Source of the DNA: Helicobacteraceae bacterium
GTDB taxonomy: Bacteria > Campylobacterota > Campylobacteria > Campylobacterales > SZUA-545
Reading direction: 5' to 3'
Length of the DNA stretch: 50,116 nucleotides
Assembly (NCBI GenBank): GCA_031258155.1
Contig: JAIRNH010000059.1
Span: 1 to 50,116, forward strand
The position numbers were made by a program, and so were the translations under genes. The notes under the pieces were generated by a model. That model had not been told where the DNA came from. It saw only the letters and a list, made by a program, of their open reading frames with translations, and made no database searches. This document shows, one piece after another, positions 1 through 50,116 of this stretch. Within the stretch, counting starts at the first letter, position 1. Every line of letters begins with the position of its first letter.

Positions 1-40
1 TTCGCGAAACTATCCTCGCCAAAAAAACTCAAACGCCGAT

Positions 41-1390
41 TTACGCGATAGACGAAACGGCGTTTTCAAGCGCGAGGCGAACCTTTTTGACGTCCGCGCC
101 GCACTCGCCGATAACGGCGCGGACGCGATCGTAACCAAGTTTGGGAACATACGAAGCCGCAAAGGCGAGGGAGTTTTCCAGAAGCTCGGCGCAACGCTCG
201 CGGTTTGCCTTAACGGTTTCGACGCACTTTTGACGAAAGATCGCGCATGTTTTACACAGCAGCGATAGGCTCTCTAGCATAGCGTCGGCGATCAGCGGCG
301 AAAAGGCGTTTAGCTCAAACTCTCCCCTCGAAGCGGCGACGCCGATCGCGAAATCGTTTGCCATGACCTTTATAGCGACCTGAATAACCGTCTCGCAGAT
401 TACGGGATTAAACTTGGCGGGCATAATAGAGCTGCCCGTCTGCACGGGCTCCAGCGCGATCTCCGCGATCGCGCCGTTTGGACCCGAGTTCATCAGCCGC
501 AGATCGCCCGCGATTTTGGATAGATTAACCGCCAGCGCTTTTAACAGCCCCGAAACCTCCGCAAATACGTCGTAATTTTGCGTCGCGTCCATAGGATACT
601 CCGCGGCGGCAAGCCCGATACCCGTAAGCTCGCGCAACTCCTCGATAATCGCGTAGCGATACTTGCGATCGAGCGGATCGCACGCGCCCACCGCCGCGCC
701 GCCGATATTTACCTGCCTTAGACGCTCTTCGGCTTTATACAGCCTCCAGCGATCGCGCGCTATAGCTCCGGCATACGCGCCAAACTCGCTCCCAAGCGTT
801 ACGGGGACGGCGTCCATCAGCTCGGTGCGTCCGAGCTTGACCACGTCCTCGAACTCGATCTCCTTTTTCTGCAACGCCTCTTGCAACTTCGCGCACTGAT
901 CGCTTAGCTCGCGCAATAAGCCGATCGCGGCGATTCTTAACGCTGTGGGATATACGTCGTTGGTCGATTGCCCGCGATTAACGTCGTCTAACGGGCTAAT
1001 CGCCTCGTAATCGCCGCGTTTTAATCCCAGCTCCGACAGCGCGAGATTGGCGATCGTCTCGTTTACGTTCATATTCAGCGAGGTTCCCGCGCCGCCTTGC
1101 AAAGCGTCTATGATAAAAGCGTCGTCGGCTTGAGCGTCTAGCGCGCGATCGCACGCGGCGATAATCGCCTCAAAAACCCCTTCGCGAGCGCTAAAGGCTT
1201 TCGCGCCCTCTTTTACGCGGCAGATCGCGGCGGCTTTTTTCACCTGAACCATCGCGTAGATCAGATGTTTGTCGCTCTTTTTATAATCCAGCGCAAAGTT
1301 TTCGCTCGCCCTCAAACTATGAATGCCATAAAGCGCCTCTTCGCTCAGGAGGCGCTCCCCCAAAGCGTCGCGCTCAAGCCGCGTCCGCAC
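41..1390 (-). CDS. aspA: Aspartate ammonia-lyase
   Basis: Member of the fumarase/aspartase superfamily, 449 aa, close to the usual aspartase length. The family signature GSSIMPAKFNP is present around residues 318-328. The N-terminus (ALYGIHSLRASENF) and the GTSLNMNVNE and GQSTNDVYPTA blocks match aspartases better than fumarases. Known reaction: L-aspartate to fumarate plus ammonia, in the cytoplasm. The start is GTG, one base after the hydF stop, so it is the last visible gene of the [FeFe]-hydrogenase operon. An aspA gene beside hydE/hydF/hydG is a known arrangement in several anaerobes. A role in supplying ammonia for the azadithiolate bridge, or fumarate as an electron acceptor, is inference. 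Confidence 0.9.
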   Translation of the reverse strand: MRTRLERDALGERLLSEEALYGIHSLRASENFALDYKKSDKHLIYAMVQVKKAAAICRVKEGAKAFSAREGVFEAIIAACDRALDAQADDAFIIDALQGGAGTSLNMNVNETIANLALSELGLKRGDYEAISPLDDVNRGQSTNDVYPTALRIAAIGLLRELSDQCAKLQEALQKKEIEFEDVVKLGRTELMDAVPVTLGSEFGAYAGAIARDRWRLYKAEERLRQVNIGGAAVGACDPLDRKYRYAIIEELRELTGIGLAAAEYPMDATQNYDVFAEVSGLLKALAVNLSKIAGDLRLMNSGPNGAIAEIALEPVQTGSSIMPAKFNPVICETVIQVAIKVMANDFAIGVAASRGEFELNAFSPLIADAMLESLSLLCKTCAIFRQKCVETVKANRERCAELLENSLAFAASYVPKLGYDRVRAVIGECGADVKKVRLALENAVSSIA

Positions 1391-1391
1391 G

Positions 1392-2594
1392 CTACTCGAC
1401 CAGCGCCGCTAAATGCGGAAACATCGCTACGCTACGCTTCAAAATCCCCTGCATATGCGCGATCAAAACGCCGTAGTTGGTAATCGCCTTCTCTTGATCG
1501 GCGGCTAAACTTCGCCGATATTTCATCTCCCGATCGTTTAGCATACATCCGCCGCAATGGACGATCAGGCGATAGGGCGATAGATCGTCCGGAAAATCCG
1601 CGCCGGAAGTGAAATCAAACTCCAGCCGCTTATTCGCGTGGTTTTTTATCCAGCGGGGGAGTTTGACCCGTCCAATATCGTCGCACTGGCGATGGTGCGA
1701 ACACCCCTCTGAAATCAGTATCCGATCGCCGTCCTCCAAACGATCGACAACCGCCACGCCTTTAAGCGCCTGCGCTAGAAAACCTTTGTAGCGGGCGAAG
1801 AGAATAGAGAACGAAACGAGCGGAATATCGAGCGGAACGTCGGCGGCGGCTTTGGCGAAAACCTGACTGTCGGTAACGACTAGAGAGGGCTTTTTGCCTA
1901 GCAGCGAGAGCGTTTGCCTTAACTCCTGCTCCTTAACCGCGACGGCGATCGCGTCGGCTTCCAGAATATCGCGGATGGTCTGCTGTTGCGGGAGAATCAG
2001 CCTTCCTTTGGGCGCGGATTTGTCGATCGGGGTTACTAGCGCGACAAAATCGCCCGCGTTTATCAGATCGCCGACGAGGCGCAGTTTGGTTTCGCCGCCG
2101 CTTGGCAAAGCGGCGATCATCTCTTTCAGCGCGTCGATATTCTCTCCCGTTTTGGCGCTTACCGCGATCGCGTTTTTCTCGATTTGCGCCCCGCTCGCGA
2201 TCAGATCGCTCTTGTTGTAAGCGACGATATATGGAATCTCCTTCGCTCGCAAAAGGCGTATTAGCTCCAAATCGGCTTCCTCTAAACCAATCGCCGAATC
2301 AACCGCGACGATCGCCGCGTCCGTTTTGTTTAGCGTCTGCCTTGCCTTACGCGCGCGAAGCGCGCCTAGCTCTCCCTCGTCGTCGATACCCGGCGTGTCG
2401 ATCAGCGCTATTGGTCCCAGCGGCAGAAGCTCCATCGCCTTATAAACGGGATCGGTCGTCGTCCCTTTAACTTCTGAAACAATGGCGATCTCCTGTCCGA
2501 TTAAGGCGTTCATCAGACTTGATTTTCCCGCGTTGCGCTTGCCAAAAATTCCAATATGAACGCGGTTTGCGAGCGGCGTTTCGTTTAAGCTCAT
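1392..2594 (-). CDS. hydF: [FeFe]-hydrogenase maturation GTPase HydF
   Basis: 400 aa. The N-terminal GTPase domain shows the P-loop GKRNAGKSS (residues 14-22), the switch region VKGTTTD, DTPGIDDEGE and the base-specificity motif NKSD. The C-terminal part carries the cluster-binding signature: C and H in EGCSHHRQC, then HCGGCM near residue 350. In the family, HydF is the scaffold that receives the 2Fe subcluster precursor and delivers it to apo-HydA. The ATG overlaps the hydE stop by four bases (ATGA), so translation is probably coupled. Length and motifs are complete. Confidence 0.95.
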   Translation of the reverse strand: MSLNETPLANRVHIGIFGKRNAGKSSLMNALIGQEIAIVSEVKGTTTDPVYKAMELLPLGPIALIDTPGIDDEGELGALRARKARQTLNKTDAAIVAVDSAIGLEEADLELIRLLRAKEIPYIVAYNKSDLIASGAQIEKNAIAVSAKTGENIDALKEMIAALPSGGETKLRLVGDLINAGDFVALVTPIDKSAPKGRLILPQQQTIRDILEADAIAVAVKEQELRQTLSLLGKKPSLVVTDSQVFAKAAADVPLDIPLVSFSILFARYKGFLAQALKGVAVVDRLEDGDRILISEGCSHHRQCDDIGRVKLPRWIKNHANKRLEFDFTSGADFPDDLSPYRLIVHCGGCMLNDREMKYRRSLAADQEKAITNYGVLIAHMQGILKRSVAMFPHLAALVE

Positions 2595-3676
2595 CGGCTC
2601 CGCCTTTTTGCTTGCGCGGCTAAGCGATCGCCAAAACGGACGCTATCGCCGTTTGTCGTCGATACGCCTCTGCCGATCGCGCGGATTTTGCCGCTTATGC
2701 AACCTCTGCAATGAAGCGGCGTATCGTCTAAACATATCTTGCCCGGATATAGACGATAAAGCCGCCGATACTCGCCTTCCGTTACTACGGGCATCACCAC
2801 GTTGGCGCCGCTTTGCAAAGCTCTGATCCGTCCGTTTCGATCTAGCGTCTCCATCGCGGTGGAAGCGGGGATATTTATCATCGGCAGCAGCAACCTAACC
2901 AGCGCCATAACTTTTAACGCTAAAATAAAATCGCCTTGCGGCGCTTTGCTAAGCGGAGTTTGCTCGTTTGGTATAAACGGACCTATGCCTATCATATCAA
3001 AGTCGCTCTCCTTAAAAAATAAAATGTCGTCCGCAATGGACGAAATAGTTTGATCGGGCAGACCCACAAGCGATCCGCTACCCGTTTCATAACCTAGTTT
3101 TCTTAACGTTTTCAAGCAGTCGAATCTGTTTTGATGACTCATTGAAGGGTGAAGTTTTTTATAAAGCCGCGCGTTGGTAGTCTCTATGCGTAGTAGATAG
3201 CGATTTGCTCCCGCCTCTTTATACGCGGCGTATTCCTCCTCGCTCTTTTCGCCAAGACTTAACGTAACGTGCGCGCCAGCTTCTCTTATCGATCGTATTA
3301 CCTCGCAAAACTCGTCCAACTTATACGCGCCGCTTTCGCCCGATTGCAACACGATTGTCTTATATCCGTAAGCGATCGCTTTACGCGCGAGTTCCGCTAT
3401 CGCCTCCGGCTTCAAAGCGTATCGTTTCAGGCTTTTATTCTGCCGCCTTAGCCCGCAGTAATAGCAGTTTCTTACGCATATATTGGAAAACTCCAGCAAC
3501 CCTTTTAGATGAACGTCGTTTCCGTTGCGCGTTTTTCTCGCTAAATCGGCGTGAAAAAAGAGAGCGTCGTCGTATTCGTTCGAGGATAAAATAGCGACGA
3601 TCTCTCTATGCGTAAGCGCGCTCGTATAAAACGCCTTTTGAACGATGCCGATTGCGCGGCGATCTATATATGACAA
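2591..3676 (-). CDS. hydE: [FeFe]-hydrogenase radical SAM maturase HydE
   Basis: 361 aa radical SAM protein. The SAM-cluster motif CVRNCYYC (CX3CX2C) lies near residues 67-74. A second cysteine set of the form CX7CX2C is present near the C-terminus (C-LDDTPLH-C-RG-C), as in Thermotoga HydE. In the family it converts the HydG iron-cysteine synthon into a precursor of the diiron subcluster. The apparent start is TTG, 13 bases inside the end of hydG. No better upstream or downstream start is obvious. It is distinct from the unrelated protein also called HydE in the [NiFe] operon at 34.2 kb. Confidence 0.93.
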   Translation of the reverse strand: MSYIDRRAIGIVQKAFYTSALTHREIVAILSSNEYDDALFFHADLARKTRNGNDVHLKGLLEFSNICVRNCYYCGLRRQNKSLKRYALKPEAIAELARKAIAYGYKTIVLQSGESGAYKLDEFCEVIRSIREAGAHVTLSLGEKSEEEYAAYKEAGANRYLLRIETTNARLYKKLHPSMSHQNRFDCLKTLRKLGYETGSGSLVGLPDQTISSIADDILFFKESDFDMIGIGPFIPNEQTPLSKAPQGDFILALKVMALVRLLLPMINIPASTAMETLDRNGRIRALQSGANVVMPVVTEGEYRRLYRLYPGKICLDDTPLHCRGCISGKIRAIGRGVSTTNGDSVRFGDRLAAQAKRRSR

Positions 3677-5136
3677 TCGCTTTCGCCCCGTTCTAAGCCG
3701 TCGATCATCTTCTCGATCGTTCCAACCGCCTGCGGAAGATTTTCGCGCAACATATCCAAATATTTAGGAATAATCGTTTGTTCTCCTATGCTTTTTACTT
3801 CGCTGGAGGCGTAATCTCTTATATACTCCTTAAAGGTCAAAATCCCGTTTGGAATACACAGATATTTGATCTTCGCGCCTTTGGCTAACGGCATAAAGCT
3901 ACAGCCGGTGCGCCCCTCGCGGTAGCACGAGGTGCAAAACGAGGGCAGCCTGCCGTCTTTCACGAGGCTTAGAATAAAAGCGTCTATGCTTCTGTGATCG
4001 CCTATCGAAAACTGCTGTTTGGCAAGGTTATTACCCTTGTTGTTTTCCGAATAGCCGCCTAAACCTATGTTTGTTCCCGCGTCGGTTTGAGAGACGCCGC
4101 ATTTTCGCAACATTTCGTCTCGAACGATCGGATCTTCTCTAGCCGTTAAAATAGTGCCGGTAAAAGGACACATAAGGCGAATAACGGCGGCGATCTTTAC
4201 TATATCTAAATCGCTTACGGCGTAGGGCGATCTAAAACTTTCGCCGTTTTGCGTTAATTTGATTCTAGGAAACGACATAGTGTGCGCTCCCACGCCAAAT
4301 ACGCGTTCCAAATCCATAGCGTGATAGAGCATAGCCAACGTCTCGTATCGCCAATCGTATAGCCCAAAAAGCGTTCCGATCGCCACGTCGTCAAGTCCCG
4401 CCTTCAACGCCCTATGCAAGGCGAACAACCGCCAATTATATTCGCCCTTGATCGTGCCTTTTGGATGAACCTTTTCGTATGTCGCTTTGTGATAGGTCTC
4501 TTGAAAAACCTGATATGTGCCTATCCCCTCGCTTTTTATCAGCTTATATTCCTCCTCAAACATTGGCGCGGCGTTGATATTTACCCGTCTTATCTCGCCT
4601 TTGTTTTTCTTAACGGAGTAGATCGTTCTAACGCTGTTTGCGATATATTCCGCGTCGCTTTTTGGATGCTCGCCAAACACCGCGATCAGCCGCTTCTGCC
4701 CCGCGTCTATCAGCGCCTCTATTTCGTTTTTTAACCCGTCGGCGTCTAGCGTGATCTTTTGCATATTTTTGTTTGACGAACGAAAACCGCAATAGGCGCA
4801 ATTATTAACGCACGGATTTGAAATATATAAAGGCGAAAACAGGACTATGCGGTTTCCATACACCTCCTCTTTTACAAACGCGGCGGCGCTATATATCTCC
4901 TCCCAGAGATCGTCTCCTCGCGCGTTCATAAGAATCGCCGTCTCTTCGGGGGATAGCATAACGCCTTTGCTCGCGTTTGCTTTCGCCTTTTTTATCGTTG
5001 CTAAAACCTCGTTTGTCGATGGGGCGCTCGCCGCTTTTAGTATGGAATGTATTCGGCTATCGTCGATAAAATCCTCGTATTCGTTAGCGTTTTCCCAATC
5101 GATAACTCTTTGTAGCCTCTCTTTCGCCCATGCCAT
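3664..5136 (-). CDS. hydG: [FeFe]-hydrogenase radical SAM maturase HydG
   Basis: 490 aa, typical HydG length. The radical SAM motif CVNNCAYC lies near residues 97-104. The C-terminal auxiliary cluster motif is an exact CX2CX22C (CTSC, then 22 residues, then C before IPNGILT), which separates HydG from ThiH. In the family HydG cleaves tyrosine and builds an Fe(CO)2(CN) unit. ATG start with a GGGGG-rich ribosome binding site that overlaps the stop region of the cytochrome b gene, a gap of 11 bases. It sits between structural and maturation genes in one transcription unit. Confidence 0.95.
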   Translation of the reverse strand: MAWAKERLQRVIDWENANEYEDFIDDSRIHSILKAASAPSTNEVLATIKKAKANASKGVMLSPEETAILMNARGDDLWEEIYSAAAFVKEEVYGNRIVLFSPLYISNPCVNNCAYCGFRSSNKNMQKITLDADGLKNEIEALIDAGQKRLIAVFGEHPKSDAEYIANSVRTIYSVKKNKGEIRRVNINAAPMFEEEYKLIKSEGIGTYQVFQETYHKATYEKVHPKGTIKGEYNWRLFALHRALKAGLDDVAIGTLFGLYDWRYETLAMLYHAMDLERVFGVGAHTMSFPRIKLTQNGESFRSPYAVSDLDIVKIAAVIRLMCPFTGTILTAREDPIVRDEMLRKCGVSQTDAGTNIGLGGYSENNKGNNLAKQQFSIGDHRSIDAFILSLVKDGRLPSFCTSCYREGRTGCSFMPLAKGAKIKYLCIPNGILTFKEYIRDYASSEVKSIGEQTIIPKYLDMLRENLPQAVGTIEKMIDGLERGESDCHI

Positions 5137-5147
5137 ATCCGCCCCCT

Positions 5148-5819
5148 TTAATCGTCCTTGCCTTCAACTTTTACAAGGTCGTTTTCCACCCATTTTGGCG
5201 CGCTATGTTTCGCCTCCTCAAGCGACACATAGCCCTCGCCGCGCCCGAACATCGCCTTGAAATCGCCGAAATTCATCAACGCCATCGGCGCGTGTCCAAA
5301 AACAGCCAGCGCGGTAACGATAATCGAACCCCAGACGTGAAAGTAAAAGAGCGCGGTTACCGCCTGTTTTCCAAGCGCGGGCGTAAAGGCGTAAAGAAGC
5401 CAACCCGAAACGATAAGCGCGAAAATCATCGCTATAAACGCGGGATACAGCAGCTTCTGCCCCCCGTTGAATCTGCCTTGCGGCGCTACCTCTTTGGGTC
5501 CAAAACCGATCCCAAATATCTTTCTTGGATAACCGCCGAGATTTTTGAACCAGCTAAGCGTATCTCTATCCCAACTCGTCAGGTTTTTTAACAGCAGCAT
5601 AAACCTATCGTAGTTGATAATCGCAAAACCAAAAAAGTTAGCGGTGGATAAAACGGCGGCGATTATATGTATGTCCATAGCGATCGCGGCGCTCTCGTCG
5701 CTTATCGGCTTGAAATATACCAAACAGCCCGTAACTATTAAGATCGCCCAGCTTAACAGGTTTATGTTGTGAAAAACCTTTTCGCAGACGTGAAACTTTA
5801 AGACTTTTGCGCTAGACAT
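5148..5819 (-). CDS. Membrane cytochrome b subunit of [FeFe]-hydrogenase
   Basis: 223 aa with about four hydrophobic segments (near residues 20-36, 48-66, 120-140 and 152-175). Candidate heme-ligand histidines include FHN near the N-terminus, MDIHII, FYFHVWG and FGHAP. The pattern fits the FdnI/HyaC family of di-heme cytochromes b that link periplasmic dehydrogenases or hydrogenases to the quinone pool. The start overlaps the small-subunit stop by eight bases and has an AGGAGG site. From its position it probably anchors the [FeFe] enzyme to the membrane and passes electrons to or from quinone. The exact subfamily is not certain. Confidence 0.8.
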   Translation of the reverse strand: MSSAKVLKFHVCEKVFHNINLLSWAILIVTGCLVYFKPISDESAAIAMDIHIIAAVLSTANFFGFAIINYDRFMLLLKNLTSWDRDTLSWFKNLGGYPRKIFGIGFGPKEVAPQGRFNGGQKLLYPAFIAMIFALIVSGWLLYAFTPALGKQAVTALFYFHVWGSIIVTALAVFGHAPMALMNFGDFKAMFGRGEGYVSLEEAKHSAPKWVENDLVKVEGKDD

Positions 5820-6165
5820 GATCGCCTCCTACTAATCCTAGATTGTTACGATCCACGTAGGTTTTTGTATGCAACAACTCTTCGGCTATTTCGCCCATAG
5901 GTTTGGTGTTTAGGTCTTTATAAACCTTTAACGCGCTAGGGTTTTGGTGCGAACCGGTTAGGTTCTGTTTTTGCAACCGCTTATCGTCTTTGTAAAGCCC
6001 AAGTTGCCTTAATCTTATATACGATTTGCGCCGCTCGATAATATCGGTGATCGCGTAGCCGCTTACGGCTATAACCGATACCGAAACTCCGGCTACTTTA
6101 AGAAAGTCGCGGCGGCTAATTAGCGATCGCGACGGTTTTTCCGCGTAGTATTCTTTTTCGCTCAC
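5812..6165 (-). CDS. hydB: [FeFe]-hydrogenase small subunit with Tat signal
   Basis: About 117 aa from a GTG start at 6165. That start is chosen because AAAGGAG lies six to seven bases upstream; the open frame continues back to 6216, but that stretch overlaps the end of the catalytic subunit and has no site. The Tat motif SRRDFLK is at residues 17-23, followed by a hydrophobic stretch. The rest matches the iron-hydrogenase small-subunit domain (RLRQLGLYKDD, then NP.ALKVYKDL, then ELLHTKTYVDR). In Desulfovibrio the equivalent subunit carries the export signal for the whole dimer, so the enzyme is probably periplasmic. Confidence 0.88.
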   Translation of the reverse strand: MSEKEYYAEKPSRSLISRRDFLKVAGVSVSVIAVSGYAITDIIERRKSYIRLRQLGLYKDDKRLQKQNLTGSHQNPSALKVYKDLNTKPMGEIAEELLHTKTYVDRNNLGLVGGDHV

Positions 6166-6176
6166 TGTTTTCTCCT

Positions 6177-7529
6177 TTACGCTCTTAGCGGAAGCGGCAA
6201 AAGCGGATGAAGCCACGAAGTCCCCATCGTCCTAACGGGCTGTCCGCCCCCATTTACGCACCCGCCGGGGCAATTCATCACTTCTACAAAGTGATATTTG
6301 TTGCGATCGTCGATCAATCTATCCACAATCGTTTTTATATTCCTCGACGCTCCGTTTACGACGGCGACTTTCACCTCTGCAATTTTGCCGCCGTAATCTT
6401 TCAAAGGTATGGGAATGTTCGCTTCCACGATGTCGGTTTCATACCCTCTTACGGCGATCAGATCGGGATTTGACAACTCGTTTCCGGAGAGAATAAAATA
6501 CGCGGTTCTTAACGCCGCTTCCATCACTCCTCCGCTATTTCCAAATATAGTCGCCGCGCCGGTATAGACGTTCATCGTCTCGTCGGCTCGCTCGTCTGAG
6601 AGCGTTAGCGGATTTATATTTTTTCGCCTGAAAATCTCCGCTATATCTCTTGCCGTCAAAACCGCGTCTATATCCTGAAAATTAGGCGTATTGGTAGGTA
6701 TTTCGCCGTTTTTTATTAGATATTGACGCGCCGAGTTAAACTCCGGTCTGCTCGCCTCGAATATCTTTGCGGTGCATGGCGTAACCGCGACCATATAAAC
6801 GCTTCTTGGATCGACCTTCCACACATATTTTGCCGCCCACGTTTTAGCTAACGCGCCGCCCATCTGTATAGGCGATTTCGCTCCAGATATGTGCGCCAAA
6901 AGTTGCGGGTGAAAGGTTTCGGCGTTTTTCACCCACGCGGGACAGCAACTTGTGAAATGCGGAAAAGGGTGCGCCGCCATATGTTCCAAATCCCCGCCTC
7001 GCTCTCCAAGCAGCCAGTATTGAACCTTTTTGATAAACTCCGTCCCCTCTTCCAAAATGGTCTGATCGGCGGCGAAATTGACGTCGTAGTTGTGAAATCC
7101 CGCCAGTTCGAAGGCGTTGTAGAGCCTGTTTATCGTCAGATCGCCGGGGTTCCCCCCAAACTCTTCGGCGATCGAAACCCTAACGGACGGCGATGGGTGA
7201 GCCACGACAAACGCGCCCGGATCGCTCAGCTTTTGCATTACCGTATCGACAAAGCTCATCTGCTCGATCGCGCCAAACGGACAATTCACAAGACACTGAC
7301 CGCAATTTACGCACCGATTGACGTTGATCTTATGCGCCACGCCAAGCGATCCCTTAATCGCCTCCGTAGGGCAGAACGCGCTACAGGTGTCGCACCCTAC
7401 GCAATTGTCCTGATTGATCGCGATTATGCCTCTTAGCTCCCCCTTTCGACAGGTTCCCTCGAACTCGGCGTCGCTCCCCCAAGCCTCTTGCGACGGATTG
7501 AACGTGGCAATCCGCGTTACCTTTGACAT
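6177..7529 (-). CDS. hydA: [FeFe]-hydrogenase catalytic (large) subunit
   Basis: 450 aa from the ATG at 7529, preceded by a strong AAAGGAGGGGAGCAA site. The same frame extends upstream to 7700 but without a credible start. Two ferredoxin-type motifs (CVGCDTCSAFCP and CVNCGQCLVNCP) lie near residues 40-85. The H-cluster motifs follow: L1 TSCCPAW, L2 TPCTAKIFE, L3 EVMNCPGGCVNGGGQP. L2 has Thr where most enzymes have Met before PC; the conserved Lys is kept. Architecture and sequence resemble Desulfovibrio periplasmic HydA. There is no signal peptide, in line with export by the small subunit. Reaction: reversible H2 oxidation. First gene of the operon. Confidence 0.95.
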   Translation of the reverse strand: MSKVTRIATFNPSQEAWGSDAEFEGTCRKGELRGIIAINQDNCVGCDTCSAFCPTEAIKGSLGVAHKINVNRCVNCGQCLVNCPFGAIEQMSFVDTVMQKLSDPGAFVVAHPSPSVRVSIAEEFGGNPGDLTINRLYNAFELAGFHNYDVNFAADQTILEEGTEFIKKVQYWLLGERGGDLEHMAAHPFPHFTSCCPAWVKNAETFHPQLLAHISGAKSPIQMGGALAKTWAAKYVWKVDPRSVYMVAVTPCTAKIFEASRPEFNSARQYLIKNGEIPTNTPNFQDIDAVLTARDIAEIFRRKNINPLTLSDERADETMNVYTGAATIFGNSGGVMEAALRTAYFILSGNELSNPDLIAVRGYETDIVEANIPIPLKDYGGKIAEVKVAVVNGASRNIKTIVDRLIDDRNKYHFVEVMNCPGGCVNGGGQPVRTMGTSWLHPLLPLPLRA

Positions 7530-7566
7530 TTGCTCCCCTCCTTTTAGTATTACATTTTTAACATTG

Positions 7567-7607
7567 ATAATACTACATCGGTTAACCTTAAAAAATAATT
7601 TAAGGTT
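7567..7607 (-). promoter_or_regulatory. Putative hydA promoter with palindromic operator
   Basis: Upstream of hydA, on the minus strand, a possible -10 element TATTAT lies at 7567-7572. A perfect inverted repeat with 9-base arms (AACCTTAAA / TTTAAGGTT, 6-base spacer) lies at 7584-7607, where the -35 region would be. A second small palindrome, GGTTAACC, overlaps it at 7580-7587. The region is much more AT-rich than its surroundings. An operator bound by a dimeric regulator is inferred; the regulator is unknown. Confidence 0.5.
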
Positions 7608-7788
7608 CGAAATAAAGAAACAAAAAGCAAATCGCGCGTTAGGCGGCGTTTGCGCCGAACGGATACAAGCGGCAAAACCGCGCTTTACAAAAACAAACAA
7701 TCAAGCGCGGTTTAGACAAACCGACGCGCTAGATTAAACGCAACCTATGCTAAGGCGACAACAAAATAAACTTCCGCTATTCCCCCTT

Positions 7789-7940
7789 CCCGCCATTCCC
7801 GCGAAGCGCCCCGCTCTGATAGGAGCGCAAAGCGCTCAGAAAAGCGGAAATCCGTCTCATAAGGCTCGGCGGAATGCGTAGATCCGTCTCTCTCTTTCAC
7901 GCCTTCGGCGTATCTGGATACCCGCCTTCGCGGGAATGAC
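7789..7940. repeat. MITE-like repeat with GYCATTCCCGCGAAG ends
   Basis: About 150 bp bounded by inverted ends: GCCATTCCCGCGAAG on the left and CTTCGCGGGAATGAC on the right. Inside is a nested hairpin (CCGCTC ... GGAGCG), then a GCCTTCGGC hairpin. Related full or partial copies occur at 8055-8125 (inverted), 17675-17724, 22135-22174, 34050-34090, 47321-47460 and 49911-49938. The core resembles the dRS3-type ATTCCC...GGGAAT repeats known from Neisseria and other proteobacteria. Confidence 0.7.
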
Positions 7941-8054
7941 AAAGGGGGTTGTTGTTCCAGCGAAGCGCTCGTTCGCGCGCGAACGTAGGCGCGCAGGAAC
8001 GCGGCAATCCAGACAAAGAAAGATCGTATGCGATTCATACCACGACGGATTTGG

Positions 8055-8125
8055 GAGATGGATTCCCGCAATCCCGCGCATTCTCCTGCGCGCCTTGCGC
8101 TCCTAGCGGAGCGGGCGGACGAAAA
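8055..8125. repeat. Inverted partial copy of the dispersed repeat
   Basis: GATGGATTCCCGC is followed by GCGCCTTGCGCTCCT and GGAGCGGGCG. The second part is close to the reverse complement of the inner hairpin of the 7789-7940 element. It looks like a second, decayed copy in the opposite direction. Confidence 0.45.
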
Positions 8126-8389
8126 CCGCAAGGCGAGTAAAGGAGGAAGCGTCGAGATTTTAGCGCTTCGGGCAAGCCGCGCGAGAAACGACGCGGGGTT
8201 TGACTACGCGATAGATCAACGCGATCCCAACGCAAGGCGCAAGTAAAAAAGGAGGCGTTGTTGCGATTTTAGCGCTAGGACAATCGCCGCGAGCGCGCCA
8301 AAGCCCGTCGCCTCCGATCGCGGATTAAACTGGCAATCGCCGCCCGCGCGGGAGAGCGCGAGCGGAAAAGCGGCGAAGGGTTAGAAGGG
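8126..8389. other. Gene-free spacer with a short direct repeat
   Basis: No convincing gene. Two similar blocks, each GGAGG followed by GATTTTAGCGCT about seven bases later, start near 8142 and 8250, roughly 108 bp apart. Short open frames across 7745-8246 overlap in several frames, follow the repeats and lack ribosome binding sites. Confidence 0.4.
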
Positions 8390-10318
8390 TTATAGGAGAT
8401 CGGTCGCCGCTTTAAGCGTATCGAAACTTAAAATGCCGTTTGCCTTGAGCAAATCGATACCTTTTTGCAGATCGTGTCCGCCGACCATAATGGGGATAAT
8501 CGGCTTGTTCCACTTTCTTAGCAGCAGCTCCGCGATCTTATCGCCGTCGGTCATAAATTGCGGCGTAACCACAACGTAGATCAAATCTACGCCGTCAAAA
8601 TTTTGCGTTATCTCAAGCGTTTTCTCGTAGCGATCGCTCATAGCGTCGCCGATAATATCCACCGGATTGGCTTTTGGCCAGTTAAACGGCAGCACCGCGT
8701 CGAGCGCCTTGACGTTTTCGTCGGTTAATTTGTATATCTTTTTGCCGCGTTTGACTATATAGTCGGTCAGAATAGACGCCGGACCGCCCGCGTTGGTAAC
8801 GATTAGCGCGTTTTTGACGGAGCTAAGAGGCGGTCTAAAAATAAGCGCCTCGATATTGTTAAGCAGCGTGCAACCGGCGGACTCAAGCAGTTTTTTGAAC
8901 ATTTTGTAGTTGCCGCTTAGATTACCCGTATGGCTGAAAGCCGCCGCTTTGGATTCGTCGCTCTTGCCCGTTTTGAATATAAAGATCGGCTTCTTGCTCT
9001 TTCTCGCCGCCTCCATAAACGCCCTGCCGTCGCTCATACCTTCAACGTAGAGGCTGATCGACTTGCAGGTTGGCTCGTTGTTGAGCATTTCAACCAGATC
9101 GCCAAAATCCAAATCCGCCATATTGCCCACCGATACGATATGGCTAAAGCCGATCTTGTTTTGATACGCCTTGTCCATCAACGCCGCCAGCACCGCGCCC
9201 GATTGGCTGACGACGGCTATATCGCCGCTTAACACGTTGTTCGATCCAAAGGTGAGATTAAGATCGCTTTCGCCTTTATAGTAGCCAAGACAGTTTGGTC
9301 CTATCATATTGAGGTTGTATTTATTGACCAGATCGATAAGTTTCTGTTCGCCCTCTAGATCGCCAACCTCTTTGAATCCCGCGCTGATAACGAGGACGTT
9401 TTTGACGTTCTTTTGCGCCAGCTCCTCGATTGTCTGCAAAATAAACTTGCCCGGAATGCTAATAACGGCGGTATCGACGTCGCTTGGCAGTTCGGGGACG
9501 CTTTTGTAGAGCGTTTTGCCAAATAGCTCGCCGCCTTTGGCGTTCACAAAATACGTTTCGCCCTTGAAATTAAGCGCGTTTTTGGCGATCGCGTAGCCAA
9601 CCTTATCGGGATCGGAGCTAGCGCCAATTACCGCGACTTTTTTGTTGTCGAAAAAATCATGACGTTTGCGCCGCGTCGTTCTAATGTTTTTGTCCTCAAA
9701 CAAAACCCGCGCGTCCACCGCGACTAAACCTTCGTCGGTAAGCAAAACGGGGTTTAGGTCCATTTCGCTAACGGAAGGGTTGTTTTTGATAAAGTTTTGC
9801 AGTTTTTCCACAAACGCGATCGCGCCGTCTATCGTAAAGCCAAGACCGCGGAAGTTATCTAGCAGCTTAGAGATTTTTGCGCCTCTTAGCGCGCGCTCGA
9901 TCTCGGCGCGATCGGCTTCCAAAGAGATATAGCTTACGTCTTTGTATAGTTCCAGCAGCACGCCGCCTTTGCCAAAGAGAATTGTCTTGCCAAACACGGG
10001 GTCGTTTACCATGCCAAAATACAGCTCTTCGCCGCGCAGCATTTTTGTGGCGATAAAACGATCCGACTCGTCTAGTTTTACGCCGCGACTTTCCACGTTT
10101 TTGATAATCTCGGCTTTAGCCGCCTCAAGCTGTTCGTTGCTGGTTATATTGAGCTTAACCGCGCCAAACTCGCTTTTATGAACGACTTTAGGCGATTCAA
10201 TTTTTAACGCTACGGGGAAAAAATCTACGACGGGCTTTTCCTTGAACCCAAACGATTTGTAAGGAGCGACTGGCACTTGGCGCTCGCTCAAAAGATCATA
10301 TAGCTCCGATTCGGTCAC
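8390..10318 (-). CDS. ADP-forming acyl-CoA (acetyl-CoA) synthetase, fused
   Basis: 642 aa. Residues about 1-215 form an ATP-grasp (beta) domain (VHKSEFGAV, GKGGVLLELYKDVS, EMDLNPVL). Residues about 225-642 form the CoA-binding and ligase (alpha) part, with the Rossmann start KKVAVIGASSDPDKVGYAI, then SQSGAVLAALMD and the FSHTGNLSG segment carrying the likely phosphorylated histidine. The order beta-then-alpha is the reverse of many fused enzymes. No GNAT acetyltransferase domain is attached, so a Pat-type lysine acetylase is unlikely. Family reaction: acyl-CoA + ADP + Pi to acid + CoA + ATP, giving ATP from acetyl-CoA or a similar thioester. GTG start with AAGGAG site; stands alone, divergent from the chemosensory operon. 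Confidence 0.85.
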   Translation of the reverse strand: MTESELYDLLSERQVPVAPYKSFGFKEKPVVDFFPVALKIESPKVVHKSEFGAVKLNITSNEQLEAAKAEIIKNVESRGVKLDESDRFIATKMLRGEELYFGMVNDPVFGKTILFGKGGVLLELYKDVSYISLEADRAEIERALRGAKISKLLDNFRGLGFTIDGAIAFVEKLQNFIKNNPSVSEMDLNPVLLTDEGLVAVDARVLFEDKNIRTTRRKRHDFFDNKKVAVIGASSDPDKVGYAIAKNALNFKGETYFVNAKGGELFGKTLYKSVPELPSDVDTAVISIPGKFILQTIEELAQKNVKNVLVISAGFKEVGDLEGEQKLIDLVNKYNLNMIGPNCLGYYKGESDLNLTFGSNNVLSGDIAVVSQSGAVLAALMDKAYQNKIGFSHIVSVGNMADLDFGDLVEMLNNEPTCKSISLYVEGMSDGRAFMEAARKSKKPIFIFKTGKSDESKAAAFSHTGNLSGNYKMFKKLLESAGCTLLNNIEALIFRPPLSSVKNALIVTNAGGPASILTDYIVKRGKKIYKLTDENVKALDAVLPFNWPKANPVDIIGDAMSDRYEKTLEITQNFDGVDLIYVVVTPQFMTDGDKIAELLLRKWNKPIIPIMVGGHDLQKGIDLLKANGILSFDTLKAATDLL

Positions 10319-10353
10319 TTGCTCTCCTTAACTTTGATATTTAGTGCGGATTG

Positions 10354-10359
10354 ATTATA
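10354..10359 (-). promoter_or_regulatory. Putative -10 element of the acyl-CoA synthetase
   Basis: TATAAT on the minus strand, about 35 bases upstream of the GTG start. No clear -35 element, which is common in this lineage. Confidence 0.45.
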
Positions 10360-10403
10360 ACTTGCGCAACCTTTCTTGGTCTTTTGGAATAATAACGGCT
10401 TGT

Positions 10404-10409
10404 TATAAT
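10404..10409 (+). promoter_or_regulatory. Putative extended -10 of the chemosensory operon
   Basis: TGTTATAAT (TG one base before the hexamer) lies 30 bases before the GTG start of the first gene. It is divergent from the -10 at 10354, so the two transcription units share a roughly 120-base control region. Confidence 0.5.
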
Positions 10410-10438
10410 TAACGGCTAAAGAGGACAAGGAGTGATCT

Positions 10439-11773
10439 GTGGCGATCGTTAAACGAAACGTCCGAGTCGGACGCCCCATATTGCAATGCAAGCTGACGGG
10501 CGGCGATCGGTTGGTTGCGCTTGTCGATTTGCAAACTTCGTGCGCCGTTAAAATACTCGACTCAAAAACGCAGACGGACCTGGGCGGCTTTAGCATACCA
10601 GTATCGCCAAAAAGCCCGCTCGATTTTTTTATTTCCGGTCATTTTGTTTTTGCCCTCGATCGCAATCTTGACGTCGTCGATCTGTATGACCTCGACTCTA
10701 AGAAAAAGGCGCGATCTTTCGATATAAAGCCCTCGCGCGACGGCGAGCCGTCCGCTATCGCGGCGAGCGAGGACGGGACGCGCTTCGCCGTCGGGGATAA
10801 GCGAGGCGTTTTTACGTTCTGGTCAACGGATAACGCGCGACCGATCGCGACGGTTAAAGGATTCGAGCCGATCTCGCTTATCGAGCTTAGCGCAAACGCC
10901 GAGACGGCGGCTATAGCGTTTGAAAACGGCGATATTACCATTGTCAAAACCGCCGATCTCAACAATCAATCGTCGCTCGAATTGCATAAGCGCGGCGTAA
11001 GCGCGCTCAAATTCGTCGGCAACTATCTAATAAGCGGCGATCTAGAAGGGCGCGTAGCCGCATGGAACGTCGAAAACGGTAAATTAGCGCGCGTCTATCC
11101 GATTGGCAAAGGCGCGATCAAAGCGATCGATCGCGCTTTTGACGATCGCGCCGCTATTGTGGCGACCGAAGGCGGCGCGTTGGCTTTGACGGATATAAAC
11201 CGAGATCGGCAGGCGCTGGAGTTGGACATGTTGGGCGAAGGGCTTGTTTCGGCGACCTTCGACGACAAAACGGAGCTCTCCGTCGCGGTAACGTCCTCGT
11301 GGAATATGCTGTTTTTCGATCTGCTAGACGATAAATCGATAGAGATTTTTTTGACGCCTAAAAACGGCGAGGATCGCGTTCGATCAGACGCGATCAAAGT
11401 TATCGTGACCGATGATAGCGTAACGATGCGGAGGGTGATTCAAGCGGCGCTTAAATCGGATTTTCCGTCTTTGGAGATTCTTGAGGCAAGCAACGGCAAA
11501 GAGGCGCTTGAGCTGCTTGAGCAAAATCCCGACGTAAAAATTATGTTCCTAGACTGGAATATGCCTACTATGAGCGGCGAAGCGACGGTGGCGAAGATCA
11601 AGGAGGCGAAAGTCTATCCGAACCTTCTGATCGTTATGGCTACCACCGAAGGCGGGCATGAGAAAGTTATGCAGATGCTTAGAATGGGCGTAGCCGGTTA
11701 TCTGGTCAAGCCTTTTCGCAGGGACGCTATAACCAAAATCACAAGTAAACTGATGGAGCGAATCGCCGTATGA
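10439..11773 (+). CDS. Beta-propeller-like / CheY receiver fusion protein
   Basis: 444 aa. Residues about 10-305 consist of repeated 35-45-residue beta-rich blocks with WD40-like features (AASEDGTRFAVGDKRGVFTFW, near 109-128; NYLISGDLEGRVAAWN, near 195-210; then similar weaker blocks). This suggests a six- or seven-bladed propeller. Residues 318-444 are a complete receiver domain: acidic pair D325/D326, phospho-acceptor D372 in LDWNMP, T402 and K424 in LVKPF. There is no output domain after it. GTG start with AAGGAG. First gene of the operon, overlapping cheV by four bases. The propeller may be a docking or sensing scaffold that localises a CheY-like switch; this is inference. Confidence 0.8.
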   Translation: MAIVKRNVRVGRPILQCKLTGGDRLVALVDLQTSCAVKILDSKTQTDLGGFSIPVSPKSPLDFFISGHFVFALDRNLDVVDLYDLDSKKKARSFDIKPSRDGEPSAIAASEDGTRFAVGDKRGVFTFWSTDNARPIATVKGFEPISLIELSANAETAAIAFENGDITIVKTADLNNQSSLELHKRGVSALKFVGNYLISGDLEGRVAAWNVENGKLARVYPIGKGAIKAIDRAFDDRAAIVATEGGALALTDINRDRQALELDMLGEGLVSATFDDKTELSVAVTSSWNMLFFDLLDDKSIEIFLTPKNGEDRVRSDAIKVIVTDDSVTMRRVIQAALKSDFPSLEILEASNGKEALELLEQNPDVKIMFLDWNMPTMSGEATVAKIKEAKVYPNLLIVMATTEGGHEKVMQMLRMGVAGYLVKPFRRDAITKITSKLMERIAV

Positions 11774-12699
11774 GCGCGGAGCTTGATATTCAAAAAAGCG
11801 TTGAAAAGATGACGGATAGCCATCTAAACAACATTATGCAGCTCGCGGTTTTTTACTCGGCAAACTACGAGATATACGCCGTAAACGTGGCGAAAATACA
11901 AAATTTCGTGATTCTAAGCGAGATTAACATCGTGCCAAACCGCGATCCTAACAGCGTCGTAGTCGGCGTGGCGCAAGTGCGCGACGAGCTGGTAACTTTC
12001 GTCGATCTCGATCGCTGGCTTGGAATGCCAAAACCCGATCTCGCGGATTTTACGGTCGGCGTGGTTTGTAGCGTTAGCCGCCGCAGGATCGGTTTTTTTG
12101 CCCGCGAGATTATCGGCATCGAGGATAAATATAGCTTCGAGCTTAAAATCCCCGATTCGCGCGCGCTTAAAATCCTCTACGTTACCAACATAAAAATCAA
12201 CGGCGAGAATAAACCGTGCGCGGTTTTCGATATAGAGCGGCTCATGTCCGATTGCGGGTTTCCCAAAGAGATGCCGCCGTTTGTTCTCCCGTCCAAAGAG
12301 GAGCTTAAATTTGTCCGCAAAAAAGCTCTGATCGCCGAGGACAGCGTTTCCGCCGCGAAAAAATTAGCCGATTTTTTTGATTCGCTGAACATATCCTACG
12401 AGATCTACTCGGACGGGGCGGAGCTTATATCGCGTTTAGATTCGATAGACGTAAACGAAGTGGGGCTGATCGTAACCGATCTGGAGATGCCCGTGCGCGA
12501 CGGCTATCAGGTAATTGCGCATATCAAGCGAAACGAGCGGCTTAGCGCGTTGCCGGTAGTGGTCAACTCAAGCATGACCAGTAGCGGCGTTGCGGAGAAA
12601 GTCAAACGGCTGGGCGCGGTCGATCATATCGACAAATCGGACACGCACGCGATGTTTAAGCTGGTGGAGCGATATATGAAAGAGAGGCAAAACAAATGA
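11770..12699 (+). CDS. cheV: Chemotaxis coupling protein CheV
   Basis: 309 aa. The N-terminal CheW-like domain spans about residues 25-165, with VGVAQVRDELVTFVDLDRWL as the typical CheW core. The C-terminal receiver spans about 185-305, with E190/D191, phospho-acceptor D237 in VTDLEMP, S267/S268 and K289. CheV couples receptors to CheA and is thought to tune signalling through phosphorylation of its receiver. ATGA overlap with the gene before and after suggests coupled translation and similar expression of the receiver proteins and the receptor. Confidence 0.92.
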   Translation: MSAELDIQKSVEKMTDSHLNNIMQLAVFYSANYEIYAVNVAKIQNFVILSEINIVPNRDPNSVVVGVAQVRDELVTFVDLDRWLGMPKPDLADFTVGVVCSVSRRRIGFFAREIIGIEDKYSFELKIPDSRALKILYVTNIKINGENKPCAVFDIERLMSDCGFPKEMPPFVLPSKEELKFVRKKALIAEDSVSAAKKLADFFDSLNISYEIYSDGAELISRLDSIDVNEVGLIVTDLEMPVRDGYQVIAHIKRNERLSALPVVVNSSMTSSGVAEKVKRLGAVDHIDKSDTHAMFKLVERYMKERQNK

Positions 12700-13100
12700 G
12701 CGAAAACGGCAGAATGATCGCGGTGGACGAAAAGAGCATGCTCGTTTCGGAAACGGATCCAAGCGGGATAGTTAGATATATTAACGACGATCTGATTGAA
12801 ATATCCGGTTTCAGCGAAGCGGAACTCGTGGGAAAACCATACGATTTTATGCTCCATAGCAGCGTGCCGAAATCTATACCGATAGATATGGGGCGGGCGA
12901 TAAACGAGGGCGGGGTATGGAAAGGCTTTGTCAAACACAGGACAAAGGGCGGCGATTACTATTGGGTATTTATGACCGTCTTTCCGATCGACTCCATCAA
13001 CGGCGAAGGTTATCTCGCCGTTCGCACGAGAGCGAACGAGGAGGAGATAGAGCGTTACGAGAAAAAATACGAGCAAATGCGGCTTGAGGAGACGCGATGA
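12696..13100 (+). CDS. Cytoplasmic PAS sensor protein, CetB/Aer-like
   Basis: 134 aa consisting of one PAS domain. The segment SGIVRYINDDLIEISGFSEAEL, then GKPYDFMLHSSVP and WKGFVKHRTKGGDYYWV, matches the Aer-type FAD-binding PAS group, followed by a short helical tail. There is no membrane segment. It overlaps the next gene, a membrane MCP without its own PAS domain, by four bases. This is the split arrangement seen in Campylobacter CetB (PAS) and CetA (MCP), which mediate energy taxis. A flavin cofactor is likely but inferred. Confidence 0.82.
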   Translation: MSENGRMIAVDEKSMLVSETDPSGIVRYINDDLIEISGFSEAELVGKPYDFMLHSSVPKSIPIDMGRAINEGGVWKGFVKHRTKGGDYYWVFMTVFPIDSINGEGYLAVRTRANEEEIERYEKKYEQMRLEETR

Positions 13101-14809
13101 GCCGCGCCGCATCTATTTTTTATTGGTTTTTGATCGCCGCGACGCTGATCGGCTCTTTTGCGTATCTTAGATTGCAGATCAACGACGCGCATAAGATCGC
13201 GCAAGAGGTAGTTTCGCTTGCGCGCGCTAACGCTCGGCTGGAAACCCTTTTGAGCGTCGCGGCGTATATAGGCGACGCGAGCGAAACGGAGAAAAAGACG
13301 ATAGAGGCGCTTGTATCGTGGCTTAACGGGGACGATCCTGCGATAGGCAAGGCGGCTAACGACTATTATGGCGCGTATCTAGAGCGCGTTCAGACGGGCG
13401 CGATCGACGACGGAGCGCAAAGTTTCGCTACGGGCATAACCGCGCTTAGCGTAAAGGCGAAAGCCGCGCTGGAAGCGAAACGAGATAGCTATTACGACGC
13501 GACGTCCGTCGTGGAGTTCGTAGAGGTTATAAGTTTCGGCGTCGTTTTTTTGATCCTGATATTAAAATGGTATTTTGAAACTAAAGCCAACGACGAAACG
13601 CTCGCGCGCGTAGCCGCGTATATAGGGCGCTTTTCAAACTACATCTCCGAGCAGTCAAACGAGTTCGAGCGGCTGACTATGGTAGAAGACTCTATGGGCG
13701 AGATTATCAAAGACATTAACGACGCGGCGGATCGTCTTGAAAAACGCCGCGACGATAACATAAAGGCGCTGGGCAATATCTTGCTGTTCTCCGAGCAGGT
13801 CGGCAAGGGGCATACGGCGCACCGTATGATCGGCAGAAGCGATAACTATCTAAATTACGGGCTTATCAAAGCGTTCAACCGAATGACCCAAAGCATAGAC
13901 GCCGTCATACGCCGCGCGCTTAACGCTCTTGAATCGTATAAAAGCGGCGATTACGCCGTTAAAATTGAAACGGGAGGGCTAGGCGGCGAAGCGCTTCGTT
14001 TGATCGAGGGGATCAATACGCTCGGCGCGGCGTTAAGCGACAATACGACGATGAACTACAAATACGGCATGACGCTAAACGCCGCTTCAAAAGAGCTTGC
14101 CAACGCCGTAGAGAGTCTTTCTAAAATATCGGTTAGTCAAGCCGCGAGCGTAGATCATATCACCGCCGCCGCCAGCGATATTATTCTGCAGATTCAAGAC
14201 ACGACGCGCAAAGCCGAACAGATGGCGGCGTTTGCGATCGAAACGAAAACGGCGGCGCAGAGCGGACTTTCTTTGACGCAGGGAACGGTGACGGCTATGG
14301 AGGAGATCAGCGTCTCCACTTCGCAGATCAAGGAGGCGATCGCCGTGATCGACTCTATCGCCTTTCAAACCAATATTCTATCGCTCAACGCCGCCGTAGA
14401 GGCGGCGACGGCTGGCGAGGCTGGCAAAGGCTTCGCCGTAGTGGCGGGCGAAGTTAGAACGCTCGCGGGCAAAAGCGCGGAGGCGGCAAAAAAGATAAAA
14501 GAACTCGTGGCGCAAACGCAGTTAAAGGCAAACGACGGCATGGCGATCTCCAAAAAGATGATCGAGAGCTTCGATATTCTAAACCGCAAAATCTCGGACA
14601 CCTACGATCTGGTGGACGCCGTTACGAGCGCCGCGCAAGACGAGATGAAAAAAGCCGGAAGCATAAGCGATTCGATTGAAGAGCTTGGCGCGATCAACCG
14701 AAAAAATAGCGAAGCGGCTATAGACACGGGCAAGATTACGCGGCAGGTTTCGGCGCTTGCCGATCGGCTTGTGCGCGTCGCGCGGGATAAGCGCGTATCC
14801 CCGATATGA
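13097..14809 (+). CDS. Methyl-accepting chemotaxis protein, CetA-like partner
   Basis: 570 aa. Transmembrane segments at about residues 7-25 and 138-157 enclose a modest periplasmic helical region. A long cytoplasmic helical part follows. The conserved MCP tip ([20 protein letters not shown] continuing to [12 protein letters not shown]) lies at about 415-453. No PAS domain and no C-terminal CheR-docking pentapeptide were seen. It lies directly after the PAS gene and before cheA. Inferred to carry the PAS protein's signal to the CheA encoded next. Confidence 0.88.
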   Translation: MSRAASIFYWFLIAATLIGSFAYLRLQINDAHKIAQEVVSLARANARLETLLSVAAYIGDASETEKKTIEALVSWLNGDDPAIGKAANDYYGAYLERVQTGAIDDGAQSFATGITALSVKAKAALEAKRDSYYDATSVVEFVEVISFGVVFLILILKWYFETKANDETLARVAAYIGRFSNYISEQSNEFERLTMVEDSMGEIIKDINDAADRLEKRRDDNIKALGNILLFSEQVGKGHTAHRMIGRSDNYLNYGLIKAFNRMTQSIDAVIRRALNALESYKSGDYAVKIETGGLGGEALRLIEGINTLGAALSDNTTMNYKYGMTLNAASKELANAVESLSKISVSQAASVDHITAAASDIILQIQDTTRKAEQMAAFAIETKTAAQSGLSLTQGTVTAMEEISVSTSQIKEAIAVIDSIAFQTNILSLNAAVEAATAGEAGKGFAVVAGEVRTLAGKSAEAAKKIKELVAQTQLKANDGMAISKKMIESFDILNRKISDTYDLVDAVTSAAQDEMKKAGSISDSIEELGAINRKNSEAAIDTGKITRQVSALADRLVRVARDKRVSPI

Positions 14810-14826
14810 CGCGGTAAGGTTAGGCG

Positions 14827-16665
14827 ATGACCGAATATCAATCGCTGTTTTTGGAGGAGGCGAGCGAGCTTTTCGCAAACGCCTACGATTGCCTGTTAAA
14901 CGCCGAAGAGAACGACTATTTAGATTCGCAAGCCATAGGCGAACTGTTTCGCATTCTGCACACGATTAAAGGCGGCGGCGGAAGCGTTGATTTTGATCGT
15001 CTTAGCCGATACGCGCACGGTTTGGAGAATATGCTCTCCTTGCTGCGCGACGGTAAAATCGCCTATCAAAGCGGCATGGCGGAATTTCTTGTCGATAGCT
15101 TTGATCAGATGCAGGAGATTTTGAAGGCGGAATCGCAAAACAGGATCGATAACGCCGAATACAATATCAAGCTAGAACGGCTCGATCGCAGGGCGCGGGA
15201 GTATATAGGCGAAAAATCGGACGCGGCGCGAGACGACAAGGCGTTAGACGCGGACGAGGGATTCGCGCTTTTCGATCCCGCCCAGATCGACGCCGCTCAA
15301 AATCCCGCCGCCGACAAGAACGACGAAATATACGCGCAAGACGTAACCAGCGAGGGATTCGCGCTTTTCGATCCCGCCCAAATTGAAGCGGCGCAGACTC
15401 ATGCCGAGCAAAATCCCGCCGCCGATAATCCTTCCGCGCCGCCGCCAGAAAGCGGCGACAAAACCAAAAGCGCGAGTATTCGCGTCGATCTGGACAAAAT
15501 CGATCTGCTACTTAACCGCGTGGGCGAGCTGGTGATCACCAACTCTATGCTTAGCCGCTTCTCCGAGCGGCTGGAATCCAAAGCCGATCGCGACGAGATG
15601 GGCGAAAGGTTAGGACAGCTAACGCGGCATATCAGGGCGCTGCAGGACGCGGTGATGGGCGTTCGTATGATTCCAATAGAGCATATATACGCAAAACTGC
15701 CGAAAATCGCGCGCGATATAGCAAAAAAGCTAGGCAAGCGAGCGCGGCTAGTCTATAGCGGCGAGAACGTCGAAATAGACAAGATGATAATCGAGGGACT
15801 AAACGATCCGCTTATGCACATTATCCGCAACGCGTTAGATCACGGACTCGAGGATCCCGCCGCGCGCGAAGCCGCCGGCAAGAATCCGGTCGGCTCGGTA
15901 AGCGTTTCCGCCGCGCAGGAAAACGGGCAGATCGTAATTATAATCAAAGACGACGGGCGCGGAATCGACACGCTCAAAGTGGTGTCCAAAGCGATCGAGC
16001 ATAAGCTAATATCCGCCAATCAAGCCTTAAGAATGAGCGACGACGACAAAAACGATCTGGTCTTTATGGCGGGGCTTACCACCGCCGACGCGGTAACCGA
16101 TATTTCGGGGCGCGGCGTCGGTATGGACGTGGCGCGCAACAATATAGCGAAGCTCGGCGGCATCGTCAGGGTCAAATCGCAAAAAGGCGTCGGGACAAGC
16201 GTAACCATCACGCTTCCGCTTACGCTCGCGATCTTGGACGGCTTAAACGTAAGCGTGGGCGATCATCGATATATCCTGCCGCTTTCGTCGGTAGTCGAGT
16301 CGTTGCAACCGCGCCAGTCCATGATCCAATCAAACGGCGACGGAAGTAAAACTACGCTTTTGCTCAGAGAAAGCTTTATTCCCATTTTGGAGCTTTATTC
16401 GCTGTTTAACATCAAGCCAAAGTTCGTCGACCCGTCGCTGGGCATGCTGATCGTGGTGCGCGCGGGCGGCGAGCGAATCGCGCTGTTTGTGGATAGTTTC
16501 GGCGCGCAGCAACAGGTCGTCGTTAAATCGCTGGAGAAAAATTTTAGGCGCGTAGGCGGGATTGGCGGCGCGACGGTGCAGGGCGACGGCGAGGTTGTTT
16601 TGATCCTCGATCCGCTTGGGCTGGTCGAAAAAGAGCGCGAACTGCGGCAAACGAGAACGCGATGA
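14827..16665 (+). CDS. cheA: Chemotaxis histidine kinase CheA (no receiver domain)
   Basis: 612 aa. P1 Hpt domain with phospho-accepting H45 in HTIKGGGG. Linker at about 130-215, then P3 dimerisation, P4 ATPase (N-box HIIRNALDHGLED; G boxes DDGRGID and GRGVGMDV; GVGTSVTITLPLTLAI) and P5 CheW-like domain to the end. There is no C-terminal receiver, unlike the CheAY fusions usual in Helicobacter and Campylobacter. The linker holds two near-identical copies of EGFALFDPAQI.AAQ (residues 144 and 176) in place of a recognisable P2 domain. ATG start 17 bases after the MCP stop; overlaps cheW by four bases. Confidence 0.93.
   Translation: MTEYQSLFLEEASELFANAYDCLLNAEENDYLDSQAIGELFRILHTIKGGGGSVDFDRLSRYAHGLENMLSLLRDGKIAYQSGMAEFLVDSFDQMQEILKAESQNRIDNAEYNIKLERLDRRAREYIGEKSDAARDDKALDADEGFALFDPAQIDAAQNPAADKNDEIYAQDVTSEGFALFDPAQIEAAQTHAEQNPAADNPSAPPPESGDKTKSASIRVDLDKIDLLLNRVGELVITNSMLSRFSERLESKADRDEMGERLGQLTRHIRALQDAVMGVRMIPIEHIYAKLPKIARDIAKKLGKRARLVYSGENVEIDKMIIEGLNDPLMHIIRNALDHGLEDPAAREAAGKNPVGSVSVSAAQENGQIVIIIKDDGRGIDTLKVVSKAIEHKLISANQALRMSDDDKNDLVFMAGLTTADAVTDISGRGVGMDVARNNIAKLGGIVRVKSQKGVGTSVTITLPLTLAILDGLNVSVGDHRYILPLSSVVESLQPRQSMIQSNGDGSKTTLLLRESFIPILELYSLFNIKPKFVDPSLGMLIVVRAGGERIALFVDSFGAQQQVVVKSLEKNFRRVGGIGGATVQGDGEVVLILDPLGLVEKERELRQTRTR
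15256..15390 (+). repeat. In-frame duplicated linker motif in cheA
   Basis: Two nearly identical stretches of about 34 bases start at 15256 and 15352, exactly 96 bases (32 codons) apart. Both encode EGFALFDPAQI, followed by similar Ala/Gln/Pro-rich tails ending NPAAD. The spacing keeps the reading frame, so this is an internal peptide duplication between P1 and P3. Confidence 0.8.
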
Positions 16666-17096
16666 AAGAGGAATTTCTGATTTTCAGAATGTTCGGCATT
16701 CTATACGGCGCGAGGCTAAGCAGAGTGCGCGAAATCATAACCTACGCGGGCAAGATCACGGCGCTGCCCAACAATCCCGCTTGGGTGCTAGGGGTAATCA
16801 ATATGCGCGGCGAGGTTACGCCCGTGATCGATTTTCGGCGCAAATTTTCCGCGATCGATACGGTTTACGACGAAGAAACTATTATAGTGGCTATGAAACT
16901 GCGCAACGGGCGCGTGATGGCGATCGTAGCCGATAGTATCGAAACAATCGCGGAAATCGACCCCGCCGATCTGCAAGCCGCGTCGGATATGGGAAGCGGA
17001 CTTGATCCGCGCTGTTTGGAAGGTTTGGCGCAATTAAACGGCGAGATGGTCAGCGTTATCAATATAGACGTTATGCTCGATATAAACGAAATTTAG
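16662..17096 (+). CDS. cheW: Chemotaxis adaptor CheW
   Basis: 144 aa single CheW domain: LPNNPAWVLGVINMRGEVTPVIDFR near residues 36-60 is the typical core, with VADSIETIAEID and LNGEMVSVINIDVML toward the end. It bridges receptors and CheA. The ATG overlaps the cheA stop (ATGA). Last gene of the six-gene operon. A GC-rich inverted sequence (GCGGCG ... CGCGATCGCCGC) right after the stop could act as a weak terminator but has no T-run. Confidence 0.92.
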   Translation: MKEEFLIFRMFGILYGARLSRVREIITYAGKITALPNNPAWVLGVINMRGEVTPVIDFRRKFSAIDTVYDEETIIVAMKLRNGRVMAIVADSIETIAEIDPADLQAASDMGSGLDPRCLEGLAQLNGEMVSVINIDVMLDINEI

Positions 17097-18080
17097 CGGC
17101 GGCATTCCGATAATCGCGATCGCCGCAGTTGAGAGGTTGCGAGAGGTTGGGCTTCAGAAGAGCCAAGCCAAAGGGTCGTATTAAAGGATGCGCTTGGCGT
17201 AGCGTATCTAGCGACAAAACGGGATTTAAGAGAGCTATAAGCCGTCGCTGGAAATCTCCGACTAAGAGGAGAAATAAAGTCTATCGGAGCGGAGTTAGGC
17301 GCGACGTAATGGCTAATCGGGACTGTTTTACTAGGCGTATTAACCATCATCGCAAAACTCTTTTAACGCAACGCGCATCTTTGACGGCGCAAGACGCGCT
17401 AAAAACGCTTTGATTGCCTTATGCGATCGGGCGCTTTATCGCTACCGTTATGATCGACGATTTGTCGCGATCGCGGCGCGAAAGCGATCGCCGTTTTGTT
17501 AAAGGCGAGGCGCTTTCGGCGCAAAGTCGCCTAGTTTTTAATAACGCCTTTCTATAACGAGAGGCGCTTTGGCAAGAAGCCGCTCCGATATTTCGCAATG
17601 CCTTTATATAGCGCGGATTCCCGCTTGCGCTGTAATAACAACCTTCTTTATCATACTCGCAACAACGCGTATCCGATGCGCCGAAGGCGTGAAAGAGATG
17701 GATTTCCGCCTTCGCGGGAATGACGGCGCGCGCGATCGTTAGGGGGGCGCAACCTGCGATAAGGAGTCGCCGCTAGTTGCGCGTTATTCCAGCTCGCGTG
17801 TAAGGAGACAAAAGCAGAGCGAAATTTGGCGAGCGCAACGGTTACTTTTAGAGAAAATCAAAACGCGGCGAGCGATAAACGGGGCTTAAAAGCCGACAAA
17901 CCCGCGCCGCAAATAACATGCTTTTCCTATTAAGCCTTATTCGCGCTTTTATATAAGCAAGGAACAAAGAAAAACGATGGGATCCACTAGCCGCCCTAAA
18001 GATGCGCGTATCGGCGCATTATTGCGAAAGTTGAGTTTTATCCGCCGTTTTGCGTCGGGCTAATTTGCTTCGGAGTCGTC
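17097..18080. other. Gene-free 1 kb spacer
   Basis: No convincing gene on either strand. An open frame at 17129-17413 would give a 94-residue, very Arg/Lys-rich peptide with a TTG start and no ribosome binding site; I do not accept it. A partial copy of the dispersed palindromic repeat lies at 17675-17724. No tRNA, rRNA or known ncRNA pattern was recognised. Confidence 0.5.
17675..17724. repeat. Half copy of the dispersed palindromic repeat
   Basis: GATGCGCCGAAGGCGTGAAA, then GATGGATTTCCGCCTTCGCG and GGAATGAC, match the right half of the 7789-7940 element. The left half is missing. Confidence 0.6.
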
Positions 18081-18476
18081 TTAGGTTTTTATCGCTTCGG
18101 TTTTCAAACTCTCTATAAAATCTAAAGCGCGATCTTGTATTCCGTCGTTGTCGGCTTTCGCAAACGTTATAGCCTCTTCTTTCATACCCGCAATCCACGA
18201 CGGATAGAGTTTGCTAAACCGCGCGATCTTGCGCACAAGCCGATTTAACGTCATTTCATTTTTCGCGCATTTGGCTATGTAGCTAAACGTTCGTTCCGCG
18301 AATAACTCCCGATCTTTCAAACCGCTAAAAAGAGTTTCAGCCGCGGACTTGATCCGAGTATGCGTATCCTCGAGTTCTCGCTCAACCGAAACGATCAGCG
18401 CCGCGAAGATCATGGCGTAGAAATCAACCTGCTCGTCCAATCTAAATAGATTGCGAAAAAAATCGCTGAAACTCAT
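18081..18476 (-). CDS. Hypothetical all-helical protein
   Basis: 131 aa, predicted mostly alpha-helical, with no signal peptide or membrane segment. The segments DFYAMIFAALIVSVERELE and RTFSYIAKCAKNEMTLNRL faintly recall TerB-like helical domains, but I cannot assign a family. ATG with GAGGAAC seven bases upstream. It starts 35 bases inside the end of the nucleotidyltransferase gene, so the two are probably co-transcribed. Confidence 0.6.
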   Translation of the reverse strand: MSFSDFFRNLFRLDEQVDFYAMIFAALIVSVERELEDTHTRIKSAAETLFSGLKDRELFAERTFSYIAKCAKNEMTLNRLVRKIARFSKLYPSWIAGMKEEAITFAKADNDGIQDRALDFIESLKTEAIKT

Positions 18477-18957
18477 CTCTGTTCCTCAAAAAATCTTTAA
18501 TCTCGTCAGGTATCGGCAGGTTGGCGCTCTCGCCAGAAAATGCTTGCCGAAGCTCCGTGGAGCTTATTCCGCCGCCCTCTTTTAGCCGATCGACGATTCT
18601 AATCGGCAAAACTTCCGAGAACCACTCGCCGTTTTTACGATCGCCCGCGTAGTAGCGCGTAGGATTTGGCAACCCTTGTCGTTTTATCTCGCCCAGAACG
18701 AAATCCGCCCATTCGCGCTTGCTATTCGCCTCTATGTCGCGCAGACCAAACACTTTTAATCGCGGCTCGTCTTTGTATAAAGCCTCGATCATCGCCTTGC
18801 GATCGGCAAAGCTAAACGGATTGCGCCTATCGTTCTTGTTAATCGAGCCTACTCCCACCAACGCGATAGCCGCTTCGGACAACATCGCGTCTATAAGCAA
18901 CTTGTGTCCGTTGTGAAGCGGTTGCAAACGCATCACTGCCAACGCGGCTTTTTCCAT
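18442..18957 (-). CDS. NadM-like nucleotidyltransferase
   Basis: 171 aa cytidylyltransferase-like Rossmann protein. RLQPLHNGHKLLI (residues 10-22) holds the HxGH ATP-binding motif, NPFSFADRKAMIEAL follows, and ISSTELRQAF near residue 134 is the ISxTxxR motif. These fit the archaeal-type NMN adenylyltransferase (NadM) or a related nucleotidyltransferase; substrate specificity cannot be fixed by eye. A TATAAT on the minus strand at 18964-18969 sits only seven bases before the ATG, so the transcript may be nearly leaderless. Confidence 0.75.
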   Translation of the reverse strand: MEKAALAVMRLQPLHNGHKLLIDAMLSEAAIALVGVGSINKNDRRNPFSFADRKAMIEALYKDEPRLKVFGLRDIEANSKREWADFVLGEIKRQGLPNPTRYYAGDRKNGEWFSEVLPIRIVDRLKEGGGISSTELRQAFSGESANLPIPDEIKDFLRNRDEFQRFFSQSI

Positions 18958-19023
18958 CGCGCTATTATATCAACGGAATGCCGCTTGCTTTATCCGAGGT
19001 AGATTGCGCTAAAGGAGCGACGG

Positions 19024-19731
19024 TTGAGAACGTTACTGATGTTTGCGGCGTTTGCGGTTTTAATTTTCGCAAAAGACAACTATATTTTTGACTATTCAAG
19101 CGAAGCGCTTGTAAGCGAGCGGTTTGAAAGGCTTGAAAGAGAGATTGCCGAACTAAAAGGCGATTTGATTAGGCTTAAAAGCGATCGAGACGCGCCCGCC
19201 AAGCGCGGCGAAGACGCCGACAGGCTCAAAAAGCTAGAAGCCGACGTAGCTAGGCTGGCGAAGGAAAACGCGGCGCTCCTAGCCGCGCAGAAAAAGATAG
19301 CCGGTTCGATTCCGAAAAACGCCGGAGTCGTCCAAACGATTGTCGAGCGCCCAAGCGCGGACGTGGACGAGCGCTTGGATAAGCTGGAAGCCGCGATCGC
19401 CGCGCGATTAAACGTTGTAGAAACGAACGGAGCCGACGAAGCGACCGCGCTTCGCGTCAATACGCTCGCCGATCGGGTTTTCGCGCTCGAAACAAGCGTG
19501 AAAGAGGCGCTATCGCGCGTAGATAGCGGCGCGGGATTGCCGTTTGATCGGTATTTGGATATTACAAAAGCGCACGTAGAGTATTTTATTTTAGGGCTAC
19601 TAGCTTTTATCGTATTGATGTTTTTGCTACTTTTAATCGCGTTAGGGCGGGCTTCAAGAGCGGAGAGCAAGATCGCGCAGCTAGTTAAACTCTACCAATC
19701 TAGCAGTAGAAAGAGCGAAGACAGAAAGTAG
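19024..19731 (+). CDS. Coiled-coil membrane protein of unknown function
   Basis: 235 aa. N-terminal signal-like segment (residues 1-16), long charged coiled-coil stretches (about 30-95 and 112-165, heptad-like Leu/Ala spacing) and one C-terminal transmembrane segment at about 187-208 with a basic tail. Predicted to be periplasmic or envelope-spanning. TTG start chosen because AAAGGAG lies eight bases upstream. Its 3' end overlaps the 3' end of mlaE by 40 bases in convergent orientation. No family recognised. Confidence 0.7.
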   Translation: MRTLLMFAAFAVLIFAKDNYIFDYSSEALVSERFERLEREIAELKGDLIRLKSDRDAPAKRGEDADRLKKLEADVARLAKENAALLAAQKKIAGSIPKNAGVVQTIVERPSADVDERLDKLEAAIAARLNVVETNGADEATALRVNTLADRVFALETSVKEALSRVDSGAGLPFDRYLDITKAHVEYFILGLLAFIVLMFLLLLIALGRASRAESKIAQLVKLYQSSSRKSEDRK

Positions 19732-20483
19732 TTGGCGAGAAACAACGCGACGCTGGCGCTGACGACCGCTTGGGTAGTGGCTAACCCCACGCCTTTTGCG
19801 CCGCCGCTCGCGTTGTAGCCAGCGTAGGTGGCTATCGCGCCGATCAGATAGCCAAAGACAATACCTTTTATACATCCTTGCAAGAAATCGCTCAAACTGG
19901 CGTAAAGCTCGATCGTTTGCATATAGGCGTTTTCATTTACGCCAAGTTCCGTCGCCAAAACATACGCGCCTACGTTGGCGACAAGATCGAACACGACGAT
20001 CAAGATCGGCGTCGCGATAACAGAGGCGAGAATACGGGGCGTTAATAGATAGGCTTTGGAGTTGATCGATAGCGCCTCGATCGCGTCGATCTGCTCGGTA
20101 ACGCGCATTGTTCCAAGCTCCGCCGCCATTGCGCTAGCGGCGCGGCTAATTAACATTAACGCGGTAAAAACAGGTCCGAGTTCGCGTCCGATCGCTAGGA
20201 ATATCGCGTAACCCATCATCGATTCCGCCCTGAATTGGTGAAACGCGCCGTAAAGTTGGATTGACATCACCATTCCCGTGAAAACGGCGGTCATAACGAC
20301 GACCACAAGACTATTCGCGCCGATAACTTCAAGCTGTTTTAACAAAAGCGAGCCGCGAAACGGACGAGAGAAAAGCAGAGGAAAGAAACGCGCCTGAAAG
20401 ATGAAAAACGCGCCTATTTTCGCGTTAAATTCGCCTAACGCGCGAAATGGCTGACCTAAACGAAACAAAAATGCTTCAAACAT
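19692..20483 (-). CDS. mlaE: MlaE-type ABC transporter permease
   Basis: 263 aa with five to six hydrophobic segments. The MlaE/YrbE signature region GRELGPVFTALMLISRAASA (near residues 99-118), followed by AELGTMRVTEQIDAIEAL, is clear. The family moves phospholipids between outer and inner membranes with an ATPase (MlaF) and an MCE protein (MlaD). Neither partner is adjacent here, so they must lie elsewhere. ATG start; divergent from fliL. Confidence 0.9.
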   Translation of the reverse strand: MFEAFLFRLGQPFRALGEFNAKIGAFFIFQARFFPLLFSRPFRGSLLLKQLEVIGANSLVVVVMTAVFTGMVMSIQLYGAFHQFRAESMMGYAIFLAIGRELGPVFTALMLISRAASAMAAELGTMRVTEQIDAIEALSINSKAYLLTPRILASVIATPILIVVFDLVANVGAYVLATELGVNENAYMQTIELYASLSDFLQGCIKGIVFGYLIGAIATYAGYNASGGAKGVGLATTQAVVSASVALFLANYFLSSLFLLLDW

Positions 20484-20508
20484 CTGATAATCTTATGCTT
20501 TGCTAGGC

Positions 20509-20514
20509 TAAAAT
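20509..20514 (+). promoter_or_regulatory. Putative -10 element for fliL
   Basis: TAAAAT within GGCTAAAATTG, about 40 bases before the fliL start. AT-rich spacing to AACAAGGAG follows. No -35 element is evident. Confidence 0.35.
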
Positions 20515-20554
20515 TGCCGATTTACTCGTATTGTAACACAACAAGGAGCTTTGA

Positions 20555-21073
20555 GTGGCAAACGCGAAATCGGACGAAAAAGAAGAGCCAAAAAAGAAAA
20601 GCCCGCTACTTTTGATTGCCATAGGCGGCGTCGCGCTGTTTTTGATTATAGTTATTCTTGGCGTCGTTTTGCTGATAGGTTCAAGCGGCGAAAGCGTCCA
20701 ACCGCAAAGAGACGGCGAAAATCTTTCGCAAAACAGGGTTAGCGGCGGGACCGTAGGCGTCGAACCTATGCTAGGACCTATGGTGGATCTGGAACAATTT
20801 ATCGTTAATCTGCTCGGCGGCGACGGCAGACGTTACCTTAAAACAAATATCAGTTTGGAGCTTACGCATAAAAACGCGGGTCCCGAAGTGGAAAACAAAA
20901 TGCCGCGCATACGCGACGCGATTATTCGACAGCTTTCAAGCAAACGATTTGACGAGATTTCCACCGAAAGCGGCAAGGCGCGCTTGTGCGAGGAGATAAA
21001 AAATAACGTCAATAGACATCTAATCGACGGGCAGGTCAAGAACGTTTATTTTACGACCTTTGTCATTCAATAA
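20555..21073 (+). CDS. fliL: Flagellar basal body-associated protein FliL
   Basis: 172 aa. Short charged cytoplasmic N-terminus (DEKEEPKKKS), one transmembrane segment at about residues 17-41, then a periplasmic domain with LEQFIVNLLGGDGRRYLKTNISLEL, typical of FliL. It associates with the flagellar stator. GTG start with ACAAGGAG eight to nine bases upstream. The following acpS gene reproduces the fliL-acpS neighbourhood seen in Helicobacter. Confidence 0.9.
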   Translation: MANAKSDEKEEPKKKSPLLLIAIGGVALFLIIVILGVVLLIGSSGESVQPQRDGENLSQNRVSGGTVGVEPMLGPMVDLEQFIVNLLGGDGRRYLKTNISLELTHKNAGPEVENKMPRIRDAIIRQLSSKRFDEISTESGKARLCEEIKNNVNRHLIDGQVKNVYFTTFVIQ

Positions 21074-21124
21074 AGCGCGTCCTATTTCAAGCGTTTTGAT
21101 TTTGGCGCATTGGTCGAACGGCAA

Positions 21125-21469
21125 ATGATAGGCGTTGATTTGATCGAGATCGGGCGAATCGCGGAGTTAAAAAAGCGCTTTGGCGATCGGGCGCTGAAGC
21201 GGTTTTTGAGCGAAGCGGAGATTGCTTCCTGCGGCGATCGTCCCGAAAGCGTCGCGGGGCTTTGGGCGGCGAAAGAGGCGGTCTCCAAAGCGCTTGGCGT
21301 CGGAATCGGCGCGAAGCTGGGTTTTCTGGATATTGTGATCGTCAAAAATAAAGAGGGGGCGCCGACCGCCATTTTAAGCTCTCGCGCCGCTAAACGTTTT
21401 GGAATCGTCAAACTGCAAGTATCAATCTCGCACGAAAAAAAATACGCGATCGCCGTCGCCCTAACATAA
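21125..21469 (+). CDS. acpS: Holo-[acyl-carrier-protein] synthase
   Basis: 114 aa from the ATG at 21125 (MIGVDLIEIGRI), the standard AcpS beginning. The frame also allows a TTG five codons earlier at 21110. Motifs: Asp in GVDLIEI, LWAAKEAVSKALG with the metal-binding Glu, and VSISHEKKYAIAVAL at the C-terminus. It transfers 4'-phosphopantetheine from CoA to the acyl carrier protein. No strong ribosome binding site; expression may depend on read-through from fliL. Confidence 0.92.
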   Translation: MIGVDLIEIGRIAELKKRFGDRALKRFLSEAEIASCGDRPESVAGLWAAKEAVSKALGVGIGAKLGFLDIVIVKNKEGAPTAILSSRAAKRFGIVKLQVSISHEKKYAIAVALT

Positions 21470-21501
21470 ACGGCAACGATCGAACAAGCGGCGCTAAATC
21501 A

Positions 21502-21521
21502 GGCGCGCTTACAAACGCGCC
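21502..21521 (+). terminator. Possible hairpin terminator after acpS
   Basis: GGCGCG / CGCGCC six-base stem with an eight-base loop, 32 bases after the acpS stop. The following bases include TTTCTTT but no clean T-run, so termination is only possible. Confidence 0.3.
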
Positions 21522-21669
21522 GATCAAACGTTTCTTTGGGCTTACGACGAGGCGTATGGGCAAACGCGGACGCGCTTGTAATACGGATTTATCCTATAAT
21601 TTTGCCCGTCTAATCTTCGCGCCTTGTTCAAATCTGTGGCGAAGTTAGCGCGCGGTATACGCCGCGCTT

Positions 21670-21835
21670 GTCAGGCGACGACGCGCCTTGCGGATTGAAA
21701 CTGCGTTTAGCCTTAATTCCGTTGCGTGTAAAGATGTCGCGCTCCTTGCGAGCGCGTGGATTGAAACCGGGCGACGCGAGCGCTACTCCCGCCCCCTCAT
21801 ACGGTCGCGCTCCTTGCGAGCGCGTGGATTGAAAC
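21670..21835 (+). CRISPR. Relic type I-C-like CRISPR mini-array
   Basis: Two identical 32-base repeats at 21736-21767 and 21804-21835, beginning GTCGCGCTCC and ending GTGGATTGAAAC. The size and the ATTGAAAC end are typical of type I-C arrays. A degenerate copy at 21670-21701 keeps the last ten bases (GGATTGAAAC). Spacers are 34 bases (21702-21735) and 36 bases (21768-21803). No cas gene lies nearby. The damaged repeat is at the presumed leader side, and the array stops after two spacers, so it is probably inactive. Confidence 0.85.
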
Positions 21836-22373
21836 AAGAATATCCGAGTTGGACGGCATTGCGGTTATAACCGACTTATACGCTCGGTTCCGCTTAATTG
21901 CCTCGATCGCATACGCCATAAACGACGAGTTATAGCTATGCTTTCGTTAACGCGCCGTTGTTGGATATTGAGTCGCAAATTAGCGAAAGCGATCTTTACG
22001 ACCACGACCACGCCTCGTCATTCTCGCGCTTTGCTAAACCAGCTGTCCTCCGCCCTTCCCGCCTCTCCCGTCATTCTTGCGAATGCGCCCGTTTGCTTGC
22101 GAACATCGGCGCGTAGGAAGGCGATAACCTATCTCCTCTCCGTCATACCCGCGAAGGCGGGAATGACGGAGAGGGGGAGGGGCGATCGGCTAGACTTGCG
22201 GCAAACGCGGGTCTGCGTTAAACGCCGTTGTTGGATCGCGAGATTAGGCGCGAAGCGCGTCAATTTTTGCCGATCTCGTTCAAAACGCCTAAACGTTTTT
22301 GCCTTCGTCGAGACGCGTTTCAACGTTTGCGTATAAAATCCGATTTGAAACTTTATGAAACGGACGCGGACAA
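21836..22373. other. Gene-free spacer after CRISPR relic
   Basis: No convincing gene. The 14-base word CGCCGTTGTTGGAT occurs twice, near 21954 and 22223, each followed by a similar GC-rich segment. A 40-base palindrome lies at 22135-22174. A possible leader or degraded CRISPR flank could not be told apart from ordinary spacer. Confidence 0.4.
22135..22174. repeat. 40-base palindrome, dispersed repeat core
   Basis: Arms CCTCTCCGTCAT and ATGACGGAGAGG are perfect complements, enclosing CCCGC-GAAG-GCGGG. This is the minimal form of the CATTCCCGCGAAGGCGGGAA repeat, with extra matching flanks. Confidence 0.75.
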
Positions 22374-23726
22374 TTGGCAAATAAACAGATCAAAGGGATC
22401 GCCGTAGCGGTTATAGCGGCGGCGCTAACATACGCGATCGCGCTTGGCGGCGGCTTAAACGATCAGCATTCGCGTCTTTTGGGAGCGGTCGTTTTGCTTG
22501 TCGCGCTGTGGACGAACGAGGCGTTGCCGCTCGGCGTGGTTTCGCTGCTGCCGATCGCGCTCTTTCCGGCGCTTGGCGTTATGAGCGCGGATAAAACCGC
22601 CGGCAACTACGCCAACGGCATTATCTTTCTCTTTTTGGGCGGGTTTATGCTGTCCTTAGCCGTCGAAAAAACGGAGCTCCACAAGCTAATCGCCCGCAAG
22701 TTGCTGAAGATTTTTCCCGCGAGCGCGCGCGGCGCGATCTTCGCGCTTAGTTTTACCAGCGGCGCGTTGAGCGCCGTTCTTTCAAACACTACGACGGCGA
22801 TGTTGCTAATGCCGTTAGCCCACTTTCTGACAAGCGACGCGAGATTAAAAACGCGCTTAGCGCTCGCGATCGCTTTCGGCGCGAGCGTCGGCGGCATAAT
22901 CACCCCGATCGGCACGCCGCCCAATCTAATTCTATTTGGTTTTTTAAACGCGCAAAATATAGGCTCGATCTCGTTTATGGGCTGGATCGCGCTTATGTCT
23001 CCGCTGGCGCTGGCGATGCTGATCGCGCTCTCCCTGCTGCTTTCCGTCGGCGCGAAAAATATGAAGTTAACCTATAATTTAAGCCAATGGTCGCCAATCA
23101 CCAAAGAACAGAAAAAGTTGGGGGCGATTATCGTTTCATTAGCGGTTTTGCTCCTGCTTAATTCGCCGATCGAGCCTTACTATAGCGGGCTGGGGTTGAA
23201 CGAGCAGTCCCTGATACTGTTTTACGGACTTTTGCTGTTTATGCCCGGTTTATCGTTTATCGATTGGAACGACAGCAAAAAGATTCCCTACGAGATCGTC
23301 TTTCTGTTTGGCGCCGGATTCGCGCTCTCGCAGGCGTTTTTGACTACGGGACTGGATAAAAGCGCGGCGGGGGCGATGGAGTTTTTCGTATCTAAAGGCA
23401 GTTTAGCGACGCTTATCGCGATCTTGGTCGTTATGAGCTTCCTAGGCTTTGCGATCAGCAACACCGCCAAAGCCTCTATCGCGCTTCCGATCGTCTATTC
23501 GCTCTGCCTGCAAGGCGGTTTTAGCGTGGAGCGATTTTTGTTAGCCGCGACGGTTTGCGCGAGTTTTTCGTTTATGTTGCCGATCTCCACGCCGCCAAAC
23601 GCGATCGCGCTTTCAAGCGGCGCGTTAAACGTAAAAAATATGGCGTTTTACGGGACTATATTTACCTTTATAGGTTTGTTTTTGTTGGCGGCGATCGTTT
23701 ACGGGTATTGGGCGGCGCTCTTATAA
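22374..23726 (+). CDS. DASS-family sodium/dicarboxylate (SLC13) transporter
   Basis: 450 aa with about 11 hydrophobic segments. Two SNT motifs, LSNTTTAMLLMP (near residue 138) and ISNTAKASIALP (near residue 361), and the TPIGTPPNLILFG and STPPNAIALSSG hairpin regions match the INDY/DASS family. Known family members import C4-dicarboxylates, citrate or sulfate with sodium; the substrate is not decided here. Start TTG (MANKQIKG) with only a weak purine-rich stretch upstream. Stands alone between gene-poor spacers. Confidence 0.87.
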   Translation: MANKQIKGIAVAVIAAALTYAIALGGGLNDQHSRLLGAVVLLVALWTNEALPLGVVSLLPIALFPALGVMSADKTAGNYANGIIFLFLGGFMLSLAVEKTELHKLIARKLLKIFPASARGAIFALSFTSGALSAVLSNTTTAMLLMPLAHFLTSDARLKTRLALAIAFGASVGGIITPIGTPPNLILFGFLNAQNIGSISFMGWIALMSPLALAMLIALSLLLSVGAKNMKLTYNLSQWSPITKEQKKLGAIIVSLAVLLLLNSPIEPYYSGLGLNEQSLILFYGLLLFMPGLSFIDWNDSKKIPYEIVFLFGAGFALSQAFLTTGLDKSAAGAMEFFVSKGSLATLIAILVVMSFLGFAISNTAKASIALPIVYSLCLQGGFSVERFLLAATVCASFSFMLPISTPPNAIALSSGALNVKNMAFYGTIFTFIGLFLLAAIVYGYWAALL

Positions 23727-23779
23727 ACGCCGCAATTTGCGAACGGGCGCCTCAAACGGAGAGAATAGTCCGCCTTTGT

Positions 23780-23785
23780 TACAAT
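23780..23785 (+). promoter_or_regulatory. Putative extended -10 for the YggT gene
   Basis: TGTTACAAT (TG plus TACAAT) lies 18 bases before the ATG. A similar TACAAT box appears before the helicase and the tRNA genes, so it may be the local housekeeping -10 form. Confidence 0.45.
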
Positions 23786-23802
23786 AGCGCGAAAGGAGAG
23801 AT

Positions 23803-24105
23803 ATGAGCGTTTTATCAAGACTAATTGAAGCGATCGCCGTTATTTTAGGGCAAGTTATCTCGATTTATAGTATTATCATTATCGTAGCCGCGTTGGTAAG
23901 TTGGGTTCGCCCCGATCCGTATAACCCGATCATACAGATACTATATCGCCTGACGGAGCCAGTTTATAACCTTGTTCGCCGTTTTGTAAGAACAAATTTT
24001 CAGGGCGTCGATTTCGCGCCGCTTATCGTTATTCTAGCTTTGCAGTTTATCAATCTATTTCTCGTTAGACTGCTTATAGATTTCGCTCGCTCTCTTAGCG
24101 GGTAG
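23803..24105 (+). CDS. YggT-family membrane protein
   Basis: 100 aa with two transmembrane segments (about residues 10-36 and 72-92). Between them is the family signature: SWVRPDPYNPIIQILYRLTE, then PVYNLVRR. YggT/CCB3 proteins are conserved in bacteria and plastids with roles proposed in membrane or division-site organisation. ATG with GAAAGGAGAG five to six bases upstream. Confidence 0.88.
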   Translation: MSVLSRLIEAIAVILGQVISIYSIIIIVAALVSWVRPDPYNPIIQILYRLTEPVYNLVRRFVRTNFQGVDFAPLIVILALQFINLFLVRLLIDFARSLSG

Positions 24106-24161
24106 CTTGGAAAACGAGGAATCGCTTTTGCTTTGGAATATGAAAGTCAAAAGAAAACCCG

Positions 24162-26090
24162 ATGCTTAAAACCTTCGGCTCGAAAGCGTTAGTCGCGATT
24201 CTTGCCTTTGCTTCGCTAGGCTCGATATTTATTTATTTTGTAACAAGCACGGGCTACAAGGAGCTTTCCGATCGTAGCGCGCGCAAGACGTTGGCGATGA
24301 TGAGCGAATCTATCTTTCAGACGTTGCGCCTATCGATGTTTACGGGCGATCGGATCGTCATCGCCGAAGCGCTGGAGCGGGCTAGAGAGATCGAAGGGGT
24401 TCACTCGCTATCGATTTGGCCCGATAAAGAGGTGATCTCGACTTTCGATATGCCGCAGAAATTTACCGAAGATCCCGACGTTTTGCGCGTTTTCGCCGCC
24501 AAAGAGGCGATTTTACAGGAGATCGAAAGAGAGGACGGACGGCGCGTGAGACTGTTAAAGCCGCAATTCGCCGAGCCAATTTGCGTGCGCTGCCACATTC
24601 TCAACCGCATAAACGACGTGCTGGGCGTGATGGATTTGGAGGTTTCAACGCGCTGGAGCGATATGGTGATCCGCTCGGCGCAGGCGAAGCTGGGCATATT
24701 TGTTTGCGCCGCTATGTTGGCGACGATCCTGTTCGCGGTTTTATTTACGCGAACGCTAAACGCCAAGTTTCGCGCCTTGCAGTCTGGACTGTTGGATTTT
24801 TTTGGATTTCTCAACCAATCCAAGCCGCGCGCTAATCTTTTGAAAATCGGTAGCGACGACGAGCTAGGGCAGATGGCGAGGGTGATAAACGACAATATAG
24901 CGCGGATCGAAAATCATTTGGAGCAAGATCGCAAGTTTATCGACGAGGCTACCAGAATCGTTTCAAAAGTAAATAACGGCTACGTCGGCGCTCGTTTGCA
25001 AATTGCCGTCAATAGTCCGGCGCTATCCGCGTTGAAAGACACGATGAACGCTATGATGAACGCCCTCGAACACAACATAAAAGAGATTCTTCGCGTTATG
25101 CGAGCTTACGAGAGCGACGATTATACGGCGCAGACAAACGCCGATTCGTTGCGTGGCGAATTCCGCGCGCTTCACGACGGCGTAAACCGTTTGGGAGAGT
25201 CGATCGGCGCGATGCTGTATTCTAGTTTGGAAAATGGCAGATCGCTTGAAAACAACGCGCAGGAACTCGGCGGATACGTGCGTTCGCTGTTAGCCGCCGC
25301 GTCGAAGCAGGCGAAAGCCCTGCAGGAGACGGGCGAGGCGGTCGCGGCGATCACGACTGCGATTAGGGATACGGCAAAAAAAGCCAGCCTTATGGCGAAT
25401 ATCGCGGACGAAACGCAAAGGAGCGCGAAAACAGGCGCGTCGTTAGCCGGCAATACGCTTGGCGCTATGGAACAGATCGTAAGTAGCGCCAACGCGATAA
25501 ACGAGGCGATCGACGTGATCGACGCCATAGCGTTTCAAACCAACATTCTATCGCTTAACGCGGCGGTCGAGGCTGCGACGGCGGGTGAGGCGGGCAAAGG
25601 CTTTGCGGTGGTGGCGGGCGAGGTTAGAAATCTCGCCGCGAGAAGCGCCGAAGCGGCGAGGACGATCAAAGAGCTTAGCGAAGAGAGCCAGCGCAGAGCC
25701 GAAGAGGGGAAATTGATATCCGAACAGATGATGCGCGGCTACGAAAAACTAAGCTCTAAAGTCGAGGAGACAAGCGCGCTGGTCTCGCAGGTGGCGCAGG
25801 CGAGCAAGGACGAAATGGTCGCGATTGAGCATATCAACGAGATTGTGGAAACGATAGAAAAGATGACGCGGGAATCCGAGCGGGTGGCGCAAAAAACCCA
25901 TTCGATCGCCACGCGCACCTCCGAAATGGCGCGCGCGTTGGCGAGCGTTACCAGCGACAAGAAGTTTCGCGAGGGCGGAGCCGACGAAAAAATTAGAACG
26001 CTCAAAAATATGATCGAAAACGGCTTTGGCGATCTATTTGTTATGAACGCGAAGCCGCCGCCTGATAACGAAAAGCAAAACGGCGGCTAA
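24162..26090 (+). CDS. Chemoreceptor with periplasmic c-type heme motif
   Basis: 642 aa. Transmembrane segments at about residues 8-28 and 175-196. The periplasmic domain between them contains CVRCH at 141-145, a CxxCH motif for covalent heme, followed by [11 protein letters not shown], a pattern seen in heme-binding Tll0287/DUF3365-like sensor domains. A HAMP-like linker comes next. The MCP tip ([20 protein letters not shown], then [20 protein letters not shown]) lies at about 448-490. Likely a redox, oxygen or NO sensor feeding taxis; the ligand is unknown. The stop overlaps the slt start by one base (TAATG). Confidence 0.87.
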
Positions 26091-27694
26091 TGCGACTATT
26101 CGCTTTAATCTCTTTCGCTTGCGCGATCCTATTCGCCGCGCCGCCGCCGTTTGATCTCGCCGAACTCGAAAAAAAGCCGCCTTCGCGAGCGCGCGATTTC
26201 GCGTCGCTACTCTTTTTGCGCTCAGACGCCTCGATCGAGCGCAAAAGAGTCGCGTTTTACTCGCTAAGATCGCCAAAGCCGCCGCATTTCTCCGCGTTTT
26301 CGGCGGGCAACAAAGCGGTAAGCAAGCTCGCCCGTTGCAGGAATATCGAAAACGCGCGACTGATAAACGCCGACGCCGCCTGCCTCTCTATCGCGCTTAG
26401 CGCCGCGCGCGCCGAGTCTCTTTCGAGCGCCGATCGCCTAAAAATAGCCCAAAAAGTAGAGGCGATCGATCCGTTCAAAGCCGCCGTTTTTAAAGCGACG
26501 GCGGCGCGCAATCCGCTTGGCGCCGCCGTTGGCGATCCGGACGTTTTTTATTCGATCGCGCTTGGCGCGTCGGGCGCGTTTCTTAAAAAACAGTCCGATT
26601 TTTATTTCGCGCCCGAAGCGATCGGAAAACTCCAAACGGACGCGCGGTTTTCGGCGCTGTTAGAACGTTTGGCGCAACTAGACGGAAGCTCCCAACTTTT
26701 GGAGTCCTTCGGCGTCGCCGACGAATCCAAACTTGATTTTAAAGGCGCGTTTTACTTAGGCGTTATTCGCGTTATGCGCGGCGATACGCCAAACGCCGTT
26801 AAAGCCTTTGAAAGCGCCGAAGCCAAAGCGGCGACGCGATACGAAAAAGACCGAGCCTTGTTTTGGCTTCGTTTGACGACTAAAAACGACATTTATCTTT
26901 ATCGCCTCTATTCAAGCGCCGAGATTAACTTTTACACGCTTTATACGCGGCTGGCGAACGATCGTCCGTTGCCGACGATCGCCACAATCGCTCCCGCTAC
27001 GAAAACGATGGAAGCTACCTACGACGACAAGTTGCTTTTCGATCCGTTTTTCTGGGGCGAACTGAGCAAAAAAATCGCCGATCGCGACGTAAAGGCGCTG
27101 CAAGCGGAACTAAACAAACTAGGGCATAAAAACGCCGAACCTTACCGCGCGGCGATCAATTACGCTTTGGCGCCGCCGGATAGAGCGCCGATCTACTATC
27201 TCAACCCGTATTCGGAAGCGTTTAGCAATTTGTCGGTTGACGAGCTTGCGATGACGTTGGCTATTATGCGTCAAGAAAGCCGCTACATTCCGGCGGCGCT
27301 ATCGTCAAGCTACGCGGTGGGGTCGATGCAGATGATGCCGTTTTTAATAGAGGCGATGACCAAAGAGCGCAAGGATAAAAACGACGTTTGGAACTTTTTT
27401 AGCCCGTATCGCCAAGCGCCGTATGCTATCAGGCATATTAAATGGCTTAGAGGCAAACTGAACAATCCGCTGTTTGTCGCCTACGCCTACAACGGCGGGC
27501 TTGGTTTCGCCACGCGGACGATAGCAAGCCATAAACTCTTTCAGAAGGGGGAGTTCGAACCGTTTTTAAGCATGGAGCGAATGCCGCTTGAAGAGCCGCG
27601 CGAATATGGCAAGAACGTGCTGACCAACTACGCGATCTACCGCCGTTTGTTTGGCGCGCCGATCGCTATAGATTCGATTTTTGAAACGAAATAG
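26090..27694 (+). CDS. slt: Soluble lytic murein transglycosylase
   Basis: 534 aa. Signal peptide at residues 1-16 (LISFACAILFAAPP). Helical U-shaped region, then a C-terminal SLT domain with catalytic E396 in IMRQESRYIP, SSYAVGSMQMMPF, AYNGGLGFATR and the closing YGKNVLTNYAIYR. It cleaves peptidoglycan in the periplasm to leave 1,6-anhydro-muropeptides. Translationally coupled to the chemoreceptor gene, an unusual pairing that may only reflect gene packing. The 3' end overlaps the convergent lipoprotein gene by 29 bases. Confidence 0.92.
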   Translation: MRLFALISFACAILFAAPPPFDLAELEKKPPSRARDFASLLFLRSDASIERKRVAFYSLRSPKPPHFSAFSAGNKAVSKLARCRNIENARLINADAACLSIALSAARAESLSSADRLKIAQKVEAIDPFKAAVFKATAARNPLGAAVGDPDVFYSIALGASGAFLKKQSDFYFAPEAIGKLQTDARFSALLERLAQLDGSSQLLESFGVADESKLDFKGAFYLGVIRVMRGDTPNAVKAFESAEAKAATRYEKDRALFWLRLTTKNDIYLYRLYSSAEINFYTLYTRLANDRPLPTIATIAPATKTMEATYDDKLLFDPFFWGELSKKIADRDVKALQAELNKLGHKNAEPYRAAINYALAPPDRAPIYYLNPYSEAFSNLSVDELAMTLAIMRQESRYIPAALSSSYAVGSMQMMPFLIEAMTKERKDKNDVWNFFSPYRQAPYAIRHIKWLRGKLNNPLFVAYAYNGGLGFATRTIASHKLFQKGEFEPFLSMERMPLEEPREYGKNVLTNYAIYRRLFGAPIAIDSIFETK

Positions 27695-28166
27695 TCGTCG
27701 ATTGGTTGGTATCCGCCTCTTTTAGCGTTAAATCAAGCGTCGTTTTATCGGCGATCGGGAATCGGACGATATAGTAGATGTTCCAGCGGTTGACTAGCGG
27801 CATCAATTTGAGCAGATTATCGTTTTTATCGACGGTTTGGGCGCTTAGGCGGTTTAAGCCGTTCAGGTCTAAAGCGTAGTTTGGATTGTTTAGTCCCTCT
27901 TTGCTTTTGCTCTTAAAATCGTTCGCTATATATAGTCCGATCAAAAAAGTTTCGCTTGAGTTATACTCTTTTTTATCGGGATAGATCGCGTTTAGGTAGC
28001 TGGCGCTGATCTGCGCTTTACTTTCAAAACGATCGAGAATTTCGCCCCTTTTTGTATGCGGCAACGCCTCGGCGTAAGTCGCGCTTCCCGTAAAGTCGAA
28101 AAACGCGGATCGACCGCACCCGCACAACAACGCCGCGATTGCCGCGACAAACAAAACGCTCCTCAT
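27666..28166 (-). CDS. Predicted lipoprotein of unknown function
   Basis: 166 aa. Signal peptide with lipobox LCGC (Cys17 as the likely lipidated residue). The mature part is mixed alpha/beta, rich in Asn/Lys, with no recognised domain; it ends in short beta-like strands (YYIVRFPIADKTTLDLTLKE). Similar small outer-membrane lipoproteins are common in Campylobacterota. Convergent with slt, sharing 29 bases at the 3' ends. Confidence 0.7.
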   Translation of the reverse strand: MRSVLFVAAIAALLCGCGRSAFFDFTGSATYAEALPHTKRGEILDRFESKAQISASYLNAIYPDKKEYNSSETFLIGLYIANDFKSKSKEGLNNPNYALDLNGLNRLSAQTVDKNDNLLKLMPLVNRWNIYYIVRFPIADKTTLDLTLKEADTNQSTTISFQKSNL

Positions 28167-28226
28167 TTTTGCCTCCGAGAATACTATGCAGGATCATATC
28201 TAAACGGCGATTTTAGCCCGCTCTGC

Positions 28227-28232
28227 TACAAT
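28227..28232 (+). promoter_or_regulatory. Putative extended -10 for the helicase gene
   Basis: TGCTACAAT (TG plus TACAAT) lies about 35 bases before the ATG of the DEAD-box helicase. Confidence 0.45.
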
Positions 28233-28266
28233 TCGCGTTGATTTATTTGAAAGCGAAGTACCCTCA

Positions 28267-29736
28267 ATGTCTAATCAATACGATTCCTTTGAATCTTTCG
28301 GCTTTAAGCCGCAGATTTTGCGCGGCGTAGTCGAAGCCGGTTTTGCCACTCCTAGCCCCATTCAAGCGGAGGCTATGCCTTATATTTTGGAAGGGCGCGA
28401 TCTGATCGCTCAAGCGCAGACCGGCACGGGTAAAACCGCCGCGTTTGGCTTGCCTACGATGAATCGCATAGAGCGAACCGATCAGGTCGAGCTGCTTGTG
28501 ATCACGCCCACGAGAGAGCTTGCCACTCAAGTTAGCGACGAACTTTTTAAGCTCGGTAGGTTTGCGGGCGTTAGAACGGTTACGGTTTACGGCGGGCAAT
28601 CGTCGTATCGGCAGGTCGATCTGATCGCTCGCGGCGCTCAGGTGGTCGTGGCTACGCCGGGGCGGCTTTTGGATCTGTTAAGCTCCGATCGGCTTAAAAA
28701 CTTCGCGCCGTCGATCGTCGTTCTAGACGAAGCCGACGAAATGCTTGATATGGGCTTTCTGGACGACATTAAAGAGATATTTAAGTTTCTGCCCAAAGAA
28801 CGCCAAACTCTAATGTTTAGCGCGACCATGCCCGCGCCGATCAGAGATTTGGCGGGTCGCATCTTGCGCGATCCGGTCAGCGTCAAGGTTACGCCGGCGG
28901 ACGAAACGGCAAACAAAGATATTTTTCAGCAATACTACGTTATTGAAGAACACGAGCGCGACGACGCTATTTTGCGGCTATTCGACGCGGTGGAGCCGAG
29001 CAAATCGATCGTCTTTGTCCGCACCAAAAAAGAGGCGGAGCGCCTAAGCACGATGCTGATCGCCAAAGGCTACGGCGCGAAAGGTCTGCACGGCGACATG
29101 GAACAAAAAAGCCGCGAAGAGGTTATAAAAAGTTTCAAAACCGCTCAACTGGATATTTTGGTCGCTACGGATGTGGCGGCTCGCGGCTTGGACGTTAAAG
29201 ACGTCAGCCACGTTTTCAACTATCATATCCCGTTTGATCCGGAAAGCTACGTGCATAGGATTGGGCGCACGGGCAGAGCGGGCAAAAAGGGGGTGGCTGT
29301 TACGCTCGTAACGCCGCTGGAATACAAAGAGCTTCAGCGAATTAAAAAGATCGCGGGCGCGGATATTCGCAGGGAGAGCGTGCCGACGTTGGGCGACGTT
29401 AAAAAGGCGCATTCAAACAAGTTGGTCGGCTCCGTTTTGAACGCTCGCCTCAACGACGAATCGCAACGGATTTTAACCGTTCTCGAAGAGCAGATCGATC
29501 TGCAGCAGATCGCGCTTAAAACCATTTCGCTACTTATAGAAAAACAGAATATAACGGGACCCGACAGCATAGGCGTTAATCCGCAAAGGTTAGAAAAACT
29601 CTTAAACGATCATAGGCGCGATCGCTCGCCAAAACGCGGCGGCGGCAAAGGCGGCGGTTACGCTAGACCTAAAAGAGGCGGTTACGGCGGCGGTTTTCGC
29701 GGCTCTAAAACGCGATCGCGGCGCGACGATAGATGA
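28267..29736 (+). CDS. DEAD-box ATP-dependent RNA helicase
   Basis: 489 aa. All core motifs are present: Q motif region (PSPIQAEAMP), Walker A AQTGTGKT, PTRELA, TPGRLLD, DEAD in VLDEADEMLD, SAT in MFSATMP, and ARGLD and HRIGRTGRAG in the second RecA domain. A C-terminal accessory part follows, ending in a Gly/Arg/Lys-rich tail (GGGKGGGYARPKRGGYGGG) typical of RNA-binding RGG tails. Closest to the RhlE/DeaD/CsdA group. Likely acts in ribosome assembly or mRNA turnover. Confidence 0.93.
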   Translation: MSNQYDSFESFGFKPQILRGVVEAGFATPSPIQAEAMPYILEGRDLIAQAQTGTGKTAAFGLPTMNRIERTDQVELLVITPTRELATQVSDELFKLGRFAGVRTVTVYGGQSSYRQVDLIARGAQVVVATPGRLLDLLSSDRLKNFAPSIVVLDEADEMLDMGFLDDIKEIFKFLPKERQTLMFSATMPAPIRDLAGRILRDPVSVKVTPADETANKDIFQQYYVIEEHERDDAILRLFDAVEPSKSIVFVRTKKEAERLSTMLIAKGYGAKGLHGDMEQKSREEVIKSFKTAQLDILVATDVAARGLDVKDVSHVFNYHIPFDPESYVHRIGRTGRAGKKGVAVTLVTPLEYKELQRIKKIAGADIRRESVPTLGDVKKAHSNKLVGSVLNARLNDESQRILTVLEEQIDLQQIALKTISLLIEKQNITGPDSIGVNPQRLEKLLNDHRRDRSPKRGGGKGGGYARPKRGGYGGGFRGSKTRSRRDDR

Positions 29737-30068
29737 AAGATTTAGCGGCGAAAAAACGGCTTAGGTTTATCAAAGAGCTTGAAAGGTTTTTATCCCGCGT
29801 TTCAAACTATCTCGACAGGACGGACGCAGAGTGGGCTGGGTTTTGCCTTATTGCGGCAAACGCGCCTAAATACGGCGATATAAAGATTTACAATCCTCGA
29901 TACGCCGCGCTGATCAGTTTGGCAAACGATCTGATCGCTCGATCAAACGGCGAACCGACCGCGCTAAACGATCTCGCCTATTGGTTGCGCGGCGAGTTAA
30001 ACCGCATCAAAAAAAACGAGAGAGAGAAAACTTACAACCGCCAAAAGTCCCGCGCCGTATTCGAGTAG
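29733..30068 (+). CDS. Small hypothetical protein coupled to helicase
   Basis: 111 aa, helical and basic, with no signal or membrane segment. The ATG overlaps the helicase stop by four bases, so it is translated with it. Segment YLDRTDAEWAGFCLIAANAP is the most distinctive part; no family recognised. Coupling suggests a role in the same RNA process, but this is only inferred from position. Confidence 0.65.
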   Translation: MKDLAAKKRLRFIKELERFLSRVSNYLDRTDAEWAGFCLIAANAPKYGDIKIYNPRYAALISLANDLIARSNGEPTALNDLAYWLRGELNRIKKNEREKTYNRQKSRAVFE

Positions 30069-30073
30069 TTTAG

Positions 30074-30265
30074 GCGAAGTCTTGCCCGCTTGAAAAATTT
30101 TCTATAGGAACGCGCAACCTTGTCGAGGTAAAGCGCCGCTCGCGGTTTACGAAGAGATTTGTCGAGGGCGACGGCAAAAAAGTCGAAGGAAACGCCCGCG
30201 TTTTATTGATAAATATAAATCGCGACGGCTTCGCTTATTTTGTCGGCGAATTTTCGCGCCGTTAG
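30074..30265 (+). pseudogene. Possible gene fragment without a start
   Basis: An open stretch of 63 codons ending in TAG. Its composition is protein-like (for example KRRSRFTKRFVEGDGKK, then ARVLLININRDGFAYFVG), but it has no ATG, GTG or TTG near its beginning. It may be the remnant of a longer gene, or chance. Confidence 0.2.
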
Positions 30266-30288
30266 CGTTTGTATAGCGCCTTGTTATA

Positions 30289-30317
30289 TTGATTTAACAG
30301 CCAAGTTCGGCTACAAT
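30289..30317 (+). promoter_or_regulatory. Putative promoter of the tRNA pair
   Basis: -35-like TTGATT at 30289-30294, 17-base spacer, then -10-like TACAAT at 30312-30317. It lies 19 bases before the 5' end of tRNA-Gln. Spacing is ideal for a sigma-70-type promoter. Confidence 0.6.
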
Positions 30318-30335
30318 TTCGCTTCCGTTTTTCGA

Positions 30336-30406
30336 TGGGGTATCGTCTAACGGCAGGACAGCTGGTTTTGGTCCAGTTAATCGAGGTTCGAGTCCTTGTA
30401 CCCCAG
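30336..30406 (+). tRNA. tRNA-Gln (anticodon TTG)
   Basis: The acceptor stem TGGGGTA pairs with TACCCCA. Anticodon TTG sits in the CTGG/CCAG stem-loop. The T arm GAGG TTCGAGT CCTT is present. First pair is U-A and the discriminator base is G73, both usual for tRNA-Gln. CCA is not encoded. Sixteen bases before the next tRNA. Confidence 0.95.
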
Positions 30407-30421
30407 ATTGAAACGACATGG

Positions 30422-30498
<77 letters not shown>

Positions 30499-30589
30499 AA
30501 ATAAACCCTCGTAAATACTAGCTTCGCGGACAATCGACAAAAATCAAAAGAAAATCAAAACTCACGAATAAATCACGCATATATCACGG

Positions 30590-30643
30590 ACAACAGCGTC
30601 AAACTTATCAATCTTTTTGATAACGAGTTTCAAACGCTGTTGT
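30590..30643. repeat. Long imperfect inverted repeat after the tRNAs
   Basis: Outer arms ACAACAGCGT and ACGCTGTTGT are perfect complements. Inside them AAACT/AGTTT and ATCAA/TTGAT continue the stem. The 54-base hairpin lies 92 bases after the tRNA-fMet end, preceded by short repeats of AATCACG/TATCACG. It could be a terminator, an attachment-site remnant or an element end. Confidence 0.5.
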
Positions 30644-30821
30644 AGATACTTGAAATCATAACTATGCGGATATTGCTCGGCAAAGGAAGCAAAAACTTAA
30701 ACGAAAATACAATAACGCGATCGTCATTGACGGCGCGCGTCGGGCGCAAATTCTGCAACGACTAAAAGAAAGCATAATCTTAAACGAAACTTAGGAGTTG
30801 GCGAGCGGCGCAAAGCCCTAT
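30644..30821. other. Unassigned spacer after the inverted repeat
   Basis: No gene with a start. One plus-strand frame near 30660-30792 reads as a protein-like fragment (ADIARQRKQKLKRKYNNA) without a start codon. Possibly eroded sequence. Confidence 0.3.
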
Positions 30822-31029
30822 CTAGCTTTGCGCAGACTTTGGAGATTTAATAACGTAGTAAAGCGCGATTGTAAAGCCAATAGCGATTGCAATCGAAGTC
30901 AAAGCCGCGCACATATCACGCCTTCGACCTAAATACTTACCGAAAAAAACATATACGCCCCACAATCAATAACAATAATAAAGTAATTTCTTGATTGATT
31001 GCCAATCCAATTACGCCGGCGACGATCAA
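30822..31029 (-). pseudogene. Decayed small membrane protein
   Basis: Two hydrophobic pieces lie in different minus-strand frames. The first (31029-30937) reads LIVAGVIGLAINQEITLLLL and the second (30965-30822) reads CAALTSIAIAIGFTIALYYV. Joined by a frameshift near the T7 run at about 30943-30949 they would form a two-helix membrane protein. It sits just downstream of the broken CARF gene, so both may belong to one eroded locus. Confidence 0.3.
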
Positions 31030-31160
31030 GCCAATAGCCGTATTTTAAGCGGCGTCCAATATTCTTTTTTTGCCAAGCCTCTATTTTTGCGCCGCCGCGT
31101 TTCGTATTGGATCGCGATAAAACATATACGCGCCGCGCCTAACAAAAAAAGGCTAAGAAG

Positions 31161-32264
31161 CTACAAGTGCGCTCCCAAAAACAGAAGTTCCGTCTTACCG
31201 TTATCAAGAGAGCGACAGTAAATACGTTTGGCGTCGCCGTCGCTCCACGCGTAAATTTCGTGCGTTACCTTGCTGTTACGCGAATGGTTTACGGGGTGAT
31301 AATGAAGGCTTTTTGGATTTGGATGATTCGCCTTTTCCAGAAATTGCGCAAACAGATCGATCTTTTCGTTGATCTCTTGTTTGCGAGGCGGCGTCTCTTT
31401 TTCGCACGAATCCAAAAACTCCGTCGTCAAAATAATTTTTTCAGACGGCGACGGGTGAATTTCCCCCCGATAGATTTCCGCTTTGTGCCGTTCAAAAACA
31501 AGCTCGCCCCACTCTGTTAGAATACTATGTATCCCGTCGCTAAACCAGTAAATACTGGATTTTTCAGAACGCACGTCAAGCTCTAGCGCGGCGCGGCGAA
31601 AATCGCGCAAATCCTTTCTAATGGACTCTTCGTCTTCCATTCTGACCGGAAGGCGCGGGATACGCATAAGCTCGTTAGAGCCTTCAAATATATAGATCGT
31701 TTCATCGGCGTAAAACATACCCAGAAGTTGAAGAAATCCCGTTTCCGATTTAAAACCGCCGGAGAGATTGAAAATAACGCGATAACGCGCCGCTCGTTGC
31801 GGCTCGATAGTTTTGGCGCACCACTTTACCAGATCGGCGAGCGAACTTCTGAAGCGCTGTAGGTCTGCGGTTTGCAGATCGCAGTGTCATTGGACGCGAA
31901 TATCCGTAAAACCGCGTTTTTCCAGCCATAATTTAACAATTTTGGCGGTTTCCTCGCCAAGCCAAGTATCGGTCGTCAAGAGATAGTGGGTATCTTTTTG
32001 GTTTTCTTTGAGCGTTCGCCCGTCGTAAAACGCCAGAATACCGTTAAGCTCTGCGGAGCCACGTTTGGCGTCTTCATTATCATACTCCACAAAGTTTCGC
32101 TTACGATTTTCGATATGTTCGCGAATAAGACCGCGCTCAGAGATTGGAATATCGCCGTCGTTTTTGGCGTTGGCTCGCCGAACAAGCAGTTTGCGAAAAT
32201 CGTCGTTTCCGTTTAGATTACTAGTCAAAATGCTGGTTCCGCAGGTCGAGAGTATTAGATTCAC
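31161..32264 (-). pseudogene. CARF-type CRISPR-associated protein, split by in-frame TGA
   Basis: The frame is open for 367 codons except for one TGA at 31887-31889 (codon 126). GTG start with AAAGGAG five bases upstream. The N-terminus MNLILSTCGTSILTS, then NLSGGFKSETGFLQLLGMFY and IYIFEGSNEL..IPRLPV, match the APE2256/TIGR02619 family of putative CRISPR-associated proteins with a CARF-like ligand domain. Relatives sense cyclic oligoadenylate in type III CRISPR defence. The reading frame is otherwise intact on both sides, so the stop may be a recent nonsense mutation, a sequencing error or, less likely, recoding. No other type III genes are in the window. Confidence 0.7.
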
Positions 32265-32472
32265 GCAATCTCCTTTGGCGCGTTAACATTAGTTTTGCCG
32301 ATACGCGGTATTTTCAGAACGTCGTCGAATTGTAGCTTAACTTTATCTGGCGACGATTCGGAATATCATCGCCCGCGTAGATTGCGAAAAGATTTGCTAA
32401 GCGATCGCGAGTTTGAGTAGATTGCGTAGGCAAATTAGGCGGGGCAATTGTTTGATCGCTAAAATTACTCGA

Positions 32473-34014
32473 ATGAACGACGAAGATTTGGATTTTAGCG
32501 GGCTAAAACGCTTTAAGCGGCTAAAAAGCGCGACGCTCGATAGCGCCTTCGCGCGCGAGGTAACGCTGGAGGCGAGCTTCACGCGCGGATTGCCGTCGTT
32601 TAGCGTCGTCGGGTTAGCCGACGAAGCGATCAGAGAGGCTAAAGATCGCGTAAAATCCGCGCTGCTGCTAAGCGGCTATCAATTCCCGCCGCTAAAAGTT
32701 ACCGTCAATCTAAGCCCCGGCGATCTAAGAAAAAGCGGATCGCAGATGGACCTACCGATCGCGCTTATTATCGCGTTGCAAAACAAGCCGATCGACTTTG
32801 GGGATTTTTTCTGCTTTGCGGAGCTTGGCTTGGACGGGCAAACCAGATCGTCGCCCACGACCTTCGCGTTAGCCCTATCGCTCGCCTCGCAAGGGCTGTT
32901 AAAGCGCGTCGTTACCGATCCCGTTAGCGCGCAAGAGCTTGCGCGAATACCGCGCGTAGAGGCTTACGCGGTCAGAACGCTAAACGAGGCGATAGGTTTT
33001 TTTAGCGGCGCGAACAAGATCGCGCCCGCGACAAGCGCCGCTCTCAACGCCAAAACTATAACAATCGATCAAACCTACTATTACGAGGAAGAGACGTCGC
33101 TTGATTTTCTCGAGGTTCGCGGGCAAAAACAGGCGAAGCGCGCCGCGCTGATCGCCGCCGCGGGCTTTCATAATATCCTATTTAGCGGAGCGCCCGGCAC
33201 GGGCAAAAGCATGATTATCAAACGAATAGCCGGAATATTGCCGCCCGTGAGTTTAAGCGAGCTGCTGAATATCGCGTCGTTAGAGAGCCTAGAGGGTAAA
33301 ACGCCCAGCTTCAAAGCCGCCCGACCGCTAAGAAATCCGCATCACACCGCCACAAGAAGCAGCATATTCGGCGGAGGGAGCAAAGAGTCCAAAATGGGCG
33401 AAACGGCGTTAGCCAACGGCGGCATTCTGTTTTTCGACGAGCTGCCCCACTTTTCAAAGTCGATCCTAGAGGCGATGCGCGAACCGCTAGAAGATCACCG
33501 ACTGCTTATCTCGCGCGTCAATAGCAAAATCGTGTATGAAACCCGCTTCTTATTCGCCGCGGCTATGAACCCATGCCCCTGCGGAAATCTATATAGCAAG
33601 AGGCGCGAATGCCGTTGCTCTCAAATCGAGATCGAGCGCTATCAAGCGCGCTTAAGCGATCCGTTTTTGGATCGCATCGATCTATTTACGCAGATGTCCG
33701 ACGGCGAAATCGACGACGAGAAAGGCGTAACGAGCGCGGAGCTAAGATCGCTAACGCTAAAGGCGTTTGTTATGCAAAAAAAGCGCGGGCAGACGCAACT
33801 AAACGGCAAATTAAGCGACGCCGAAACGGAACGCTATTGCATTTTTGATCGCCAAGCCGAAGATACGCTAACGCAAGCCGTCCAAAGATTTGCCCTCTCG
33901 CGCCGCGCCATTGGTAAAATACGCCGCGTCGCGCGCACCATAGCCGATCTAGACGAAACGGAAACGATTGATAAACGGCGGCTGCTAGAGGCGCTCTCTT
34001 TTAGAAAGCGTTAG
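32473..34014 (+). CDS. comM: YifB/ComM family magnesium-chelatase-like AAA+ ATPase
   Basis: 513 aa from the ATG at 32473; the frame is open further up to a TTG at 32413, and neither start has a strong ribosome binding site. N-terminal Lon-like fold (TLEASFTRGLPSFSVVGLAD, VNLSPGDLRKSGSQMDLPIA), Walker A GAPGTGKS, Walker B ILFFDELPHF, a cysteine cluster NPCPCGNLYSKRRECRCS and a C-terminal helical Mg-chelatase domain. ComM is a helicase that helps branch migration during natural transformation. Its presence fits a naturally competent lineage. Confidence 0.92.
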   Translation: MNDEDLDFSGLKRFKRLKSATLDSAFAREVTLEASFTRGLPSFSVVGLADEAIREAKDRVKSALLLSGYQFPPLKVTVNLSPGDLRKSGSQMDLPIALIIALQNKPIDFGDFFCFAELGLDGQTRSSPTTFALALSLASQGLLKRVVTDPVSAQELARIPRVEAYAVRTLNEAIGFFSGANKIAPATSAALNAKTITIDQTYYYEEETSLDFLEVRGQKQAKRAALIAAAGFHNILFSGAPGTGKSMIIKRIAGILPPVSLSELLNIASLESLEGKTPSFKAARPLRNPHHTATRSSIFGGGSKESKMGETALANGGILFFDELPHFSKSILEAMREPLEDHRLLISRVNSKIVYETRFLFAAAMNPCPCGNLYSKRRECRCSQIEIERYQARLSDPFLDRIDLFTQMSDGEIDDEKGVTSAELRSLTLKAFVMQKKRGQTQLNGKLSDAETERYCIFDRQAEDTLTQAVQRFALSRRAIGKIRRVARTIADLDETETIDKRRLLEALSFRKR

Positions 34015-34049
34015 CCGACGACCGTCGTAAACATACCCGCTTATCTACT

Positions 34050-34090
34050 TTGTCATATCCGCGCGAAGCGCGTATGGCGGATTTCCAATC
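34050..34090. repeat. Degenerate copy of the dispersed repeat
   Basis: TTGTCATATCCGCGCGAAGC followed by GCGTATGGCGGATTTCCAATC. It keeps the order GTCAT..CCGCG.GAAG..GGATTTCC of the family but with changed arms. Confidence 0.45.
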
Positions 34091-34250
34091 TCGCGATTGC
34101 ATAAAACGGGGCTGATATTTCGCTTGGCTAGAAACGCGCAGGAGTAGCTTTGCGAGAACGCGAGAGCGATCGCGGTTAGGTTTCGCTTATGTTTTTAGCG
34201 GCATTTCGCTAAACGCCGCCGCGTTTTTTGGCGCTCTGGTTAAGTTTTGC

Positions 34251-35834
34251 TTATATTTCGAGCGGTATTTCGTTGGGAAAGAGCGGTGTTTTACCGGGCG
34301 AGATATGGCTTAAAGCCAGCCGCGAAAACGTCTTATTTGAAAAAAGCGAGCCTAGTAAAAAGATATTTTGCGGCGCCTCGACACATAGCGAGGCGAGAAA
34401 ACTATCGGCGTTTCTAGCCTCTCTTAATCCCGCCTCCGCGTTTAATCCCGCGCCGATTAGATCGCCCAAATCTCCCAAAAAGCGCGCCAAACCCTCGCAA
34501 AGGCTAAAGGCGATCAGATCGTCGGGCGCGGAGGCTAACTTGTAACTTATAGCGGAGCGTATCAGCCCAAGAGAGTCGATCTCTCCCGCGATCAGTTTGT
34601 AATCCGCGCTAGGCGCTTTTATCGCGCCGCCAAAAGCGATATGCTCGAATATCCTATTGCCGGCGGATTTTAGATCGTCGCCAAAACCCAAAATTAGCCC
34701 CGCCGCCGCCCAGAGCGAAACGATATTTCTAGGCGCGTTCTCCAACGAAACGGCTTCGATCGGCGCGAGCGTTTCGCCGTATGTTTCGCGGTATTTCGCG
34801 ATCAGTTTCGCTCCGCTTTGATCGCGTTTTTCTATCGCGGACAAAATCTCTGCTATCGACGGGGGAAAGTTGATTTTCACAAGTTCGATTGCGCCTGTTT
34901 TCGGGCTGTTAAAAATAACGCGATCGTCGTAATTTGCGCTAAAGAAAAAGCCGAGATTGGCTTCGTTTTGCAAACCTTTTTCGTCGATCGCGGCGGCAAA
35001 AACGCGAAAATGCGGCTCTTTGATCGCCAAAAACCGCGACGAGCTTTGCGGCGTTACGCCTGAGACGATTATATTTTGGTTTTTTAGCGCGGTAACGCGC
35101 GGGCGATCGTAGTTTGCCAACGCGATCGCTTGAACGCCGCTTTCGGCGAGCCTTATAGACAGCAGATAGAGATAGAGATCGCCAGCCAACGCGACGTTAA
35201 CCGCGCGCGGCGCTTTTGGATAGCGCGACTGAAAAATTAGGTTCGCGGGAAGCCTTACAATCGGTCGCTCCAGCGAACCTAGAGCGTTAATATCCTCCTC
35301 TTTGGCGATCGCGACGCTCGCCGTGAAACCAATATCGGTCGGCATAACAACGTCGTTTTCGTCGTAATAGCGATCGGTTAGCGGCGAGATCGTATATTTT
35401 CCTTCGATCGCGACGCTTTCGCCCTTAGATAAACGCTCGATCGCATTATCGATCGGCGGCATATTATCGAGCGCGATCGGCGCGCCTATTTCGGGCGCGA
35501 TCGTCCATTTACCGCTTTGCGCGGCGAGCGCTTGGCTTTTTGGCGTAAAGCCGATCGGCTCCTCGCACCTTTCGATCGCGCTCGCCTCATACGGCTTCCA
35601 CTCGCTTAGCGCTTTTACCGTAGCCGAACGCAGATAGATCGACAGCGGCAGTTCAACCGCCAACAGATCGCTAAAGGCTTTCAGCTCCTCCTCGCCGCCG
35701 CGAACGAAAAGCGTTATTTTCCAGCCCTCTTTTTTGATGTAAAAATCGCGTTTCGCCTCGTAAGCGATCGCGCGTAAAAAATTCTCTAACGCCGCGTTTT
35801 TAGAGAGGTATATAAACTCGTAAGCTAAGATCAC
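34251..35834 (-). CDS. hydE: [NiFe]-hydrogenase accessory protein HydE (Campylobacterota type)
   Basis: 527 aa. Its length and its place after the protease gene match the fifth gene of the Wolinella and Helicobacter hyd operon. In H. pylori the equivalent protein is required for hydrogenase activity. Late segments such as SLWAAAGLILGFG and LCEGLARFLGDLGDLIGAGL look partly related to HypF/carbamoyltransferase-like proteins, but zinc-finger and acylphosphatase parts are absent. GTG start overlapping the hydD stop by one base (TAGTG). Not related to the radical SAM HydE at 2.6-3.7 kb despite the shared name. Confidence 0.78.
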   Translation of the reverse strand: MILAYEFIYLSKNAALENFLRAIAYEAKRDFYIKKEGWKITLFVRGGEEELKAFSDLLAVELPLSIYLRSATVKALSEWKPYEASAIERCEEPIGFTPKSQALAAQSGKWTIAPEIGAPIALDNMPPIDNAIERLSKGESVAIEGKYTISPLTDRYYDENDVVMPTDIGFTASVAIAKEEDINALGSLERPIVRLPANLIFQSRYPKAPRAVNVALAGDLYLYLLSIRLAESGVQAIALANYDRPRVTALKNQNIIVSGVTPQSSSRFLAIKEPHFRVFAAAIDEKGLQNEANLGFFFSANYDDRVIFNSPKTGAIELVKINFPPSIAEILSAIEKRDQSGAKLIAKYRETYGETLAPIEAVSLENAPRNIVSLWAAAGLILGFGDDLKSAGNRIFEHIAFGGAIKAPSADYKLIAGEIDSLGLIRSAISYKLASAPDDLIAFSLCEGLARFLGDLGDLIGAGLNAEAGLREARNADSFLASLCVEAPQNIFLLGSLFSNKTFSRLALSHISPGKTPLFPNEIPLEI

Positions 35835-36370
35835 TAGTCTCGCCCAAATTCGCGGGCTACCTGCGAGATCGTCAGATTAGGCTCGATTGTTTCGATGGTA
35901 AATCCTAGTTCGGCTAAATGTTTGATCGCCGTTTGCTCCATAATAATCGCGCCTTTTTGGACGCGCTCGCTAAGCTCTAGCGTCGTAGATTCTATGCGTT
36001 CGGGTATCACGCCGATGATTTTCGCGCGCGGGCGATCGCCCGTAAGGTCCATCATAGAGAGCGTTTGAAGCATTTCCACCTCGTGCGCGCTGCCCTGCCA
36101 ACTTACGCCGCGCGGCATATCCTCGTAATCGAAAAAATAGACCTCGCCGATCGCCGCGTCGTCCGCGCTGATACAATCGAAAATAATCGCGTAATCGCTT
36201 TCGGCGATTATGGGAGTAAGCAACTGGGCTAACGTGCCGCCGTCAACGATCTTAAGCGTATGTTCGGCGGACGAGAAGCGGTATTTGCGTTGAAGCAATC
36301 GGCTCAAATGCGCTCCGACGCCTTCGTCGGAGAACATTATATTGCCGATCCCAAGCAGGAGTATCTTCAA
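35834..36370 (-). CDS. hydD: [NiFe]-hydrogenase maturation endopeptidase
   Basis: 178 aa. GIGNIMFSDEGVGAHLSRLL at the N-terminus holds the nickel-binding acidic residue, DYAIIFDCISAD follows with the second, and HEVEMLQTLSMM supplies the His, as in HyaD/HybD/HoxM proteases. It removes the C-terminal peptide of the large subunit after nickel insertion. ATG start four bases after the cytochrome b stop. Confidence 0.93.
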   Translation of the reverse strand: MKILLLGIGNIMFSDEGVGAHLSRLLQRKYRFSSAEHTLKIVDGGTLAQLLTPIIAESDYAIIFDCISADDAAIGEVYFFDYEDMPRGVSWQGSAHEVEMLQTLSMMDLTGDRPRAKIIGVIPERIESTTLELSERVQKGAIIMEQTAIKHLAELGFTIETIEPNLTISQVAREFGRD

Positions 36371-36374
36371 GCGA

Positions 36375-37064
36375 TCAATGTTTCTTTTTGAACTTTATTC
36401 CGCTCAAAATAGAATCCAGCGCGCCCTCTTTGCCTCTTAACGAGTTGAAGATCACCATATAGACGTGCACGGGCAGGAATACCAGCACGATCCACATCAA
36501 AACGCGGTGAATGATCCGCACGTTGGCAAGCCCGCCAAAAAGCGCCTCGAACGGACGCATAACGCCGTAGATCAAGCCGCCAAACCCGTCGTGATAGACG
36601 TGCGCGTATAGGATAAGCCCCGTCAAGCATAGCAGGAAAAACGCGACGTAAAGCCCGCTATAGGCTACGAACTGAAGCGGGTTATACGCGCCCTTCAGAT
36701 GCGGGTGTTTGCCGATCAGCAGATAGTATTTGATCTGATCGATCCACGTTTTAGGGCTTAGCGCGTCGCTAAAAGAGCCGCGCTCTAGTTTTTCCGCCCC
36801 GTTTTTCGAGGCGAAAAAGTAATATATCTTAAACAGCGTAACGGCGATCAGCGCAAAACCAAATATCTCGTGCCACATACGCATTCTCGCGTTTAGAAAC
36901 AGATTCGGCTCGCCCGAAATCGCGGGAGAGACGAAAACGGCTCCGATATAAAAACCCGTAATCGTCAGCGCGACGATCGACAAGGCTCTAACCCAATGAA
37001 TTACGCGCGTTACGGCGCTAAACTCGACCTCGACCTCTCTGGTTTCAACAGCCTCTTGTGCCAT
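36375..37064 (-). CDS. hydC: [NiFe]-hydrogenase cytochrome b subunit
   Basis: 229 aa with four transmembrane segments (about residues 25-50, 69-88, 131-155 and 188-210). Heme-ligand candidates: RVIHWVRAL, MWHEIFGFALI, YAHVYHDGF, RIIHRVLMWIVLVFLPVHVY. Typical HyaC/HupC di-heme cytochrome b that passes electrons from hydrogenase to menaquinone. Follows the large-subunit gene with a gap of 17 bases and precedes the protease. Confidence 0.93.
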   Translation of the reverse strand: MAQEAVETREVEVEFSAVTRVIHWVRALSIVALTITGFYIGAVFVSPAISGEPNLFLNARMRMWHEIFGFALIAVTLFKIYYFFASKNGAEKLERGSFSDALSPKTWIDQIKYYLLIGKHPHLKGAYNPLQFVAYSGLYVAFFLLCLTGLILYAHVYHDGFGGLIYGVMRPFEALFGGLANVRIIHRVLMWIVLVFLPVHVYMVIFNSLRGKEGALDSILSGIKFKKKH

Positions 37065-37081
37065 ATTGGTATCCTCCGCCT

Positions 37082-38809
37082 CTAGCAGGTCGCGCCGTTA
37101 TCGAGCGTAACCTTATGAGAGCTCATGTTAGCGCCGTTCGCGTCCATCACATGCACCGCGCACGCGATACACGGATCGTAGGAGTGGATTTTGCGGATAA
37201 TCTCCAGCGGTTTGGACAGATCGGCTATCTTTAATCCGATTAGGCACTCCTCGTAAGAGCCGCGCTGATTTTGCGAATCTTTTGGCGAAGCGTTCCACGT
37301 CGAAGGCACGACGGCTTGATAGTTTTCGATCAAGCCGTTTTTGATCCTCACCCAGTGGCTAAGCGTCCCGCGCGGCACATGCCCGATATAACGCCCTTTA
37401 TACTCTTTGTTTTTATCGATAATATAGGGCGCGCAGGTGGATTGATCGACTTTGAGGTTCGCCGCGAGGTTGTTGAAGGCGGCAAGCGCGTTATCGGCGA
37501 TCACCTTCGCTTCGATCATACGGCAGGCGGTGCGCCCAAGCGTGGAGAATACCGCGCCTACGGGCAAGCCCGTGTCCTTGAGGAATCCCTCGACGACCTT
37601 GCCGACTCGTTCGTTGCCTTTTACGTAGTTCACGACGATATTCGCCAACGGTCCCACCTGCATAGGCTTGCCGTCGTAGCGCGGCGCTTTGATCCACGAG
37701 TATTTGCCTCTTTCGTCTATCAGCGGCGCTTTGACGCTTCTGCCGTTTCCGTCGATCGTGTCCGCTTCCTTGAAGCCCGTATAGCTCGGATCGGTTTCGC
37801 CGTCGTATGGGTGAAGCGGCGCGTCTTTCTTATACCACGATCTAGTCGCCTCTTCGGTGATCTTATCCTCGTCCACTTCATAAACCTTGCTAATGTCGCC
37901 GCCTAGGATAATGCCGCTATCAAAGAGCCAGTCTTTCGCGCCTAGTTGGAACTCTTGGAAGGTGAAAAGGTTGGACGTTCCCACGTCGCCTACCACGCTT
38001 GGCTCCGAAGCGTAAGCCTTGCCCGCCATCACCAGATCGGGATAGTAGGCGCGGTTGATAAAGTCCGCCGTCTCTTGAAATTTCACAAGATACTCGCCAA
38101 GCCGCGCGGGGTCTAACAGGTCCATCACGCAGGTTACGCCGCCGACGGTGAGGCTCTGCGGGTGCGGCTGTTTCGAGCCGAAGATCGCCATCATCTGCGC
38201 GACGGTTCTTTGAATGCGCAGGCATTCGAGATAGTGCGAGAGCGCGATCAGGTTCTGTTCGGGCGTTAAACGATAGGTTTTATGCCCCCAATAGCCGTTG
38301 GCGAAGGGACCCAAAGCGCCTTTTTTGGCAAACGCCGCCACCCGCTCTTTAACCGCCGTTAGCTGATCTGCGCCGCAAGCGTAAGGAACGCGCGCGTATT
38401 TGAACGCTTCGTCGGAGGCTTTTTTCGGATCGGCTGAAAGCGCGGAGACAATATCCACGAAATCAAGCGCGTGAAGTTGATAAAAATGCACGGGGTGATC
38501 GTGTAAAAACAGCGCCGCGTTCATCAGCGTTCGCGTCAAAACGGCGTTTAGCGGCGGAACGATACCGAGCGCGTTTTCGACCGCCATAATACCCGCCTTG
38601 TAGTGCGAAAAGGTGCAAACGCCGCAGATTCGTTGCGTAAAAAAGCCCGCGTCGCGCGGATCGCGCCCTTTTAATATCTTCTCTATGCCGCGCCACAGCG
38701 TCGCGGTAGAGTAGGCTTCGGTTACTACGTTGTCGTCATTCACGACGACCTCCACCCGCAAATGCCCTTCAATTCTGGTTATTGGATCGACTACTATTCT
38801 TTTGCTCAT
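37082..38809 (-). CDS. hydB: [NiFe]-hydrogenase large subunit
   Basis: 575 aa, group 1 type. N-terminal RIEGHLRVEV and RICGVCTFSH (L1 cysteines) and C-terminal DPCIACAVH (L2 cysteines) coordinate the Ni-Fe centre. After His553 a 22-residue tail beginning VMDANGA should be removed by the HydD protease; it is somewhat longer than the usual 15 or so residues and ends in Cys. Exported with the Tat-bearing small subunit, so the active enzyme faces the periplasm. Confidence 0.96.
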   Translation of the reverse strand: MSKRIVVDPITRIEGHLRVEVVVNDDNVVTEAYSTATLWRGIEKILKGRDPRDAGFFTQRICGVCTFSHYKAGIMAVENALGIVPPLNAVLTRTLMNAALFLHDHPVHFYQLHALDFVDIVSALSADPKKASDEAFKYARVPYACGADQLTAVKERVAAFAKKGALGPFANGYWGHKTYRLTPEQNLIALSHYLECLRIQRTVAQMMAIFGSKQPHPQSLTVGGVTCVMDLLDPARLGEYLVKFQETADFINRAYYPDLVMAGKAYASEPSVVGDVGTSNLFTFQEFQLGAKDWLFDSGIILGGDISKVYEVDEDKITEEATRSWYKKDAPLHPYDGETDPSYTGFKEADTIDGNGRSVKAPLIDERGKYSWIKAPRYDGKPMQVGPLANIVVNYVKGNERVGKVVEGFLKDTGLPVGAVFSTLGRTACRMIEAKVIADNALAAFNNLAANLKVDQSTCAPYIIDKNKEYKGRYIGHVPRGTLSHWVRIKNGLIENYQAVVPSTWNASPKDSQNQRGSYEECLIGLKIADLSKPLEIIRKIHSYDPCIACAVHVMDANGANMSSHKVTLDNGATC

Positions 38810-38825
38810 TATCTCCCCTTAATTA

Positions 38826-39959
38826 CTAGGCTTTTTTGAAAGCGCTGATTGCGGCGTGCGCAGCTACGCCGATCGCCGTAGCGGTCAAAAGCGCGACCCC
38901 GATCTTATCCGCCGTGGCGTCCGCGTCGATAGAGTTGAACGCCTTAGAGGCGAGCGGCTCTTCAAACGGTCCCATCTTGTCCCAAAAATCAGGCTCCGAA
39001 CATCCGATACAGCCATGCCCCGCCTGCACGGGCCACGAGGTGTGCTGGTTGAAGCGCTCCCTAGAGCAGTTATTAAAGGTATATGGACCCTTGCAACCGA
39101 CCTTATAAAGGCAGTAGCCGTTTTTCGCGCCCTCGTCGCCAAACTGCTGAACGAACTCGCCCGCGTCGAAATGCCCGCGCCGCTCGCACAGATCGTGAAT
39201 GCGCAGACCATACGCCCATTTGGGGCGGTTGTAAATATCGAGCGCCGGAAGCGTCCCAAACAAAATATAGTGAAGCACGTTGCCCACGATGTTTTTCTCG
39301 CTTGGAGGACAGCCCGGCACGTTGATTACGGGTTTATTGGTAATTTCGCTAAGCGGTTGCGCGTTTGTGGGATTTGGATACGCCGCTTGAACGCCGCCAA
39401 AGCTAGAACAGGTTCCAATAGCGAAGATCGCCATCGCGTTTTCCGCCGCTTCTCTAGCGTGTTCCGCGCCCTTTTTGCCTAGCGGTCCGACCGTGAGATA
39501 AAACTCGCTTAAACCCGCGGGAATGCCGCCTTCGACCATCAATATATATCTGCCCTTGTAGTTTTTGATCGCCTCTTCCAGATTGTGTTCGGCTTGCCAG
39601 CCGCTTGCCGCCATCACCGTTTCGTGATACTCAAGCGAGATATAATCGAAGATAAGGCTATCGATCGTGGGCGCGTCCGTGCGAAGCAGACTTTCGCTGC
39701 AACCGGTGCATTCCGCCATGTGTAGCCAAACGACGGGAATGCGATCGGTTAGCTCAGCCGCTTGCGCCACAAGCGGCGCGAAGGACTGCGGCAACGAAAA
39801 GAGCGCCGTAACGCCCGCCGCCCATTTCATAAAGTCGCGTCGCGAGATTCCGTTTTCTTCGAGAACCGCGCCGATCGGTTTTTGCTCGTCTAGTTTCGGG
39901 GCGTTAGCAAGCGCGTTAAGCCGCGCCGCCAGCCTGTCGCGTAGAGCTTGATATTCCAT
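38826..39959 (-). CDS. hydA: [NiFe]-hydrogenase small subunit
   Basis: 377 aa. Tat motif SRRDFMK at residues 39-45, followed by a hydrophobic stretch. The iron-sulfur part has WLHMAECTGCSESLLR (proximal cluster), then FAIGTCSSFGGVQAAYPNP, NVPGCPPSEKNIVG, LCERRGHFDAGEF and KVGCKGPYTFNNCS for the remaining clusters. A C-terminal hydrophobic helix (about 350-370) is likely the membrane anchor that meets cytochrome b. ATG with AAAGGCGG upstream. First gene of the operon. Confidence 0.95.
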   Translation of the reverse strand: MEYQALRDRLAARLNALANAPKLDEQKPIGAVLEENGISRRDFMKWAAGVTALFSLPQSFAPLVAQAAELTDRIPVVWLHMAECTGCSESLLRTDAPTIDSLIFDYISLEYHETVMAASGWQAEHNLEEAIKNYKGRYILMVEGGIPAGLSEFYLTVGPLGKKGAEHAREAAENAMAIFAIGTCSSFGGVQAAYPNPTNAQPLSEITNKPVINVPGCPPSEKNIVGNVLHYILFGTLPALDIYNRPKWAYGLRIHDLCERRGHFDAGEFVQQFGDEGAKNGYCLYKVGCKGPYTFNNCSRERFNQHTSWPVQAGHGCIGCSEPDFWDKMGPFEEPLASKAFNSIDADATADKIGVALLTATAIGVAAHAAISAFKKA

Positions 39960-40066
39960 AATGAACCGCCTTTATAATAATATACGTTTATATTAACGAT
40001 CTTGCGCTTAAACTTAACTTATATATAATACATTTTTATTAAGAAAACTTATAGGAAAGGCGGCGA
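39960..40066. promoter_or_regulatory. Divergent AT-rich promoter region hydA / hypC
   Basis: About 107 bases, far richer in A/T than the neighbouring genes. Plus strand: TATAAT at 40024-40029 upstream of hypC, with AGGAAAGGCGGCG before the ATG. Minus strand: several TATATT/TATTAT-like boxes and AAAGGCGG before hydA. Structural and accessory hydrogenase genes can thus be controlled together; no operator was identified with confidence. Confidence 0.55.
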
Positions 40067-40348
40067 ATGTGCCTCTCTATCCCCTCCAAAGTCATCGAGA
40101 TCGACGAGGCGAACAACGCGCTTGTCGATACGATGGGGGTAAAGCGCAAAGTCTCCTTAGACCTAGCGGGCGAACCCGTGGCGCTTGGCGATTACGTCCT
40201 AATCCACGTGGGCTTCGCTATGGGCAAGATCGACGAAAAAGACGCGCTTGAGAGCCTTGCGATTTTCAAAGAGATCGCCGAGAAAATGCAAAGCGGCGAG
40301 ATCGACGAGCGCGACGGGGATTTAGGGCTTGTCGATCGACTATCTTAG
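40067..40348 (+). CDS. hypC: Hydrogenase assembly chaperone HypC
   Basis: 93 aa, HypC/HybG family. Conserved Cys2 in MCLSIPSKV, DTMGVKRKVSLDL and LGDYVLIHVGFAMGKID are all present. It carries the Fe(CN)2CO unit with HypD and escorts the large subunit. Good site AGGAAAGGCGGCGA before ATG. Overlaps hypD by 20 bases. Confidence 0.95.
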   Translation: MCLSIPSKVIEIDEANNALVDTMGVKRKVSLDLAGEPVALGDYVLIHVGFAMGKIDEKDALESLAIFKEIAEKMQSGEIDERDGDLGLVDRLS

Positions 40349-41429
40349 CGACTACCGCGACCCGAAACTTATAGCGGCTTTAAGCGCGCAAATTAAATCG
40401 GAGGCGACGCGAGCGATCAACATTATGGAGATATGCGGCGGTCATACCCATACGATTATGAAGTATGGTCTGCCACAACTTCTACCCCCAGAGATCAAGT
40501 TTATCCACGGACCGGGCTGTCCCGTCTGCGTAATGCCCAAAGAGCGCCTCGATCACGCGATCGCGATCGCCAATATGAAAGATACGATTCTGACGACGCT
40601 AGGCGATATGATCCGCGTGCCGGGAAGCAGAGGCTCCCTGCAAGAGGCGAGAGCCAAAGGCGCGGACGTTCGCGCGCTCTATTCGCCGCTTGAAGCGCTA
40701 AAAATCGCGGCGGAAAACCCCGATAAGACCGTCGTCTTTTTCGCGATCGGTTTTGAAACGACTACGCCGATGAGCGCCGCGCTGATCGAACGGACGATCG
40801 CGAGCGGCGTAAAAAACCTGCTCTTTCACATCAACCATATTCTTGTGCCGCCTCCCGTTTGCGCGATTATGGATAGCGGCGGCGAGATCGACGCGTTTTT
40901 AGGTCCTTCGCACGTAAGCGTGATTACGGGAAGCGACATATTCGCGCCGATCGTCGATCGCTACCAAACGCCGATCGTTATTAGCGGCTTCGAGCCGATC
41001 GACGCGCTCGAAAGCGTCCTGATGATCGTTCGGCAGTTTAACGAAGGGCGGCGCGAGGCGGAAAACCAATACTCCCGCGCCGTTACGCCAAAGGGCAACG
41101 AGAGAGCCAAAGCGCTGATCGATCGCTACTTCGAGCCGCGCGAAACCTTCCGCTGGCGGGGGCTAGGCGACATACCAAAAAGCGGGTTGAAGCTGCGCGA
41201 TTCATACGCCAGCCTCGACGCTGAAAAAATCTACGCCGAAAAACTGCCAAACGATCCAATCGACGATCACAAGCTCTGTATCTGCGCCGAAATCCTAAAA
41301 GGGCGCGCCAAACCAACCGACTGCAAGGTTTTCGCCAAAGCCTGTTCGCCCGCCTCGCCGCTTGGCAGCTGCATGGTTTCTAGCGAAGGCGCGTGCGCGG
41401 CATACTATCGCTACGCTCAAACGCTTTAG
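40329..41429 (+). CDS. hypD: Hydrogenase maturation protein HypD
   Basis: 366 aa. Motifs ICGGHTHTIMKYGL, HGPGCPVCVMP, the thioredoxin-like GFETTTPM and the [4Fe-4S] cysteine region near the C-terminus (CKVFAKACSPASPLGSCMVS) are complete. Together with HypC it assembles the Fe(CN)2CO group. TTG start inside hypC. hypA, hypB, hypE and hypF are not in this window, so the rest of the pathway must lie elsewhere. Confidence 0.95.
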   Translation: MSIDYLSDYRDPKLIAALSAQIKSEATRAINIMEICGGHTHTIMKYGLPQLLPPEIKFIHGPGCPVCVMPKERLDHAIAIANMKDTILTTLGDMIRVPGSRGSLQEARAKGADVRALYSPLEALKIAAENPDKTVVFFAIGFETTTPMSAALIERTIASGVKNLLFHINHILVPPPVCAIMDSGGEIDAFLGPSHVSVITGSDIFAPIVDRYQTPIVISGFEPIDALESVLMIVRQFNEGRREAENQYSRAVTPKGNERAKALIDRYFEPRETFRWRGLGDIPKSGLKLRDSYASLDAEKIYAEKLPNDPIDDHKLCICAEILKGRAKPTDCKVFAKACSPASPLGSCMVSSEGACAAYYRYAQTL

Positions 41430-41588
41430 CGATCGGCGCTTTTGCGATAAAACCGCGCGCGGCAAGACGGCGGTCGAGCTAAATTTTGTCGAGCGTAAAA
41501 CAAAGCGGCGATACAATACCGTTTTCGCGCCGCGAGTTAGGCGGGCAAAACCGCCGCGCGGATTTGAAACGGACGAAAAGGAGAGAAA
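41430..41588. other. Short spacer
   Basis: No gene or clear terminator. A purine-rich site (AAAAGGAGAGAAA) just before 41589 serves the next gene. Confidence 0.4.
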
Positions 41589-42143
41589 ATGAGAGGGGCG
41601 TTGGCGGCGGTCGTTTTATCGCTATGCTTACGCGCGTTCGCGCAAGAAGAGCTTGAATACCTCGATAACTACAGAAAGGCTTTGCGCCTATCCGGAAACG
41701 ATATAAGCGCGGGCGCGCTTTTGTGCAAAAGCGAAGGCGGCTCGATCGGCTTTTTCGCCGAGCTGTCTCCATACGGCTCGGATCGACAGATCGCGGGGGA
41801 AAACGTTCCGGAAAATATGATCTTTCGCGTCTCTTACTACCGCAAAAACGAGAAAAGCGGCGAGATTACGCGGTATTTTGAGGAGGACGTCGCCGTGTTG
41901 AGCGTCGATTCAAAAGAGCGCTTTCGCTTTACCTTTATAGATAGCCCCGCGATTTTATATCTGGAGCTGATCGATCCGAATATGAAGCCGATCAAAGTCG
42001 GCGAGGCGTTGAGCGGCGTAAAAATCGTAAAACTTGACAAGCGCGACGACATATATGTTGAAAATATTGTTAGGCTACGAGAAAACGACGCTAAAGCGAT
42101 AACGTGCGATCTTCGCGTTAAAACCGCGCATCTGCAAAAATAG
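41589..42143 (+). CDS. Secreted protein of unknown function
   Basis: 184 aa. Signal peptide at residues 1-18 (ALAAVVLSLCLRAFA) with a likely cleavage before QEELEYL. The mature part is beta-rich; two cysteines are visible (ALLCKSEGG and ITCDLRV), possibly a disulfide. No domain recognised. Strong AAGGAG site. Its stop TAG is directly followed by the ATG of the next gene, starting a four-gene unit. Confidence 0.7.
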   Translation: MRGALAAVVLSLCLRAFAQEELEYLDNYRKALRLSGNDISAGALLCKSEGGSIGFFAELSPYGSDRQIAGENVPENMIFRVSYYRKNEKSGEITRYFEEDVAVLSVDSKERFRFTFIDSPAILYLELIDPNMKPIKVGEALSGVKIVKLDKRDDIYVENIVRLRENDAKAITCDLRVKTAHLQK

Positions 42144-42743
42144 ATGAAAGCGACGGCTTTCGCAAACGCCCGCAGGCGGATTGGCGAAATAAAAACGGCG
42201 GTTTTAACGAGCGTCCAAAAGCTAGCGATACGAACAAAAACAAAGGCGTTCGCAAACGCTTGCGATCTGGCTAAAACGGCGATTGCCGCAAACGCCAAAA
42301 AACTAGCGCGTCAAACGAAAGCGGCGATAGGCGAAGACCTATATTTGGCGCTCCTTACGCTGGTTTTCGGCGGCGTTTACCTCTATCTATTGGCGACGAC
42401 TCGTTTCGCGCTTAAGTTTGTCGCGCTGTGGTCTGGCGCGGCGGGCGCGGTCTTTTATTACGCGTGCTATTTCGCGCCCGCGTTCTGCGCGAGCAAACTG
42501 CTTGGAACGCAAGCCAAAACGCCGCGAGCGATCGCGTTAGCGCAACGTTTTACGCGAGCGATCGCGTTGGCGTTTGTCGTCGTTATGTTTTTTGCCGTAT
42601 TGTCGTTAGCGCCTATCGCGCTGATCGCGGCGGGCGGCTACGATAAGGGCGAATGCTTTGGCGCGGCGTTCGGCGGCGCGTTTATCGGGTTGGCTATATT
42701 TACCTGCTTAATCGAACGTTTCAAGAGAGGCGAAAGTAGATGA
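42144..42743 (+). CDS. Membrane protein of unknown function
   Basis: 199 aa. N-terminal 65 residues are basic and helical with Ala/Lys repeats (KTAIAANAKKLARQTKAAIG). Then about four transmembrane segments (68-84, 94-118, 138-160, 166-187). No family recognised. Begins immediately after the preceding stop and overlaps the next gene by four bases. Confidence 0.65.
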   Translation: MKATAFANARRRIGEIKTAVLTSVQKLAIRTKTKAFANACDLAKTAIAANAKKLARQTKAAIGEDLYLALLTLVFGGVYLYLLATTRFALKFVALWSGAAGAVFYYACYFAPAFCASKLLGTQAKTPRAIALAQRFTRAIALAFVVVMFFAVLSLAPIALIAAGGYDKGECFGAAFGGAFIGLAIFTCLIERFKRGESR

Positions 42744-43087
42744 CGTTTTTGTCGGTTTTTAGCGGTTTTATAATCGGGTTTGTCTGCTGGAAAGGCTGTT
42801 TCGTATTCGCGAGGGCGATCGCCGCCGCGCTTTTTGACGTTGAAAGCCTAGCGCCTGCGGGGGTCAAGATCGCTTACGGAGGCGTTTTCTTATTTTTGTG
42901 CGGGACGACGGCGCTTTTGTTGCTCATATATCCGATATATTCGTTTATTGTCGCCGACGCGAGCGCGGGCGAGTTTTATCTTAACGTCGCCGCCTCTTAT
43001 GTCGGCTCCGTATTTGGATTTTTGGGTTTGTTGTATTTGCGGCTGTTTGTGGAAACCAAGAAAAAAAACGAGGCTGAAAATTTATGA
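42740..43087 (+). CDS. Membrane protein of unknown function
   Basis: 115 aa with three transmembrane segments (about residues 4-28, 44-70 and 82-104) and a basic tail (ETKKKNE). ATGA overlaps with both neighbours show tight coupling. No family recognised; probably a partner of the preceding membrane protein. Confidence 0.65.
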   Translation: MTFLSVFSGFIIGFVCWKGCFVFARAIAAALFDVESLAPAGVKIAYGGVFLFLCGTTALLLLIYPIYSFIVADASAGEFYLNVAASYVGSVFGFLGLLYLRLFVETKKKNEAENL

Positions 43088-43479
43088 ATATTCGCGTCTA
43101 TTACGAGGATACCGACTCGCTTGGAATGGTCTATCACGCGAACTACCTAAAGTTTATAGAGCGGGCGCGAAGCGAGGCGTTTTTCGCGATCGGACAGAAA
43201 CCCGAAAACGTTGGCGCGTATTTCGTCGTTCGATCGATGAACGTTCGTTTTATCAGATCGGCGAAGCTAGGGGATACGCTAGAGGTCAGATCGCGCCTAA
43301 AAGAGCTTCGCGCCGCCTCGTTTTGGCTTGAGCAGGAGCTATGGCTGGATCAGACCCTAATTTTTAGCGCCGAAGTCGAAATCGTTTCCGTAAAAGAGAC
43401 GAAACCCGTCAAGATCGACGAGGCGACCAAGCGGCTGCTGACCAGCGTTTTTCCTTATTCGATCGGCGGCAGAAGCTGA
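43084..43479 (+). CDS. ybgC: YbgC-like acyl-CoA thioesterase (4HBT family)
   Basis: 131 aa hot-dog fold protein. YYEDTDSLGMVYHANYLKFI (residues 6-25) contains the catalytic Asp and the hot-dog helix start typical of YbgC and 4-hydroxybenzoyl-CoA thioesterases; ERARSEAFF follows. Cytoplasmic hydrolysis of acyl-CoA or acyl-ACP thioesters. Elsewhere ybgC lies with tol-pal genes; here it ends a unit of unknown envelope genes. The 3' end overlaps the convergent gene by 25 bases. Confidence 0.88.
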   Translation: MNIRVYYEDTDSLGMVYHANYLKFIERARSEAFFAIGQKPENVGAYFVVRSMNVRFIRSAKLGDTLEVRSRLKELRAASFWLEQELWLDQTLIFSAEVEIVSVKETKPVKIDEATKRLLTSVFPYSIGGRS

Positions 43480-44702
43480 TTAACCGGACCTTCGGGCGGC
43501 GGCGGCGCCAAAACAAAACGCGCGTTTTTGATCTGATAGATTTTGATCGGGTATTGAATCTGATTGTCCTCCAGCTCAAGTCCGAAAAGTTCCACCCTTG
43601 GAGAGTAATCGCCGCCGTTTCTTTGGCTGATCATAGCCGCCATCGCGCTAGAGGCGTAAGCCGTCCAGTCAAAGCGTAGATCGTTGCGCAACAGTTGATT
43701 TATATCGCGTAAAGTCATATTGCCCGGTCCTATGGCGTTGGCGATATAAAGATTTTTTACGTCGTCGCTCTGGGGCAAGGTGAGCAATAGCGGGTTGTAG
43801 TTCATCTGCGTGCTTAGCGCGGAGGCGATGCGAATATCGTTGAAAGTAATCTGCGAAAGCGCCATGCTCGTTCTTACCGGCTGCGTATTCAGCAGTATCG
43901 ACGCGCCGGCTCCGATCTTGTGCGTTTTGAATAGCTGCGAAAAATTAACGCGCGGATTATCGAGCGTAACGCGAGAGGCGGGCGTAGGCAAAATAGCGTC
44001 CGCCGCCGCCGTAATTTTTTGGCTTAACGCGCTTGGCTCGCTAAGCACGAAGGTGCGAAAGCGATTGGCGTATTGACTTAACGCCTCTAATTGCCTAGGA
44101 TAGTCGATGCCGCCGAAATACAGGTTGTTCGGCGCGTAAATAATCTCGTTTCTGTTAACGGTAGGGATATAAAGCTCGATTGTCGGGTTCATGGAGGCGA
44201 TAGTTCTCGCGCCGTCCACCGTTAGCGCCGCTAGAGCGCGGTTGAAACCGGCGGCTTCGATCTCTTTAACGGCGTTCTCTAGGCTCTCTGGCTTTTCGTC
44301 CGCGGAATCAAACACGCGCATTTCAAAAGGTTTGCCCTTGCTAAGCAGATAGGCGCTTACGCTGTTTGAAACGATCACCGAATACCGCCCGATCGACTCG
44401 CTCGGAATCAACACCGCGATTCTCTCTCCGTTCACCTGCGGCATCGAGAGATTCAAAAACGCCGCCAGCCGTTGATATTCGGCGCTAAGGCTGCCGTCGT
44501 CGTTGGCGTTATTGTAACGCGCTAAAAAGGAGAACTCTTTCTCTTCTTTTAATAGCCGCGCCAAACAACGCGCGTCGCAAGGCTGAGGCGAAACGTCGAT
44601 CGCCTCGTTTGTGGCGGCGCCGATCGGAGAAAATAGTCTGGGCTGGCTCGGCTCTGCGAGTAGCGCGACGGAAACCATAATAAACGTCAACCACTTTTTC
44701 AT
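43455..44702 (-). CDS. Periplasmic protein with LpoA/PBP-like fold
   Basis: 415 aa. Signal peptide at residues 1-16 (MKKWLTFIMVSVALLA). The segment ERIAVLIPSESIGRYSVIVSNSVSAYLL and later VLSEPSALSQKI, plus ASILLNTQPVRTS, suggest a type-1 periplasmic-binding-protein fold as in LppC/LpoA-like penicillin-binding-protein activators or branched-amino-acid binding proteins. No lipobox is evident. The C-terminus is proline-rich (APPPPEGPVNQLLPP). Function uncertain. Confidence 0.6.
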   Translation of the reverse strand: MKKWLTFIMVSVALLAEPSQPRLFSPIGAATNEAIDVSPQPCDARCLARLLKEEKEFSFLARYNNANDDGSLSAEYQRLAAFLNLSMPQVNGERIAVLIPSESIGRYSVIVSNSVSAYLLSKGKPFEMRVFDSADEKPESLENAVKEIEAAGFNRALAALTVDGARTIASMNPTIELYIPTVNRNEIIYAPNNLYFGGIDYPRQLEALSQYANRFRTFVLSEPSALSQKITAAADAILPTPASRVTLDNPRVNFSQLFKTHKIGAGASILLNTQPVRTSMALSQITFNDIRIASALSTQMNYNPLLLTLPQSDDVKNLYIANAIGPGNMTLRDINQLLRNDLRFDWTAYASSAMAAMISQRNGGDYSPRVELFGLELEDNQIQYPIKIYQIKNARFVLAPPPPEGPVNQLLPPIE

Positions 44703-44770
44703 AGCCCGTGATTATATGCATAGTTTGCTTCGCCGCGTAAAAAAATCGTAAATAACTAAAATTCGATAGA

Positions 44771-44836
44771 TATACTAAACATTATTTAAGGAAAATAGGC
44801 GTATGATCGCCTGTTCCAAAATTCAAAGGAGGAAAC
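44771..44836 (+). promoter_or_regulatory. Promoter-like region and 5' hairpin of the rhodanese gene
   Basis: TATACT at 44771-44776 could be a -10 box. AGGCG/CGCCT (44797-44801 and 44808-44812) forms a small hairpin in the presumed leader. A near-perfect AAAGGAGG lies five bases before the ATG, suggesting high expression. Confidence 0.4.
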
Positions 44837-45775
44837 ATGAAAGGTTTGTTAGTTGGCGCAAATACGCTTTTCAGAGCGGCGATCGCCGCGGGAGTCCTGA
44901 CGCTTAGCGCGTTCGCGGCGGCTCCTAGCGGTCCGCTGGTTACTACCGATTGGCTCGCCGACAATCTTAAAGACGCGAAGATTCGCGTTATCGAGGTGAG
45001 CGTAAATCCGGGCGTTTACGAGCGCGGTCATATTCCGGGCGCGGTTAATTTCTCGTGGCATACCGATCTTAACGACAAGGTAAAGCGCGACATTGTAAGC
45101 CGCGCCGATTTTGAGAAGTTGCTTTCTAAAACGGGCGTGGCGAGCGATACGACGGTTATTCTCTACGGCGACACAAATAATTGGTTCGCCGCGTGGGGCG
45201 CGTGGGTATTCGATATTTACGGCGTTAAGAACGTCAAGCTGCTAGACGGCGGGCGCGTAAAGTGGGAGAAGGAAAACAAGCCTCTCGACAACCGCGTTCC
45301 CGAATACAAGGCGACGAATTTCAAGGTCGCGGACATTAACGACGCGCTTCGCGCGCGCCTTACGGACGTGCTAAGCGTCGCAAAAGACGGCAAGAAAGCC
45401 AAACTGCTCGATATTCGATCGCCCGACGAATACGCGGGCAAGGTTTTCGCCCCCGCGGGCATTCAGGAGCTTAGCATTCGCGCTGGACATATTCCTGGCG
45501 CCGTGAACGTGCCTTGGGGCAAAGCGGTGAACGAAGACGGCACGTTTAAATCCAAGGCGGAACTCCAAGAGCTTTACGCGAGCGTGGGCGTGGACGGCAA
45601 GCTGCCGGTAATTACCTATTGCCGCATAGGGGAGCGCTCTAGCCACACTTGGTTCGCTCTGGCGAAGATTTTGGGATATAAAGCCAAAAACTACGACGGT
45701 TCTTGGACGGAATACGGCAACTCGGTAGGAGCGCCTATCGACAATCCCGCCGGCACGATCTGGGCGGCTAAATAG
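44837..45775 (+). CDS. Periplasmic sulfurtransferase (rhodanese)
   Basis: 312 aa. Signal peptide at about residues 1-28 (ending LSAFAAAP). Two rhodanese domains: the first (about 35-160; RGHIPGAVNFSW) has VILYGDTNNWFA where the active Cys would be, so it is structural. The second (about 175-300; RAGHIPGAVNVPWG) has the active Cys262 in TYCRIGERSSHTW. Typical thiosulfate or 3-mercaptopyruvate:acceptor sulfurtransferase layout, but exported. Followed by a transporter of the thiosulfate-uptake family, which points to sulfur-compound metabolism. Confidence 0.92.
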   Translation: MKGLLVGANTLFRAAIAAGVLTLSAFAAAPSGPLVTTDWLADNLKDAKIRVIEVSVNPGVYERGHIPGAVNFSWHTDLNDKVKRDIVSRADFEKLLSKTGVASDTTVILYGDTNNWFAAWGAWVFDIYGVKNVKLLDGGRVKWEKENKPLDNRVPEYKATNFKVADINDALRARLTDVLSVAKDGKKAKLLDIRSPDEYAGKVFAPAGIQELSIRAGHIPGAVNVPWGKAVNEDGTFKSKAELQELYASVGVDGKLPVITYCRIGERSSHTWFALAKILGYKAKNYDGSWTEYGNSVGAPIDNPAGTIWAAK

Positions 45776-45776
45776 T

Positions 45777-45835
45777 CTTATCCTTAGAGGGTTTAGGATA
45801 AGCGACTTTTCTCGCGGGAGCGGTCGGCTCCCGCG
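45777..45835 (+). terminator. Two hairpins after the rhodanese gene
   Basis: First hairpin: CTTATCCT / AGGATAAG, perfect eight-base stem (45777-45802), then CGACTTTTCTC. Second: CGCGGGAGC / GCTCCCGCG, perfect nine-base stem (45813-45835), ending 24 bases before the next ATG. Either may end or reduce transcription into the transporter gene, or protect the upstream mRNA. Confidence 0.6.
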
Positions 45836-45859
45836 TCAATTCCATCTCAAGTTGGTCGT

Positions 45860-47029
45860 ATGTCTTGGCAGAAAATTACCGCGCCCGTTCTGATCGCCGC
45901 CTCTTGCGCTTTCGCCTATTATCTTAGCTTTGTCGAAGCGGGCAGAACGCCCTCTTTTGCTTTTGTCGTCGGATTTGTTTTCGGCTTTGTTATGCAAAAA
46001 AGCCGCTTCTGTTTTTACTGCCATATACGAGACTATATAGAGGATAAAAATCCAAACGGCGTTTTAGCGCTTCTATTGGCGCTTGCGATCGGGCTGATTG
46101 GTTATACGATTGTCGTTTCAAGCTGGCTTCCTACTCCCGCGCCAAACAATCTGCCGCCCGATATTCACGCGGGACCGGTAAGCGAGGTTTTGGCGCTTGC
46201 GGGCGCGGTTTTCGGATTTGGCATGGTTTTATCAAAGTCGTGCGTGGCGGCGCACTGGTATCATTTAAGCGAAGGCTCGATCGGCTCGCTTATCGCGCTG
46301 TGCGGCGTAGCGCTGGGATTTTTTATCGGCTTTAACTCTTGGAACGCGCTTTATAGTTTTCGGATCGCCGATTCGCGGATTATATGGCTGCCCGCGTATT
46401 TTGGCTACTCGATCGCGCTCGTCTTACAACTGGCGATCTTAGGCGCGATCGCGGCGTTTGTCTGGAAGTTTTCGCTCAAACCGCCGAGAGAAAGCCCAAA
46501 ACCTCTCGCGACTTTCAAAGAGATATACGATCGTTTTTTCGCTCAAAGCTGGAGTTACTATGTAGGCGGCGCGATCATCGGCGCGCTTGGATTTTTGATT
46601 ATCATTTGGACTAAGCCGCTTGGCGTTACCGCCACGATCGCCTCTTGGACGCGCTTTTTTAGCGGCGCTTACGATCTGATACCCGCGCGGCTACACGGAT
46701 TAGACGGCTTTGCGGGATGCGGGTCTTTGCCCGCGAATTTCTGGCTTAATACCGACGCGCTTTTACTGCTTGGGTTAGTTGTAGGTTCGTTTGCCTCTTC
46801 GTTTGCGGCGAACGATTTCGAGCTTCAAAAACCGACGCTTAAAGAGAGCGCGTTAAGTTTTGTCGGCGGCGTTTTGCTTGGATTTGGCGCGATGATCGCG
46901 CTTGGTTGCACGATCGGAACGCTGCTTAGCGGCATTCACGCGGGCGCGTTAAGCGGTTGGGTTTTCGCGCTTGGCATGATACTGGCTATTTGGAGCGCGC
47001 TAAAAATCAAAAACAAATTTATCGCTTAA
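45860..47029 (+). CDS. YeeE/YedE family sulfur-compound transporter
   Basis: 389 aa with about nine to ten transmembrane segments. Conserved cysteines appear in the expected spots: KSRFCFYCHIRD (near residue 50), SKSCVAAHWYHLSEGS (near 130) and GAMIALGCTIGTLLSG (near 350), as in TsuA, where three cysteines pass thiosulfate along the channel. Adjacent to a periplasmic sulfurtransferase. Substrate is probably thiosulfate or another reduced sulfur species; selenium-linked YedE proteins are a less likely alternative. Confidence 0.88.
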   Translation: MSWQKITAPVLIAASCAFAYYLSFVEAGRTPSFAFVVGFVFGFVMQKSRFCFYCHIRDYIEDKNPNGVLALLLALAIGLIGYTIVVSSWLPTPAPNNLPPDIHAGPVSEVLALAGAVFGFGMVLSKSCVAAHWYHLSEGSIGSLIALCGVALGFFIGFNSWNALYSFRIADSRIIWLPAYFGYSIALVLQLAILGAIAAFVWKFSLKPPRESPKPLATFKEIYDRFFAQSWSYYVGGAIIGALGFLIIIWTKPLGVTATIASWTRFFSGAYDLIPARLHGLDGFAGCGSLPANFWLNTDALLLLGLVVGSFASSFAANDFELQKPTLKESALSFVGGVLLGFGAMIALGCTIGTLLSGIHAGALSGWVFALGMILAIWSALKIKNKFIA

Positions 47030-47150
47030 CCCGACGCGTCGGACGTTTCGCGCAAAAATCAAAACAAATTTGCCGTTTTGCCTAGCGCGATAATTTCTCA
47101 AATTAGAGCGGACGAAAAACAAAAACAGATCCGCCGTTTAACCCGACGCG
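47002..47150 (+). repeat. Degenerate tandem copies of the transporter 3' end
   Basis: Blocks starting at 47002, 47054 and 47116 each begin AAAAATCAAAA or AAAAACAAAAA followed by CA(A/G)AT-like text. The first and third then share TTAACCCGACGCG (47026-47038 and 47138-47150). The first block includes the last codons and stop of the YeeE gene. Confidence 0.5.
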
Positions 47151-47642
47151 CTAGACCCTTCGTTGACGCTTCGCAAACGCGCGATATTTTGCGATTATTG
47201 CCGCTATTACTCTTGCGATCCGCGTTATCCTCGCGATTGTTTATCCTCGCTTTGCGACAAAACGCTTAGCCTTTCTCGCTAATTATGCTCGCAAAATACC
47301 ATCGTCGCCCCCGCGACTTTCCCGTCATTCCCGCGAAGCGCCCGCTCCGAAAGGAGCGCAAGGCGCTAAGGAAAGCGGAAATCCATATTCCCGTCATTCC
47401 TGCGAAAGCGGAAATCCATCTTTCTCACGCCTTCTGAGCGTCTGGATTCCCGCCTTCCTATGCGATTACGAAGCGCTTTGCGCTTCTATCGCTCCTCTCG
47501 GGCATAGCAGAAAACAAAACCCCCAAACCCAAAACGCTTAAAAAACAACAACAATCGTCAAAAAAAGAAAACCAATTCATTCTCTTTTAAGGTCAATTTA
47601 TCTACTATTGACGCGCTACATTTTATTACGAGGGGGTTAGCT
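47151..47642. other. Gene-free spacer with repeat
   Basis: No convincing gene. It holds a copy of the dispersed repeat (47321-47460) and an A/C-rich tract (about 47500-47580) leading into the lipoprotein gene. Confidence 0.4.
47321..47460. repeat. Dispersed MITE-like repeat, second long copy
   Basis: Starts CCCGTCATTCCCGCGAAGCG, has the inner CCGCTC/GGAGCG hairpin and GGAAATCCAT, then a second GTCATTCC start at 47392 and TCACGCCTTC..TCTGGATTCC toward the end. Same organisation as 7789-7940, with a decayed right end. Confidence 0.65.
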
Positions 47643-49387
<1,745 letters not shown>

Positions 49388-49479
49388 TTCGCAAGATATA
49401 AAAGCCTTTGCGACAGGCTTTAAGCGCTAGTAGCGTTAGAAAACCGACTAGGCGATCCTAGCTACTTGGTTATCTAGCG

Positions 49480-49514
49480 ACTCCCCCTTCTTTGAGAGAG
49501 AGGGGAGGGGGAGT
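49480..49514. repeat. Hairpin after the lipoprotein gene
   Basis: ACTCCCCCT and AGGGGGAGT form a perfect nine-base stem with a 17-base purine-rich loop, about 95 bases after the lipoprotein stop. It could terminate transcription, though no T-run longer than three follows. Confidence 0.5.
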
Positions 49515-49530
49515 TTGAAATAGATGTTAT

Positions 49531-49630
49531 AGACGGGCGCTAGGAAAACTAAGCGTTTCCTCGCGCGAGCGGCGAGCGTAATAAGTAGCGTTACGTATAA
49601 AGAGACGCTAGGAAAACCAAACGCCCGTCT
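49531..49630. repeat. 100-base element with inverted ends
   Basis: Ends AGACGGGCG and CGCCCGTCT are perfect complements. Inside lie two copies of CGCTAGGAAAAC in direct orientation, 67 bases apart. It may be a small non-autonomous element or a structured RNA; unassigned. Confidence 0.4.
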
Positions 49631-49910
49631 TAACGACAAGACGCAACTGCGCTATAGATACGCGCTATAACTATCAAGGCGGCTTTTTACTAAAGCGTTT
49701 TGTCTTTAACAAATCGGCGATCGCTTTCACGTTACGATCGCCGCGATTACTGCAAATCGTCGATCATAACTACGCTACGCAACTTGGTTTAAGCGATGAT
49801 AGCGATTGAGCGCGTCGCCATTTCTCGCGCTATTTGTTATTCCCGTAAATCGCGTGGGTAGGAGAACAAGGCGCGAAGGAAGACGTACGCAAAGGCGATA
49901 ATCCGTATTC

Positions 49911-49938
49911 TTGTCATACCCGCGAAAGCGGGAATACA
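49911..49938. repeat. Short copy of the dispersed palindromic repeat
   Basis: TTGTCATACCCGCGAAAGCG followed by GGAATACA. It sits eight bases from the broken end of the esterase fragment. Confidence 0.65.
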
Positions 49939-49945
49939 TAAAAAG

Positions 49946-50116
49946 TTAAAATTTATGTAACGCGTTTGCGTTATGATTGTTTGAAAGAGGCGAATACCCG
50001 CTTGCTATCGTAGGGTATTTCGCGTCGATCTGCGCCGTTAGCTCTTTGGTTATATAGGTCTCGTAACTTTCGTTTTTATCGCGCGGATTGTCGAAATACC
50101 AGCTAGTTCCTCCGTC
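49946..50116 (-). pseudogene. Truncated putative esterase fragment
   Basis: The reading frame enters from the right edge and gives 56 codons before TAA. GGTSWYFDNP, then ESYETYITKELTAQIDAKYP and TIA, match the putative esterase (esterase D / antigen 85-like) family. Normally R.GRAI.GLSMGG with the catalytic Ser follows directly; here it is replaced by SGYSPLSNNHNANALHKF and a stop, so the nucleophile and the rest are lost. Truncation lies next to a dispersed repeat. The N-terminal part is outside the window. Confidence 0.55.

Follow-up and report, generated by a model that had tools for sequence, protein, structure and literature searches.

A CheY-like receiver fused to a WD40 propeller heads a hybrid chemosensory operon in Campylobacterales

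CheY is the textbook small, diffusible messenger. In Campylobacterota, the CheYs that bind the flagellar motor are marked by W58, K91 and K119, together with a Y106–Thr pair (PMC9321776), and a survey of the phylum observed that the parts of its chemosensory classes rarely mix (PMC9239204). Two of these classes matter here: F7, with the cluster cheYARDB as in Arcobacter, and F3, with cheVAW and a receiver on CheA. On the input side, the flavin contacts of Aer include His53, Asn85 and Arg115 (PMC9668731), and in the CetB–CetA pair an Aer-like PAS protein is separate from the receptor (PMC2628428). The cyanobacterial PATAN-REC proteins (PixG, PixE, LsiR) carry an N-terminal binding module and a C-terminal receiver and are tied to photoreceptors or to chemotaxis-like systems; PixE, whose presumed binding partner is PilB1, is a precedent for this architecture acting on pili (PMC7690835).

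The window analyzed here is a stretch of 50,116 nt, positions 1 to 50,116 of contig JAIRNH010000059.1, from a Campylobacterales genome of 71 contigs and 1.94 Mb. The nearest named relative of the locus is the Helicobacteraceae MAG Im510_bin14, and the isolate name suggests that this relative of Helicobacter probably lived in a termite gut. An operon at 10439–17096 holds, in this order, a fusion gene, cheV, a PAS gene, a chemoreceptor gene (MCP), cheA and cheW. The fusion gene (10439–11773, +) encodes 444 aa from a GTG start in a single uninterrupted open reading frame without internal stop, with a ribosome-binding site AAGGAG (10427–10432, +) 6 nt upstream of the start. A TATAAT seen by eye 29 nt upstream of the start codon (10404–10409, +) is a possible −10 element; a consensus promoter scan upstream of the operon did not report it. 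As the first-pass annotation had stated, the fusion is the first gene of the operon and is coupled to cheV (11770–12699, +; CheW domain and receiver) by a 4-nt ATGA overlap. An assembly or frameshift artefact as the source of the fusion was ruled out, the frame being open in one piece in 12 genomes, and so was a chance fusion, because proteins with the identical domain order exist in further genera and families, several of each kind counted together.

At the structural level, Pfam, AlphaFold2 and Foldseek agree on the N-terminal part, where about 300 residues of WD40-like repeats had been proposed: it is a seven-bladed WD40 propeller (residues 14–306; 10478–11356, +). Residues 65–293 match many WD40 propeller models in Pfam (best E 2.9e-14), most of these matches scoring below the curated cut-off of the respective family. 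The AlphaFold2 model, built from two sequences only, presents four-stranded blades at 14–54, 61–95, 104–139, 145–181, 187–221 and 227–251 and a low-confidence blade 7 within 255–306 (modelled at 272–294); pLDDT is mostly 70–90 over residues about 14–225 and lower beyond. Searched against the PDB with Foldseek, this model retrieved WD40 structures throughout (E about 1e-14, TM about 0.7). A WD40 propeller is marked by seven or eight four-stranded blades and by WD40 profile similarity; the N-terminal part has both, with seven blades of which the last is at low confidence. A quinoprotein-like identity was rejected, since the PQQ models in Pfam stay near noise (E 0.26) and WD40 models are clearly better.

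A profile of the whole fusion family matches CheY and WD40 structures alike, and no family model spans both propeller and receiver. The first-pass annotation knew of no standard family with this order, and we can add that the literature searched contained no description of WD40–receiver fusions in chemosensory systems and that two surveys of the chemosensory classes of the phylum do not mention WD40. The propeller–receiver arrangement is conserved and, it appears, undescribed; proteins with WD40 and receiver domains may occur elsewhere in bacteria.

Among 397 genomes of the phylum, the best other matches of the propeller profile were proteins of about 710 aa with an N-terminal WD40 propeller. 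This propeller is homologous to the fused one, the two aligning end to end (hhalign probability 99.7, E 1e-25), and several genomes in the window's family also encode members of the about 710-aa family. The two proteins differ in what follows: about 400 residues that look helical by eye and matched no Pfam family, where the fusion protein has its receiver. Given this homology to a Campylobacterota family, the fused propeller is probably home-grown within the phylum. Members of the about 710-aa family are found at L130:304–2430 (−), L131:1492–3633 (+) and L146:1501–3591 (+), and in the host genome at C33:2103–4022 and C43:12476–13783. Some genomes hold multiple paralogues, ilv genes adjoin in some, and the layout of the family resembles that of eukaryotic coat proteins.

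In some hybrid kinases, propellers have a sensory role, and this one changes faster than its receiver: at equal divergence, identity is 34–67% in the propeller vs. 63–86% in the receiver. The propeller could accordingly gate the receiver by sensing a signal or binding a ligand, making the fusion a one-protein integrator rather than a docked regulator. We find this very improbable. The propeller is of the WD40 type, no signal peptide or membrane segment was seen in the fusion sequence –so that the protein is presumably cytoplasmic–, and its nearest relatives are WD40 plus helical-looking proteins, a layout typical of protein-binding scaffolds.

The remainder of the protein is what the first reading took it to be, a complete receiver with all phosphorylation residues and nothing following. 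The CheY-like receiver spans residues 321–434 (11399–11740, +; Pfam Response_reg, E 4.8e-20) and contains the phospho-acceptor D372 (11552–11554, +), T402 (11642–11644, +) and K424 (11708–11710, +); Pfam identified no DNA-binding or enzyme domain C-terminal to it. D325, D326, D372, T402 and K424 are invariant in 12/12 homologues. All 12 fused receivers keep the equivalents of CheY D12, D13, D57, T87, K109, W58 and Y106, and with them the CheY-type phosphorylation set of acidic pair, phospho-acceptor Asp, switch Thr and Lys. Among PDB structures, H. pylori CheY1 matches the receiver best (E 6.8e-24). Like the stand-alone CheYs of H. pylori (CheY1) and E. coli, the fusion has a complete CheY-type receiver with no effector domain following and is encoded alongside cheA, cheW and cheV. 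Unlike them, it is not a single-domain regulator, since about 310 residues of WD40 propeller stand in front, and the fused receivers are without K119 and mostly without a lysine at 91/92. The position of K119 holds I, L or V in 12/12 fused receivers vs. K in 20/20 F3-CheYs, and a lysine at 91/92 is present in 2/12 vs. 20/20. Judged by these residues, the motor-binding signature (F3 type) is incomplete in the fused receivers, with W58, T87 and Y106 kept; in the stand-alone CheYs of another family (f7), W58 is missing too.

The signature bears on whether the fusion could be a motor co-regulator, that is, a CheY working on the flagellar switch beside F3-CheY, with its propeller keeping it at the C-ring, and the energy-taxis array thereby biasing swimming. 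We consider this unlikely. FliM is encoded in 13/13 genomes tested, the receiver is nearest to H. pylori CheY1 structures with W58 and the T87–Y106 pair in place, and C. jejuni CheO, an extra protein on rotor and array, offers a precedent (PMC9665402). However, the positions changed in the fused receivers, K119 in all and 91/92 in most, are among those named, with W58, as kept when a CheY of the phylum binds the motor, and an additional class that has just one or two receptors has been argued to be an unlikely main navigator (PMC9321776). The motor had been one of the docking sites proposed in the first-pass annotation; the lost K119 and mostly lost 91/92 lysine weaken that part of the proposal, and the kept W58, T87 and Y106 speak for it.

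Regarding the input of the operon, cheV, the PAS gene and the MCP gene follow one another with 4-nt start/stop overlaps, as do cheA and cheW, and a 17-nt gap separates the MCP gene from cheA. The PAS gene (12696–13100, +) encodes a single PAS protein of the Aer or CetB kind, whose best PDB match, with a supporting alignment, is the PAS domain of E. coli Aer (8dik, E 4.3e-24). As in the bipartite Aer/CetA–CetB receptors, a separate Aer-like PAS gene adjoins the receptor gene; the difference lies in the flavin site, where two Aer contacts are changed in the window protein. In what we take to be the Aer residue numbering, His53 is replaced by Tyr and Asn85 by His, and the Arg115 equivalent is invariant in the aligned PAS proteins. 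With two contacts different and Arg115 kept, redox input via the PAS protein is plausible at most.

The chemoreceptor (13097–14809, +) has a signalling domain of 36-heptad length: it aligns without gaps with E. coli Tsr, a 36H receptor, over residues 347–558, and this is the length found in the F7 class. Ahead of the signalling domain are two likely membrane segments, judged by eye, and a HAMP domain that Pfam matches only weakly (E 0.041). The predicted topology is fitting for a CetA-like partner of the PAS protein.

The CheA of the operon (14827–16665, +) has one Hpt, dimerisation, ATPase and CheW domains, and neither a receiver nor a Pfam P2 domain; cheW (16662–17096, +) was assigned from its open reading frame and Pfam. 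The CheAs of distant operons (L039, L040, L041) have two Hpt domains vs. one in the window CheA. In the P1–P3 linker of the latter, a GFALFD motif occurs twice (15259–15276 and 15355–15372, both +). GFxLFD is also present in one to three copies, at the place that a P2 domain would occupy, in the CheA linkers of L040, L041, L069, L031 and L037, and variants (GYELF, AFELF, DFGFFD) appear in relatives and in some F7 CheAs. Receivers may use the motif as a linear docking site. We rejected it as the ligand of the propeller, as it is also present where CheY is unfused, and for the same reason a general receiver-docking motif is the more likely reading.

For the signalling class, the CheAs of the fused and homologous operons group in a single clade (SH-aLRT 98), sister to F7 CheAs from the phylum, and the 36-heptad receptor is a further likeness to F7. 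The differences are that the operon has cheV and a PAS gene, and that the fused receiver falls apart from F7-CheY in the receiver tree. Moreover, cheR, cheB and cheD are absent from the fused and homologous operons, which thus do not have the F7 cluster. In the operon, an F7-related kinase is thus found together with CheV and with a CheY that differs from F7-CheY, against the pattern of rare mixing (PMC9239204). It is not of the F3 class either, since its CheA ends in a CheW domain rather than a receiver. The host genome encodes only one other CheA, which is 33% identical to the window CheA. This 771-aa protein has a C-terminal receiver match and adjoins its own cheV and cheW on contig C19; by these sequence features its system is F3-like, with its own CheY. 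F3-CheY is the likely regulator of the swimming motor.

To follow the fusion across relatives, we compared the locus in related genomes. Full-length relatives are present in 6/6 genus-mates (45–73% identity) and in 2/3 members of genus g6 (43% identity). In the third, G013, a contig end falls inside the operon, and the missing fusion there is uninformative. Among 299 Campylobacterales genomes, we counted 12 copies of full length and a further one, in G186, that is cut off by the start of its contig; these copies are spread over the window's family, f4, f13 and f7. A few more fusions may lie among several weaker matches of 300–480 aa to the propeller profile in the phylum. The fusion gene lies directly before cheV at every readable orthologous locus. 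Members of the window's genus and of g6 share the gene order, save G005, and the PAS gene is missing from distant loci. Comparisons inside the genus and with g6 gave dN values far lower than dS for both domains, indicating purifying selection.

The homologous operon of f7 (cheV, MCP, cheA, cheW) has no propeller gene and encodes, after cheW, a stand-alone CheY about 130 aa long; in several f7 genomes, PAS and MCP genes precede it. In the receiver tree, the fused receivers and these stand-alone CheYs are joined (100/98), apart from F3-CheY and F7-CheY, and they group with chemotaxis CheY receivers rather than with the receivers of CheV or CheA. On this phylogeny, the fused protein is the CheY that belongs to the operon, to which a propeller has been added, or from which it has been lost in operons without one; the strongest evidence is that a stand-alone CheY, the nearest relative of the fused receiver, fills the slot in f7. 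The direction of the change may be read either way, as an old fusion lost in f7 or as a later gain of the fusion. Without G008, the fused receivers form one clade (97/84); with G008 added, they need two changes, a single clade being unrejected (p-AU 0.41), and in the CheA tree the unfused f7 operons fall among the fused ones.

The same slot argues against a phosphate sink or array scaffold, in which the receiver would drain phosphate from CheA in the manner of an adaptation receiver, the propeller would keep it bound to the array, and the true output would be F3-CheY or CheV. The fusion does head the operon coupled to cheV, which already bears a receiver, and the operon is without stand-alone cheY, cheB or cheR. 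However, homologous operons hold a small stand-alone CheY in the slot, fused operons encode no other CheY, and the F3 CheA and the window CheA are only 33% alike. We judge a sink or scaffold role to be quite improbable.

The earlier reading of the protein as a scaffolded response regulator fits with the fusion replacing the operon's stand-alone CheY. We class the fusion as a CheY that bears a new, putative docking domain and is encoded in a hybrid operon. We lean, with some reserve, towards its being the dedicated output CheY of a second chemosensory pathway, docked by its propeller at a target or scaffold and localised rather than diffusing. In the mechanism we propose, the split Aer-type receptor (PAS protein and MCP) would report the energy or redox state of the cell to CheA, held by CheW and CheV, and CheA would transfer phosphate to D372. 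The WD40 propeller would serve as a permanent dock, keeping CheY at the target or on a scaffold, and phosphorylation would alter the alpha4-beta5-alpha5 face of the receiver so that it engages or releases a second surface at the dock. The fusion would thus be a localised CheY instead of a freely diffusing messenger.

As to the target, our guess is that the machinery of type IV pili, or a different structure at the cell pole, would be likelier than the canonical FliM switch. We lean to a non-flagellar target because the genome has an F3-CheY and the fused receivers lack part of the motor-binding residues; that W58 and Y106/T87, which likewise belong to the FliM interface, are kept counts against it. 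ATPases of the type IV pilus type (PilB/GspE, PilT) are encoded in 13/13 genomes tested, as is FliM, and therefore presence cannot separate pilus from motor. Co-occurrence was dropped as evidence for a pilus target, PilT being found in 227/299 genomes of the order and hence uninformative. The PATAN-REC proteins share the module–receiver layout; their N-terminal domain is PATAN and that of the fusion a WD40 propeller, and no PATAN domain was among the Pfam matches shown for the fusion N-terminus, where WD40 models matched. A fuller proposal, in which the fusion is a so far undescribed kind of CheY, tethered and WD40-docked, that belongs to a hybrid class (F7-related CheA, 36H receptor, CheV, split Aer receptor) and directs the type IV pili or some other polar machine outside the flagellum, with a propeller recruited from a phylum-wide family of WD40 plus helical-looking proteins, is possible and, in our estimate, doubtful.

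A conserved lineage with CheY welded to a protein-binding propeller in place of the free form is a natural test of a localised CheY, both of its ability to function and of the target on which it acts. The fusion may let the cell steer something besides, or instead of, the swimming motor, and the propeller is a ready-made bait for the target of a second Campylobacterota chemosensory system.

Finally, some loci of relatives present further features. In G005, the operon CheA is on another contig (L112:6925–9375, −; 816 aa) and has an additional CheW-like domain fused to it; the WD40–CheY gene remains with cheV, the PAS gene and the MCP gene. Downstream of the stand-alone CheY, f7 genomes have a conserved gene encoding a receiver protein of about 560–570 aa (L076:8487–10211, L078:6882–8570, L124:2807–4495) as well as one for a protein of about 890 aa with an MCP-like stretch; both are perhaps part of the same system.
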